Source: Scytalidium lignicola | Lineage: Eukaryota > Ascomycota > Leotiomycetes | Reading direction: 5' to 3' | NCBI GenBank assembly: GCA_002812745.2 | Contig: NCSJ02000085.1 | Coordinates: 78,779-142,778, forward strand | DNA: 64,000 nt | Shown here: positions 1-64,000 of the stretch, piece after piece | Layout: each line of letters opens with the position of its first letter | How positions within the stretch are numbered: the first letter of the stretch is position 1 | Notes under the pieces: generated by a model | The model's input: the letters and a program-made list of their open reading frames with translations, nothing else | Told to the model about the DNA's origin: nothing | Databases searched by the model: none | Translations under genes and position numbers: made by a program

Positions 1-1
1 G

Positions 2-631
2 GCTCAATTAGACGGCCTGGATATTGATATAACGCAAGCACCACATCGAGGTTGGCTGCCATCAAACATCACCATGCGATAGTGGAGCATTTTTGATGAT
101 GTTCCTAGCGATCTCATCGGTAAATACGACTTCACTCATGTCCGACTCGTGGTGTTGGTTCTGTTGGGAGTCGATCTAGAGCTAGCGATTCGGAACCTAC
201 GCAAATTACTCAAACCAGGCGGCGACTTACAGTGGGATGAGCTTGACCTCATTCACATGCATGTTAAAAGGGCCGATCCTTCTATTCTTGCCCCAGCGCT
301 CCAGGAGATCGTTCAGGTATCACGTTCTGATGGGCGACATGATTGGACAGTCAATATACCACAGTTTCTCACCGAGGTAGGCTTTCAAGACCCGAATATC
401 GACTTCTATGACAATCCACCGGCACTGGTTCGTGCCTTGAGCGATCATCATCTACTCTTCTTGGATGAATTTGCTACGAATCTGATCCGGATTGACAAGG
501 TCGAAGATGCAAAGAAAATGTATCAGCTCATCAGGGATGCATATCAAAAGCAAGTAGCTGGTGCAGCCATGTGCTATTCAAGACTGGTCTGTACGGCAAG
601 AAACCCTGTCAAGGAGGATGCAAATCAATGA
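2..631 (+). pseudogene. SAM-dependent methyltransferase, 3' part, with in-frame TAG
   Basis: The window opens inside this gene. One frame runs from base 2 to the stop at 629-631 and is broken only by a TAG at 80-82. The protein resembles the LaeA-like methyltransferases common in fungal secondary metabolism: an N-terminal stretch ending before a Trp-Ser-Ile-Phe segment, then a conserved LLKPGG..QWDE block around 200-245, then the helical C-terminus. The substrate cannot be told. The codon at 80-82 is most simply a former CAG (Gln) changed to TAG, a CpA to TpA change typical of RIP, but a sequencing error is possible. No ATG follows the stop before the conserved block; the only later start-like codon, at 149, is GTG, so a shorter functional form is unlikely. 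The family call is fairly secure; the pseudogene call is moderate because the 5' part lies outside the window. Confidence 0.6.
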
Positions 632-1052
632 GACTGGTTGATGCATCAGCCAAAGGCAATCCGGAATGGTAAATGTCGGGTCAGCTACTAAAAATTGATC
701 TGGGATTGCTCTTGGTTTAATTGCATTGGCTGATTTACTGTACTGAGCCGGCTTTCAGATTGCTTTTCTCCCCCATATCTTTATTATGATAGTTTCTTAA
801 TTAGCTGCTAGAGTAAACATCCGGCCTACTATACGGCAAGAAAAGGCTTAATGTTTCTGTAGGATAGCTGCTTCCAAAATAGAAACAATTCTTAAAATCA
901 TTGTATAGCGTAGTAGCAATTAACTGTATCTCCTTTTCTATCTCCAGGCTACTCCAGGTCATAATTAAGGGTCGTTATAGGCTGCTGGCTCCCAAAGAAG
1001 GGGTCGATGTTGGGGCTCGCTTGGGACGCCTCATCGGACGAGGATGTGAGCA
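632..1052. other. Intergenic, 421 bp
   Basis: No gene is seen. The end of this stretch holds short upstream ATGs at 1007 and 1044, out of frame with the HET gene that starts at 1053. They could act as upstream ORFs. Confidence 0.5.
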
Positions 1053-3324
1053 ATGAGCAACTACCAGAATGGTTGGGCATCACAGAGCAAGATACACAAC
1101 GGAGACCATCAGCGGAGCTCAAAGATGCCGGACCTACGAGAGTACCCGGCGCTGGGACTATGTGGCCATTGCAAACAGTTCTTCACCAACACTGAGGCCA
1201 TAGGAAACTCACCGGGCGACAACCGCATATTCCATTCGAGAGAGGGATACAAGTTCGAGCGGTTGCGCAGAGACTTCGAGGCCTCTTTTCTTCTAGGATG
1301 CACCTTCTGCCGGTTGTTTGCTGATGAGGATGCAAGTTACGAGCCAAGTCTAGATTTTCAACGGACCGATTTAGGCTTTGTTCAACCTCGACCAGCCTCG
1401 TATCCGCTGTTGGATGAGAAAATCGTCTTTAATGTCCAGTATCACGGGCCAGCTAATATGCTCACGATTTCAGCCCGGAAAGGACTAAAATGTTATGAAA
1501 ACTTCACTTTTTGTCTATACACTACTAGTGGTAAGTGGTATCTGCTGCAAACATAGGTCTCGGGGCGGATAGTAATACTTTAAACCAATGTGATTAGGGG
1601 ACCCAGCTTCAAGTTTATTAGATATGAAACGAGGGCGGGCTACATTCACTGACATCGGGTCCCCATCCACTTTTGCCTCTATCGGAAGCTTTGTAAAAGA
1701 TTGCGTTACTGGACATGACAAATGTCCCAAGCAGAATCATGTCAAGCTTCCCTCAAGGCTCGTTGAGGTCTCTTCACCAGGTGATCCAGAGTCTGCTCAC
1801 ATCTCGGAGACGAAGGGAGAAAATGGCTCCTATATTGCACTTAGCTACTGCTGGGGTGCCGATCAGCCTTTCAAGACTACAAAAGAGCGCCTTTCAAGAT
1901 ATTTGAAACAGTTGCCTTACTTGTATCTACCAAAAAGCATCATCGACGCGTTTCAGGTCACTCGCAGCCTTGGGGAGCGATACATATGGGTGGATTCACT
2001 TTGCATTATCCAGGATAACGACGCAGATAAAGTAGAGGAGCTAGCGGATATGTTTAACATCTATCGTAATGTTCAACTGGTCATCTCGGCAGCAAATTCT
2101 CGGACTTGCAATGATGGGTTCCTCGTGAACCGTTATGCCAACGTTAAGGGTCTATTCCACGTTCCTGTTCGCGTAGACATGAATTCGAGCGGTTCGGTAC
2201 TACTAAGTAAAGAGTCTTCCTGGGCATCCGCTCACAATTCACTACAACCTATAAACGAGCGAGCCTGGACGCTGCAGGAGAGCCTACTTGCGTCCCGGTT
2301 GCTTATTTTTGGAAATAGCGAAGTCTATTGGAAATGCCAATCCGAATTTCAACCGGTTTCCAGCAACAAGGCGGATGACAAACATAGCAATGGTGGAGAA
2401 AAGTCTAGGGAGGTCACATGGCAGCAATGGTCTATTAAGTCCGGCTATGCACCCTACACACTGAATGGCTTTTCTCCAAAGGTAAGCAGCTCCAACAGCC
2501 AAATTTACGGCCTAGAGAATGCGAGGCCGATATGGCATGCTACTCTGATGAATTATACACAACGTAAATTATCAGACGACGGGGACAAATTGCCAGCCAT
2601 ATCAGCCATTGCAGAGTTCCTCCAGTCTCAATTCCGAACCGACTATCTTGCTGGTCTATGGAGGAGTCATCTGCTTTACGATCTACTCTGGAGTACACAC
2701 CCATTGGGAACGGGCCACTCGGGAAAACGTACAAAGAAATGGCCCGATATGCCCACCTGGTCCTGGGCTTCAATCGACAGCGCCATCTTTGTCGATCTAT
2801 GTCAGTTGCCGCATTGTAAGGTCTTCACGGCCACTATCCTCAACTGCAGCATCCAGCTCTATTCACAGAGTGCGCCATACGGTGCTGTCATGGCTGGCGA
2901 GTTGACTGTGGAGAGTTTCATGAAGGAGACACTACTAGAGTCGAGACTCCCTGGTTCATCAAGGGCAAGTAGGGTGTATGACCGGGATGATATCAACACA
3001 AATATTGGCTGGATACGTTGGGATATCGATGATAACCGCCCATGGGTAATCTCGAATAACGGTAAAGCAAACACTCAGTCCGTGGCGCAGCTCCTCCGAG
3101 ACCCTCAGTCTCCAGATCATCTTATTCGGGCTTGGTACCTGATTCTAAAATCCTCCGAACATTCAACAGACAACTGCACAACGACTAGCGGCCTCGCTTT
3201 GATGCCACATCCAACTCGGTTAGGACGTTACCAACGAGTTGGGGTATGCCATGGGATGAATATACCGGAACTAGAAGACAAGTCGTGGAAGGGGTGTAAG
3301 AGGTTGGAGGTAACTATAGTATGA
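1053..3324 (+). CDS. HET-domain protein (heterokaryon incompatibility), 2 exons
   Basis: Exons are 1053-1530 and 1598-3324. The 67-bp intron has a GTAAGT donor and a TTAG acceptor, phase 1, and the product is 734 aa. The HET domain (PF06985) begins shortly after the splice: it has the ALSYCWG motif, the WVDSLCIIQD motif and the later RAWTLQE motif, in the order known for HET proteins. A Cys-rich N-terminal segment (LCGHCKQF, then GCTFCRLF) precedes the domain, as in many members. HET proteins trigger programmed cell death when incompatible hyphae fuse, and some are related to NLR-type immunity. The partner and allele specificity cannot be told. The ATG at 1053 is the first in frame with the conserved exon. 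No lesion is seen, so the gene looks functional. Confidence 0.9.
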
Positions 3325-3416
3325 ATAAATTGCATATTTAAAGTTTACAAGGCTCTACTCCCCAGGATGTGAAGATAGCACATAAGTCGACGTATATATG
3401 ATCACTTTACGTCTCA

Positions 3417-4139
3417 CTACTTCCTGTCACTGAGTTTCCTCCTTACCCCAAACCTCTCTACATACTCGTGTCCTCCAGCATCTGGCATCCGCTCCTCCAT
3501 TCTCATCTCAAACCCAAACTGCTCATAAAGTGGTCTCGCCATCGGACTAGCATCTACATAACATTCCACGTCCTCCTCATCCGCCTTATCACACCCATAT
3601 TGCAGCATTAGCGACGCAGCACCCTGATGGGCGTATTCGACATCTGTGCACAGTAGTTCCATATAATAATGTCGCCTCAAGCCCATGAGCTGCTGGCGAT
3701 GCGACTCAAACGACATGAACAACGGACCCGCGAGGTTGGCATCGATTCCATCAACAAAATCTGGCCATCGTTCAATCTGCTCATCATCTTCCTTGGCTCC
3801 ATACCCGTCGGACATCATAGCACCTTCCTTAGGAGCTGCACGGACCCAGCGGGCGAGGCTGATGACTTTGTTGGGGGGAGCGGACTGGGGATCACGGACG
3901 ACGAGGAAGACGGTCCCTGGATTGTCGTTGATAGCGATGGTGTGCGCAGCATGCCACCACGATATAGTTTGAGAGTTCGAAATGATCATTTTGTCGTAAT
4001 AGAGATGGGATTTGGAGAAGGAACGGAAGTAGAGGTCGCTGAGGCTTGGGAGGTCTGCTGGAGTCGCGTGGTGCATTGTCAGGCCTGATTTTGTCGTGGC
4101 GAGTGGTTTATTAGTAGTGGTGCCTGCGATGGATGCCAT
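3417..4139 (-). CDS. GNAT-family N-acetyltransferase
   Basis: Product of 240 aa with no visible intron. The frame stays open to 4217 but the only start-like codon there is TTG. The first ATG is at 4139 in a strong context (ACCATGG), so that start is chosen. The N-terminal half starts with a typical GNAT entry (ATPADLPSLSDLYFRSF). The acetyl-CoA-binding motif A lies in the C-terminal half (LCTDVEYAHQGAASLML), followed by the ARPLYEQFGFE segment that closes the fold. Fungal paralogues are numerous and mostly uncharacterised, so the acceptor substrate is unknown. The gene is convergent with the HET gene, whose stop is about 90 bp away. Confidence 0.85.
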   Translation of the reverse strand: MASIAGTTTNKPLATTKSGLTMHHATPADLPSLSDLYFRSFSKSHLYYDKMIISNSQTISWWHAAHTIAINDNPGTVFLVVRDPQSAPPNKVISLARWVRAAPKEGAMMSDGYGAKEDDEQIERWPDFVDGIDANLAGPLFMSFESHRQQLMGLRRHYYMELLCTDVEYAHQGAASLMLQYGCDKADEEDVECYVDASPMARPLYEQFGFEMRMEERMPDAGGHEYVERFGVRRKLSDRK

Positions 4140-4301
4140 GGTAGTAAATAAAAAAAAAGTAAGATGTATTTGTTTTTTACGAGAATAGTAGATATCAGAT
4201 ATGAGTTCTGAAAACAACTGAAGAGGCGGTTTGTCTTTTTGCTCTATTTATAATACGGAGCCACTGTAAGCAAACAGTCAATTCGACTGAATCCAATTCA
4301 C

Positions 4302-4487
4302 AGCATATCCCTTGGAGCCCCATTCGCTTAAGCTTATTAAGCCAAATTTATATAATAAGTAATATTCAAGGATTCTATCCACTCAAAAGCCTTCTTCAGT
4401 GGTAAAACATTTATAACATGTCTAAATATAAGGCAACGACGCTAAAAATGGCCAAATGGCCACTTGGGGTCCCAAGGGATAGCATAT
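4302..4487. repeat. MITE-like inverted repeat, about 186 bp
   Basis: The left arm at 4302-4325 and the right arm at 4462-4487 are imperfect inverted copies sharing a core of the type TATCCCTTGG..CCCC. The spacer is AT-rich and has no ORF. This looks like a short non-autonomous DNA transposon, but no clear target-site duplication was found. Confidence 0.35.
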
Positions 4488-4518
4488 AGCATATGGCATA
4501 TCGCATATTAGCATATGG
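4481..4518. repeat. GCATAT short tandem repeat
   Basis: Four to five imperfect copies of a GCATAT-type hexamer occur here, spaced by 2-4 bases, overlapping the right arm of the inverted repeat. Confidence 0.5.
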
Positions 4519-5359
4519 TGGTAGGGATATCATGTGATCTTATATAGTAATAACTGTAATAGCTGCAATATACAGGCCTCTCTCCCTCCTATTCTACTGT
4601 ACCCTATTTTCTGATTGGTTGATTGCACTCAGTACTCCACCATATAACTCGATCACCACCGCTACCGTACGTAATCAACGTACAACTTGATAGATCTCTT
4701 ACAATATAGCATATTAGCTGTAATATGGACGGTAATATATTACTAGGCAATGCAGCTTATAAATATTAGTTGAGTGATACAGCTTTTAATATATGGCCAA
4801 TCTGTAAATGTTGATAACCTCTATTTATATGGCTATATTTGCTTACTGTAGAGTAGTTAATTTAGTAACTATTTAGCAATCTATTTTATGAGAACTTATT
4901 TTGACTAATGTGTATAACTTGTATAACAATTATAAACTGTACAGTTAAGTACATACATATTGTACAATTGGTTATAAAACTAGCTATTACAATGTGATTT
5001 AAAGTGTACATTAATTTATTAAGCCGCTCAGGCCTAATTTATACTACAAGGACTTATATGCAAATGCTAAAATTATACTTCAATAAAACCAGAATTAAAT
5101 GACTTTACAGGTTGTACAGTACAATAAATCACTTGTAATATATTAAGAGCGAAGCCTCCCCTTCTACGAGCGTAGCAAGAAGCAAGCTTTACTTGTAACA
5201 AGGAAAGGCTAGGGGAAAGCATCTATCTATATTCTTTATGCCAACCCTAATCTAGTGCACTTGTTTTGGAGTCAATTATATATATTATATTGTTTGTTTG
5301 TCAACGAAAGCTCTTAAACTAGTATATACATACTCCAATAATGATTGTAACTGCAGTAA
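4519..5359. other. AT-rich intergenic DNA
   Basis: No open frame of note is present. The base composition and TpA abundance resemble the RIP-affected blocks further right. Confidence 0.5.
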
Positions 5360-6017
5360 GTAGACTTTAAGACCATCCCAGATTATTAAAGAGACTAAGG
5401 AGCATATCGAGAAATGGCTGGAAAATTACAACCCGGTTATACCTCAACATCTTTTGACACTCGTTTGTTCCCGATTTCTGCTTCGAAAAACTAATTTTAT
5501 CATAAAGTTACAGTGGACTTTATTATGGTATACTGGTCCGCATTCTGATTTTGTCACTGAGGAAAACCTTATAGAAGCTCCGGAAATTCTAAATCCAGGG
5601 ATTCACGGTGAAGATAGCATGATGAAGCAGTTCGAATAAGCTAGCAAAGCCTATCCACAATATCATATCATGATGTACTTGCTATAGCATCTGTGTGTGA
5701 AACCTGATGGCCTAAGTATCGATAAACCATAACAAGTAGTAGAATCACTGTTCTCTCAAGATTTACATGATGACTTTACTTTAACATCTGGATCTAAGTC
5801 GTCAGTTCTGGAAGCTTTTAAGATGAAAGCCATTACAGTAAAGGAGAGGATTCAAAAAGTAAATGCGGGTTAGGATATTAGAACTGGTAACTGTAATATT
5901 ATTAGTCAAGTGTTAAGAGAAAGTTCATCTTTAATTGAAGGATTTTATATGTATTTACCTATAGAAACAAACGTAGATGAATTCAACTTTAATAATAGCT
6001 TAGATGATTAGTTAAAC
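5360..6017 (+). pseudogene. RIP-degraded fungal C6 transcription-factor relic (C-terminal half)
   Basis: A single frame (codons in phase with 5403) translates through about 200 codons. It resembles the C-terminal region of fungal-specific Zn(II)2Cys6 transcription factors: EHIEKWLENYNPV, then FIIKLQWTLL, then FVTEENLIEAPEILNPG, then KAYPQYHIMMYLL, then HLCVKPDG. It is interrupted by stops at 5637 (TAA), 5685 (TAG) and several more positions. At least the first two fall where the family has tryptophan, so TGG became TAG or TAA, the signature of CpA to TpA change on the other strand. No DNA-binding Cys6 domain is seen upstream. The gene is dead. Confidence 0.65.
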
Positions 6018-8423
6018 TAGACAGTACTAGTGTAAAGCTTTTAACTTAATAATCTTAATAGATTTTGACAATCAGTATACTTGTGACAAGGATAAGTTGT
6101 GATAGGTTCTACGATATCTTTGAGTTATAACTGCATCAAAGAATGGAAATAAATTCGGAGTAGCAGATTATTACAATATAANTTTTTAATTAGAACTTAG
6201 AAGTTTAACCTTTTTATTCTTTTAAGAGGTTTTTAAAATAAGAAGAAAGATCATTTAACCTTTAATTGAAGAAAAGCATAAATTGTTTAATAAATCAATG
6301 TTTAATTAACTAATACTATTCATTAATTAATTTAATATACATCTTTTTCNTTTTTATTAGACNTTTTTTCATGACTTGTACTATTACTAGCAGTAATGTC
6401 ATTGTAAACATGTCCAAAGCATTTTCATCGAATCTATTTCTCGTTTTACCTAGTATAAAAACTAAATTAAATTGTTTTATTACATAAAGGTAAGATTCTT
6501 TCTAGAGCAAGAATATGTACTTATCCAAACACTATTAGTTTATCTTATATACTAAATAGTTATATAAGAAAAACATTAAAATTTACTAAGAGAAAATAGA
6601 AAATNAAAAAGTATCTTCTATTTGCATCTTTTTCTTGTATTCACCAAATCTTTCTAGAATAAATTCAAGTAAGTCATAGTAATATTATATATCAATCTGA
6701 ATTAATTGTACTAGAACAAATACATTTGTATTATTAAGGATATATATCTCATTAACTTTAATTCCTTTTACAAATGTAATATAATATTCTCCAGTTAGTA
6801 AAGTAAGTTTAAGATAAAGAATTTCATTAATAATGTTATCAAAGTAAGTAATAACNTTTTATTTTTTCGTAAGACTAATCTGATTCACTATTTAGCATAA
6901 TAATGTCAAGATATGTTTAAAGCTTTTAAAGAATATGAGAATAACAGTAAAAGAAGTAAATGACTAATGTGAAAATTATTGTTAGGAGTTAGGTGACGTC
7001 GGTACGTCAGCTCTGAGAAGTCTCGGTTACAGCGGGTCACGTGAACACACTATGTATATATATACGGAGATAAAGGGGAAAGTAAGGAGTAAGAGTTAGT
7101 TTGTATAGGGGTAGATACCCACGATAGCTCACCTATCACTCAGCCTGTGGTTCACTGTCTATTACCTGTCTCGGGTCCATAACAATTATTATAGTTGTTT
7201 TACTAGATGATTATCAGTTAAAAGGATCAAAATATACAAAAGTTAACATTTAAGGAAAACTAACTTGTTAACAATAATAATGACTTAAAAATCATTGTAA
7301 AGCATAGCCTTTGATAAGAAAGTAAATATATCTTTCTTTGTAAATACTTTAAAAAGTTAAAAAACAAGGTTTTGAAGATATTATTCAGAATTTCATTACT
7401 AANTTTTTAAAAGCAAATTTAGTAATTATTCTCTTATATAAGAGGAATNAAAAAGAGTATAACATATTTTCTGCTTTACTTTAATCTTAGTTGCATATCA
7501 TGAAAAGAACCTAATATAACTAATTGTAATATTTAGTATATATCTAAGAATATTAAGTAATTAAAAAACATAATTAAGAATACTTAAAACTTTTATGTAA
7601 TCATGTACACTTTTAATAGTAATATGTTTTGTCCTACTCTTTAAACAGCTAAAATCTTTCTTAAAACCAACTTCACTCATCATATCAAAGAAAAAAAAAC
7701 ATAGATTATACAGTCTTGTTAAAGAGCTTAAAGAAAAAGGCTTGTAAAACTAATTATTTAATGAAAACCTCGATTTTGTTTTTAATTCTAAGTTTGTATA
7801 TGTTGAGTACTATAACAAATTAATAAATAAAGCAAGAAGATAATGTTGTAAAAAACATACCTTTAATTACAAAGCTTTTATCTTAAGCTTTATAATAATA
7901 ATAATGATTATCAAAATCTCTTGTTATGTAAATAAAGCATTGTGTGCAATTATTAAAGACTTGCAAATACTATGTTAACTTTAAACATTTAAATTGCAGA
8001 AAGGAGCGCTGGAGCTTTAATAGAATAGAAATGCGAAAGAGGGGGGTGAAAATATATCCTTCAAGTAATATATGCGAAGATTTATTTGGTGGAAGATTAC
8101 GATATTGAAGATATACGGCACTGTGACTGATACTATATCAGTGGGGATTGTGATTACTCCGTTTTACACTGAATTTACAAAATGTTATAGTTCTGTTGAA
8201 TTAATGCAATTTGGTAGCTCCAACTCGATAGAGATGTGAAATAGTTTTCTTTCAACTGGAATCAATTTAAAATAAAACCGCTAGAGCTAGCAAGCACCGG
8301 AGACCACAAGAAGATCAAACACTTGGAGGTCTGCCAAAAACAAAGGTAGCGACAAGGTAATATAACCTCACCCAACTGCGAGCGTTAATATCTACAATGT
8401 CAGGGATGTGAAACTTAGTAGTA
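6018..8423. other. AT-rich RIP-type block with Ns
   Basis: Extremely AT-rich sequence with several N characters beside A or T runs and no recognisable coding frame. It is probably fully degraded repeats. A GC-richer solo LTR sits inside it and is listed separately. Confidence 0.6.
6980..7184. mobile_element. Solo LTR, 205 bp, with 5-bp target duplication
   Basis: Begins TGTTA and ends TAACA, and is flanked by ATTAT on both sides (6975-6979 and 7185-7189). It contains a TATA-like run near 7055 and normal GC content, unlike the AT-rich host block. This is the expected product of LTR-LTR recombination of a retrotransposon. It matches none of the LTRs further right by eye. Confidence 0.8.
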
Positions 8424-9148
8424 CTAGCCCGATAGTCTTGATACAAGATCAACACTAAAGTCCCCCCCTTCTCGAATGAGATCCTGAAATTGCCGCTTCG
8501 AAATAAGCTCCTTTTTGTGTAAAGATACTACTTCCACCACAATTTTTCTTGTACCGGCTGAGCTAGTATCATTCGAAGTCAAATACACTTCACGGATACA
8601 ATCAAAGAAGGTGTCACTCATCCACTGCTGTTGCAGTTGCTGTTTGAGCCGTTGGCAAGCTACGATTTTTAGATCTTCTATCCGAAACATGTCTGCGAGT
8701 GCGTAAACTCGAAGGTGTCGAAGTAATTCTAAGTCATCGCCTGTACAATCTCAGTTCGAAGTTTTTTAAGAGAATTGAAATATACCTTCTGAATCAAGAA
8801 ACCCACTCGGTTCATCAGAGTAACTCCCTGTATACATGTATTGAAGTACTCGATAAAGAGCATGAGGGCTATCCTTTTCAAAATTAAACTCGTGTGTTTG
8901 ACTCTCCTTAAAACCGCTCAATAATGCATCCTCAAAGTATGGGCTACATATTCCCAAGACTACCCGGTGCGCTGGAAATGATATCTTCGATTCTCCGATA
9001 TATAATGTGACGTCGGAGAACTTCTTATTGTTGAATAAACTATCACAAACGGTAAATTTCACTATTTAGCCACAGAATTCAGGCTGTTATACCTGGTGAA
9101 AGTCTTCTCGGAAGATGAACTTTGTTTCTGTTGAACAGGCGGTGGCAT
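8424..9148 (-). CDS. Short BTB/POZ-domain protein, 3 exons
   Basis: Exons (minus strand): 9148-9093, 9039-8786 and 8728-8424. Introns are 53 and 57 bp with GTATAA/TAG and GTATAT/TTAG borders. The product is 204 aa. The BTB fold starts at about residue 19: NNKKFSDVTLYIG, then the PAHRVVLGICSPYFEDAL motif, then the HALYRVLQYMYTGSY motif. It continues after the second intron with LLRHLRVYALADMF. This is the common small fungal BTB architecture of unknown function, thought to mediate protein-protein contacts, sometimes as Cullin-3 adaptors. The ATG at 9148 is chosen because the open frame near 9062 begins with GTG and needs an upstream exon. Splicing from the 9148 exon gives a perfect frame. Confidence 0.8.
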
Positions 9149-10158
9149 TTTAAGAGTTTGTGGCAGCTCTGCAGAAATAACGCCGAAGAAAGATTGGGAG
9201 GTGTTTGCTTCTGCGAACTGATGATCAGATCGTTCAAAAACTTGCTCTTGCTCGGTTTCTTTCTCGCTCTCGTGCCAGTTCTGCGCGACGTGGACGTATT
9301 TTTACCATTTAATTGGGACCCCAAGAACGGATGTTGCTATACTACCAACATGCTGAACTCGGCTGAAGAGGCTGTAGGAATTATAACCACTGTATCAGGT
9401 TTCGAATGCTAGGACTAAATGAGGACTAGTCCAGATTTTATTAGAGGAACACAATCGCTCTTTGGCTATTTATTAACCATTTGTTAGGATATCTTAAAGG
9501 ATTACGTGGTAATACTGCCGGTCCAATATACCTTAGGCAATTGAGCTACGTCACTGCAGCCTTTGTTGCTACTTTTATTAAAATGATAAAGTTTATGCAT
9601 AATTATTATGTATTCATGCAGATTTAGATGATTCACATTGAATCCGAAATCATTGGCAGATTTCCATGAGGAGGCCTCACCGTGACGACACGTCAGAATG
9701 CTGCCTAATTAGCACAGTCAATGTCTGCAGACATGCCCAACAGTTTAAAGGCGCTTCAATGAAATGCAAATATCCTCTATACGAGATAGAAATTTAGGTA
9801 GGTATGCGAGCTTCTTTACCCCCGATCATCTTCCCTGGAACAATGCTCGATTGAGGCTTTTGTGTTTACACGAATAGAGCATGCAGAATTGCCAATTACC
9901 AACCTAACTAATGAACTTATATAGCTGCTATTAACAGCGTTATTTCCTGTGCCAAGGATAGTTAATACAACATTAGAATCACAGGAAAGTCGCACCTAAC
10001 GAGACTATGCATAAAAGGAACCTTAACTATGACGTGTGGGAATCTGGGATAGGAGATATATTTCACTTTCCTTCACCATCACTACTTCAATAAATTCTCA
10101 GCAAATCCAAAAGCATTACCATTGTCTCCCGTGCTTATTTCCCTGCGAGCACAGCACA
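9149..10158. other. Intergenic, 1.0 kb, between divergent BTB genes
   Basis: No supported gene. It probably holds both promoters. The open frame at 9122-9412 on the plus strand is antisense to the first BTB exon and has no family resemblance. Confidence 0.5.
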
Positions 10159-11320
10159 ATGATGGAAACTTCATACGTGATCGACAAGCACGGCGATGTA
10201 GTAATAATCTTNAAAAAATCCAGTAGTTGATTTCGCAGCCTGGAATGGTACCGAAGATGTTGTCTCACTTCCCCCAATAGAACCGGCTCAGGAACAAAAT
10301 GGACAGCTTAGTGGAATATCAATTGAGCAGGTTAGTAATAACTCTTTAGATATCGATTCGGAAAAGTTCATTAAAACCCTTGATCCGCAACTAGAAAGTT
10401 ACTTAGATTGTCAGGTGGGCCAGGTTGAGGATGAGGGGATCCGTATACGAGTCTCCAGCAAACACTTAGTGTTAGCGTCACCAGTTTTTGAAAATCAGCT
10501 TACTGGTAGATGGCAGGAGAGCTATAATCTTCAGAACGAAGGCGCAATAGAGATTGAAATTGATAGTTGGGACCCAGAGGCTTTCTTGATCTTGATGAGA
10601 CTATTCCACGGTCGCAACTTCGAGGTACCGAAGAAAGTTAGCCTCGAACTGTTAGCAAAGATCGCTATTTTGGTGGACTACTATGATTGCCTAGAAGCAG
10701 TTGAGAATTTTCGGGATATATGGCTTGCCTCTTTGAACGAAAGCGTTCCCAAAACATTCTCGCGCGATTTAATTCTGTGGATATGGATATCCTCTTTTTT
10801 TCAAATTCATGATCGATTTAAAATAGTTACATCCATCGCTATAAAGCAAAGCAAAAGTAGGGTTCCATCACTGAGCCTTCCTATCAAAGATCGAATACTC
10901 GGTAAGAGTGGTAGAGCTTCTGCATCATGCACAAAACTAACAACAACCGTAGAGGAAATTAATCGTCAGAGAGAGGCAGCCATCGAGAATATTATAGTGG
11001 CACTTCATAAAAATCTTCATGAATTTCTTATTAATGATAAGTGTTCTTTTGAATGCAGTTCAATCAATCTTGGTGCTCTCCAGAAAGAAATGCGTTCAAA
11101 TGGTCTCCTTGAACCAAAGCCCGAAGCCCCTTTCTTGAGTTTAGATTTTGAAGGACTTGCAAGGGCAGTTCGGTCATTTAAACAACCGCACCATGTTCGT
11201 CCTGTTCATTATGATAGTTGGGGTGGGCTTTCGAATGAACGCTGTAGTAGGCTTTCTTACATATCTCGATTGAAGGAGCTTGATCAAAGTATGATAGGCC
11301 TTGATCTGGAAAACTTTTGA
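10159..11320 (+). CDS. BTB-domain fungal protein (frame interrupted by one N)
   Basis: The reading frame starts at a tandem ATGATG at 10159. It is interrupted only by an N at 10212 next to six As. Ignoring that N gives one continuous frame of 386 aa. The region after residue about 80 shows a divergent BTB domain: SSKHLVLASPVFENQL followed by DPEAFLILMRLFHGRN and LAKIAILVDYYDC. The rest is a helical C-terminal extension typical of fungal BTB proteins that act in the nucleus or are uncharacterised. No intron is seen. Function is unknown. It is divergent from the smaller BTB gene at 8424-9148, and the two differ too much in length and sequence to be a recent duplicate pair. Confidence 0.75.
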
Positions 11321-13076
11321 AACAACCTATTTCTGATTAATTGATTATATCATACAGGTGAGCTCGGTCAAAGTTAGGATTATTAGGAAGAGACTGTTGT
11401 CTTTTATGGATTAAATTCGCTAATAAACTTGGGAATGCAGACTCCAACAGTTTATCAATGAGATTCCCTTTTTACTCTTTCAACTGATTTTGCATTTTCT
11501 ATTGAGGCCCGCTCGGGGATACAGTCCCGAACAAGTTCAGCTACCACTTTATCTGATCGCAAACGCCTGATCGCCGCTTGACGTGAAATATCAGGGTATC
11601 GGCTATCTCTCATGAAACCAACCAAAACTCCGTCGGCCTTAAATTGTTTGTTTGAAGAGAATATCATTGGAAAATCAAGGGTTGAGGGGGAGGGGGGAGT
11701 AGAAGAAGGTCGAAGTTCTATTTTTATAAGACTTAGTTCCTCTGGAAACCCTTTATTTTCATCAGGGATATCTCCTTTTATCATCAAAATTTGCTTCAAA
11801 TTTGCTTCAAATTTGACCTTTGTTCTTTATGTACATTAGTTATGAGTTCTACAATTTTATCGCTATGTTTCCACGGCAATTCCTTCCCGTTGTCAGCTGT
11901 TCCTAAGAATAAGCTGTTTATGCCAACAATTTTTTCTGTGTTATATTATGAATTAAGTGTAGAGAATAACAGACTGACCGGCTGATACGTGTATCCTACA
12001 TGCACTTATGATTCTTTGTTTGAGCCATATCAAGCCCGGAGCCTCTCCATCAATGTCCTGTACTAGCCTCTAGACCAATAGTAATCAATATGGCATGTGG
12101 ATTCTGTTGTGGCGACTGCAAAGATGGAATCAACAAATACTGAGCACCACGTGTGCTCGAAACATTGGGCCGTTAATATTCCGTTAATATTTACTGATAT
12201 CGGAGTGTGTGATGGACCGCTTCTCAAAACCTCTGTCCACTTCGGGAGGCCTCTAGCTTTCATCTGATGAGGGCGCCTAGTGTGAGGCCTCCCGCATAGA
12301 TTATGCAGTGTAACATACACACCAATCTGCAGCCCACCTAACTACGTTCTACTTCAGCAAGGACGTGTTGGGTTGTCATCAATCGAGATTTGATCCTTCG
12401 GTTGCGCTGATTTGGTTTGCGAGACCAATTCAGTTGGAACAGGTCTACCGGTCACCCGATGCTTACAAGAACTGACATTGCATGCGGGGGCGCATCAGCC
12501 TTCGTTGATCTATCTCTAGGATGCAGGATCTGGCTATCTTTTGAAATATAAATACCTGATTTTATTCGTAATTATATAATTTGGTATTTATATGATGTAC
12601 ATGCGACGGTATGCGTCCGTATTTCGCTGGCCGACCTGTATATCAAAATGCACCTCAAGAAAATGTCTCGAAGAATGATTTGATCCCACCACTCCTGTTC
12701 TGGTATGCTCTCTGAAGAGATGTTTGACTCATCAATTTTTAATCAGATTCCTCACGGTGAAGTCCAGTCAATAGTGGCCTAATCCAATGATGGGAATAAC
12801 CTAGCGTACCGTAGTGGTGCATTCTACTAATTGGTCAGCGTCTTGATGTCAGCGAACGTTAAGAAAACTGAAAACATCTTGATTTACTTACGTACAATTT
12901 TTTTCCAACTTTTCCTGGAGTTATGTTAACGATTAAATCTTGTTTAGAAGATGTTGACTTACTTATACTTTAAGAGTTAATTACTTTAATCGCGTATTGA
13001 TCGTCCACTTCTCATTTGACTTTAGAGCTGTAATAAGCCTGTCATAACTAATATCTGTTTCTTCGTTTGTATTAAT
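11321..13076. other. Gene-poor stretch, 1.76 kb
   Basis: No gene can be supported. An open frame at 11455-11784 on the minus strand (first ATG at 11784) encodes about 109 aa with no recognisable domain, and another at 12063-12320 is also featureless. A near-perfect local direct repeat (TTTGCTTCAAA twice) lies at about 11791-11812. Confidence 0.4.
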
Positions 13077-13747
13077 CTAAAAGACCATGATATCGAAGCT
13101 TGAGGTACTGAAGCTAACATTAATCAATATCCCAAGATTGCGATAATACTCAACTACAGACGGATTCAAAGTCTCGAATTCAGTGTATCGGTGCTGAAAC
13201 ATCTCCTCGTTGTCGCCAAGCCTCCCTTCTAACTTTCAAGTCAGGTACCGGTCAATCGCGGTAGACCGTTTGCAGTCAAAGAACAAAACGAGATCTGGCT
13301 CGCCCAGCTGTAAAAGATAAGCTTCATATCAACATGTTGAGCTACGGAGCGCTTGCCTGGTCTTCAGCCGCAATTCCCTGATCCAGCCTGCGCGGAAATC
13401 CATCCACGATGATAGCCTGATAACTTCCCAGCTCCTTTCTGATAACACAAGTCAAGATGTTGACAATTGTTGTAGTAGGCAATAATTTTCCAGTTTCAAT
13501 ACAATCTTTGACTTTAACATTTTGATAATCTTGATCATCTTTCAATGTCCGTAGTAGATCGCCAACTGAGATATGGCGACAGACGTAATCCCGTGCTAGG
13601 AGCTTGCACAGCGTGCCTTTCCCAGAGCCAGGACATCCTGTAATCGGTTAATACTGCACATATAGGTGTTCATAGTTTATATTTACCGATTACATATATA
13701 AGAAGAGCGCGATTTAGAGGCAAAACCGGTATATTACTCTGTTCCAT
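13077..13747 (-). pseudogene. NMP kinase (adenylate/UMP-CMP kinase family), one in-frame TGA
   Basis: Exons (minus strand): 13747-13687, 13637-13357 and 13307-13077, 190 codons. Intron 1 is 49 bp with a GT-AG border. Intron 2 is 49 bp and appears to use a GC donor (CAG/GCAAGC). The P-loop GCPGSGKGT lies at residues 21-29. It is followed by HISVGDLLR and the NMP-binding motif VDGFPRRLDQ. After intron 2 come LVLFFDCKR and a short LID with NPSVVEYYRNLG. This pattern fits the short adenylate/UMP-CMP kinases that phosphorylate NMPs to NDPs. The only lesion is a TGA at 13236-13238 where relatives usually have Arg in the (R/K)KLEGR segment, so CGA probably became TGA. The gene is divergent from viperin with 376 bp between start codons. 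It could be a recent pseudogene, a sequencing error or a polymorphism. Confidence 0.8.
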
Positions 13748-14123
13748 TTTGATGGTGTTATAGGAATGAAGTATGGAACTGTTACAGGCTACTGTAAAGA
13801 GGGGTAAAAAGGATTTAATAGGGATGGGAAGGTCAGAAATTGTAGACTATCAGATACGAAGTGCATCAATACTTGCATCTGTTTGGCACAAACATCTGCT
13901 GGTCGAGCTCAGCCTTCATGCTGTGTGACCTACAAAATGTAGTATTCTGTATCGCACACCCACTCTTTTAACTCTGGAATAAGGACCCAGTTGTCGGGGT
14001 TTGATTCATGACGCATCTGCAAGTCTTTTCACTACTAAAGGGGGCTGGTATGTTCAGTTGGAGCCATGTTTTCCTCCCTTTTATCCATCCACAACGTGTC
14101 ACATACCATAAGCTAAAATAACA
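13748..14123. promoter_or_regulatory. Shared intergenic promoter of kinase and viperin genes
   Basis: A 376-bp gap separates the divergent start codons of the NMP kinase and viperin. No clear TATA box or known operator can be named. A bidirectional promoter is inferred from layout only. Confidence 0.4.
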
Positions 14124-15080
14124 ATGGCTTTCATTCTCATTGCAGTACTACTTATAGCTTTTATCGTCGCCGTCTTGTTTCAAAAGTGGGAATTCCGACT
14201 TGTATCACCAGTCCCGATCTCAGTTAATTACCACTTGACCCGGAAGTGTAACTATGAGTGCGGGTTCTGCTTTCATACTGCAAAGACATCATATATCCTG
14301 CCGTTAGAGGACGCCAAGAGGGGCCTATCACTTCTCAAAAATGCCGGGATGAAGAAGCTGAATTTTGCTGGAGGCGAGCCAATGCTTTATCCGAAGTTCG
14401 TAGGAGAGTTGGCGAGGTATTGCAAGACCGAACTGCAACTAGAATCGGTTTCTATTGTGACAAACGGAAGTGTCCTGCAACCAAAGTTTCTCGAAACCTT
14501 TGGACAGTTCATTGATATTATTGCAGTCTCCTGTGACTCTTTTGATGAGGCAACCAATATCAAGATTGGCCGCGGCAAAGGATCTCACCTGAAGAATCTG
14601 AAACGGCTTCGTATGAGCTGCCAGGAGTACGGGATCAAGTTTAAAGTTAACACTGTGGTGAATAGGTATAATGTCAACGAGGATATGCGTGCGGCGATTG
14701 AAGAGATAGCACCCTTTCGTTGGAAATGCTTTCAGGTTTTAGTTGTCGAAGGAGAAAACGACTCGGCCACCACTCTTCGTGATGCTACTCATTTTGTCAT
14801 CTCTGACGAGCAATTCCGACAGTTCTGCCAGAAACATTCGACTTGCAGCGGCTTTGTAGCGGAGGCGAACAACGTTATGAAGGATTCTTACCTTATCCTC
14901 GATGAATACATGAGGTTTCTCGACAAGGGAAATGACCCTTCTGAGTCGATTTTGAATGTAGGGGTTGGGAGAGCGCTTCAAAGTGTCTTCTGGGACGAAA
15001 AGAGCTTCCTCCATCGGGGAGGAATATACGATTGGACCAAGGCGGCAAATGAGGGTAGCAATAAACTCCTTGACTGGTGA
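14124..15080 (+). CDS. RSAD2: Viperin (radical SAM nucleotide dehydratase)
   Basis: Product of 318 aa, one exon, start in good context (ACAATGG). Residues 1-19 are a hydrophobic membrane segment, like the ER/lipid-droplet anchor of animal viperin. The radical SAM cluster motif is C42-X3-C46-X2-C49 within RKCNYECGFCFH. GGEP follows at 83-86, then VSIVTNGS, ISCDSFDE-like (AVSCDSFDE), IGRGKGSHLKNL, NTVVNRYN and MKDSYLILDEYMRFLD. The C-terminus ends in LDW, which in animal viperin is needed for Fe-S cluster loading by the CIA machinery. Every hallmark of viperin is present, including the C-terminal third that separates it from other radical SAM enzymes. Viperins turn CTP or other NTPs into 3'-deoxy-3',4'-didehydro-NTPs that terminate viral RNA synthesis. 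Which NTP this one prefers cannot be read from the sequence. Neighbours: an NMP kinase upstream (divergent) and a CYTH enzyme 417 bp downstream on the same strand. Confidence 0.95.
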   Translation: MAFILIAVLLIAFIVAVLFQKWEFRLVSPVPISVNYHLTRKCNYECGFCFHTAKTSYILPLEDAKRGLSLLKNAGMKKLNFAGGEPMLYPKFVGELARYCKTELQLESVSIVTNGSVLQPKFLETFGQFIDIIAVSCDSFDEATNIKIGRGKGSHLKNLKRLRMSCQEYGIKFKVNTVVNRYNVNEDMRAAIEEIAPFRWKCFQVLVVEGENDSATTLRDATHFVISDEQFRQFCQKHSTCSGFVAEANNVMKDSYLILDEYMRFLDKGNDPSESILNVGVGRALQSVFWDEKSFLHRGGIYDWTKAANEGSNKLLDW

Positions 15081-15497
15081 ATGGTATACGAAGGGTTTAA
15101 TAGGGGCTATCAACTTGCAGCTGTTGATAATTTGGTCTAGAATTGCAAAGAGATGAATTGTCTATCCTGCTCTAAGATTACTTCTGAAGCAATTGGCTTC
15201 CTAGGATGTTTAATAGTACTTCGTTCGATGATTTTTATGAAATATGGGTTCGTATGTTGTGCTACTGAGTGGAGAGGCTACTGTCCGTATACTACGTAAG
15301 TACATAGTGCAGTTAGCTGATACCTTATCTTAAATACTGGTGCCTGATATGGAAGATAAGGCTGCCATGTTCGGTTACACGTGTAGCAATCAACTGTAGT
15401 TGCTCTGGAGCCACTTAATCATCTCAAGCTCGTCAGCATCGCACTTCTAACAGCAAAACATTCGTCCGCGTGCACCTACCCGTCTATCAAGTAAATC

Positions 15498-16121
15498 ATG
15501 CCCTTGTATGAGGTTGAGCGGAAGTTTGTCTTTAACCCGGCTCTACTCGTGCGCTTTCGAATGAACCGCGGGCAGCCACCATTCCGCTCCCTTATGCCTC
15601 AACGCGTCGAAAGCTTCCAGGACGAGTACTTCGATTCTAGTAACCTATTGTCGAAGAGCGGCATATGGATACGGAAGCGCAACAACCGCTGGGAGGCTAA
15701 ACATCGTCAAAACGGCGACTTTATCCGCTCTTCCTTCTATGAAACTGACAAGATTGACGAAATCAAAAGTTTGATTACCTCTTATACGCATGTAGGATCT
15801 CAGGCTAGCCCGGAGAATAATTTCAGCTTGAAGAGCATCTGTCGATATCATACGAGGCGGGAGATCTTTTTTGCAGACAATCGATTCTCTATTATGCTGG
15901 ACTCTACAGATTTTGGGCATTGGGTTGGCGAGGTAGAGCTCCAGACACAACAGACTGCAACAGCACTCCTAGACATTGACACTTTCATGATGGAGTATGC
16001 ATGGTTCTTCATGAATTACTCAGCTCCGAAAGGGAAAATGACTGCATATTTTGAAAAGTTTGGGTTTCCAGCAGAGGTGCGCATACGACATCGAATCCAG
16101 GCATATGGCACTAACAATTGA
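15498..16121 (+). CDS. CYTH-domain triphosphate tunnel metalloenzyme (thiamine-triphosphatase-like)
   Basis: Product of 207 aa, single exon, covering one CYTH domain. The diagnostic ExExK motif is at residues 5-9 (YEVERKF). Next come the YFDSSNLL strand, IWIRKRNNRWEAK, a basic SICRYHTRREIF strand, then LDSTDFGHWVGEVELQ with the paired acidic residues, and PKGKMTAYF near the end. These alternating acidic and basic strands line the triphosphate-binding tunnel. Relatives hydrolyse thiamine triphosphate, inorganic triphosphate or other triphosphates using Mg or Mn. It lies directly downstream of viperin on the same strand (417 bp apart), so a substrate made by, or feeding, viperin is an attractive but unproven idea. 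No lesion is seen. Confidence 0.85.
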   Translation: MPLYEVERKFVFNPALLVRFRMNRGQPPFRSLMPQRVESFQDEYFDSSNLLSKSGIWIRKRNNRWEAKHRQNGDFIRSSFYETDKIDEIKSLITSYTHVGSQASPENNFSLKSICRYHTRREIFFADNRFSIMLDSTDFGHWVGEVELQTQQTATALLDIDTFMMEYAWFFMNYSAPKGKMTAYFEKFGFPAEVRIRHRIQAYGTNN

Positions 16122-17858
16122 AGACCACTCTTTGAGAACTACTACTAAGATGAGTTTGACGGGCCTTCTCCCAAGTCCCTCCGTGTAACATTACTTATTT
16201 CGTGTGGAACTCGGCATATTTCAGTATAGAGGTGATTAATGGCATATTCACATGGGAACTGTGAGTTTCTCTAGCTACAATGAGATAAAAACCATTAACT
16301 AATCACAACATCTTGAATCAGATATTCAGGTATTGTTTCTATTGAGTTATCACATGTTCGTTAAACTTGTAATTTACAAATTAGTGTTACTATAATGTAC
16401 GGATGGCTTTTCAAGAAGGTATCTAGAACTCCATAACACAAACAACAAGATTCGTAAAGCATTGAAGCACAATTCTGCTTGTCTTACTAGTGTTCCCTTC
16501 TCTTGATAAGAGCGAGAGTCTAGGAATTGTGCCACTATAATAGCCCTAAAGCTCCCAGAAACTTTTGACTGTAGCTTGCTAATTTTCTAATCCCTCTAGC
16601 ATGGCGCCGGTTGGAGATGGCAATTGGTCGTCTAATCATGTTCTTGACGGATAAATACTCCATCGAGGTTCTTGATTTCCTTTCATGAAAGAGGATAAGA
16701 GTGCAGACAAACCAGTATTGGCTGCAGAACATGAAACGATCTAGTTTCAGCCGGAAAGGGATGTAAGTAGGGCGCATTGATGATTATATGGACAGGGTAA
16801 TTTATCTTTTCCGGATTAACTGTCGATTTTGCAATCTGAATTTGACTTTGCTCAACTTCTCTCCAAGTTGTGTTCTAGTGTTTTGAGCTTTCCGTGTGTT
16901 CTCGTAATTCTAACAACATTCTATCCCCTTCACTATCCCTCCCAAGGAGCATACCTGGGTCTGCCGGGTACTTGTGTATTTAGAAAATCCCCAGACTCTA
17001 ACCATATTATTCAATCTAGTTCGCATTTAACTCACTCACCCCCACTTATTTTCTACCTATTTCGTAGCGCAAAACTAAGTCTCCCAACAATTCTATCGAT
17101 CAATCACCAGTATGGACCCAGGAAACCCCATATATCTTCTGCACCCCTTCAGCTAGTGCATTTAGCCCAAAGAAGGTCGTGTTGATTTAACCACCGCCAT
17201 TTGGAAAGAAACAAAACCGCTTTTAACTACAGGATTATGGTATCTGATCCATAACCCACTTCCTTGTCGTTAGTATGGCTGAATGGGTTACACACGTTGA
17301 GAACTGCCTGAGAGATTGGTTGGCACAAGGTCGATGGTGGGCCATCTACGTTAATATTGTCCGTTCCATGCATTAAAGTGCCATAAACCATTATTTTACA
17401 CTTGGAATCTTTAAACTAACGATCATGCCTGATTTAGGGTTTGCTTTTAATTATGGTGCGATCTCTACACACTGGTCTTTCTGCCTCTAGTCTCGGTTTC
17501 ATTTCCTCTAGTATTTCTCCGGCCCCAGTTTGATCCTCTCCGTTATTAGTTAGATAAGGAATCACTGCAACGATTTCACTTTCATCTTTAATTCTGCACT
17601 GAATTGCAGGCTGAATCAAGGATCTCTTCTCAGAGACCAAACATGGGTTGGGTGTCAAACCCAATTTTTCCGCCATCAATAGGTTTGATGAGAAGCTCTC
17701 TTTTCTTGACATTAATAAGGGGGGTGGTGTCCGTAATTAGAAGTGACATAATAGCAAAGCTATGAGCCTCTGGAATATCGAGTGACTTACCATCATTGCC
17801 TTTACTAATAAATTTCCCGATGCAATAGTTCGTTGCCTTGTTATTTAGTGTAGGTATG
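16122..17858. other. Gene-poor stretch, 1.7 kb
   Basis: No gene is well supported. An ATG-initiated frame at 17434-17712 (minus, 92 aa) has no recognised domain. The open frame at 16829-17185 begins with TTG, not ATG. Confidence 0.4.
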
Positions 17859-17860
17859 TA

Positions 17861-18738
17861 CAGTGGGTAAACACTTGTCTGAGTGAAAAGCGCGTTTTCG
17901 CGTTTTACGCAACATCCTCCCCCACCCATCTTTCTATACAAAACGATGCCACGACTACCAGGAACCCCTAGACTACCATTAGGAGAGTTATCCCCTAATG
18001 CTAAGTCTCGAATTGTTAGAGCTCGAGCTAGTAGAGTTAAAATATCCAATATTGCACATACTGAAGGCTATGCAAACTCAACTATACGTTCTGTTCTTAA
18101 AAGGGCTTTAGATTAGGTCTCTTGCATCTTTTGACCATATTGTGGAAAAGCATCCTTTTAACTATCCATGACTAAAGATGAATATTTAAGATTATAGTTA
18201 TAACTTTTAAGATTACTATAACTTAATTAGCTTATAAACTTGACGACAAAGTTAAAAAGAAAATTATTTATCGATTTTTGAAGAAATCTGGCATACAAAA
18301 ATGGAAATATACAAAAAGACTATTCCTTATACTTGAGTATACTATTAAAAGGCTAGAATAAGCTTTGAAGAATACTGAAAAAGGTTTAAGATAGTAAAGA
18401 TATTAAAGATTCTTAAATGAATACTTAATTGAATATAAAAAAAAAGGTAAATTTTACATTATATTTTAAATTGTAATTACTTAACTAATTAAATAAGTAA
18501 AGTTTTAAAATAATAAGCAATTTAAACATAAATTATACGAGGAAAGATAATTATATTTTAAGCTTATTTTAATTATAATTGTTAATTAAATTTAGTATAT
18601 ATAAAAGGTAATTCTAATTTAATATATAAAGAAGTAATAATAAAATAATATCTTAAAGTGCTTAAAGAGTACTTACTTGTAATACTTAATGAAAATTTTA
18701 TATTCATACAAGATAATACACTTATCTATATAACTTAT
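17861..18738 (+). mobile_element. Tc1/mariner-like transposon relic, truncated
   Basis: The left end starts CAGTGGGTAAAC right after a TA dinucleotide (17859-17860), as Tc1/mariner termini do. An ATG at 17946 opens a helix-turn-helix N-terminus (LSPNAKSRIVRARAS, then GYANSTIRSVLKRAL) that stops at 18113-18115. Beyond about 18120 the DNA becomes abruptly AT-rich. Transposase traces remain, such as FLKKSGIQKW and, at about 18661-18720, the block with NENFIFIQDN that carries a DDE Asp. A copia LTR then cuts the element at 18739. No right terminal repeat was found. The element is inactive. Confidence 0.65.
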
Positions 18739-18932
18739 TGTCGGTTCACCTGTAGCACGAAGTACGGTACGCAATTATACGTAATATACTCGTTGTGCTA
18801 TTCCATGGTTGTTGTACGATTAGGGGTGGGAGGGCGAAGCTGTAGGAGCTTCGCTCGTTCCCACTACCTAATCGGGACTAGCTTACAGGGGCACGTGAAT
18901 ATCACGTGTACGTAACCACTATTCTACCAACA
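18739..18932. repeat. LTR of copia A (3' LTR)
   Basis: A 194-bp LTR with TG...CA ends. Inside it are a perfect hairpin (GCGAAGCT, spacer, AGCTTCGC near 18835-18855) and a CACGTG-spacer-CACGTG pair near 18893-18911. Confidence 0.8.
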
Positions 18933-19016
18933 CTGGAGCTACTCTAAAAATGGCCGTACGCTGTAGCTCCCAAAACGCTCAAATCCGTAGAGTTTTCCCA
19001 ATCGCATGCTAATTGC

Positions 19017-19664
19017 CTAATTGGGAATAGCTCCAAATCCCTCCTCCGTACGATTCTCCGTTCCGCCACCTACACCGTCACGTTCTACCCATTCTACCAC
19101 TTCCAATTGCACTTTATTCGTATCCAACAGCTGTTTCAGAGCGCTAGATGGCTTTCCTTTGGTCATGGAATCGGCTGGGTTTGTGGTTCCTTCAATCCAT
19201 CGTACTTCAGCGATCTGGCGTCGTTCGTACGCCTGGCGGAGGCACATCACGTCAATCATGAGCCGCTTTTCCTGTGTGGTTCCCAACTTGACGAGGCAAT
19301 CGTACAGTGACCTCGAATCCGTACATATAACCAGTAGGAGGTCGATTTCGAGGATTCCTTCGATAGTTGACTTGATCGCAGCCCCCATATCGAATCCATA
19401 AGCCATTCCGTACAGTTCTAAGGCCAAAACGCTGCGTGTAACCCTCTTGCACTTGACCGACGTCCAGTGTAGTGTATTCGCGTTTCCCTTCCGGTCTGCA
19501 AGTGCTACGATATAGCCAATTTGTGACGATAGGTCTCTGTTATTCACAAATGAGGCGTCCGTAAAGACCAATAGTTGTAACGTCTCCTTATCAAGCTTGA
19601 CAAATTGTATTCCCCTAGCAACATTCTGGATCTGCCATTGTAGGCGTTTATTCAGCGATTTCAC
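19017..19664 (-). pseudogene. Copia A RNase H domain / pol C-terminus
   Basis: A 215-codon open stretch without its own start, ending at the pol stop. It shows the copia RNase H features: FTDASFVNN with the first catalytic Asp, ALELYGMAYG with the Glu, and CTDSRSLYDCL with the next Asp. It then has the typical tail RWIEGTTNPADSMTKG. It is part of a broken polyprotein. A closely similar copy occurs at 25028-25267. Confidence 0.8.
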
Positions 19665-20009
19665 ATCTTCCTGGCTAGGATCGATGGCCTGGGCGGCTAC
19701 TGATAGGTCATATGACGCTTCCGGTTGGCAAACTGAAGCTATATATACTCCCTGAGCGCATTGTGCGATATATTGCTCCTTGGTGGTAAGGTTCTAGTGT
19801 ACAGTTCCCCATGAGCTTGTTGTAATAGCTGATTTCCCGGTTACAAGCTGTAGATTAGCATACTAGCACTCTTGAGTAAGTGAAATTCCGGTATCGTTCA
19901 GTTGTATGATACCCCCATTAAACTTGATTCCCTTGTCAGTAGTCAACGTTTTGTGTTCTTTTGCTAGAAAATTGACCTTTTTCAGCTGTTTTTGCTCAAG
20001 TTCAGCAAA

Positions 20010-21212
20010 TTAGGCGTCTCCGACGAACAAGGTATCGTCGGTTTGGAGCCCTACAACACCGAAAGGTTCAGTGTTGTACAGCAAGCAGGGGTCGTATGTT
20101 GACGGTTTCATGGCAAGCGCCTTGACGTGGTGAGAGTGGTAGGTCTGGAAGAACCAGTGGTTTCCAGCTTCAAGGACTCCGTAAAGTGGCTTTACAACCC
20201 GTAGAATTGAGCCTTCGCGAAGACCGAGTTGCTCTGTAAGCTCTGGAGGTAGCCGTACGTAGAAATCCTGATTCAGCAGGGTAGTAGATTGTACGTACGC
20301 TTGTGAAATGTCCTGTAAGTACAGGCTTGTACTTTTGTGCTCCATAACAGCAATACAGAGAATAATACGCTGGCTAACATGTTGAATAGTAAGCGATTAG
20401 GTCAAAACGAGCTTCTTCCCATCGTCCTTGTAAGCTTGTACTACAAGGCGTGACTTTTCAAAAGCTTTTTCGGTTCTCTTGTTTTTGATTTCGTCCATAA
20501 ACCTAACGTTGAATATGCGTATATCGTTAGGTACGTTTTGAGGGTCTATAGTCTCGAAAACGCCCTTTTCAAGTAATCCTAATATTTCAGCTTGACATGA
20601 GGCTGCAAATTGGGGTTCCGGTTCCTTGTCTTGCAAGAATGCAGTGATTTCAGGGTATTTGCAAGGTCTTCCATGTCTTTGCTTTACAGGTGGCACTGGT
20701 GGTGGAGCGACAGCTATGGTCAACTCGTTAGGCTCCTCTTGGTGCTCTTCATCGGCTGTAGTTCCCAGCTCTGGCTCTGGTAGCTCAATTCCATCGATTC
20801 CTTCCGTAGGTGTAAGGTATGGTTTCACAACCGTTGACCTGAATGGTATGTTCCTATGCAGTAGTGTTAATACGTACGTTTCTCCGTCTATACTTACAAG
20901 CTTGTATGGCTTTTCTCAGCTTCTGTTCTAGCTTGTGTTTCCTGTTCTCCACACGAGAACGTCTGAATTCAATGATAGGTTGTGAATAGTGCTTACATCA
21001 GGGCCGTTGTACATGTTGATCACGTCTTGTACTTGTCGTTTTGCCCTGATTTTGCTGATTTCCTCCATAGCCTTCTTGATCGCTGTAGCTCTCTGGCTTA
21101 TGGTTAAGGCTAGGATGTCGAGTTCTGACATGTGTGGGTAAGCACTGTAAACCAGTAGTATAAGGACAAGTCCGTCAGGTCCTACTGAATCGTTGACAGC
21201 CTTGAACACCAT
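20010..21212 (-). pseudogene. Copia A integrase end and reverse transcriptase
   Basis: Three open pieces in this span belong to one decayed pol. 21212-20928 is the C-terminal part of the integrase (LLVYSAYPHMSELD type). 20828-20397 is the acidic and proline-rich linker plus the start of the reverse transcriptase (VRFMDEIKNK, then KSRLVVQAYKDDGKK). 20345-20010 continues the polymerase (LQDISQAYVQS, then KPLYGVLEAG). Its catalytic box is QTDD rather than YVDD, a variant seen in fungal copia elements. Stops separate the pieces. Confidence 0.7.
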
Positions 21213-24148
21213 TTGTAAAGCTATATCTTTGTCAAGATTATAGATTTCAACTGCAATTATCTGGTAAGCATATCATACAAGTGCATGATATCATTCAACA
21301 TAGCCAATTAAGTTGTAAGCTTCTACTAGAACCACTTTCAAGGTTGTTCCCATGACCATAATACTTTGCTGAAACTCCTTACTAACAAAGTTCTTTTTAA
21401 CATTAGTTACAATCTAGTCTAGAAGTCCTAAGTACATGTTGATCCAACAAGCTCATAAAGCATTCTAAGTATACTTTACACTAATATTCTAGAGTTATCT
21501 ACTAGCCTAGTAACATGTTCCTTCGTCGATAATATAAAGTACAAGTTTACTGTCAATGTAGAAGACATCAACGATAATGAAGTAGTTGAAGTTGACGTTA
21601 TTTTATAAGTTGAATCTGAATCTTCTTGACGACTTACTATAACGTTGGCAATAAGCACAAAACTTGATAAGGTATTCTAATATATCCTTGTTGATATCAT
21701 AGCCTATACAGTCCAATATACACTATAATCTAGTTACTAACAAGTAACCAAAATGTTAGTATAAGCGTTGTAATTCTACGTTAGTCAAAAAACAAGGGTT
21801 TTCCTTCAGTAAATCAAAAACAAGAGTATATAAAGATATATCTTAAAGTAGAAAGCTATAGCCAAATCGTTGTATGACCAGAACACTTCCCCGTAAGGTA
21901 ATAAGTAAGTTCATAAGGTTGTTGAAATACACACCCAATTAGTCTATATCCGTTAAGCACAGCAAAAAGGATATAGTCAACTTAACTACATAGAATTCAA
22001 TTTGTCTAATTAGTATATTCATTAATATAGAACTTATCAAAGTTATGCTCCCAATTCTGAATTGTACTGTTACTATGCCTTTAGTTACAGTATTCAATGC
22101 TATAGTTTGGTCTACTTGTTATAAAGCTTCGAATTGACCATAACCAGCTGTAAAGTACTTTGTAACTCTTGTATTGATCAAGATTCTATGAAATTGTCTT
22201 AAATCGTACCTTGCTAGGCTCTCCACGCTGTACACTTCCGTTGTGGTTACTATGAAGGTTTTTAGGTCAGGTTCCTAAGGGTAATTCTTGGTCATTAACA
22301 TCTTAGTGGTTAGTTAGTATAAGAAAGTGTTATTAACTAGTTCTGTAGTAATTAGTATAGCTAATTCTACTAAGAAACTTCTACATGAGGTAAAGAACAT
22401 AGTTATGATAAAGAATGTAGTTTCAGGCTAGTCAAGTTCCTCAAGGCTTGTTTTTACATTGTTATAGGCAAATAAGGTCTTGAAAGTAAGGCTTAATTCG
22501 TCTTCTTCAGAGTCACTTCCTTCATAATTGGCAATGTATTGTTTAAACCGTTCGTTGAAACATTGTTTAGAACTACAGATGTTAGAGTTAAATTTACTTA
22601 TATTTCTGGCTTTGAAATGTACTTTCTCCACATCTTACTCTTCTTGTAAGTGTTTCCATAATTAGTACCCTTCCTTTTTACATATAAAGTATCTTCCCTG
22701 TGTTTAGGAGTATGGAGTAGTACATTTAAGGCCTTGTAGATTGAATTATTAGCTTATACCACAATTAGTATAATAACGACAGTTTGTAAAGTAGGTTTCA
22801 CCATTATGTTCTTACTCCTTTTCCTTCTTATATAACATGATGGACGAATGGAGTTTGTTAATAAATTGTCCTAAGTCTCCTGGTAAGTCTGAAATAGCAT
22901 ATCTACATGTTAGAGATCCTTGGCAAGTAGTAATCAACTTCTTGTAAAGAATATTAGTCGTCTTGTAAGCTAGCTAGAGGCTATATTAAAGCTTTTAAAG
23001 CTTGTTGATAAGCAATTGTATGTTCTCAAGTGTTGTTTTCCTGGGGTTTACAGTTATGATTAAGGCTAATGTTATGCCTTCTCATTTAGTATGAATTCGA
23101 TGATAATATGTAGGTCCTTTGTAGAAGTTGCATAAGTAAGCATATACTTCTTCGAACATATGTTTAACAAGGTTGTTAACAATAAAATAGCCTTTTGCTA
23201 ACCCTGTTAACATGGTAAGGAACACTTTGATATAGAATTCCTTTAGCAATTCTACTTGTTTATAATAGCTTTTGAAGATCATCAATTTATATTCAAAGTT
23301 ACTAGTTACTTTGTTATACTTCTAGTCTTCTGTGTACATCTTGACGATATTGAAGACTTGTTTTATATACACAAGCTAAGTTGAAGGTGATGATAATAGG
23401 CTAAGCTCATAATAGGAGTTGTGGTCTTGTTGTAACCTGTAGAATTGTTGGTAGTCATTCTAAAAGGTTATAAGGGTCAGAAAAGTACTTGATTCCTAGC
23501 TTGTGTACATTGAGCTAAGAACTTTGAAGTTGACTTAAGTATTTATAGGTAAGACATCTACAAGGAGTTTGATAACCACAAAAGTAATAAGTCCTTTCTA
23601 GAGGTTTAAGAGAGCATGTTAAAGGTCTTCCTCGCTCTATAGATGTTGTTCCTCCTCCTGTATGACATTCACAAGTGTTTAGGCAATTGTGATGTTCCTG
23701 TTGTTATGCATTACCTATATGCCACCACAACGGAGGCAGTTGCGTAGTTCTTACACCTCTTTCTAGGGAATAAGCTTGAAGATATCAACCATAAAGTCTT
23801 TGAAATCCTCTTAGAACAAGTCTTAGAGGTTCACATCATTTCGTCCATCAACACAGTATTCATAGACTTTGGTGGCTAGGAATTCCCGTACGTCTCCTGC
23901 AGTAACACCACTAAACTCTATTCCCCATTCCCACTTCTTGATTAATGTCCTCTAGTTCACCCTTACAATGTTCTCTGTCATTGTTGCAGTGGTTTCCAGC
24001 CTGGTTTCTACCACGTTTCCCGTTGTTTCTCCTGTTTCCACCATATTTCCCGTTATTCCTGAGCTTTATGTTACTGTCCACTAATACTGGCACAAGGTGC
24101 TTGGGTAGCTGAAAAGCAGAGCTGGTTACACTTGAGTACGGGGAGTAT

Positions 24149-24340
24149 TTACCCGCAGGTAGTAAACTCTATAGTCTCAGGGGCTTGGACAGATATCTTC
24201 AAAGGTACAATGACTTCTTGGTCTTCCTGATTGTCACAGTTCCGTAGGCTCCTAAATTCTCTTGTATGCCTGTAAAGGCCTGTAATTCCATAATGAAAGT
24301 GAAAGTAGGGTAAAAGATCATGGTTTTGGTGGTTTGACAT
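24149..24340 (-). pseudogene. Copia A gag start (fragment)
   Basis: A 63-codon frame opens at an ATG at 24340, at the position expected for gag inside the 5' LTR. A further open piece with Asn/Gly/Arg-rich sequence lies at 23911-24093 in another frame. The remainder is lost to stops. Confidence 0.45.
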
Positions 24341-24749
24341 GTTGTTTCCAGTCCAGAATGAAAGATGTAAAGAAAGTAGTAGTTTTTGGATAGAAATTAA
24401 TGAAAATGAGAGGTAGAAGAGTAGTTTTCAAATAGAATTGGTCAATTGGCTGACCACGCAACTCCGTAAGTAGACTGCCTGACGTCCAACCGAACGTGTT
24501 GTTTTTAGCAAAAACAAGTTCAGCAACAACAACTATGAAAAAGGACCGCCGAACGTCCTACTGATCAAGCTGTAGTTGTTGAATGGCTGTTTCCTCCTTC
24601 GACTGAGGTAAATTGCAACTTTGTAAGGGGATCACCGAATGTCCTACCGAACAGGTCGTAATCTCCCGAGATTCAGCTTTAAAAGGGGACCACCGAATGT
24701 CCCACCAATTAAACGATAATCTCTTGATCTGTATGTACAAACTGATCAG

Positions 24750-24943
24750 TGTCGGTTCACCTGTAGCACGAAGTACGGTACGCAATTATACGTAATATAC
24801 TCGTTGTGCTATTCCATGGTTCTTGTACGATTAGGGGTGGGAGGGCGAAGCTGTAGGAGCTTCGCTCGTTCCCACTACCTAATCGGGACTAGCTTACAGG
24901 GGCACGTGAATATCACGTGTACGTAACCACTATTCTACCAACA
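24750..24943. repeat. LTR shared by copia copies A and B
   Basis: This LTR is nearly identical to the one at 18739-18932. It is both the 5' LTR of copy A and the 3' LTR of copy B, giving an LTR-body-LTR-body tandem. No flanking genomic sequence separates the copies. Confidence 0.8.
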
Positions 24944-25678
24944 CTGGAGCTACTCTAAAAATGGCCGTACGCTGTAGCTCCCAAAACGCTCAAATCCGTA
25001 GAGTTTTCCCAATCGCATGCTAATGGCCTAATTGGGAATAGCTCCAAATCCCTCCGTAAGATCTTCTGTTCCGCCACCTACGCCGTCATGTTCTACCCAT
25101 TCTACCACTTCCAATTGCACTTTATTGGTATCCAACAGTTGTTTCAGAGCGTTTGATGGCTTTCCTTTGGTCATGGAATCAGCTGGATTTGTAGTTCCTT
25201 CAATCCATCGTACCTCAGCAATCTGGCGTCGTTCATACGCCTGACGGAAGCACATCACGTCAATCATGAGCTACTTTTCCTGTATGGTTCCCAACTTGAC
25301 AAGGCAATCGTACAGTGACCTTGAATCTGTATATATGACCAGTAGGAAGTCGATTTTGAGGATTCCTTCGATAGTTGACTTGATCACAGCCCCCATATCG
25401 AATCCATAAGCCATTCTATACAGTTCTGAAGTTAAAACACTATGTATAACCCTTTTACACTTGATCGACGTCCAGTATAATGTATTCGTGTTTCCCTTAC
25501 AGTCTACAAGTGTTATGATATAGCTAATTTATGACGATAAGTCTTTGTTATTCATGAATGAAGTGTTTGTAAAGATTAGTAACTATAACGTTTCCTTTTT
25601 AAGCTTAACAAATTGTATTCCCTTGGTAATATTCTGGATTTGCCATTGTAAGTGTTTATTCAGTGATTTTACATCTTC

Positions 25679-25945
25679 TGTCAGGGGTATCCGTACGTAG
25701 AGTGAAGAGAGACCAGGAGGCTGAAACATAATAGGAGACTAGCAGTGAGATAGCAGTTGGTTAGGTGTAGATTCGCTCTAAAACTCGGTGCTCTTCTAAA
25801 ATTACAAGATTGATCTCTGACTCCTGTCAAAGAGAAGGGGAAACCCCCCTCTTTATAGACGGGAGTCAGCAGCTAAGGAGTGGCTAGGACTCAGACTACT
25901 ATCCTTTTCCCCCCTTCACGTGATTAGTACACTGAGGCCCTGACA
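25679..25945. mobile_element. Solo gypsy LTR inside copia B
   Basis: A 267-bp LTR, TGTCAGG to CCTGACA, of the same family as the LTRs of element D at 29837 and 37178. It is flanked by TCTTC on both sides (25674-25678 and 25946-25950). Removing it rejoins the copia B sequence as judged against copy A. Confidence 0.9.
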
Positions 25946-28900
25946 TCTTCTTAGCTAGGATAGATAGCCTAAGCAGTTACCAATAGGTTGTATGATACTT
26001 CTGGTTAGCAAACTAAAGCTATATATACTCTCTAAGCATATTATATAATATATTACTCTTTAGTAATAAGGTTTTGGTATATAGTTCCTTGTGAGCTTGT
26101 TGTAATAATTGATTTCCTAATTACAAGCTGTAGATTAGTATACTAGTACTCTTGAATAAGTGAAATTCTAATATTATTCAATTGTATAATATCCTTATTA
26201 AACTTAATTCCCTTGCTAATAATTAACATTTTATATTCTTTTACTAGAAAATTAGCCTTTTTCAGTTGTTCTTGCTTAAATTCAGCAAATTAAGCATTTC
26301 TAACAAACAAGGTATTGTTAGTTTAAAGCCTTACAACATTGAAAGATTTAGTGTTATACAACAAGTAGAAGTCATATGTTAACGGTTTTATAACAAGTAC
26401 TTTAACATGATAAGAATAATAAGTTTAGAACTAATAGTTTTTAGCTTTAAGGACTTTGTAAAGTAATTTTACAACTTATAGAATTAAACCTTTACAAAGA
26501 CTAAGTTGTTTTGTGAACTTTAAAGATAACCATACATAGAAATCCTGATTTAACAAGGTAGTAGACTATATATACACTTGTGAAATATCTTGTAAGTATA
26601 AGCTTATGTCTTTATACTCTATAGCAGTAATACAAAGAATAATACACTAGTTGATATACTAAATAATAAGTGATTAGGTTAAAACAAACTTCTTCTTATT
26701 GTCTTTATAAGCTTATACTACAAAGCATAACTTTTCAAAAGCTTTTTTAATTCTTTTGTTTTTGATTTTGTTTATAAACCTAATATTGAATATATATATA
26801 TTATCAAGTATATCTTAAGGGTTTATAGTTTTGAAAACGCTCTTTTCAAGTAATCTTAATATTTCAGCTTAACATAAGGCTGTAAATTGAGGTTCTAGTT
26901 CCTTGTCTTATAAAAAAGCAATGATTTCAGAGTATTTATAAGGTCTTTTACATTTCTGCTTTACAAGTAACATTGATAGTAGAACAACAGTTATAATCAA
27001 CTTGTTAAGTTCTTCTTAATACTCTTCAGTAGTTATAATTCTTAACTCTGGCTTTAGTAGCTCAATTCCATTGATTTCTTTTATAAGTGTAAAGTATAAT
27101 TTCACAACTGTTAACTTGAATATTATATTCTTATACAGTAATGTTAATATACATGTTTCTCTGTTTATACTTATAAGCTTGTATAACCTTTCTTAACTTC
27201 TGTTTTAACCTATGTTTCTTACTCTTCACATAAGAACATCTGAATTCAGCAATAAGTTGTGAATAATACTTATATCAAGGTTATTACATATGTTGATCAC
27301 ATTTTATACTTGTTATTTTACCCTGATTTTACTGATTTCCTTTATAACCTTCTTAATTATTATAACTCTTTAACTTATGGTTAAGGTTAAAGTATTAAAT
27401 TTTGATATACATAAGTAAGTACTGTAAACTAGTAGTATAAGAACAAGTTTGTCAAGTCTTACTGAATTATTAACAGCCTTGAATATTATTTATAAAATTA
27501 TATCTTTGTTAAGATTATAGATTTCAATTGTAATTATCTAGTAAGTATGTTATACAAGTATATAATATTGTTTAACATGACCAATTAAGTTATAAACTTT
27601 TACTAGAATTACTTTCAAGGTTATTCTTATAATTATAACACTTTGTTAGAATTCCTTATTGACAAAGTTCTTTCTAATGTCAATTACAATCTAGTTTGAA
27701 AGTCTTAAGTAAGTATTAATCTAATAAACTTGTAAAGTGTTCTAAATATACTTTGTGCTGATATTTTAGAGTTATCTACTAACTTAGTAATATGTTCCTT
27801 TATTGATAATATAAAGTATAAGTTTATTATTAATATAAAAGACATCAACAATAATAAAATAGTTAAAGTTGATATCATCTTATAAGTTGAATCTGAATCT
27901 TCTTAATAACTTATTATAATATTAATAATAAGTACAGAACTTGATAAGGTATTCTAATATATTCTTGTTGATATCATAACTTGTATAATCTAATATATAC
28001 TGTAATCTAACTACTGATAAGTAGTTAAAATGTTAGTATAAGCATTATAATTCTATATTGGTTAAAAAACAAAAGTTTTCCTTTAATAAATCAAAAATGA
28101 AGGTGTGTAAAGATATATCTTAAAGTAGAAAATTATAACTAAATCATCATATGACTAAAACACTTTCCTGTAAAGTAATAAGTAAGTTCATAAGGTTGTT
28201 GAAATATATACTTAATTAGTCTATATTCATTAAGCATAATAAAAAGGATATAGTTAACTTAATTACATAGAATTCAATTTGTCCAATTAATGTATTTACT
28301 AATATAAAACCTATTAAAGTTATACTCCTAATTCTGAATTATACTGTTATTATGCCTTTAGTTATAGTATTTAATGTTATAATTTAGTCTACTTGTTATA
28401 AAGCTTCAAATTAACCATAACCAGTTATAAAATGCTTTGTAACTTTTATATTAATTAAGATTCTATAAAATTGTCTTAAATTATACCTTGTTAAGCTCTT
28501 CATGTTATATACTTTTGTTATAGTTATTATAAAGGTTTTTAGGTCAAGTTCTCAAGAGTAATTCTCAGTCGTTAACACCTTAGTAGTTAGTTAGTATAAG
28601 AAAGTGTTATTAACTAGTTTTATAATAATTAGTATAGTTAATTCTACTGAGAAACTTCTACATAAGGTAAAGAATATAATTATAGTAAAGAATGTGGTTT
28701 TAAGCTAGTCAGGTTCTTTAAAATCTGTTTTTAAGTTATTATTAACAAATAAAGTCTTAAAAGTAAAGTCTAATTCCTCTTTAAAGTTACTTTCTTTGTA
28801 ATTAACAATGTATTATTTAAACTGTTTATTAAAACATTGTTTAAAGCTATAAATACTAAAGTTAAATTTACTTATATTTCTGGTTTTAAAATATACTTTC

Positions 28901-29836
28901 TTTATATCTTACTCTTCTTATAAGTGTTTCCATGATTAGTATTCTTCTCTTTTATATATAAAGTATCTTCCTTATGTTTGAGAGTATAGAATAGTATACT
29001 TAAGGCCTTGTGAATTAAATCATTAGTTTACTCTATAATTAGTATAATAATGATAGTTTATAAAGTAAGTTTTATTATAATGTTCTTAGTCTTTTTCCTT
29101 TTCATATGATATAATAAACAAGTAAAGTTTGTTAATAAGTTGCCTTAAGTCTCTTAATAAGTCTGAAATAGTATATCTACATACTGAAGATCCTTAATAA
29201 GTAGTAATCAACTTCTTGTAAAGAATATTAACCATTTTATAAACTAGTTAAAGGTTGTATTAAAGCTCTTAAAGCTTGTTAATAAGTAATTGTACATTCT
29301 TAAGTATTATTTTCTTAAGGTTTATAACTATGATCAAGGTTAATATTATACCTTCTTATTCAGTATAAATTTAACGATAATATATAAGTCTTTCATAGAA
29401 GTTGTATAAATAAGTATATACTTCTTTGAACATACGTTTAATAAGGTTGTTAATAATAAAATAACCTTTTACTAACCTTGTTAGTATAATAAGGAATACT
29501 TTAATATAGAATTCCTTTAACAATTTTACTTGTTTATAATAACTCTTAAAGATTATCAATTTGTATTCAAAGTTACTAGTTATTCTATTGTACTTCTAGT
29601 CTTTTGTATATATCTTGACAATATCAAAGACTTGTTTTATATATACAAGCTAAGTTAAAGGTAATAATAATAAGCTAAGCTTATGATAAGAGTTATAATC
29701 TTATTACAACTTGTAAAATTGTTAATAGTTATTCTAAGAGATTATAAAAGTTAAAAAAATACTTAATTCTTAACTTACATATATTAAACTAAGAATCTTA
29801 AAGTTAATTTAAGTGTTTATAAAATAAGTAATTATA

Positions 29837-30101
29837 TGTCAGGGGTATCTGTACGCAGAGTGAAGAGAGACCAGGAGGCTGAAACATAATAGGAGACTAG
29901 CAGTGAGATAGCAGTTGGTTAAGTGTAGATTCGCTCTAAAACTCAGTGCTCTTCTAAAATTACAAGATTGATCTCTGACTCCTGTCAAAGAGAAGGGGAA
30001 AACCCTCTCTTTATAGACGGGAGTCAGCAGCTAAGGAGCAGCTAGGACTCAGACCTCTATCCTTCCTCCCTTCACGTGATTAGCCTATTAAGGACCTGAC
30101 A
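29837..30101. repeat. 3' LTR of gypsy D
   Basis: A 265-bp LTR, TGTCAGG to CCTGACA. At most of the seven differences from the right LTR this copy carries the T or A state, so it looks slightly more RIP-affected. Confidence 0.85.
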
Positions 30102-32250
30102 ATATCTCCTCCTTTTTAAGCTCCTGTCCTCAGGAGCTACTGTTGAACCACCTGCTAAGATGCGGCGATGGAACGTAGCATTTTCCCATTTTACAATTAG
30201 ACTCTAAACAAAGAGCGTTAAACTTAGCACTCCTGGCCTTAACGCCTTGGTGTGTTTGTCGTTTTGGTAAACACAAAACACTTTTTAGTATTAACCTCAT
30301 AGTGAAGCTCTAGCAAACCTCCTGCTAAGCTCTGGAGATCTTTCTTTGTTCTTTCAATTCAACATTACAAGCTATAGTGGGGCTAACAGTTGAACGTCTT
30401 GCTCTTACTGCAAACTTCCTTTCTAGACTATAACTTGCTTGTAGCTAAGTAGCTGTGAACAACACCAAGCTTTGTAGCAAGGATGTTATTGCTCTTGTTC
30501 TTTCAACGCAGCTTTATTGTGTTAAATATATCTATTGAGAAAAGCCTCAATAGTAATATTCTCCAAACCTTAGGCCATTGTATACGTCTATTTAAGTAGG
30601 TGTTCTCTCCTTCGATTTTACTTCTTTTTCCAAGTATCAACTGATGATTGTTAGTATCACCTTTCTTTTTGAAGAACTCTACTGCGTTCCTATGGCTTTC
30701 TACTAGCATAGCTCTTGCTAGGCTGTAGCTTTCTCGTTGTCCTTCCTTTTATTACACTTCCCCTTCTTTCACCTTCGTTCGTCGAGATTCCCTAAGCAGA
30801 ATTGTCTCTTGTTGAGCTACAGCTTACTCTTTACTACACTCCTCCTTGATCTTCCAATTCAGCTTGTTTTCCCACCTTCACCTTTGTTCAGTTATCACTT
30901 CTTTTCTCCAGGAATCATACAGCAGAATTGTCTCTTGCTAAGCTACAGCTTGCTCTCTGCTACACTCTTTCTTGATTCTCTAATTCAGCTTGCCTTGCAC
31001 CTTTTACTTAGCTCTGGGATATCTCTTCTTTCTTCTCATACCCTTGCTTAGCTCTAGTTATAACACTCGCTAACCTTCTGCTAGGCTGCAGAGATGGTGC
31101 TAGCAAACGCCGAACCCCTTGTTCTCACTGATAGGGAAGCACCATGTCAACGATGTCTTTATAACTTGTCTAGGTGAAAAGCTGGTATTCTGCAATAATG
31201 TGTAGATGATACCAGTAAGTCATGACTATTGTTGTATAACTACTTTGCTGCTGTTATACAACTGCTTAGCTAATGTTCTGTAGGCCAATCTTCAAAATGT
31301 TCATACTACAAGCAGAACAATAAGGCTTGTCTTCTGGTAAGTATATCCCTCCTTCTTTGTTTACTCTTACGAACTGATGGCTAGTTACTTGTTAACCTCC
31401 TGCTAGCTAACTGGTTTGTTAAAGGTGTGAAGCAAAATACTCTGTACTGCCATTATCATGTGTAACAACATTCTTGACATAAGTTTCAATGTAATGGTTA
31501 TTGCTAATGCTAAGCTTTTGCTAACCTAGTGCTAGGATAATGTCAAGGTAGCACAGGTAGCCGTTTTGAAAAGCCTTCAATTCATTAAGAACTCCAAAAG
31601 TATGCCTTCCTCACGTCTTCAAGAACTCAAGTAAGAAGAGTCAGCTGAGCAGAAAGAGAGAAGCATCCTAGCATTAGAGTTGCTGGGTCATTCATTGGAG
31701 AAGGTGTCTAAGGATGTAACAAGTCTCTCTAAAGAAGTGGAAGGTCTTCGTACAGATTATAATAGAATGGTGAGTTACCTGTGTAGTTGTTGTTAGGTAA
31801 GTACTAATCAGAGGATAGCATCTTGAGGTAGAAGAGCCCTCTGATAATGAAGGTAATGATGAAGATGATGGCAATGATGGCAGGGCATAGCTCTTACTCT
31901 TCTCTTGCTCACCCCTCATAGGGTTAAAGCTTAGGTGTCTGGTTTCTCTCTCTGCTTGCCTTGCAGGGCTGAAGTTAGTCTCCTGCTTGGTTAATGCTAA
32001 GTTAGTGCTAGGTTCTTAGCTAAGTGTATTTTAGATGAATTCAAACCGTTGTCTTGCAGTGTTTTCTTTCCTACAATTATGTTCTGTGCTATGCTTTGTG
32101 AAAAATTACCTGAAGTATATTAATCACCCTCACTGCAAGGTAGCTGCTAACCTTCTAGGTCTTCCCTACTTTCTCCTAGCTTTGAGGTTGCTTGGATCTA
32201 GGTTATGTTTCTCATTATACTCTTCTAGCATTTTACCATCATTAATATTT
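30102..32250. other. Long 3' non-coding region of gypsy D
   Basis: About 2.1 kb between the 3' LTR and the chromodomain with no recognised retroelement domain. It contains a tandem duplication (separate entry) and many degenerate copies of a CTAACCT-N-TGCTAGG-like motif around 30300, 31070, 31390, 31510, 31990 and 32145. On the plus strand near 31631-31790 there is a coiled-coil-like frame (LEKVSKDVTSLSKEVEGL), antisense to the element and without an intact start. Confidence 0.5.
30760..31047. repeat. Imperfect tandem duplication, period about 126 bp
   Basis: The string GCAGAATTGTCTCTTG occurs at 30796 and again at 30922, followed by closely similar sequence for about 75 bp in each unit, then weaker similarity. 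Confidence 0.7.
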
Positions 32251-35200
32251 TCTCGTAGCTCTTAAGAATCTTCCTCGTTAGTGTATCCCTTCCAGTTAAT
32301 GAAGTATTTGAAAATTCCTCTTTGCTATTTATGGTCTAAGATTGTTTCTACTTCATATTCATTGTCTAGGTCGATAGCACTTACCTCCCCTGGTTCTGGG
32401 TCGCCACTCTCTTGCTTCTTGTACAACTCAAGGGTAAAGATAGGGAAAACAGGATAGATGCGAATTTGCTTTGGCACATCTAGCTCATAAGCAAGGCTAT
32501 GGTCTCCTACTACCTTTGTTATTTTCCAAGGCTCTAAGTATTTGTTAGTGAACTTGCAGCAGGGTTGTCATTGCTTGATATAGGCGGTAGAGACTAACAC
32601 CTAGTCTCTAAGGTTAAAAGACTTTAGCTCTCGACGTTGGTTATACCATTTCTCATAAAGTTTCTGAGCATGTTGAAGTAGACCTGCGATCTTGCTACGA
32701 CTCTCTTGCAACTCTTCAGCTCTCTTAGTTGCTGCTAGTACCTTAAAAGAAGGCTCTCTGCTGGCTAGCCCTAGCTCTGCTAGTCCTTGCGGTTTGTATC
32801 CTATGAGGGCCTCTGCAGGGGACGTCTGTATAGCAGAATGCCATGAGGTGTTGTAAACATGCTCTGCTAAGTACAGCTTAGTTGCCCAATCGTCCTAAGT
32901 GAAAGAGCAGTAGACTTGCAAGTAGTGTTCCAGGTTCTGGTTTTGACGTTCAGTTTGGCCGTCAGTCTAGGGATGCCATGCAATACTCATCCGCCTCTTC
33001 ACTGCTAAGTAGTAGCAAAGGGACGCCCAGAACTTGCTCTTGAATTGGGTATCTCGATCAGATACTACACCCTTAAATAGACCAAATGGTCGGATGATGT
33101 GATATAGCAACAACTCAGCAACTCCATCAGCACTGATACACTTGGTGGTAAGGATATAAATCGAGTATTTGGTGAACTTGCAGACTACTACCAGAATAGT
33201 ATTGTATTCCTTACTCTTAAAGGAAGTAGAAGGTGGTAATTTAATGATGAAATCCATTAAGATTTTTTCAAAAGGTCTAGTTAGTATCGGCAAAGGTACT
33301 AGCTTGTTGTAAGGTAGATGGTATCTCAGCTTGGTTCTCTGGCAAATAGCATAAGTAGAGATGTACTTCTTGATGTCTTTCTGCAAACTATTCTAATAGT
33401 AACAATTAGCTAGCTGTTTTAAAACTTTAGTAATACCTAGATGTCCGTTAGTAAGAGCATCATGGAAAGCATTTAGCAATTCAATCTTTAATAGGTAGTT
33501 ATCAGGGATATAAACATGTCCTTGATACCTCAGAAGCCCATCGTCTCCTAATACCCAGAGGTTACACCCTGAGACTCCAGTAATAGATCGCCTGCTACGT
33601 CGTTACTTCCATTCTTCGTTGACAACAAAAGCATCCTTCTGCTATGCTTTACGAATAACATCTGCAAAGCTAGGTAACAAGTCCTCTGGCGTTGTTGTGA
33701 CTTCGGCCCTTCTAGCCTACGCCGAAAGAACATATGATTCGCGACTTGTAGCTCTAACAACAGCATTATCCTGGAAAGACATAATGCTTTGAGCACCTTC
33801 AAGTTCAGTTGCCACAGAGCTGTTAAGCTCTTGCGACCGACCAGCAAGGTCCTGACTGTCTGGCAAAACGAGTTCAGTTGTCAGGGAATCTACTTCTTCT
33901 GACTAGTCAACAAGACCTTGACCTAACAAGCTCGCAGGTTCCTCACTGCTTACATTCGGTGTCTGTGAGAACCTACTAAGAAAACTCAGCAACAACTCTT
34001 GACATGCTGCTACAGCGCTAGTCATATCTTACAGATCAGGTCTTCTCGACAACCCATCAGCAAGGTTCTAAGAGCTTGGTCTATACTCAATCTTAAAATC
34101 ATATCTAGACAATTCTTACAACCAATGAGCTTGCCTACTGTTCAGCTGCGGCTTAGAAGCGAGGTAGCGATGGTTCAAGTGGTTAGTCAAAACTTCAACA
34201 GGGTATTGTACATACAACAAGTAATGTCTCCATGTCCTAAAAGCCTCTACGATAGCTAGCAACTCAGCATTTAGGGTGTTGTAGCATAGCTTAGCCCCTT
34301 TCAACTTCTTCGACATGTATGTAACAGGATGCCAGCGCCCTTCTCACAATTGGGTTATAATCATGCCAACTGCAAAATCCAAAGCATCTGTCTCTAACCT
34401 GGTAAGTAGCTTCAGGTCATAATGACGTAGTAGTAGAGTAGTTGTGAACAAGACATGTATCTTCGCGAATGCTTCTTGTTGCAAGAGAGTTAACTGGAAG
34501 GTCGACAGGTGTCCCTTCTTCAGCGTATCTGTTAATGGTGCAGTAACCTTTGAATAACCTTTGATAAACCGGCGATAAAACCCAGTGAAGCCAAGAAAGA
34601 TCTACATGTCTTTTATGCTTCTAGGTTCCGGCCACTCAACAATAGCTATAACATGTCTTTTCTCTATGCTCATGCCTTCAGGGGTAATTACAAAGCCTAA
34701 AAAGGTGACTGTCTGAGAATGGAATGTACATTTCTCCAGGTTTGCATAAAGGCCCTATTGCTGCAACCTAGTTAGTACATCGTGAATAGCTTGTACATGT
34801 GACTCCTTGTCTTCTGTATAAATCAAGATATCATCAAGGTATACAATGCAGATGACGTCGACTAAACCTGCTAGTGCCTGGTTGATATATGTCTGGAAGG
34901 TAGTTGGTGCATTCGAAAGTCCGAATAGCATGACAAGATATTCAAAGTGTCTATACTTAGTTCTAAACGCTATCTTCTACTTATCTCTCTTGTGGATGCG
35001 TATCCAGTAGTAAGCATTTTTCAAATCCAACTTAGTAAAGTATTTAGCCTTAGATAATCGACTAATGATTTCTGAAATTAAGGGTAATGCAATGTGGTTT
35101 TTCTTAGTAATCTTGTTCAGTCCTTGGTAGTCAACGTAAAGTTACAGTTTGCCTCCTGGCTTGGGTATGAATAATATAGGAGCTCTTGCTGGACTGATCA

Positions 35201-35873
35201 AGGGTCGGATCCATCCCTTCTGTGTAGCAGCTTCCAAGTAATCATGAAGCACTGCAAGCTCATCTTCGGCTAAGGCATAAATAAGTCCCCAAGGTGAAGT
35301 CTGTCCTTCTTCTAAGTTGATATGATGCTCCAAAGAGGTATAAGGGGGCAGAATTCCAGTTAAGTTTGTATTAAAGACATTCAAGTAATCATCATATTCT
35401 GACGGTATGACAGGTTGCATTCTATTGGCTTCCTTGCTAGTATTTTCTTGTGGTTTTAAGGGAGTAGGGATTATTCCAACTAAAACCATAGTACACCTAG
35501 TTGCACAGCTAGCTTTTCGAAGTTGTCTTTTTGTAGTGATCAATGATAAGTGCTGCTCTTGGAGAGGAAATACCTAAGTGTCTTCTTTGTAACAGATAAC
35601 TTATGGCTTTACATCGTCATGCCATGGCTTTCTTAATACAATTTCATATCCATTAGACTCAACTACCACGAAGTTGTGGTGCTCTGTCCTCTTAAGTCCC
35701 CAGCTATCGGTAATGCAAGTCATAATATCCAAAGTTCTATAGGTAGGAATGTTTTGTCTGTAGAGCTGTCCTACTGTTGGGCACCAGCTAACCTCCTTCA
35801 TTACTTCGTCTGACAAGAGGCAACGATGTACAATATTCAAATCTGACCTTGTATTCAATAAGGCTGTCCTCAT
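32250..35873 (-). pseudogene. Gypsy D pol: protease, RT, RNase H, integrase, chromodomain
   Basis: Open pieces in order on the minus strand: an aspartic-protease-like region (35873-35601), the start of reverse transcriptase (35543-35142, with PARAPILFIPKPGGKL) and the catalytic YLDD box near 34820-34855. RNase H follows (34316-34116, with NTLNAELLAIVEAFR), then integrase (33386-32967, with CQRTK and GVVSDRDTQFKSKFW). A chromodomain lies at about 32374-32266 (EYEVETILDHK, stop, then GIFKYFINWKGY). Several stops sit where Trp or Gln is expected, for example between the two chromodomain halves. Confidence 0.8.
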
Positions 35874-36254
35874 TACCCATTTCCTTTCAAGTTGGAGAGA
35901 AACTCTTGCTTTTAGCCGTCCTGAAAGGTGTCTGTCTTCTTATTGGGCAACTGCTACTCTCTTACCTAATGGCGTAGTATTCACATCGGATGTCTGAGGG
36001 CAACTACTAGCATAGTGGCCTAATTTCTTACACTAATAGCATTGGACCTCAGAAAGCGGCGGTCTAGCAGCTCCTCTTCTCTTTGCTACTGGTTGGTCGC
36101 TAGGAGGGACGGCATTGACAGTCATTGCTTTTTGTGCTGAAGGAGTCTAGTTTGCTTAAAACATGCTTGAAGTCTTACTTGTTTAACTCATTTGTCTGCC
36201 TCGGTTTCCTAGCTGATTGGTCATAATTACACTTTTTGTCATGATGCCTCTTCC

Positions 36255-37127
36255 TTAGGTTGTAATCAACATTTTAGCCCTTCGTGCTACACTGATCAAC
36301 TTCGTCTTAGTGGTTGGTATGCCTTGAGACACAATTTGCTTTCTTAACTCCGGTCGAAGTTTGTCCAAGAAGCTACACACCCAATACCCCTCAAGTAGGT
36401 GCTCTGGTAATTCCGACTTAATATTCTCGTAATTGTCCAGGAAAGAATTGAATTTCTGGTCTGGTTTCTGTTCAAGGTAATGCAACTTCACAACAGCTTT
36501 GAAGGTGCAAGTAAGGCTATCTAAGATGTTACTCTTCAAGAATTCTTCCATTTCGTCTTAACGGATGTGGTCATAACGATTTTGCCAGGTGTCCATAACA
36601 TAAGTGATCCAGCGTCTTTTGATGGTGCCTTCCAGCGTACTACTAGCATACATAACTCTTTGAAGCTTAGTGCTCAATTCCTGGATCATAGCAAATCAGG
36701 AGTGTAATTCGAAGAGGAAAGTATAGAGTTCATTCTAATTAGTCCCCTTGTATTTCAAGGCAGGGAGTTGCAATTTCCCTCAAATCTCGCTGCTAGGTTG
36801 TTGGTAGGGTTCAGCATGGCGATTTGTCCTAATAGCTGGTGCATCCCATACAGAATCATAAATAGGAGCTTCTCCCCTCTCAAGAGCTTGTAAGTAAGTT
36901 CTCTTCTTTTCAAGGCAGTCCTGTTGCTGCTTAGTTGCAATTCTCCTGTCTAGCTCTTCCTCCGACAACGAAACAAAACTCCTCGAAATGGGTGCTGGAG
37001 GAGAAGGCAAAGGTGGATCAGGCAACAGTGACTCCTCTTGTTGTAGTGTTGCTGAGCCGGTAAAGGGGAACTGCGACCCTTCTACTTCTCCTTGTTGTGA
37101 AGCTTGAGTTCGACGGGTCTTAACCAT
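36255..37127 (-). pseudogene. Gypsy D gag
   Basis: The likely start is the ATG at 37127 (MVKTRRTQ). Two open pieces remain: 37127-36780, Gln/Pro-rich with a basic coiled stretch, and 36551-36255 with the gag-type sequence LEQKPDQKFNSFLDNYENI. A decayed zinc-knuckle-like region would follow near 36000-36050. Confidence 0.65.
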
Positions 37128-37177
37128 CCTGATTCTCAACGGTCCACATGCCCTTTGTTGGGAGAGAGAGATCAATA

Positions 37178-37442
37178 TGTCAGGGGTATCCGTACGCAGA
37201 GTGAAGAGAGACCAGGAAGCTGAAACATAATAGGAGACTAGCAGTGAGATAGCAGTTGGTTAGGTGTAGATTCGCTCTAAAACTCAGTGCTCTTCTAAAA
37301 TTACAAGATTGATCTCTGACTCCTGTCAAAGAGAAGGGGAAAACCCCCTCTTTATAGACGGGAGTCAGCAGCTAAGGAGCGGCTAGGACTCAGACCCCTA
37401 TCCTTCCTCCCTTCACGTGATTAGCCTACTAAGGACCTGACA
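37178..37442. repeat. 5' LTR of gypsy D
   Basis: A 265-bp LTR matching the left copy except for about seven transitions. It is followed by the TTATA duplication at 37443-37447. Confidence 0.85.
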
Positions 37443-38039
37443 TTATAAGAAATGTAATAACTACAAAGATAATAAATCCTTTTTAAAAGTCTTAAGAAGT
37501 ATATTAAAAGTCTTCTTTACTTTATAAGTATTATTCTTCCTCTTGTATAACGTTTACAAGAGTCTAAACAATTATAATACTCTTAATATTATACATTATA
37601 CATATATTATCACAACAAAGGTAATTCTATAAACTTTATATCTCTTTTTAAGTAATAACCTTAAAGGTATCAACTTATTACAGATTTAACCTAACAAGTT
37701 AATTGGTATAAGCTTAAAGCTTAATACATAACAGAGTGTATATAGAAAACCTAATGATTACATAATATGATTAAGACTTAAGAGACTTAAGAAGTCTAAA
37801 GGGTTTATAAACTTATAAGACTTAAGAGATCTAAGAGGTCTAGTTGAATTTTATTATCTATATAAGTATATTATAAGAACATAAAAGTAGACTTTTTATG
37901 TTCAACTTAAATACATTATTAAATTTTACCTTTGACTTAGTTATTTGCTCAAATATCTCTTATTTCCACTATCCTTGAACATTTACCTTATCCTTGACTA
38001 TTTAATAATTTGAATAGCATAGTTTTGTAACATTTTGAA

Positions 38040-40598
38040 TATCTCCTATCTTGATAAGTCAAGATTTAAAAANTAAACATATTAATAAATAACAATAATG
38101 AACAATAACCTAAAGAAGATTCTGAAGAAAGCTTTAAAGAAAAANTCTGAAGAAGGATCTGAAGAAGAATCTAAGAAAAGTTCAGAAGATAATTCTAAAG
38201 AAGACTAAGGTGAGAATCAGATTATTGAAGAAATTAACATTTAAAAANGGAATATTAAAGAAAGTTGTTATACTATTAAAGTAAATTACTAAGTCAACAA
38301 AAANGATTAATTATAAGAGAATCATTAAAAGTTATAAAAAANGAAACTAACACCTTCATTACTTACATCTGATCCAAAACCAGTTCTAATACTAAGAACT
38401 CCAAATCCAAACCCTGATCCAGACTTTAAATTAAAGAACAACATTGAACAAATTCTAATAACAACATTTAAAGAAGTTAAAATTACCAAGCCAAACTTAT
38501 TCTATAAGAACAAAAAGAAGTTAAAAGCATATCTTGTACAAATAAGAACTTATTTAATACTGAATAACTAACTACTGCTTCAAGATATATATAAAGTTCT
38601 ATAAGCATTAATATACTTAAGAGAAGTAACCAAAACTTAGTTTTAACTCTTGAAGGATAAATAATTCACAACAAACAGAAAAACAAAGAAGTAAGAAGTA
38701 ATTAACATTATTATAAGTTAAGTTAACTATACAAGAGAACTCAAATGCTTATATAAGAATATCAATGAAAAACAGAATGCTAAAAGATGATTAACTCACT
38801 TTAGACAAACTAAGAGCCTTAACAAATATACAATACTTTATTATTAGTATATAATATCAGTCAACTAAGAAGAAGAAATATATATACATTAATATAAGAT
38901 CAAGTTAAAGGACTTTATTAAAGAAGAACTATATCAACAGCTTATGATTATTATATTCAACATTCTTATTGACTTATTTATTAAGATTAAGAATGAACAG
39001 TATAAGATAAGCTTAAACAAAAAGAGTAAATCTTATTTCAACTAAAGAAAGACTAATAGTAAAAAANGATCAAGAAGACTTTATAAAGTTAAACACTATA
39101 AAGAAAANGAAANGACCTTTAAGAAAAAAAAGAAGCCTTTTAAAGGAAAAAGCAAGAAAGAGAATTCCTTTAGAATCTCCTTTGAAGAATTAAACAAGAG
39201 AAAAAAAAACAAGTTATATTTCAAGTGTAATCTTCTTGAATATATAACAAATACTCATAAGAGGAACAACAAATCAAGTATATCAATTAAGGTTAGAGTT
39301 ATAAGAATCCTAAGAATTAAGAATATCTTATCTGAATCATCAGAAGAAGAAAGCTTGAACTTAGAAGAAATATCTAATAAAGAAGTTAATAAAACAACAT
39401 TTGTAACAATAAGAAGGACTTAACATATAAAACACCCTTAAGATAAGGAGAAAGCTAAGAACTTAAATAAATAAAGATGAATTCCAAAAGTCAGTAAAAT
39501 CTAAATGATCATACTAACAAACTTCAAAGTTATACTAACAGAATAATATCTTGTTTCTAAGAAAGCATTAATCTTAAGATATTATCTAATAATTAGTATA
39601 CAAGGACTAAGAGGATAGAAAATCCTAAACAAAAATCAACTTTATAAAATTATATAATAAGAAAAGGTAATTGTAAAAGAATAAGAGTTTGATCTTGAAA
39701 ATCTTGTTCTGGTCTATAAGACTAACCTTTAAAGCATTATCATAAAGAAAAAAAATACATAAGTCCTTCTTACTAATAAAAANGAACTCAAATACAAAAC
39801 AACTTTAACCAAATGCTTAAGGATACCTAGATAATAATAAAAGAAGGATTAAGTTATATTATGTAAGGACAATATAACTTATAACAAGGAGACTATCTAA
39901 TGATAACTTTCTGACAAGACCAAACAAAGGTAAAAACATAATACAAAGAAATCTAAGGCTTAGAAAAATCAGTAGAATAATTATTTAAAGTTAAACAATA
40001 TCATACTTAACAAAAAGAACCAGTAAAGATCATTGTTGAACAAGTTAATTAAGATGTAAAAACTTTACTTATAGTTAATAAACTAGAGAAGAATTCACTA
40101 CCTTTAAAATTACTTATTATACTATTAAAGGAGGACAAATTAATGTAAAAGATTGATTAATAGTTCAACCAAGAAATAACAATGTACTTTTTNAAATTCT
40201 ACAAGAAGAATTCCTAAGGAAAGTAATATCTTTATCATTGAAATAAAAGAATACCTTAGAAATAAAATAACAAAATAAGTACAAGATACATATGCATTCA
40301 TGAATAATAAAAGCTTAGATAGACTAAGGCTAAGAAATCTTATAAAAAAANCGAATAATACTATTTGAAGAACTTTAAGAAAATGCTAAGAATCTAAAAA
40401 TCAAGGATAACATATTAATCAACAATGCTAGAAATGTCAATCTCTACTCTATGAATAGTAGAAGTTCATTACACATAAACATAAAACTATGTAAAAAGCT
40501 AGTAAAAGCCTTGATTAATTCAAAAGCTAAAAGAAACTTTATCAATAAACAAGTTATAAAGTAATTAAAACTCAACATAAAAGTCAAGAAAGACAATT
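38040..40598 (+). mobile_element. Gypsy relic E (gag to protease), RIP-degraded
   Basis: AT-rich and N-punctuated, but gag is still readable in pieces on the plus strand. There is an acidic Glu/Ser-repeat N-terminus near 38110-38220, then a PKPVLILRTPNPNPDPDF region and KLKAYLVQIRTYL near 38360-38570. A protease-like trace lies near 40500-40590 (INSKAKRNFINKQVI), in which the active-site Asp codon appears changed to Asn. The relic stops exactly where copia C begins. No LTR was recognised; degenerate direct repeats at about 37771-37842 may be LTR debris. Confidence 0.6.
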
Positions 40599-40763
40599 TG
40601 TTGTGATATCCTAGTTGCCACCTTAGGCACCACGTTTCACCTATTACACGTGACTTCCCTTTCTAGTAGTTAGCTTCACTTGTACGTACGTAGCTACACT
40701 ACAACACCACAATATATTTGAGTAACCCCGATTACGCAACCTCTTGCTGTGCTTAATTCAACA
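40599..40763. repeat. 5' LTR of copia C
   Basis: 165 bp, TGTTGTG to TTCAACA, identical to the 3' copy. Confidence 0.9.
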
Positions 40764-40906
40764 GGTTATGCACTCCGGTAGCAACGTAATTGGGCTAACT
40801 CTTCTTCTTTCGTGTTGATTGTGTTGATTGACACCTTTTTTGTCTCTGTTTACCCATATTCACATGTCTAGCCATCACCTTCAGCATAGCCGACGATTCT
40901 GGAACT

Positions 40907-43900
40907 ATGGTTCTTCCAAAGGACCAAAGACTTAAGGGTTCAGAGAATTACAACCTTTGGAGCTCTTGTCTTATGGTTTTGCTCCAGTCTAAAGGTCTTG
41001 AAGATCACGTTGGTAATATTGTTTCACCTCCCAAAGGAGATACTCCTGAGTAGAAGGCCTAGCACAAAGATGACGCCAAAACCTATATGTGTCTTAATGT
41101 CAATATCGACGATGAGGCTACGTTATTGATCAAGGACTATGATACAGCAAAGCTTGCTTGGGCTACCTTGAAAGCTCAATATCAGGGAAAAGGTCGCAAT
41201 CTGCAACAGAAGTTCCTGTCTAAGCTGATCTCCGTCAAACATAGTCACTTCAACTCTACAAGCATGTATATTACCGTGTTTAAGTCGATAATAGCTAATT
41301 TGAAGGCTGTCAAAGGTGATAACATAGAGCTTCTCTATCAATTCGTCTTTATTTCTGGTCTTGAGGATGAATATCCTATTTAGGCTGAATGTCAGCGTTC
41401 GGCTGGCAGATCAGAGAAGCTACCTACACTTACTTAACTCATAGAGGACATTGCTGATGAATCTATCTCTGTTACTAGCTCCTCCGGTGCTGTTATGTAT
41501 GGCAAGAATAATTCCAATTCAAGCAATTCAAAAGGCTCTAAGGATGTCAAATGCAACCATTGCAAGAAGAATGGTCACAAGGAATCTGATTGCTTTCAAA
41601 AGCATCTTGAAAAGCTTAAGGAATATAAGGCAAAGCAGTCTGGCAAGAAGAAAGAGAAGAAAAGTGAGGATAAACCTAAGAAGTCTGATTCAAAGGACAA
41701 ATCCAACACTGTCAACCTCAACTCTGCCAGCTTGGTCACTGCCAGCTTGGTCACTGCCAATCCTACGGCTTTCTCCATGTTTACACGCAATCAGTGGATT
41801 GCAGATACAAGTGCTACTGATCACATCACCAATAATCTTAATTGGTTTGATTCTGGCTCTTACTCAACGTGTTCTGATCTTCATCCTATGGAGACAGGTA
41901 ACAGTTTTACTCCGATTGTAAGCATAGGCACTGTTACACTCGAAACCACTTGTTCAGATGGTTCATCTTTCCTCTTGACACTTACTAATGTACAGTATAT
42001 ACCTACATTTCCGGTCAATATTTTCGGAGCCTTAAGACTCCTTGTACAGAATGGTGATGCTCGTGTCACTTCATCTGGTATATTCAATAAGAACAACATC
42101 GAATACAGTGCTGTTATTACTTCCCCTGCCGGTATCTATTTAAGATTAGCATCCATTCCAACAGCACTTATTTCTACATTCCTTGCTCGTCAAACAATCC
42201 CTAGTCTGGACATTATTCATCAACGTTTGGCATATACAAGCCTTGAAGTCGTCAAGAATACAATTAAAGCCACTCTTGGTATCGACGCTGAGCTAGTGAA
42301 GAAGGCCTCTGACGAAGACCCCTTCCTTTGCGAGGCATGTGAATATGGTCACTCTGAAAAGGGCGTTTCTCGACAACCTAGAAAACGATCCACCAAAGTT
42401 GGTGAGGTCTTGAATATCGATGTGTGTACAGTTACACCTGTCAGCTATAATGGGCATCACTACACCACTACTATAGTGGATGATTACTCTGGTGCTACTT
42501 GGGGTTATACCCATAAAGAAAAGAAGGGTGCATATGATGCTATAGTTACACATTGTGCCCTTCTCAAGAATCAGTGGAATATCACTCCCAAATTGATTCG
42601 AATCAATGGTGGAAACGAGTTTGGTGAAGAGAAACTTGATACCTTCTGTAGTCACAAAGGTATTCAACATGAAGAGACTACTCCCCATACACCATGGCAA
42701 AATGGAGTCTCTAAGAGAGCTGAACACTCTATATTTACAAGAACTCACACCATTATGATTGCCACTAGCATTCCTCTTACACTCTGGAACAAGGTGTACA
42801 AATCAGCCATATATATTGGCAATCGTCTTGCAACCAGAACTCTTGTAAGTGATATCACTCCATTTGAAGCCTTTATAAAACAGGTTTCTCCCTCTAGTAC
42901 TAATTGCAAACCTGATCTATCAAACCTTTGTGTTGTTAGTTCCAAAATATTTATACATGTTAACAAGGAACGTTGTGTAACATCCTAAAAGATGGCTTCT
43001 AAGGCTGAAGAGGGCATATTGCTAGGCTTTGAGAGCAACTTGATTTATCGTTGTTAGGTTTCCTCACACACTTACAAACTAGTCCACACTTCTCATATTA
43101 CCTTCACTGAGGGTAATCTACGCCCAGAAGAGCTTGTTGTCAAGGCTTAAGATGCTGAAGCTGTTGCTGAAGCTAGTTCCCCATGTTCTCCACTATCTCC
43201 ACCTTCTACCCCACAAGATGCAGCTCTCCCTCCACAGTTGAACTCCACGTTTGAGGAGGTTGTACAACCTACTGAGGAGGAGGAGGAGGTGTCTGAAGAT
43301 GAGCTTCCTCAGGTAGTTGTACCTACCAAACGCGGTCGTGGTCGTCCAAAAGGCTCAAAGAATAAGAAGCCTGAACAAGGACATACCAACTCCGATATTA
43401 CACACGTTGATCTTACAGAGAATCGTGTTACACGCCTGCAAGCTGCAAAATCAAGCACTCAGGCTCTATCTCCAGTTGTTTCTCCATCTCCAGTCGTTTC
43501 TGGAGCCTTTCCTGATGAAGGAGAGATTCTTGGTCAGCCTCCAGCAGTTGCTATGGCTTATGGCCACTGTCTTACAGCTCGTTCTGCTCTGAATTTAGGG
43601 TATGCCCTAGCTGTGACAGATGATCCCACAGAACTGAAATCTTACAAGGAAGCCCTTGATACTCCGTATTCCCAGGAATGGCAAGATGCCACGGTTACAG
43701 AGCTTAAGTCCTTGGTGAAGTGTAAGACTTTTAAGCTTACTCGGCTTCCTCCTGGAAAGCATGCCTTGAAGGGCCGATGGGTCTATCGCATCAAACGCAA
43801 CGCAGACCGTCAAATTGAACGCTTTAAAGCCAGGTTTGTGGTCAAGGGATACGAACAGCGCCATGGAGTGGATTATGATCAAACTTGGGCAAGTGTTGTC

Positions 43901-45238
43901 AAGTCGGCAACATGGAAGGTATTAATGTCAGTTGCCGCTGTTCGTGGCTGGCAAATACACCAAATGGACGTCGTTACAGCCTTTCTAAATGGTGATATCG
44001 ACGTAGAAATCTATATAGATCTCCCTGAGGGATTCACCGTTGAGGATCTTCGAGCTCTTGGTGTTGAATATGCTGATATCGATGGCGATGGTCACCTTGT
44101 TCTTCTTCTTTTGAAGTCCCTGTATGGACTGAAGCAAGCTCCCCGTTGCTGGCAATTGAAGCTCAATTCGAAGCTAGCTGAAATTGGCTTTCTTCCTCTT
44201 CAATCCGACCCTAGTGTCTTCTTTAATCAACGTCTAAGCATCTTTATTTGCACTTATGTTGACGATTTTCTAGTTATCGGTCCTGGAGGCTCTCAATTCG
44301 ACGAGGTCAAGCGAATTCTCCACGATTTATTCGAAATGATCGATATGGGACCTGCATCCTGGTTTCTGGGGGTGCGTATCATACGGGATTGGGAGAAACA
44401 CACCATTTCTCTCGTCCAGGATGGGTATGTCAAGAAGATTCTTGATCGATTTGGGTACAGCAACGTCAAACCTCACTCTACTCCATTTGAGGCAAATGTG
44501 GCCGAGTTCATGGTCAAATACGACGGTATAGCTACTCCCCAAGACGTTCAGCTTTATTCTGAAAAAGTTGGTTCCGTTATGTATCTCATGACACAAACAC
44601 GTCCTGATCTGTCCTTTCCGGTCTCCCGACTCTCACAATTCCTTCAAAATCCATCTCCACAGCACTTGAAGTTGGTCAAACAGGTCTTTCAGTACCTCCA
44701 GGGCACTCAAGATGTTGGCATCACCTTTGGAGGAGACGGAAACGAAAACCTTGATTTCTATGGTTTCAGCGACTCTGACTATGGTGGTTGCTTGGAAACG
44801 CGTCGTTCCACCATAGGTTACCTCTTCTTTTTGGGTGGTGGACCTATTTCATGGCGCTGCCAGCGATTACCTTGTGTTACTCTGTCCACTACGGAAGCTG
44901 AGTACTGTGCTCTCTCTGAAGCGTCACGCGAAGCCATATGGCTGGCCAGATTGCTGTCAGAACTCCAGGTCAACGTTTCGAGCTCTAAAATCACCTTAAA
45001 TGGTGACAATCAGGGCTCCCTTTCTATGGCTGAGACTACCGAACAATCGAAAAGGGCTAAACACATTGATATCAGATATCACTTTGTACGTGAGAAAGTG
45101 CAATCAGGAGAGATCGTTTTGAATTACGTCCCTACCGCAGATATGGTGGCTGACGGCCTTACAAAAGCTTTGAATTCAGTCAAACATGCAAAGTTTATGG
45201 ATTTGTTGGGCCTGAAATCGATTGCTTTGAATCGATAA
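40907..45238 (+). pseudogene. Copia C gag-pol polyprotein with seven in-frame stops
   Basis: A single frame of 1444 codons starts at an ATG at 40907 and ends at 45238. Stops lie at 41051, 41060, 41381, 41435, 42986, 43055 and 43148; all are TAG or TAA and all fit Trp or Gln codons hit by CpA to TpA change. No frameshift exists. Domains in order: gag; zinc knuckle CX2CX4HX4C (41552-41593); protease (WIADTSATDHIT); integrase (CEACEYGH, then the catalytic core near 42420-42680); reverse transcriptase with YVDD at 44255-44266; RNase H (SDSDYGGCLETRRSTIGY, LSTTEAEYCAL). The integrase HH-CC finger has lost a His, and an expected catalytic Asp before GGNEF reads Asn, so the element is inactive beyond the stops. 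Confidence 0.85.
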
Positions 45239-45370
45239 ATTTCCCATTTCGGGCTCCGGTATTACACTTGCAACATTTTGCTTTATGGCTCAAGTGTCTC
45301 CGCACTCGTTTTTGTATGGGATTTGGGGTACTTTTGCATCAATTTTCGGTGCTTCGGTGACATGGGGGTG

Positions 45371-45535
45371 TGTTGTGATATCCTAGTTGCCACCTTAGGC
45401 ACCACGTTTCACCTATTACACGTGACTTCCCTTTCTAGTAGTTAGCTTCACTTGTACGTACGTAGCTACACTACAACACCACAATATATTTGAGTAACCC
45501 CGATTACGCAACCTCTTGCTGTGCTTAATTCAACA
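45371..45535. repeat. 3' LTR of copia C
   Basis: 165 bp, identical to the 5' LTR. A short G-rich tract (ATGGGGGTG) just upstream is the likely polypurine tract. Confidence 0.9.
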
Positions 45536-45554
45536 AATAATAAATTGTATAATA

Positions 45555-45732
45555 TGTTGAATTAAGGCACGTGAAGCATGGTACGCAATATGGGGTTACT
45601 CAGAGTATATTGTGGTGTTGTACGGTAGTAACTACGTACAAGTAGAAGAGCTAACTAATGGAACTACCTAAAGTAGAAGTCATGTGCAATAAGCGATATG
45701 GTGCCTAAGGTGGCAACTAGGATATCACAACA
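45555..45732 (-). mobile_element. Solo LTR, inverted relative of the copia C LTR
   Basis: 178 bp, in reverse orientation to the C LTRs and clearly related but diverged. It begins TGTTGAATT and ends ATCACAACA. Flanks are TAATA on both sides (45550-45554 and 45733-45737), a proper target duplication. Confidence 0.8.
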
Positions 45733-46033
45733 TAATATTAAAAAGAGTTATAAAGTGCTTTATAATTATAAGGTACTAACAACCTAAGGTCATTGTCATT
45801 ACAGAGCACTAACAGCCTGAAGGCCACTGTAATTACAGGTCATTTCTGGAGTCAAATAATTAACGCTTTAGCGTAAATCTAGTTATATATTACTATAACC
45901 TCCGTATTATAACTTAGAATAGGTAAGCTGACCTTTCCCATGTGATAAAAAAGTTTTCCCGACTGCCGACCCTAAAAAAGGGAGCATTTTTGGGTCAGCT
46001 CACCTGTATTCTCATCTATATAATATAAGGCAT

Positions 46034-46158
46034 GTTGAAAACTCAGGCGTCAACTATTCACTATCCCCTGTGTATATATACGGGAGTTCTACTCCCCTCA
46101 CTGCTCATTAATTAATTAATCAATGCATACTCTACCTCCTTTAACAGGTTGTGAGCCT
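46034..46158 (+). mobile_element. Possible copia LTR end and primer-binding site
   Basis: Starts TGTTGAAA, contains a TATATATAC box, ends TTTAACA at 46146 and is followed by GGTTGTGAGCC, close to the copia half-tRNA-iMet primer site GGTTATGAGCC. Downstream DNA to about 46480 could be leader sequence, with one N at about 46304. The LTR start is uncertain and no second LTR was found. Confidence 0.4.
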
Positions 46159-46589
46159 AAATTTCCGCACAGAACTTACTTTTTTAACTGGCTAAGTCTT
46201 TTCGTTAATCCTAGGAGGGCATGGCTAATCAAACCCCTTATTAGCGGGGTATCCTTGGTTCTGTTTTACACTTTGCTTTTTTGGATCCTTTAGAGGTTAA
46301 AGCNAAAGTTCAGCCTAACCTGACCTGTCCAGGCCACTCCTTATAAAGGCTAAGTTATTCCCCAGCTCTGAGTAGAGTACGCTTGCTTCTTGATCTTCTG
46401 GATCTTTTAAGAGGCCAAAACAAGGTCTAGACTAAATTTATCTAGCCAATTACTCCTCAAAAAAGCTCAAGTCTTATTTCACATCAACACTAAAGCAGAG
46501 TGGGTTGCTAAGCCCATTGATAGTTAAAGAAGTTGTCATGGAGTTATAATATTTTCCAAGAGCAAGTTGGTGTAATTCATAAGCTTGCG

Positions 46590-47633
46590 CTATTCCTTCT
46601 CTTCAAACACATGCTTTATTATATTGTCCAATCCTTGCAAGTCTCCTTCTACGGTCCCTGCCTTGTCTTTCTCAACAAAGCCTCGAGTGTACCCTCCCCC
46701 AAAATCAATAATCCACGCATCATCACTCCCGTCGATCAACACATTCTCTGGTTTAGCATCTCCCCACACAATTCCAGCCTGATGTAGTTGTGCCAGCGTG
46801 TCCGTAACCTGATCTGCCCACTTCTGCTTGAGAGAAGCCGGTGTATCAGCCTGCACAGCACAAGCTAACGTGACATAATCGCAATCGATATAAGTTAATA
46901 ACAATCCCATCAGCCGGCCTATATCGTCCTTCACAATTCCGTAAAGGCGGCAAATACGTACATCATGACCTAGATTTGACTCTTCGATATGTCTATAGTT
47001 TTCGAGTTCGCGGAGAGCTAATCGTACTTCACCCCTTCCGTAAGGTTTAAAGAAGCAGACTGTTTTGCCGTTCACCAGGACCTTGCTAGGGGAAGGGCAG
47101 ATGTTGTCTTCAGGACCGGCGATGCAGATTTCGACTTTTGATGGATGAAAGGATGGCCATACCGAACAGAATGTGTAATCATCCAGCTCCACACCTGGAG
47201 GCTTCATGGAGTTTGTCTTCTTACTTGGAATTGGAACTAGCTTTCCGTCAATGGCGTGGAGCGAATAGTAGAGAACTTGTGGGTAGAAGTAATCGCGAAG
47301 GGTTACTGCATGATTCTGTTCTGGTTCTGGAGCCATAGTTTCAAATAGATGTAGACAAGGCTCCAGAGCCCAGTCGTAGAAGTCCTCAGGGCCAGTACCA
47401 TGAAGCTGGTCATGATCGTTTTCTTGGGATCTTTCTGCATCAAGGTAACGAAGATATTCATTTTTCATATGAGGTGAGTCTTCAAGGTTTTCAGGAGCGA
47501 GGCTTATGTAGAAGCATTTGTCGTAGCGACGCACCTCGAGCTCGGACTTGTCGTCGTTGATGCTGAAAAAGAAGCCGTTAACGACATACTTTGACTGTTC
47601 GAATATTTCCTGATCTCCTGCGAGCTGGTCCAT
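46590..47633 (-). CDS. Protein-kinase-like fungal protein
   Basis: Product of 347 aa in one exon, ATG at 47633. The C-terminal third carries the kinase-like catalytic core. GIVWGDAKPENVLID at about 287-301 has the catalytic-loop Asp (D292) and Asn (N297). WIIDFGGGY has the DFG motif at 310-312. The HRD triad reads W-G-D instead of H-R-D, as in many atypical fungal kinase-like proteins related to aminoglycoside phosphotransferases. No clear glycine-rich loop is seen in the N-terminal half, which is an uncharacterised region of about 190 aa. Substrate and role are unknown. It borders the repeat block on its 3' side. Confidence 0.75.
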   Translation of the reverse strand: MDQLAGDQEIFEQSKYVVNGFFFSINDDKSELEVRRYDKCFYISLAPENLEDSPHMKNEYLRYLDAERSQENDHDQLHGTGPEDFYDWALEPCLHLFETMAPEPEQNHAVTLRDYFYPQVLYYSLHAIDGKLVPIPSKKTNSMKPPGVELDDYTFCSVWPSFHPSKVEICIAGPEDNICPSPSKVLVNGKTVCFFKPYGRGEVRLALRELENYRHIEESNLGHDVRICRLYGIVKDDIGRLMGLLLTYIDCDYVTLACAVQADTPASLKQKWADQVTDTLAQLHQAGIVWGDAKPENVLIDGSDDAWIIDFGGGYTRGFVEKDKAGTVEGDLQGLDNIIKHVFEEKE

Positions 47634-48652
47634 TGCAGACGTAAATTTTGGTGGAGGTAATTAAAGGGAGGTGTTCTGGTTACTGTGCTGATCATGAGCG
47701 CAAGTCCTGAGCTCAGATATGGGGGAACATCAAAAGTACCTCCCCGTCACGAAGTGTTGGTTTTGATTTCTTTGTCCTAATATGGTGTTCTAAGCGAGGC
47801 ATACTTTGTATCATGTAAATATATTTGGCGAATCACACGGTCAGGAAGGTCGCATACTCAGTGATCGAATAGGAAATGACAAAGGGAGCTAGTTACACAA
47901 TGATTTCGAGAATGTAGCCGCTTGCGGACACTTAGTAGTTGACCGTACAGCCGCTTGGCACCATCTTTGTTTTAAGTTCTTAAGAGTATAGAGGCTTGAT
48001 AGGATAATGCACGGTCCTGTACCACTTGAGCGGGAATGATACGTTTGAGCCTGTCCGATAACCGTCCCACTGAAAACGTACTAGCATTTTACTACAATAA
48101 GCATCTTTTGTTGGCAGTCACTTGTTTCAATTGTGACAATAGCCTAGGCATTGTCAATCATGCCAGTCACTATGCAGCACTTATTTCCACTTGGCCGTGC
48201 AAGTAACACAATGCCCGTGTAAGATATGGCAACAGAAAGGCCTGACCTTCTCGGTCTATCTCAAAGGCCAAATGATATCAACCAACATTTTGTTGTTGGA
48301 AGTTTAAGGCGCCTCGGAGCAGGATTTTGGTATAAGAGGAAGCAGTCCTCGATGAAAGAATACCTCAGAAACGTCAACCTTCCTACGAACGGCTTTCAGG
48401 ATACCTGTCTCCTGCAAACAATCTTCAAAAAAGAATCTTTCATCCTCTCGATCTTTATTACCGATTTTAATCTTCATATCCTCGTCTTCTTTCCTCATTC
48501 ATACTTGTTTATCATCTCCAGGGTTTATAATGTGTTCGTGAACAAACAGAATATACATATGCGGCCATGTAAGAAGAGGAAGGATTCAATATTGTGCAAC
48601 TGCCAGGGCAAGGGCGCGGAGATCGCACACACGTACAAGGACCTGTGGGGTT
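47634..48652. other. Intergenic, 1.0 kb
   Basis: Between the kinase-like gene and the small zinc-binding gene. An ATG-initiated frame at 48226-48693 (155 aa) has no recognised domain and overlaps the next gene in another frame, so it is probably its 5' leader. Confidence 0.4.
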
Positions 48653-48865
48653 ATGCACAGCACAGACGTGCAGGACGACAGTTCCTACTGTGATCGGGAT
48701 GACTGCCGTATTCAACGAATGATGCGACATGGATGGACATGTCATCGTTGCCGGGAGCCTGGCAATAGAGGATGGAATTGCGTGGGTCCTCCAGGTGGGT
48801 CGTTCGCCAGTTGCGGGCATGAGATTTGCGCTGCATATTGTTGGTTCACTAGAGCCGGTGAATAA
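48653..48865 (+). CDS. Small Cys-rich putative zinc-binding protein
   Basis: Product of 70 aa from the ATG at 48653. The core has paired cysteines: WTCHRC, then WNC, then SCGHEICAAYC. This spacing recalls the small fungal proteins whose zinc ribbon ends in a CGH..C..C motif, of unknown function. No intron or homologue can be verified here. An upstream exon is possible, since the region before it is open in another frame. Confidence is limited by the short length. Confidence 0.45.
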   Translation: MHSTDVQDDSSYCDRDDCRIQRMMRHGWTCHRCREPGNRGWNCVGPPGGSFASCGHEICAAYCWFTRAGE

Positions 48866-49993
48866 AATGCCCTAGTGGCATGAATAATATACTCAAGAAG
48901 TAAGTACTCTCTTCTTTTTGATTATCCCTAGGGCTTGTAGCTAATAACAGAATGCATTCAGTAGAGCAATATGTTATCTAAGAAAGAGGATTAGGCAAAT
49001 ATGTAATAGGGGAGACGAGGACTGAGGATTATTTCACTATAAAGATATTTGAACTTGTACAATATAAAGATGCAATGAAAGTAAATGAAGATGTGATTAT
49101 ATTACAAGATGACATCTGATCTTTAATGTTTCTGTTAGTGTATTTCTGTATCGGCTTGAATTGTTAACAAGGGAACCAACTGTATCAGTATCGTGATTAA
49201 ATAATCTTCATTAGGATTCTGGTTATGTTCGTCAATAATGAGAACTCTAGTAGTATTCGCAGTAGAAGCTACTAAAGAGATTGTCTTAACAGCCCATGAA
49301 CTACTTGAAAAAAAAAGACTTTGTATTGACGGTTCTAGCTAATTGCTCTATTAACCCTTTGCATATTGTGAAATCGACCTTCTGTAGATATACCTTGTTT
49401 TCTTTGTCCAAGTTTTCCTTTTAAAATATCAAATGTAAAATTTTTTGATATTGTAGTAAATATGTTTAATGAGTTTTTCTAGAATTCACTGATCAACTTT
49501 GTCATATGTCTACTCAATTCTTCTCTGAGAAGATGAGTTGGATTGAAATAGAGTGTCGAAGATAGCATTCTCGAGGGTAGTACCGTAGTAGTCAGGGGTA
49601 TAATTGCTTTTAGTATTGTCAGTAAAACAATCGTAAATACAGTATTCCATATGTTTACATCTGGTGTGACATTATTTACCTACATTTGGACGTGTTGATC
49701 TAGTGCTTCATGTGAACTTGCAAGACTATAATAATAACATTTTTATTATCATTGCAAACTTCTTTGAATTATAATAATGTTATTAATAAAATTTTAGTAT
49801 ATAATATTTGTAAAACTTAGTACTTTATGTATACANTTTTTATAGTCTTTTTTTATATGTTGATATACTTATAATGAGACTTGTTTTATATCTGATATAT
49901 TCATATACTCTATATANTTTTTACCTTCCAAAACTAACCTAACATACAAAACCCCCTTTAAAGAAAGGGGGGCTAAACACACAAACAAACATC
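48866..49993. other. AT-rich stretch with two Ns
   Basis: 1.1 kb of AT-rich DNA with single Ns near 49836 and 49917 beside T runs. A decayed frame on the minus strand around 49150-49310 reads SSWAVKTISLVAS and TTRVLIIDEHNQNPNEDYL, which I cannot assign. Probably a RIP-degraded relic. Confidence 0.4.
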
Positions 49994-52172
49994 TCACCAA
50001 TCTAAAGGCTTCGTCCCACTCGCCCCAATCCCACTAGGCAACTGAATCTTCTTTGACAGCCTACTACTCGCCTCCTGCAGCTTTTTAAACAACTGCATCC
50101 CAAACTTATCATAAACCTGCAAAAGTCCCCCGGAACTCAGCAACTCCTCCTCAATCTGATCCAGTCTAAATGGGAACGTCTTCCCACCACAACTAATCTC
50201 GCGATCTCGGACATTGATCGCGACCTCAGAGCCTTCTTGCACGAGTGTGTAGAATTCCTCGTCATCGAGCTTGATGCCTAGGAGCCCGTTGTTGGCTTGG
50301 TTTCGACGGTAGATGAAGGCATAGGATTTAGCAATCACGGCTTCGATACCGGCGGCTTGGAGGGCCTTGGGCGCTTGTTCGCGGGAGGAGCCGGTGCCGA
50401 AGGACTTCTCTGCCACGACGATGGTGGCTCCGGCTTGGGCTCTGTCGTAGAATTCGGGACGTGTGTAGCAGAAGGCGCCGCGGCCGAGGGCTTCTCGGTC
50501 GGTGAGCATGCATTTGTCTGTTGGGATGAGACTGTCGGTGTCGACATTGTCGCCGAAGCGCTGGACTTTGCCTTTGATGACGTCTGGGAGGTGGTTGGTC
50601 TTTGTCTCTGAGGAGGATTCTTTTGATGGTTCGGGAGCGGTGCTGGGGAGTAAGGTGGGTTCGGAGTAGTCTGGGGATTTCATTTCTTCATTTTTCCAGT
50701 ATGCTCGCATTTCGTCGTATTCATCTAGGTTTATTCGTTGGAGGATTGGTTGGGGGTCTTTTAAGGACATGGAGAAGCTGGAGGCCGCTACAGTTGCGGC
50801 TGAGGCAATGTTTGCGATAGAGCCTGTTTTTGGAGTTAGAATGAATAGTTTAAGGGGTGTAAAAGTAAAATAACCAAAAAGAGAATAAAAACAAAAACAA
50901 GCAAAGGATAAAAAGGAAAAGGAATATCATACCAGGTCCCATTCTATCGCGGAAATTTCTATTCTGTGATGAAAGCCATACCTCCCCACTCGCAGCTTGG
51001 TCAATACCCATACCAACACAATAACTACACCCAGGAGCCCCAATGGTAAATCCAGCTTTCTCATACTCCTCCAACACACCAAGCCCCTTCAGCCGGTTGA
51101 TAATCTTCGTCGAGCCCGGCGTCACACGTCTTAACCCGGGAGCCGAAGGGGTCATCCCCATCTTCATAGCCTCTCTCAAAACAAGCGCACCCAGGATAAG
51201 ATCCTCCTCAGTCGTCGTACACGCCCCAATGAAACAACCCTGAAGTGGTGGCAGCGTTGCTTCTGTAACAGGAACAACATTATCAGGAGAAGGATACAGG
51301 GCAATAAAATGATTCAATTTGGAGAGGTCAATGTCATAAGAGCCGGCATACTGCGCTCCTTCATCCGGTTGGAAGTAGAGACTATTCGACTTGTGCTTCT
51401 TCACAGGCCGCTTCTCCATGTACTGAAGCGTGACGGAATCAGGTACCACACAGGCGCCAATTCCACCGAACTCGGTCGTCATGTTAGCGATGGCAAATCG
51501 TGCGTCGCAGGAGAGGTATTGGAGTCCTTCACCGGTGTACTCAACCAGTCGGCCAGCCGCTACGGTATTGCGTTTAAGCTCCTTCATGACGCCGAGGATA
51601 ACGTCTTTCCCACTCAGGCCCACTGGAGGTACGCCTGAGAAGTTGATCCTCACAACTTCAGGGACTTCGAGGTATGTCTCGCCGGTAATGACTTGGATGA
51701 CGAGGTCAGTTGGACCCATCCCAATGGCCAGCGCACCTAGTGCTCCCGCAGAGCCCGTATGTGAATCGGCGCCGATGACGAGCATGCCTGGCTGGCATCT
51801 CGCGCGATAAAACTCGGTATGCATGATGGTGGTGTTTGGCGGGCTGTAATTATCGCCCAAGTCCATCTCCTTTGCAATGTTCTCGCAGGACTCGATGACG
51901 GCGCGTTCTCTGGGTCGGTCGTTGACGCGCGGGTCTACGATGTGGTCGGGAGCAAGCCAGAAACGGTCTTTGCGGTGGAAGCCGGGACGACCAAGACGGT
52001 TGTACATCTTTTCCATACCGAACCATGCTGCCTCAGAGGAGAGCAGCCAGTCGGGGGCGATGCGGATGACATCTCCTGGAGAGACGGTGGGAGATTGGAG
52101 GCCGATGGCATGCTGGACGAGGATCTTTTCGCAGACGGTTAAAGGTCTGCGCTGTTGAGTCTCTGCTGCCAT
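49994..52172 (-). CDS. Aconitase-superfamily hydro-lyase (3-isopropylmalate-dehydratase-like), 2 exons
   Basis: Exons (minus strand): 52172-50933 and 50823-49994. The intron is 109 bp with a GTATGA donor and an AACAG acceptor, phase 1. The product is 689 aa, with large and small subunits fused as in fungal isopropylmalate dehydratases. The large half has GADSHT at 134-139 and the three [4Fe-4S] ligands C318 (GACTT) and C382/C385 (GCSYC). The small half has the swivel domain with GTGSSREQAP, its Arg at 561. All catalytic hallmarks are present. It is shorter than the roughly 760-780 aa usual for the leucine-pathway enzyme and diverges at its N-terminus (MAAETQQRRPLTVCEKIL). It may therefore be a paralogue acting on another hydroxy-acid. 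The start sits in a strong CCATGG context. It is divergent from the MFS transporter at 54602. Confidence 0.85.
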
Positions 52173-54601
52173 GGTGGTGGTGGTGGTTACGGTGATAGCA
52201 ATAGCTACTCTGGTTGTGCTTGGGGGCAGAAGGATGAGGTGATGGTTGGGGATGGTGGAAGGGTAGAGGGGTATAAGGTGTAGGCGTCAAGGGATGAGGG
52301 GCAGGTGCAGTAGCCACACGAAGCTTGGGCAGCTTCAGGGTCGACGTGGGATTGCCACATTAACTTTTTCACCTCTAGTCTTAGTTCATGACATTATCTC
52401 GACGGTCATTTGATGACTTCCTTTGTCCAGTCTGGCGGGATCCGGCACGGGGAGTTGTGAGATGCTGCATCTGGGGATTTGCCGATCCGATATAATTCCC
52501 CGCACGGCACCGACAGAGTGGATGAGCACGTGTGCAACGGGCCTGGAGGAGTGATTGTGCGCAGGCATAATTTGATCGGTTCCAACAGAGAGACTTGGTT
52601 GCTGTGTGTGGTTTTGCTTGACACGTTTGGGTTTGTAATCGAGGCGTTCGTGGTGGAGGCAAGCAAGCTTCTCCTAAGACTTCTTCAAGCCTTTTTTCAA
52701 GCCTTAGATCTAAGACGGTAGCATCCGAACAGCCTGGTTCTCTGAAGCCTCTCTCTTTCGGATGTGCGGCAACAGGCAATTAGGAGTGTAGCTATTGGGT
52801 CTCGGTGTGTCTGGGCGTCTCTGGGCGTCTCTGGGCCCTTGTTGGGTTGCTGGTCCTGCGCAAGAGTGCCGTCGTGGCAGCGTGGTCGACCGCATCTGCC
52901 GTCCTGAGCCCACGGCAAATGAGTGATGGTCAACTGCCGTTGGTGTGCGTAGGTGGTCCTGTGAAGACCCGAATAGCTTCAACCACAAAGGCCAAGGCAA
53001 CGAACTGCTGGACCGAGAAAACAATAGTGAATTAAATGGATACCATCTTCCCCATTTTACTCCTTGCGATTCTTGACGTGGGGCCATGGGGCCTTTATGG
53101 AGTTTCAACCTTCAGCCCATGGGGTATTACGGGGTCCAATGTTTGCTCCCCAAACTTCTTTCCCCAACTCTCGCCTCCCCAGTGAGCCCACCTTTCACCA
53201 ATGTAGTCCATCCATACCGTATGATCTGTACCTGCAGGGTTTCTCTAAGTGCTGACTTGACTTTCCCCATCATTCTTCTGATTTATTGATTGATTAATGA
53301 CTCTTCTGCTGGAAAAGGCCAGGTAAAAACATACTTCTAATGTTGGACTACACATACACGTGACATACTACTCCCTCTTTTCTTATGCACACTCATACTC
53401 GTTTGATAATATTACTCGATCTGCTGGCAGATGATGGCTAATTCGGGCATGATTAAATTAATTATAGATCTTGGCGTCTCTTATGTCCCCGGAGGCGGTG
53501 AACACAGCGTAGCTAGAACGCTCCTTTTAATGGTACCGAATTCCCCATATCGAATGTACGTTACGTGTCCTAGAAACTGCCTACTACACTACTATGTGTT
53601 GCATATCGGTCAGATGGCAAAACTGGATGGCAAATGGATGTATATATCCTTGCGTGCATCATCTAAATTCTACCACGTGGTGGACGGCAGCTCCGTTGTA
53701 AGCTGTAACCACAAGCGCGGGTCATGAAATTGCCATCTTCGTTGCTTTTTCCACGGACCATGGCTGATCTTCTACATCACGTGAAACTGGTCTGTGGCTT
53801 TCAGCTGTGGAATTGTTGTGTGGATCTAGGTTACTTGGTGCTGTAGCATTCATTCGGCTGTTGTCTCCATGTTGGTGTTGATTGTGCAAGTAATAGATGT
53901 TGCATTCGCTATACACGCACAGCACTTGTACAAGTACTTCGAGGTCGCACAGCAGTTCATATACTGCATATGTACTGCACTTCTCCCTCCAACTTCCTTT
54001 TTCGCAGCGAGTACATTGTTTCTCTTTTGATTCTCTCCATTCTTACTGTGATTCGCCACTCTCCTTTCCACTCATGGGTTTGACCCAAGCGGCAAAACAA
54101 ACCAAGTATAGTGGGTCGTAGCTAAAAATTTAGGGGGCTTGGATATCCCATCTATCCACACAACCAATGACCATGCTTAGCTTAGCTGTCTCTCTCTCTC
54201 GCCCCCAGCGGCCGAACCAGACTGGGGTAAAGGTCATCTCCCCGGCCGTGCCCCATACAAAAAAATCCTGCACGGGGAAAATGGGTAGCATTAATTGTAT
54301 TGCTGAGGGGTCTGTGATATGAAGTACGAAGAAAACCCAGTTGGCGGTTTTCTGCAGGGATTTTCTTTCACTATCCTCAGCCTCCCTTCTCCATCCAACC
54401 CTGCACTCACTCGTGGCCGTGTCTGCGTGCTTTCGTATATGTATATAGTCTCTCGTTGCAGACCTCTCTTCTCTCCCTTCCCGTCCTTGTAGATCTCCCT
54501 CCCCCAGATTCTCACCCCTCAACCCCAAGTCTGCACCGAGCACGAGTTTCAGAAGTTCAAAAGGGTTTTCCTCCTACTACTGTTGCTGCTGCGAAAGAAA
54601 G
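52173..54601. promoter_or_regulatory. 2.4-kb divergent intergenic region
   Basis: This region lies between the divergent aconitase-like and transporter genes, so it should hold both promoters. For the transporter there is a TATA-like string (TATATGTATATA) near 54436 and a long pyrimidine-rich stretch (54361-54600) typical of highly expressed fungal genes. The many short frames here, including an ATG-initiated one of 98 aa at 53431-53727, show no recognised domain. Confidence 0.5.
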
Positions 54602-56236
54602 ATGATCAGCAACGAACGCAATACGCCTCTTCTGGCGAATTGGAAATGTCTCATCATCTGTTGCGTCGTTTCCATGGCCAACTGTCAGTATGGCTTTGAT
54701 ACTGCTGCCGTCGCTGGCTTCCAGGCCATGACCGGTTTCCTTCAGGTTTTTGGATACAAGGATCCCACCAGACCTTCCGGGTACAACATCCACACCAAGC
54801 CCCAGCAACTTATCAGCTCCTTCCTCAACGTCGGTACCATCATTGGCACCATCTTGACTGGTCCCTTCGCTCACCGATTCGGCCGGAAACCAGCCATCTG
54901 GTTGGCGTGCGTTGTCTCCCTGGTTGCTTGCGGCGTCCAGGTCGGCTCGACTTCTCTTGGTGGTCTCTACGCCGGAAGAATCATCCTCGGTCTGTCCAAT
55001 GGCTTCTTCATCACCTTCTCCAACGTCTATGCTGTCGAGGCCGCTCCACCACATCTTCGAGGTATTTTGGTCTCTTTCTTTGGCTTCTGGGTCAACATCG
55101 GCAGCATCCTCGGCGCTGTGGCTGATAACTACACCAAGAACAAGATCAACAAGCTATCCTATCAGATCCCGCTTGCTTCGCTCTTTGCCATCCCAACCCT
55201 TCTGGCCTTCTTCATGATCTTCGTCCCCGAGTCCCCGCGTTGGCTGCTGCTCCAGGGTCGTGAAGCCGAGGCCCGTCACTCCCTTGAGCGTCTTAGGGGA
55301 ACATCGTTGACACCTGATCTCCTGGATGAAGAGTTTGTTGAGATGCAGCGTGGTATCGAGGAGGAGAAGGAACTCTCTGGCTCAGCCTCGCTCTATGACA
55401 TGTTCAAGGGAACGGATCTGAGACGAACTTTCCTCTGCGTTATTGCCATTGCCTCGCATGCCGCCTCTGGAATCTGGTTCATCATATCCTACGGCACATT
55501 CTTCTTCCAAGTGGCCAACATCGCCAACCCCTTCCAGGCCTCCATCCTCTCGAATGTCATGGGGTTTGCCGGCGTCCTCGTCGGCATGTACCTTACGCAA
55601 AATCTCTTCGGCCGCCGACCCATGATGATGATTGGTTCTGCTGGTTGTGCAGCTTGCATGTTAGCCATTGCCGTGGCTTACACAGTTTCGCCAAATTCCC
55701 AAGCAGCTGGACGTGCCTTAGTTGGTTTCGCACTCATGTTCAACTTCTTCTACAATGGATTCGTGGGCACAATCAGCTGGCCGGTTGCCGGTGAGATTGT
55801 CAGCTCGAGATTGCGTGTTCTGACTATGGGTCTGTCGACCGGTGTTAATTACTTCTTCAATTGGTTGATCTCGTACTGCTCACCTTATTTCCTCAATACC
55901 ACCGATCTTAACTGGGGTCCGAAGTATGGTTATATCTGGGCTGGTTCCAACCTGATCTGTCTCGGTAAGTTCAAAACACATACCCCAAGACTTTAAATTT
56001 TTTTTTACAAAATCGCATGAACTAACTCTCGGATTCTAGTTGTCTTCTTCCTATTCATTCCTGAGATGAAGGGACGTTCTCTCGAAGAGGTCGACGAGAT
56101 GTTCCAGAATCGCGTGCCTCGACGACAATTCCCCAAGTACCAGTGCGTGTCATCGGAGCGCGCTCGGGAAATGACTGTAAAACATACCGATGAGAACAAG
56201 GAAGGAGCTGTACAGATCGAAAATGCTCAAGTTTAA
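54602..56236 (+). CDS. MFS sugar-type transporter, 2 exons
   Basis: Exons 54602-55964 and 56040-56236, with a 75-bp intron (GTAAGT donor, branch-like CTAAC near 56021, TCTAG acceptor, phase 1). Product of 519 aa with about twelve membrane segments. Sugar-porter marks are present: GPFAHRFGRKPA between TM2 and TM3, GRIILGLSNGF, PESPRWLLLQGR after TM6, GRRPMMM, and PEMKGRSLEEVDEMF after TM12 (the family consensus is PETKGR). It imports a hexose, disaccharide or related polyol in symport with protons at the plasma membrane; the substrate cannot be told. The N-terminus is short before the first helix. The C-terminal tail after about residue 455 is hydrophilic. Confidence 0.9.
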
Positions 56237-56875
56237 AAACGGAATGATCCCAGGGATTGGGCTTTGTATGATAATTTTTTTGAGCTGGATGATACGCGCC
56301 GTTGCGTTGTAACGATGAGACTGAAGTAGGAAAAGGAAGAGGGACTTGCATTGAGCATGACCCCAACCCCTAGACTTCACCACTTTGTATTTATTTCGCA
56401 CCAAGCGTCAAATGCCCTCAATATGAATAATGAGCATATAACTTATTTTCTCTTGTGACTATATGATATTATGCATTGCAGATATGATCAACCTCTGAGG
56501 TGTCTTCACTATGTAAATCTGCTGAAGCAGTCTCTTAGTATCTCTTCCAATCCTCTCTTTCCTTAATGCCAGGCAAAGCTGATGTTAACACACTTGTTTC
56601 AATAGTTCTGAGGCCAGAGAGTAATCCTTTCTTGGCAACAAGCTAGTCTAAAAGAACCATCCAATCATCTCCAATGAGGATTTGCTGGATCTAAATTGCA
56701 CTGTGCTGCACTCCCAACTTGTTAGTTGAACAAGCCTAGGCCAGAACATACCGTTTACATAATCCTAAACTCCTAGTTACAGAAACCTTTGTTAAAAAGT
56801 AACGCATCTAAGTATATAATAAATACTATTTAGCATATCAAACTGTATAGGTCTCCAATATTTTTAGGAACTAAA
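56237..56875. other. Intergenic, 0.64 kb
   Basis: Transporter 3' region. No gene is seen. Confidence 0.5.
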
Positions 56876-57180
56876 ATGGCTTTTTTAAGACATAAAGATA
56901 AGAGGAAAGTTAGAAACAACTGTCAAATGTTAAAACACGAAGCCGAAAACGAATTACCAGGTTTAAAGATGGAGAATATGTTATCAATCTCGGCGAGAAA
57001 TTTCATTGTAGGAAACAGCGTGAGGAAGCAGCTTTGCAAAAACAAGCTAAGATTATATAAAAAGAGGCGCAGATCAAGAAGATATATCTTGAAGAGTTGA
57101 AGGAATAAAAAGCAAAGGAAAAGAGCACAAAGCGTCAATTCGACGTATTAGTCAAAGAAGAAGACTAAATAGCATATTAT
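56876..57180 (+). pseudogene. Possible pogo/Fot1 transposase tail relic
   Basis: A frame running about 56982-57170 reads as a Lys/Glu/Gln-rich helical tail (CRKQREEAALQKQAKII, stop, KEAQIKKIYLEELKE, stop, KAKEKSTKRQFD). The two stops are TAA. Such charged tails are common at the C-terminus of fungal pogo-type transposases. No DDE core was identified, so the assignment is tentative. Confidence 0.35.
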
Positions 57181-58387
57181 ATCAACATACCTATTGGTTG
57201 AAACATCTAATAAACCAGTCGATTCATTACACTTAAAGGAACTACAACATCTATAGATAAAGCAAGAAGTCGATTTTATGTTGGATGGTACATACAAGTT
57301 TCGATCAAGCTAACATACCGCCGTAAACAACGTCACTATACAGAGAATCGTTAACGACTCATGAGTGATAGATTTCACATTTATTACAAGAATTAAAACA
57401 ACAACAACAAATCAAGAATCGAGAGCAAACACAGAACTATTACGGTTAAGTTAAGATTTTGTTAGGTTCAAGGAGTAAAAGCATCAAAACATTTGTCCTT
57501 TCTTTTATTTAGATGCAAGTTGTATGGCAAATTGTAAGTACAGCTATCGCCGAAAGGTTACCGGTTTTTGTGAGGTGACGAACTTTTGCTGTTAAACCCC
57601 TCTCCCAGTCCCATATACACACCTTATAATAAACATCCTATAAGAATCTGCCTCATCGAGATGGACCGCACAAGAGACGGGCCGTTTTAAGCTTATTGAT
57701 GTAATAAGAAAAATTCAACGTCCAATAGCAAAAGTACCGCATACCCGTGACAGTGATAATAATAGTGAGGCTGGCAGAACTTCAAGGTACAGCCATGAAA
57801 TATGGAGACTTAAGTACTTTAACTGGCTAACCGAAATGTGAAGGATTTACGAGACCAAGACCATCCGCTTTAACTTTGTCTGTCTGCCTCTTATCGATTG
57901 ATCATTTACTGAGAGTTCTAAGGAGCACGGAACTAAATAAAGCACCTACGCTAGCTCCGTTCCCTCGTCGTAGGTCTCAACATCCAGACCTCGGTTTTCT
58001 TGGCCTTTAAAGTCACTTTGCAGTTTATACTAACGATATAAATTTCTCAAACGTAATTGAACAAGAACAGAACGATACTCAAGTACGAACGCCTCGTCAT
58101 ATTTCTTAAGCAGAATATATAAAGGATATACCAAAGAATAAGTTTTGTTTCCCCCCTTTTGTAACTTTGACTCCCGATACACTAGTTATGTCCCCATAGA
58201 TTCTCATACAGCTTAGAGTAGTTTTGAATATAATGTAAGAAACGTTAAGCAGGAAGCTTTTTAAGTATTATCAATTTCTTCTTGGTACTTAGAGACGATT
58301 AACACTTAGCTCACACCTTTCACACAGCGATACGAAAATATTAGATATCAGATTGAAATTATTGTCTTTCTTATATTAAATTAAGGT
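57181..58387. other. Gene-poor stretch, 1.2 kb
   Basis: No frame of note and no repeat boundary recognised. Possibly further transposon debris. Confidence 0.4.
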
Positions 58388-59161
58388 TTATTCTTGTCGG
58401 TTTTCCACGTCGCTTACTTCATGTGGTTCTCTCACGAGTACCCATGATTTCCCTTCACTTTCATTACCTCCATATTTCGTCATGTCGAGATCCTCAGACC
58501 CTAGGACACGGAATCCATGACTCTCAAACAAATGCTTCGATCTTGGTCTTGCTACAACAAATGTTCTCCTCCCTGTTTTATCGGCTACTTCATTGCAGTA
58601 TCGTGTAAGCCAACTTCCCAGGCCTTTCCTTTGGTAGTCTGGGTGGACCATAGTCCCCTTTCGGTCTAAGATACGATTAGAATGAACTACTACTCTGGGA
58701 TCACATACGATAGTCTTTCTTTGGATCGTAACCGTATTTCTTCGCAACTTGCAGTAACTCGAAAAACTCAGCTTCCAGACTGGAATTATGCCCCTGAGGT
58801 GGTGGATGCTCATCCTTCAGCAAAGACATTTGCTCTGCGGTTAAAGTGTATGGAATAATGAGGCAGGTGAATGTTACAAGCTTTCTGCAAGCGTGTTAGC
58901 CGGCATCACTTATTGTAATCATTATAGGATAATTATTTACCCTGCCGCACGGTCAGTAATCTTGTAGGCCTTTCTATCCGGCAGACTATTCCTCAGTCCA
59001 AATTCTCTCACGAGCCAATTGTGTTCATCTGATGAAGCTGCATCAAGCATCAACGGTCTCCAAATATCGTTATTCTTCCATGCTGCGCAGTCAACGCGCA
59101 CTAGGTCTGGGGTATCAAGTAGAGATGCTTCAGCGATTTCAAGTTCCATGGCTGTATCCAT
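58388..59161 (-). CDS. GNAT-family N-acetyltransferase, 3 exons
   Basis: Exons (minus strand): 59161-58941, 58884-58709 and 58665-58388. Introns of 56 bp (GTAAAT/GCAG, with a GCTAAC branch) and 43 bp (GTATGT/TTAG, with a TTCTAAT branch). Product of 224 aa. The N-terminal part reads LEIAEASLLDTPDLVRVDC. The middle is a charged stretch with PPPQGHN. The acetyl-CoA motif A follows the second splice (MVHPDYQRKGLGSWL), then ARPRSKHLFESHGFRVLG. This matches the common fungal GNAT type, and the splicing rejoins conserved sequence exactly. Its substrate is unknown. It lies head-to-head with the C6 regulator at 59545 (383 bp apart). Confidence 0.85.
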
Positions 59162-59544
59162 GTGAGTGAAATCTGAATACTGACAATGGTTGGGAGAAAG
59201 AACATGTCTTAGTTGGAGGTTTGCTGTTAAGCAGAAGATTTTGCGGATTGTTATATTCGGTCCTCAATATGGACGTATCAAAAGACAAATGAATACGGAC
59301 GTACTGAAGGCCAATGATATGCGATCAAAGTATTAGCACAACTGGAAACCATAAACGAGGCCCGAGGCCCGAGTCCGAGCCCCGACAAAGTGAACACCGT
59401 ATCTACTGTATGTTCTAAGCTTTTACATGATTCCAAAGTCTCCCTCGATCCTCTAAGCATGTGCGTTCTGTTTGAACTCTGAGCAGTCCACATCATGTGC
59501 AATTCTATATTTTAATCCACAAAATCTGTAATTGATCAACTACA
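59162..59544. promoter_or_regulatory. Divergent intergenic region, 383 bp
   Basis: Holds the promoters of the GNAT gene and the C6 regulator. No specific binding site can be named. A short imperfect repeat of the CCCGAGGC/CCGAGTCC type lies near 59360-59385. Confidence 0.35.
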
Positions 59545-61714
59545 ATGAATGATAATTCCACTGATATACTACAACCCAAGTCTGATAAGGGCAACTCAAA
59601 ATCCCCATCTCGACGCAGAAATGGTCAACAAGCTGCGTGCGAGCCGTGTAGAAAAGCAAAACTTAGATGTGACCACGTCGTTCCCGTATGCTCGAGATGT
59701 AGAAAGCGACGAACCCCAACACAATGCGTCATCCTGGGATCCCCGATGATAAAATCTCAGCGGACTACAGCAGTGGTATCTAAGTTGCCATCGCATACGT
59801 TGGCACACGTCTCTGGCCCTGCCTCTTGCACAGAGATCAGCCCTGTTAGTTCACGCCACGAGTCCAAATGGTCGTCCGAAGGGTCGGGCTTCCTTGGCCC
59901 GACAAGCTTTTCCGCAACGGTCCAACATGACAGCTTGGCTGAGGAACCAAAAGTGGTGACAAATTCGAGTACTGAAATCGATGTGGATAAACCAGTACAA
60001 CTTCAGACTGGGGTACAAGTTTTGATGCAACTTCCAGGGGAGGAAGAATGCCAAAGTCTCATGGAGTGGTATCTCGATAACGTAGTGGTAGTGGGGGCTC
60101 ATAAGCTGAGTAGAAGACTGACTTTGAAAGCACTCTGGTTATCGTATAGGAATCTGCTGCGGGGCCAGAGGGATGCAGTAGATCTTGAAATTGAGGTTTC
60201 GGAAAATGGGAGTATTCCCCTTAAACAAATTGACGATCCCATGGAGTGGATTGAATCCTTTTCGGGAGCTAACACAAGGTGGGAGGTTATAGGGCTTTTA
60301 TTCACTGCCTTTGCTTACGCACTCTTGTCTTGGCCAGNAAAAAAATCTGTCACTCACTTTTGGAGAAAAATGCGGAGATAGAAACGCTCTTATGGCTGAG
60401 ATGAAAAGTTGCATCGAAGCCTGTATAGAGCTTTGCAGGAATTCTCTCAATAACCTGGTTTGCAATCTTCTGTATTGGAACGTGCTTCTTGAAACCGTTT
60501 TGAGTGGAGACTCAAGTAAGTTTATTGCCTAAACGTCGAAACGGATCGGTCTACTCACTCATGCTCTCTGAGGTCTCTCGGCGTGGCGACTACACAGCGA
60601 TCTTGTTGGAATAGCTGTTGCATTCGGCCTACACTGCTACCAAGGAGCCCCAAGAGTCACCTTACACTCCGAACAAACGAAGACATTAAGTGCTTGCATT
60701 TTTTGGAGTGATAACGAGTTGTCCATGTTCATGGGAAGACCTCCGTCTCTGAGTCATCGATACTACTCATGTCCACCTCCTCTCGATCTCGACGATGAAA
60801 CACTGATGCGTGGTGGCGCAGAACTTGAACGGGATATTCGAAGCTTAGATCAAAATGGCTGGAACACTCAAGGACGGGTTTTTGAAGCGACAATCATTCG
60901 GATGGATGTTAGTTTTTGCCCTTAGCCAGGATGAGATTATGGAACTCTTTTTGGGGAATCAGGCGCAGTGGTCGTTGCAACGCCTTGAGTAAGTTTTATA
61001 TTCCGAAAATCTCTGCCTATTGAAACTGAAGTGGGGTGTAGCGAGCTCAAGTCTTGGACTCTGGATGCTTACTCAAAGTTTCCCAAGCAACTGCAGGCAT
61101 CAAAAGCGGACCTTATCGCCTGCAAAGATGACCAACTCATGTGGCTGTTGATGGCGGCACGCTTTGATTACCTAAGAATCAATTTCCTTTTAGAACGCCT
61201 TTCGGGAGGGGCAAGCATACAAATTACTTGAAGAGGCGAGGGAGATGTTGGACTTGACGGTGTTCTTGTGGTTAGAGAGAGATCGATCTACGAATCGTAA
61301 ACATGATTATGACTACATGGTAGGTGAATAACCGGTAGTATCCCGTCAGGCTACTCTTCTACTAATTCTACTGACACTCTCGCGTAGATCATGTCTTACG
61401 GCATGCCTTGCATTGGAATATTATGTACGGAGTTCCTAAAACAAGCCAAGAATCCAAAAGCGGCTGAGGTGAAACTACCTTGCTCAGAGATTGTCCAGAA
61501 TCTCAGCATGATGATTGGCCTTTTGGATTGGATTCAACCATCCGCTGGTAACTACAAATTGTGTTGTCGCAATCTACTACAAGATGCGCGAGATCAAGGC
61601 TTCACATGGACAGAAGCTGATCAATTTCGCCGAATTCACCCATTCAGTTCATTGCTCGGTTGTATGAAAACATCCTTGGCTACTACTGAAGATGTGGATA
61701 AGATGGGGATATGA
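59545..61714 (+). CDS. Zn(II)2Cys6 transcription factor, 4 exons, frame broken at three homopolymers
   Basis: Exons 59545-60515, 60573-60988, 61042-61319 and 61388-61714, with introns of 57, 53 and 68 bp, all GT-AG. The zinc cluster is C32-X2-C35-X6-C42-X6-C49-X2-C52-X8-C61. A middle-homology region with FMGRPPSLSHRYYSCPPPLDLDDE lies in exon 2. The C-terminus reads RRIHPFSSLLGCMKT. The frame is interrupted in three places: an N at 60338 beside a run of A, a T run at 60913-60917, and a G run at 61208-61211. In each case one base fewer restores the conserved frame, giving 662 aa. These are best read as homopolymer overcalls, not real lesions, though a young pseudogene cannot be excluded. Such factors bind CGG-type sites and often regulate nearby metabolic genes; the divergent GNAT gene is a candidate target by position only. 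Confidence 0.75.
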
Positions 61715-61965
61715 TTCTCCTTATCACAATAGCCCACCTGTTCGCGGTGGTCGTTGTTGTAGCTCTATTGTTTCCGGCTATAAATTATGTCAATTTAATA
61801 CTTGTTCGTGTGAGGTCAACAAGAGAAATTATACAACTTGTTAAAACAGATGAAGAGTTTTTCTATGCTGGATGTGGGGTACTTCACTGTGCTAAAGATT
61901 TTGTAAAATTTCCAGTGGATACAATTGAAGTTTATAAATCGGTATTCTCGAAGGAAAGAAGCTAA
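61711..61965 (+). CDS. Small hydrophobic ORF overlapping the regulator stop
   Basis: An 84-aa frame starting at the ATG that overlaps the regulator stop codon by 4 bases. The N-terminal 30 residues are strongly hydrophobic, like a signal or membrane anchor. No family is recognised, and such an overlap is unusual in fungi, so it may be chance. Confidence 0.2.
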   Translation: MILLITIAHLFAVVVVVALLFPAINYVNLILVRVRSTREIIQLVKTDEEFFYAGCGVLHCAKDFVKFPVDTIEVYKSVFSKERS

Positions 61966-62612
61966 ATTATTCAAAAACCGTCTAACGTATCTGCTCTTCT
62001 GTTTCATTTAGAGATACCTTTAATCAAGTGATAATTTACAACGGCAACTATAGAAAGAAACACCTTGGAGCCAGATATGCAGTCCGAGATTTAACACCAA
62101 CCGACTCCCTGCAATGGGCAGTCAACTTCAATTGACGACATGGCGATACATAAGAGATATTTTCAAGCAATGTTAACGACAATAGTTCTGACAAAGCACA
62201 AACGGGAAATATACCAAAACATTGGATCTAGACTTATCTAGTTAGGACTCCAACAGGCCGTATGATCAACTGACAAGGATCTAATCAAAGATATTCATAC
62301 AGGTACGAACTGGCCACATCTGGCTAAATTGGTTCGTAGGAAACTGAGAAAATAAATCCATACATAATTGATACAGGACCACGTCAGAAGGTGATGAAGT
62401 CCAGCATACGGTTAGGGAACATGAGTTGAAAATAGCCACCAGAATTGTCTATCACAGCACCAGTATTGCATAGAATATAGCTCAAATTTTTTTATCCAGT
62501 AGTAGAAAAAACTTTTGTATTAATGCAAACCTCTGGATGTAATATTCCCATTAGTATCAGATATCGAGTAAGTAGAGGCCACAGTCTTACCTTCGAATCT
62601 AAACAAGGTGAT
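61966..62612. other. Intergenic, 0.65 kb
   Basis: No gene or repeat recognised. Confidence 0.5.
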
Positions 62613-63035
62613 TTAGAACGGAAGAAACACAGCAACTGTGAGTAAAATAATCCCGATCTGAGCTTTCCCTAGTTTCATCTGGCTCGAAGCATGATTAGGA
62701 TGATTAGAATGAGTTGGTGTACTTGTCGAGGGGACCGTGGTAGTTGATCCAGAGGAAGAGGAAGTAGATGTCCCATCAATCGTTAATGTCCCACAGAAGA
62801 ATGGGATTGAAGCCTGATTAACGCAGTTTGTTGTATTATCGAATTGTGTCTGGGAAACGAAGCAGTAATCATAACACCCATCAGTTGATGTTGTGAAGTT
62901 GCTCTGGCCAGTACCGCAACATAACTGGAGTATTGCAGTGTGATTGGACGTGACATCAACCCCACAGTAGCGAACTGGGATGCCAGTTGGAACTGACGGT
63001 TCAGGGATACCTCCTCCTGTTGGACAATTTGCCAT
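62613..63035 (-). CDS. Cys-rich fungal protein with Ser/Thr stalk and hydrophobic C-terminus
   Basis: Product of 140 aa, ATG at 63035. Residues 4-81 hold eight cysteines (4, 24, 39, 40, 54, 58, 71, 81), including a CC pair, and several N-glycosylation-type Asn-X-Thr/Ser sites. A Ser/Thr-rich stalk follows at about 85-112. The protein ends in a hydrophobic tail (IGIILLTVAVFLPF), which suggests a GPI or membrane anchor. No N-terminal signal peptide is visible in this frame. The frame stays open upstream of the ATG with a mildly hydrophobic segment but no further Met, so a spliced upstream exon may supply the signal. Function unknown; probably a cell-surface protein if a signal exists. Confidence 0.6.
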   Translation of the reverse strand: MANCPTGGGIPEPSVPTGIPVRYCGVDVTSNHTAILQLCCGTGQSNFTTSTDGCYDYCFVSQTQFDNTTNCVNQASIPFFCGTLTIDGTSTSSSSGSTTTVPSTSTPTHSNHPNHASSQMKLGKAQIGIILLTVAVFLPF

Positions 63036-64000
63036 TGCTAAACTTAAGGATATAGGAGCTGTTGACGGTAGTGAGACTTGATACGAGAAGAAAAGAGAGT
63101 CGTTGTTCAGCCAGGAAGTTTCACTCCAAGATTTGGCAAATGGGAGGGAGTATTAAGTGTTTATAAATTGTATATTCCTATTGACCAAATATAGAGAGAG
63201 GAATTGACATCAGAGATTTGCCACTAATTTAAGGGGCTATTTAAAGCTACTCCTAGCTAGGTGCTTACCTCCAGAATTAGCTAGTGCTGACTGTAGAGCC
63301 AGATGATATCCAAGGGGAAAAAAGAATCTGAATACGCATTAAAATGATCATAGATTAGTGAGAGGCGTACCATGGCTGCCATGGCTGGCGCCATATTAAT
63401 GACTGCTCCCTTGGATGTGGGGTAGAAAATGCCTGGAAATGATCTAGTTTGGTATTTTTGTCCTCGCATAAATCTTTTCGGCGCTTACTCGGTGATGATC
63501 ATGCCTTTTTGCTGCCTTCAGGCCGCTTCCTTATCGATGCTCAGTTAAAGTACATAATATCAAAGATATAGATGGCTTACCTTTGTCTTTTGACAATGGC
63601 AATTGCTGCTTAACCTTTCGGATGTTTTGTTTTAGTTGATGATCTGCCATGTTGACTAAGAGAAAGAAGAATNAAAAAAGTAGATTTATACTACCATGGA
63701 GGAAGAAAGAGGCATAGCGGAATAAGGAGGGGTACCGAAGGTTCTCAAATTTATGCGTCATGGAGCTACAAGGATTAATTACTGTATATAGTATTCTTTA
63801 GCGAATGATCTACTCTCGAGTTCACTGTACGGAAGTACAGCGTTCATTTTCTTCTTTATGAAGTTAGCTCTTTGACTCGTAAATTTGAGAATCTTCGGTA
63901 ATGCAGAGATTCAGGATGAAAATATCCAGGCAGGCTATCGAGAGGTTTGTGATAGAAATAGAAGGTTGCGACCGGACAACACCAGTTAGGGTTTCGCGTT
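63036..64000. other. Right-end stretch, no supported gene
   Basis: Short frames only, one of them with an N near 63673 beside an A run. No domain is recognised. Confidence 0.4.

Follow-up and report, generated by a model that had tools for sequence, protein, structure and literature searches.

A conserved fungal viperin cassette in Scytalidium lignicola combining viperin, a divergent NMP kinase gene and a CYTH-domain tunnel enzyme gene

CMPK2, the kinase paired with viperin in the vertebrate RSAD2-CMPK2 arrangement, is thymidylate-kinase-like. A kinase similar to CMPK2 also adjoins 15% of bacterial viperin genes (excerpts of PMC11249213). Among fungal viperins, TtRSAD2 of Thielavia terrestris dehydrates CTP and UTP (excerpts of PMC9642334) and PDB 6B4C is the viperin of Trichoderma virens (excerpts of PMC8124187). 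A search of the literature on fungal and prokaryotic viperins, viperin with CMPK2, mycovirus, ddhUTP and Trichoderma, judged mostly by titles, returned no title on a cassette of the kind described here. Viperin and CYTH occurred together as whole words in an Epstein-Barr virus study only, itself judged by its title, and a CYTH enzyme as viperin partner was not met in the literature searched, which did not cover Shomar et al. 2024 or Bernheim et al. 2021. We regard the viperin-kinase pairing as a known theme and the CYTH partner as the apparently new element.

The locus was analysed within a 64,000-nucleotide stretch of Scytalidium lignicola DNA (the window), to which all positions refer unless stated otherwise. 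Genes for an NMP kinase, a viperin and a CYTH protein are all present, the kinase gene divergent from viperin and the CYTH gene in tandem after it (Table 1). The viperin and CYTH genes are both intact, and the stretch between the kinase and viperin starts is a possible shared promoter of these two genes.

Table 1. Features of the viperin cassette, in positions of the window
Feature	Position	Strand	Basis
NMP kinase gene, ADK/uridylate kinase family, four exons	12981..13747	-	exon model fitted to relatives; PF00406
In-frame TGA, kinase exon 3	13236..13238	-	exon model compared with relatives; public model partial
Divergent intergenic stretch, 376 bp, kinase start to viperin start	13748..14123		gene coordinates
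Viperin (radical SAM nucleotide dehydratase), 318 aa, single exon	14124..15080	+	motifs, homology
CYTH-domain triphosphate tunnel enzyme, thiamine-triphosphatase-like, 207 aa, single exon	15498..16121	+	motifs, profile, fold

A previous examination of the same DNA from its letters alone (the sequence-only reading) had described the viperin as full length with CX3CX2C, GGEP and LDW motifs, and this was borne out. The cysteines are C42, C46 and C49, GGEP lies at residues 83-86 and LDW at the C-terminus, a hydrophobic segment is present at the N-terminus, and residues 24-318 align with solved viperins (best E 1.5e-121). PADLOC pVip models also match the protein (best E 1e-70), and an L-[DE]-W C-terminus is common to 16 of 19 aligned fungal viperins. 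When the genome (46.85 Mb, 664 contigs) was searched for further copies, the window viperin was the sole full-length viperin match and the one other match was a 28%-identical radical SAM stretch; a second viperin was rejected, as the other radical SAM matches differ.

Fitting of the kinase gene to its relatives gave exons at 13747-13687, 13637-13357, 13307-13119 and 13076-12981, separated by introns of 49 bp (GT-AG), 49 bp (GC-AG) and 42 bp (GT-AG). The proposal of an NMP kinase head-to-head with viperin is upheld by a divergent gene of the ADK family (PF00406, E 2.2e-21 for the ORF containing exon 2), but the gene end had been misplaced at 13077, where a TAG forms the end of the third intron, and the coding sequence runs to 12981. 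The kinase had further been proposed to feed substrate to the module, but the single in-frame TGA in exon 3 had been overlooked. Relative-like sequence lies close on either side of this TGA, making an intron over it unlikely. The frame of the window kinase is thus interrupted where relatives such as P0141 are complete, and the public model (P0143) is a partial protein of 118 aa. Because the TGA falls within the conserved C-terminal half, the window kinase is probably not functional in the assembly, being truncated or dead, although a sequencing error behind the TGA is possible. RIP mutation was rejected as origin of the stop, as the indices across the cassette (TpA/ApT 0.82, (CpA+TpG)/(ApC+GpT) 1.23) are not RIP-like by the usual thresholds for dinucleotide indices. 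A DNA search of the genome found no second copy of the linked kinase, and an intact housekeeping-type UMP kinase is encoded elsewhere in the genome (locus L009). A second UMP-CMP kinase-like gene (L010, positions 1309-2178 of that locus) likewise reads as open but for one in-frame TGA, the L009 copy being intact; paralogue decay and an assembly base error are both possible there.

The family of the linked kinase was assessed with relatives P0141-P0151. Domain matches to the exon-2 ORF at E 0.001 were ADK, AAA_17 and AAA_18 only, and the P-loop of the window kinase, GCPGSGKG, fits GxPGxGKG. The likeness to CMPK2 that had been drawn earlier therefore extends to function at most, the complete relative P0141 being about equally near animal adenylate kinase 1 (AK1) and yeast uridylate kinase, though the contrast is blurred by PF02223 (thymidylate kinase), which the overlapping precomputed domains include for some relatives (P0142 is one) and for plant UMP-CMP kinases. 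SVGD, SIGD or SLGD is found in 19 of 21 aligned kinase rows, a motif not diagnostic for UMP/CMP as against AMP; the remaining two rows are plant UMP-CMP kinases carrying SAGD and SSGD, and SAGD is present in the genome's own UMP kinase. GFPRxxDQ occurs in 14 of the 21 rows, and both yeast uridylate kinase and the UMP kinase of the genome have it too. A tree of 36 rows places every one of the 18 linked kinases on the same side of a branch supported at 100/100; 17 of the 18 have a listed viperin on their contig, and the other, from Tricladium, has CYTH on its contig. Ten further rows without assigned linkage lie on this side as well. On the opposite side are an Allomyces kinase, the window genome's UMP kinase, those of plants and four further rows, and this separation indicates that the linked kinases form a family distinct from that of the housekeeping enzyme.

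The CYTH-type gene reported in tandem with viperin was confirmed by motifs and fold. The public model (P0001) is a protein of 175 aa starting at an internal Met, whilst in relatives the alignment already begins at the first Met of the 207-aa reading, and the longer protein contains the ExExK, W57xRxR, DxY and ExE motifs. Residues E5, E7, K9, E145 and E147 are kept in 20 of 20 aligned CYTH proteins, as are both arginines of the W/YxRxR organic-substrate motif, whose first position is W in 16 and Y in four. The window protein was found to have the tunnel fold, and its nearest relatives by both profile and fold are animal thiamine triphosphatases, with fold alignments at 20-24% identity. The Pfam CYTH model PF01928 gave no match to the window protein at E 0.1 and matched 10 of the 20 alignment members (best E 1.8e-8). 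A protein search for a second CYTH in the genome returned the window gene alone; a PF01928 search of the genome returned nothing, and as it missed even the window gene a distant CYTH could have escaped. In thiamine triphosphatase Met195 of the plug helix contacts thiamine (excerpts of PMC4641920), and at the place of this residue in the mouse enzyme all 20 CYTH proteins have threonine (Thr182 in the window protein), as judged from one gapped alignment of the plug helix. An HF extension ahead of ExExK (HFxxxxExExK) is a criterion for class IV, CyaB-like adenylyl cyclases (excerpts of PMC8233210); the window protein begins MPLYEVERK, and an adenylyl cyclase was rejected on the missing HF motif. 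The earlier suggestion was that the CYTH enzyme processes or detoxifies triphosphates, and motifs and fold together support action on an organic triphosphate.

Linkage was read from shared contigs and locus tags in three protein searches (viperin, kinase and CYTH), contigs being equated by length rather than by name. The counts are lower bounds taken from the best 120 of 3126 viperin matches and the best 120 of 143 kinase matches, so that absent links are no evidence of absence. Kinase and viperin share a contig in at least 17 cases, the window included, with the same species for both in 15; the taxa include Trichoderma, Podospora, Aspergillus alliaceus, Periconia and Melanomma, which we take to span several fungal classes. 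All three genes occur on at least seven contigs, again with the window included, as separate genes on six and with a joined viperin-CYTH model on one. The latter, from Lachnellula suecica, carries the kinase and a 517-aa model uniting viperin and CYTH, perhaps fused through annotation. Ten CYTH matches lie on contigs longer than 8 kb; a listed viperin is present on the contig of six and a listed kinase on that of eight, and two have neither partner among the matches listed. Locus tags are consecutive for CYTH, viperin and kinase in Botryotinia calthae, with the viperin tag in the middle, and for viperin and kinase in Claussenomyces and Trichoderma gracile. Two cassettes occur within the genome of Rhynchosporium agropyri, and in each the kinase and CYTH tags are two apart with viperin on the contig. 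The linkage of the three genes is not chance, and the idea of a module, which the sequence-only reading had staked on the trio being adjacent in some related genome, survived on these shared contigs and consecutive or near-consecutive tags in several fungi. Paired viperin and CYTH identities correlate weakly (r = 0.31; 28 pairs, 8 loci).

Beyond the cassette, the window contains a HET-domain (heterokaryon incompatibility) gene at 1594-3324 (+), approximately 9.7 kb from the kinase (PF06985, E 9e-29), with BTB/POZ-domain ORFs between the two at 8766-9065 (-) and 10208-11320 (+). Positions 18001-42000 look like RIP-affected sequence by the usual thresholds, TpA/ApT being above 1 in 12 of 12 2-kb bins and (CpA+TpG)/(ApC+GpT) below 1.03 in eight of the 12, and ORFs judged by eye to be of a copia-type retroelement lie at 41438-45238. 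Aconitase-family large- and small-domain ORFs are found at 49994-52286 (-), the small-domain ORF also terminating in LDW, like viperin, followed by a sugar transporter at 54449-55996 and a Zn2Cys6 regulator at 59536-60381.

Starting from the observed gene set, conservation, enzyme families and motifs, our leading and still tentative reading is of a conserved fungal viperin cassette in which the CYTH enzyme cleaves some triphosphate that the module produces or consumes, perhaps a ddh-NTP. From what is known of its family, viperin, an enzyme of antiviral type, would convert CTP and/or UTP to chain-terminating 3'-deoxy-3',4'-didehydro nucleotides. Its NTP substrate would be fed by pyrimidine nucleotides from the linked kinase, likewise judged by family; in S. 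lignicola the intact housekeeping UMP kinase may replace the interrupted linked kinase. In the least certain step the CYTH tunnel would bind an organic triphosphate and remove its terminal phosphate, the target most probably being the ddh-nucleoside triphosphate or the NTP pool that feeds viperin. Such an enzyme would limit or end contact of the fungus's own polymerases with the chain terminator, and as kinase and CYTH enzyme would meet at the diphosphate level the product could be both raised and lowered. A narrower proposal, possible if on the unlikely side, is that the fungal CYTH protein is a dedicated ddh-nucleoside-triphosphate phosphatase. It would then be the first built-in off-switch or self-protection enzyme known for a viperin system, and a single fungal lineage would have recruited it from among the thiamine-triphosphatase-like tunnel enzymes. 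Several observations count against the leading reading. The kinase is interrupted in the window genome, suggesting either that the module can do without an intact linked kinase or that it is decaying here; sequence does not separate thiamine triphosphate, tripolyphosphate, NTP and ddh-NTP as CYTH substrates; and the CYTH pocket differs from that of mouse thiamine triphosphatase at Thr182. The weak identity correlation, the two CYTH matches with neither partner listed and the missing Pfam match of the window protein also speak against it.

The nature of the CYTH substrate admits a serious rival, which on balance we consider unlikely: the protein may be a true fungal thiamine triphosphatase, the kinase link reflecting an adenylate-kinase side activity that makes thiamine triphosphate and the adjacency of viperin a shared stress response, not a common pathway. 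Consistent with this, thiamine triphosphatases stand nearest to it in profile and fold, animals form thiamine triphosphate by means of adenylate kinase 1 (excerpts of PMC8615392), the aromatic pocket positions hold W57 (16 W, 4 Y) and F80 (18 F, 2 Y) in the alignment of 20 proteins, and the protein search gave no second CYTH copy in the genome. However, the same review, in its excerpts, states that no specific fungal thiamine triphosphatases have been identified, the plug-helix methionine is replaced by Thr in 20 of 20 proteins, and viperin is left unexplained, its tag falling between those of CYTH and kinase in B. calthae. A role of the CYTH protein as inorganic tripolyphosphatase or as RNA 5'-triphosphatase helper, in which it would clear tripolyphosphate or act on viral RNA triphosphate ends, is distinctly unlikely. 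In its favour are the complete catalytic residue set of the fungal protein, the tripolyphosphatase activity reported for bacterial, one archaeal and plant CYTH proteins and the RNA triphosphatase activity reported for fungi (excerpts of PMC8615392 and PMC8233210).

Other rivals concern the purpose of the cassette as a whole. A fungal viperin has been hypothesised to make antiviral natural products (excerpts of PMC9642334) and the clustered enzyme genes resemble a small biosynthetic cluster, so that the product could be a ddh-nucleoside natural product that loses its phosphates and leaves the cell, in place of an antiviral acting inside it. This appears improbable, as the only transporter among 10 other window ORFs scanned (a scan that short and multi-exon genes would escape) is the sugar transporter approximately 38 kb away, of the nearest scanned ORFs one encodes a BTB protein and the other has no assigned family, and with L-[DE]-W in 16 of 19 fungal viperins nothing distinguishes that of the window. 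That the genes are accidental neighbours without common function is disfavoured and very improbable indeed. Among species-assigned contigs, and among the matches listed, the CYTH link is found only in what we take to be Leotiomycetes, and this restriction would suit accident, as would the two CYTH matches lacking both listed partners, but the two cassettes of R. agropyri, the seven or more contigs bearing all three genes (window and joined model included) and the consecutive tags in two further viperin-kinase pairs argue against it.

To our knowledge, how cells that make a chain terminator protect their own polymerases and remove the terminator is not settled. A conserved triphosphate-cleaving neighbour of viperin is a concrete and directly assayable candidate for this role, and the kinase-viperin pairing would then have arisen in fungi with a kinase family other than CMPK2.

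Prokaryotic viperins were surveyed for the same neighbour at the best 80 of 147 relatives (L018-L097), with flanks of up to 6 kb, shorter at contig ends. No CYTH was found among flank ORFs of at least 60 aa at the 80 loci with a profile of the 20 fungal CYTH proteins, and the two ORFs of this set picked out by a motif scan were not CYTH-like on inspection. As the fungal profile may miss distant CYTH proteins, PF01928 was searched in the genomes of chosen loci, and 23 of 26 encode a CYTH gene elsewhere. Compared by eye, the PF01928 matches in these 26 genomes lie outside the viperin locus ranges, apart from one (G008) that falls numerically inside L035, where the DNA shows no CYTH.

Compared with prokaryotic viperins having an adjacent or fused kinase, and with vertebrate RSAD2-CMPK2, the fungal cassette shares the pairing of viperin with a nucleotide kinase. 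It differs in that its kinase belongs to the ADK/uridylate kinase family and in the added CYTH enzyme, which was not found in the flanks of the 80 prokaryotic loci examined. TtRSAD2 and the T. virens viperin are of the same enzyme family as the window viperin, which aligns near full length to 6B4C; partner genes are not mentioned in the excerpts of either report (PMC8124187, PMC9642334). The animal 25-kDa thiamine triphosphatase (THTPA) is the nearest fold and profile relative of the fungal CYTH protein and both have ExExK, W/YxRxR and ExE, whilst the fungal protein stands at 20-24% identity, has Thr for the plug-helix Met and has viperin as neighbour. Arabidopsis TTM1/TTM2 (PDB 7z67 in the fold alignments) similarly couple a P-loop nucleotide kinase to a CYTH domain (excerpts of PMC8615392). 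In TTM1/TTM2, however, uridine kinase and CYTH domains form one protein without viperin and the CYTH domains are without ExExK and ExE (excerpts of PMC8233210), whereas the fungal locus has separate genes together with viperin and its CYTH protein keeps both motifs.
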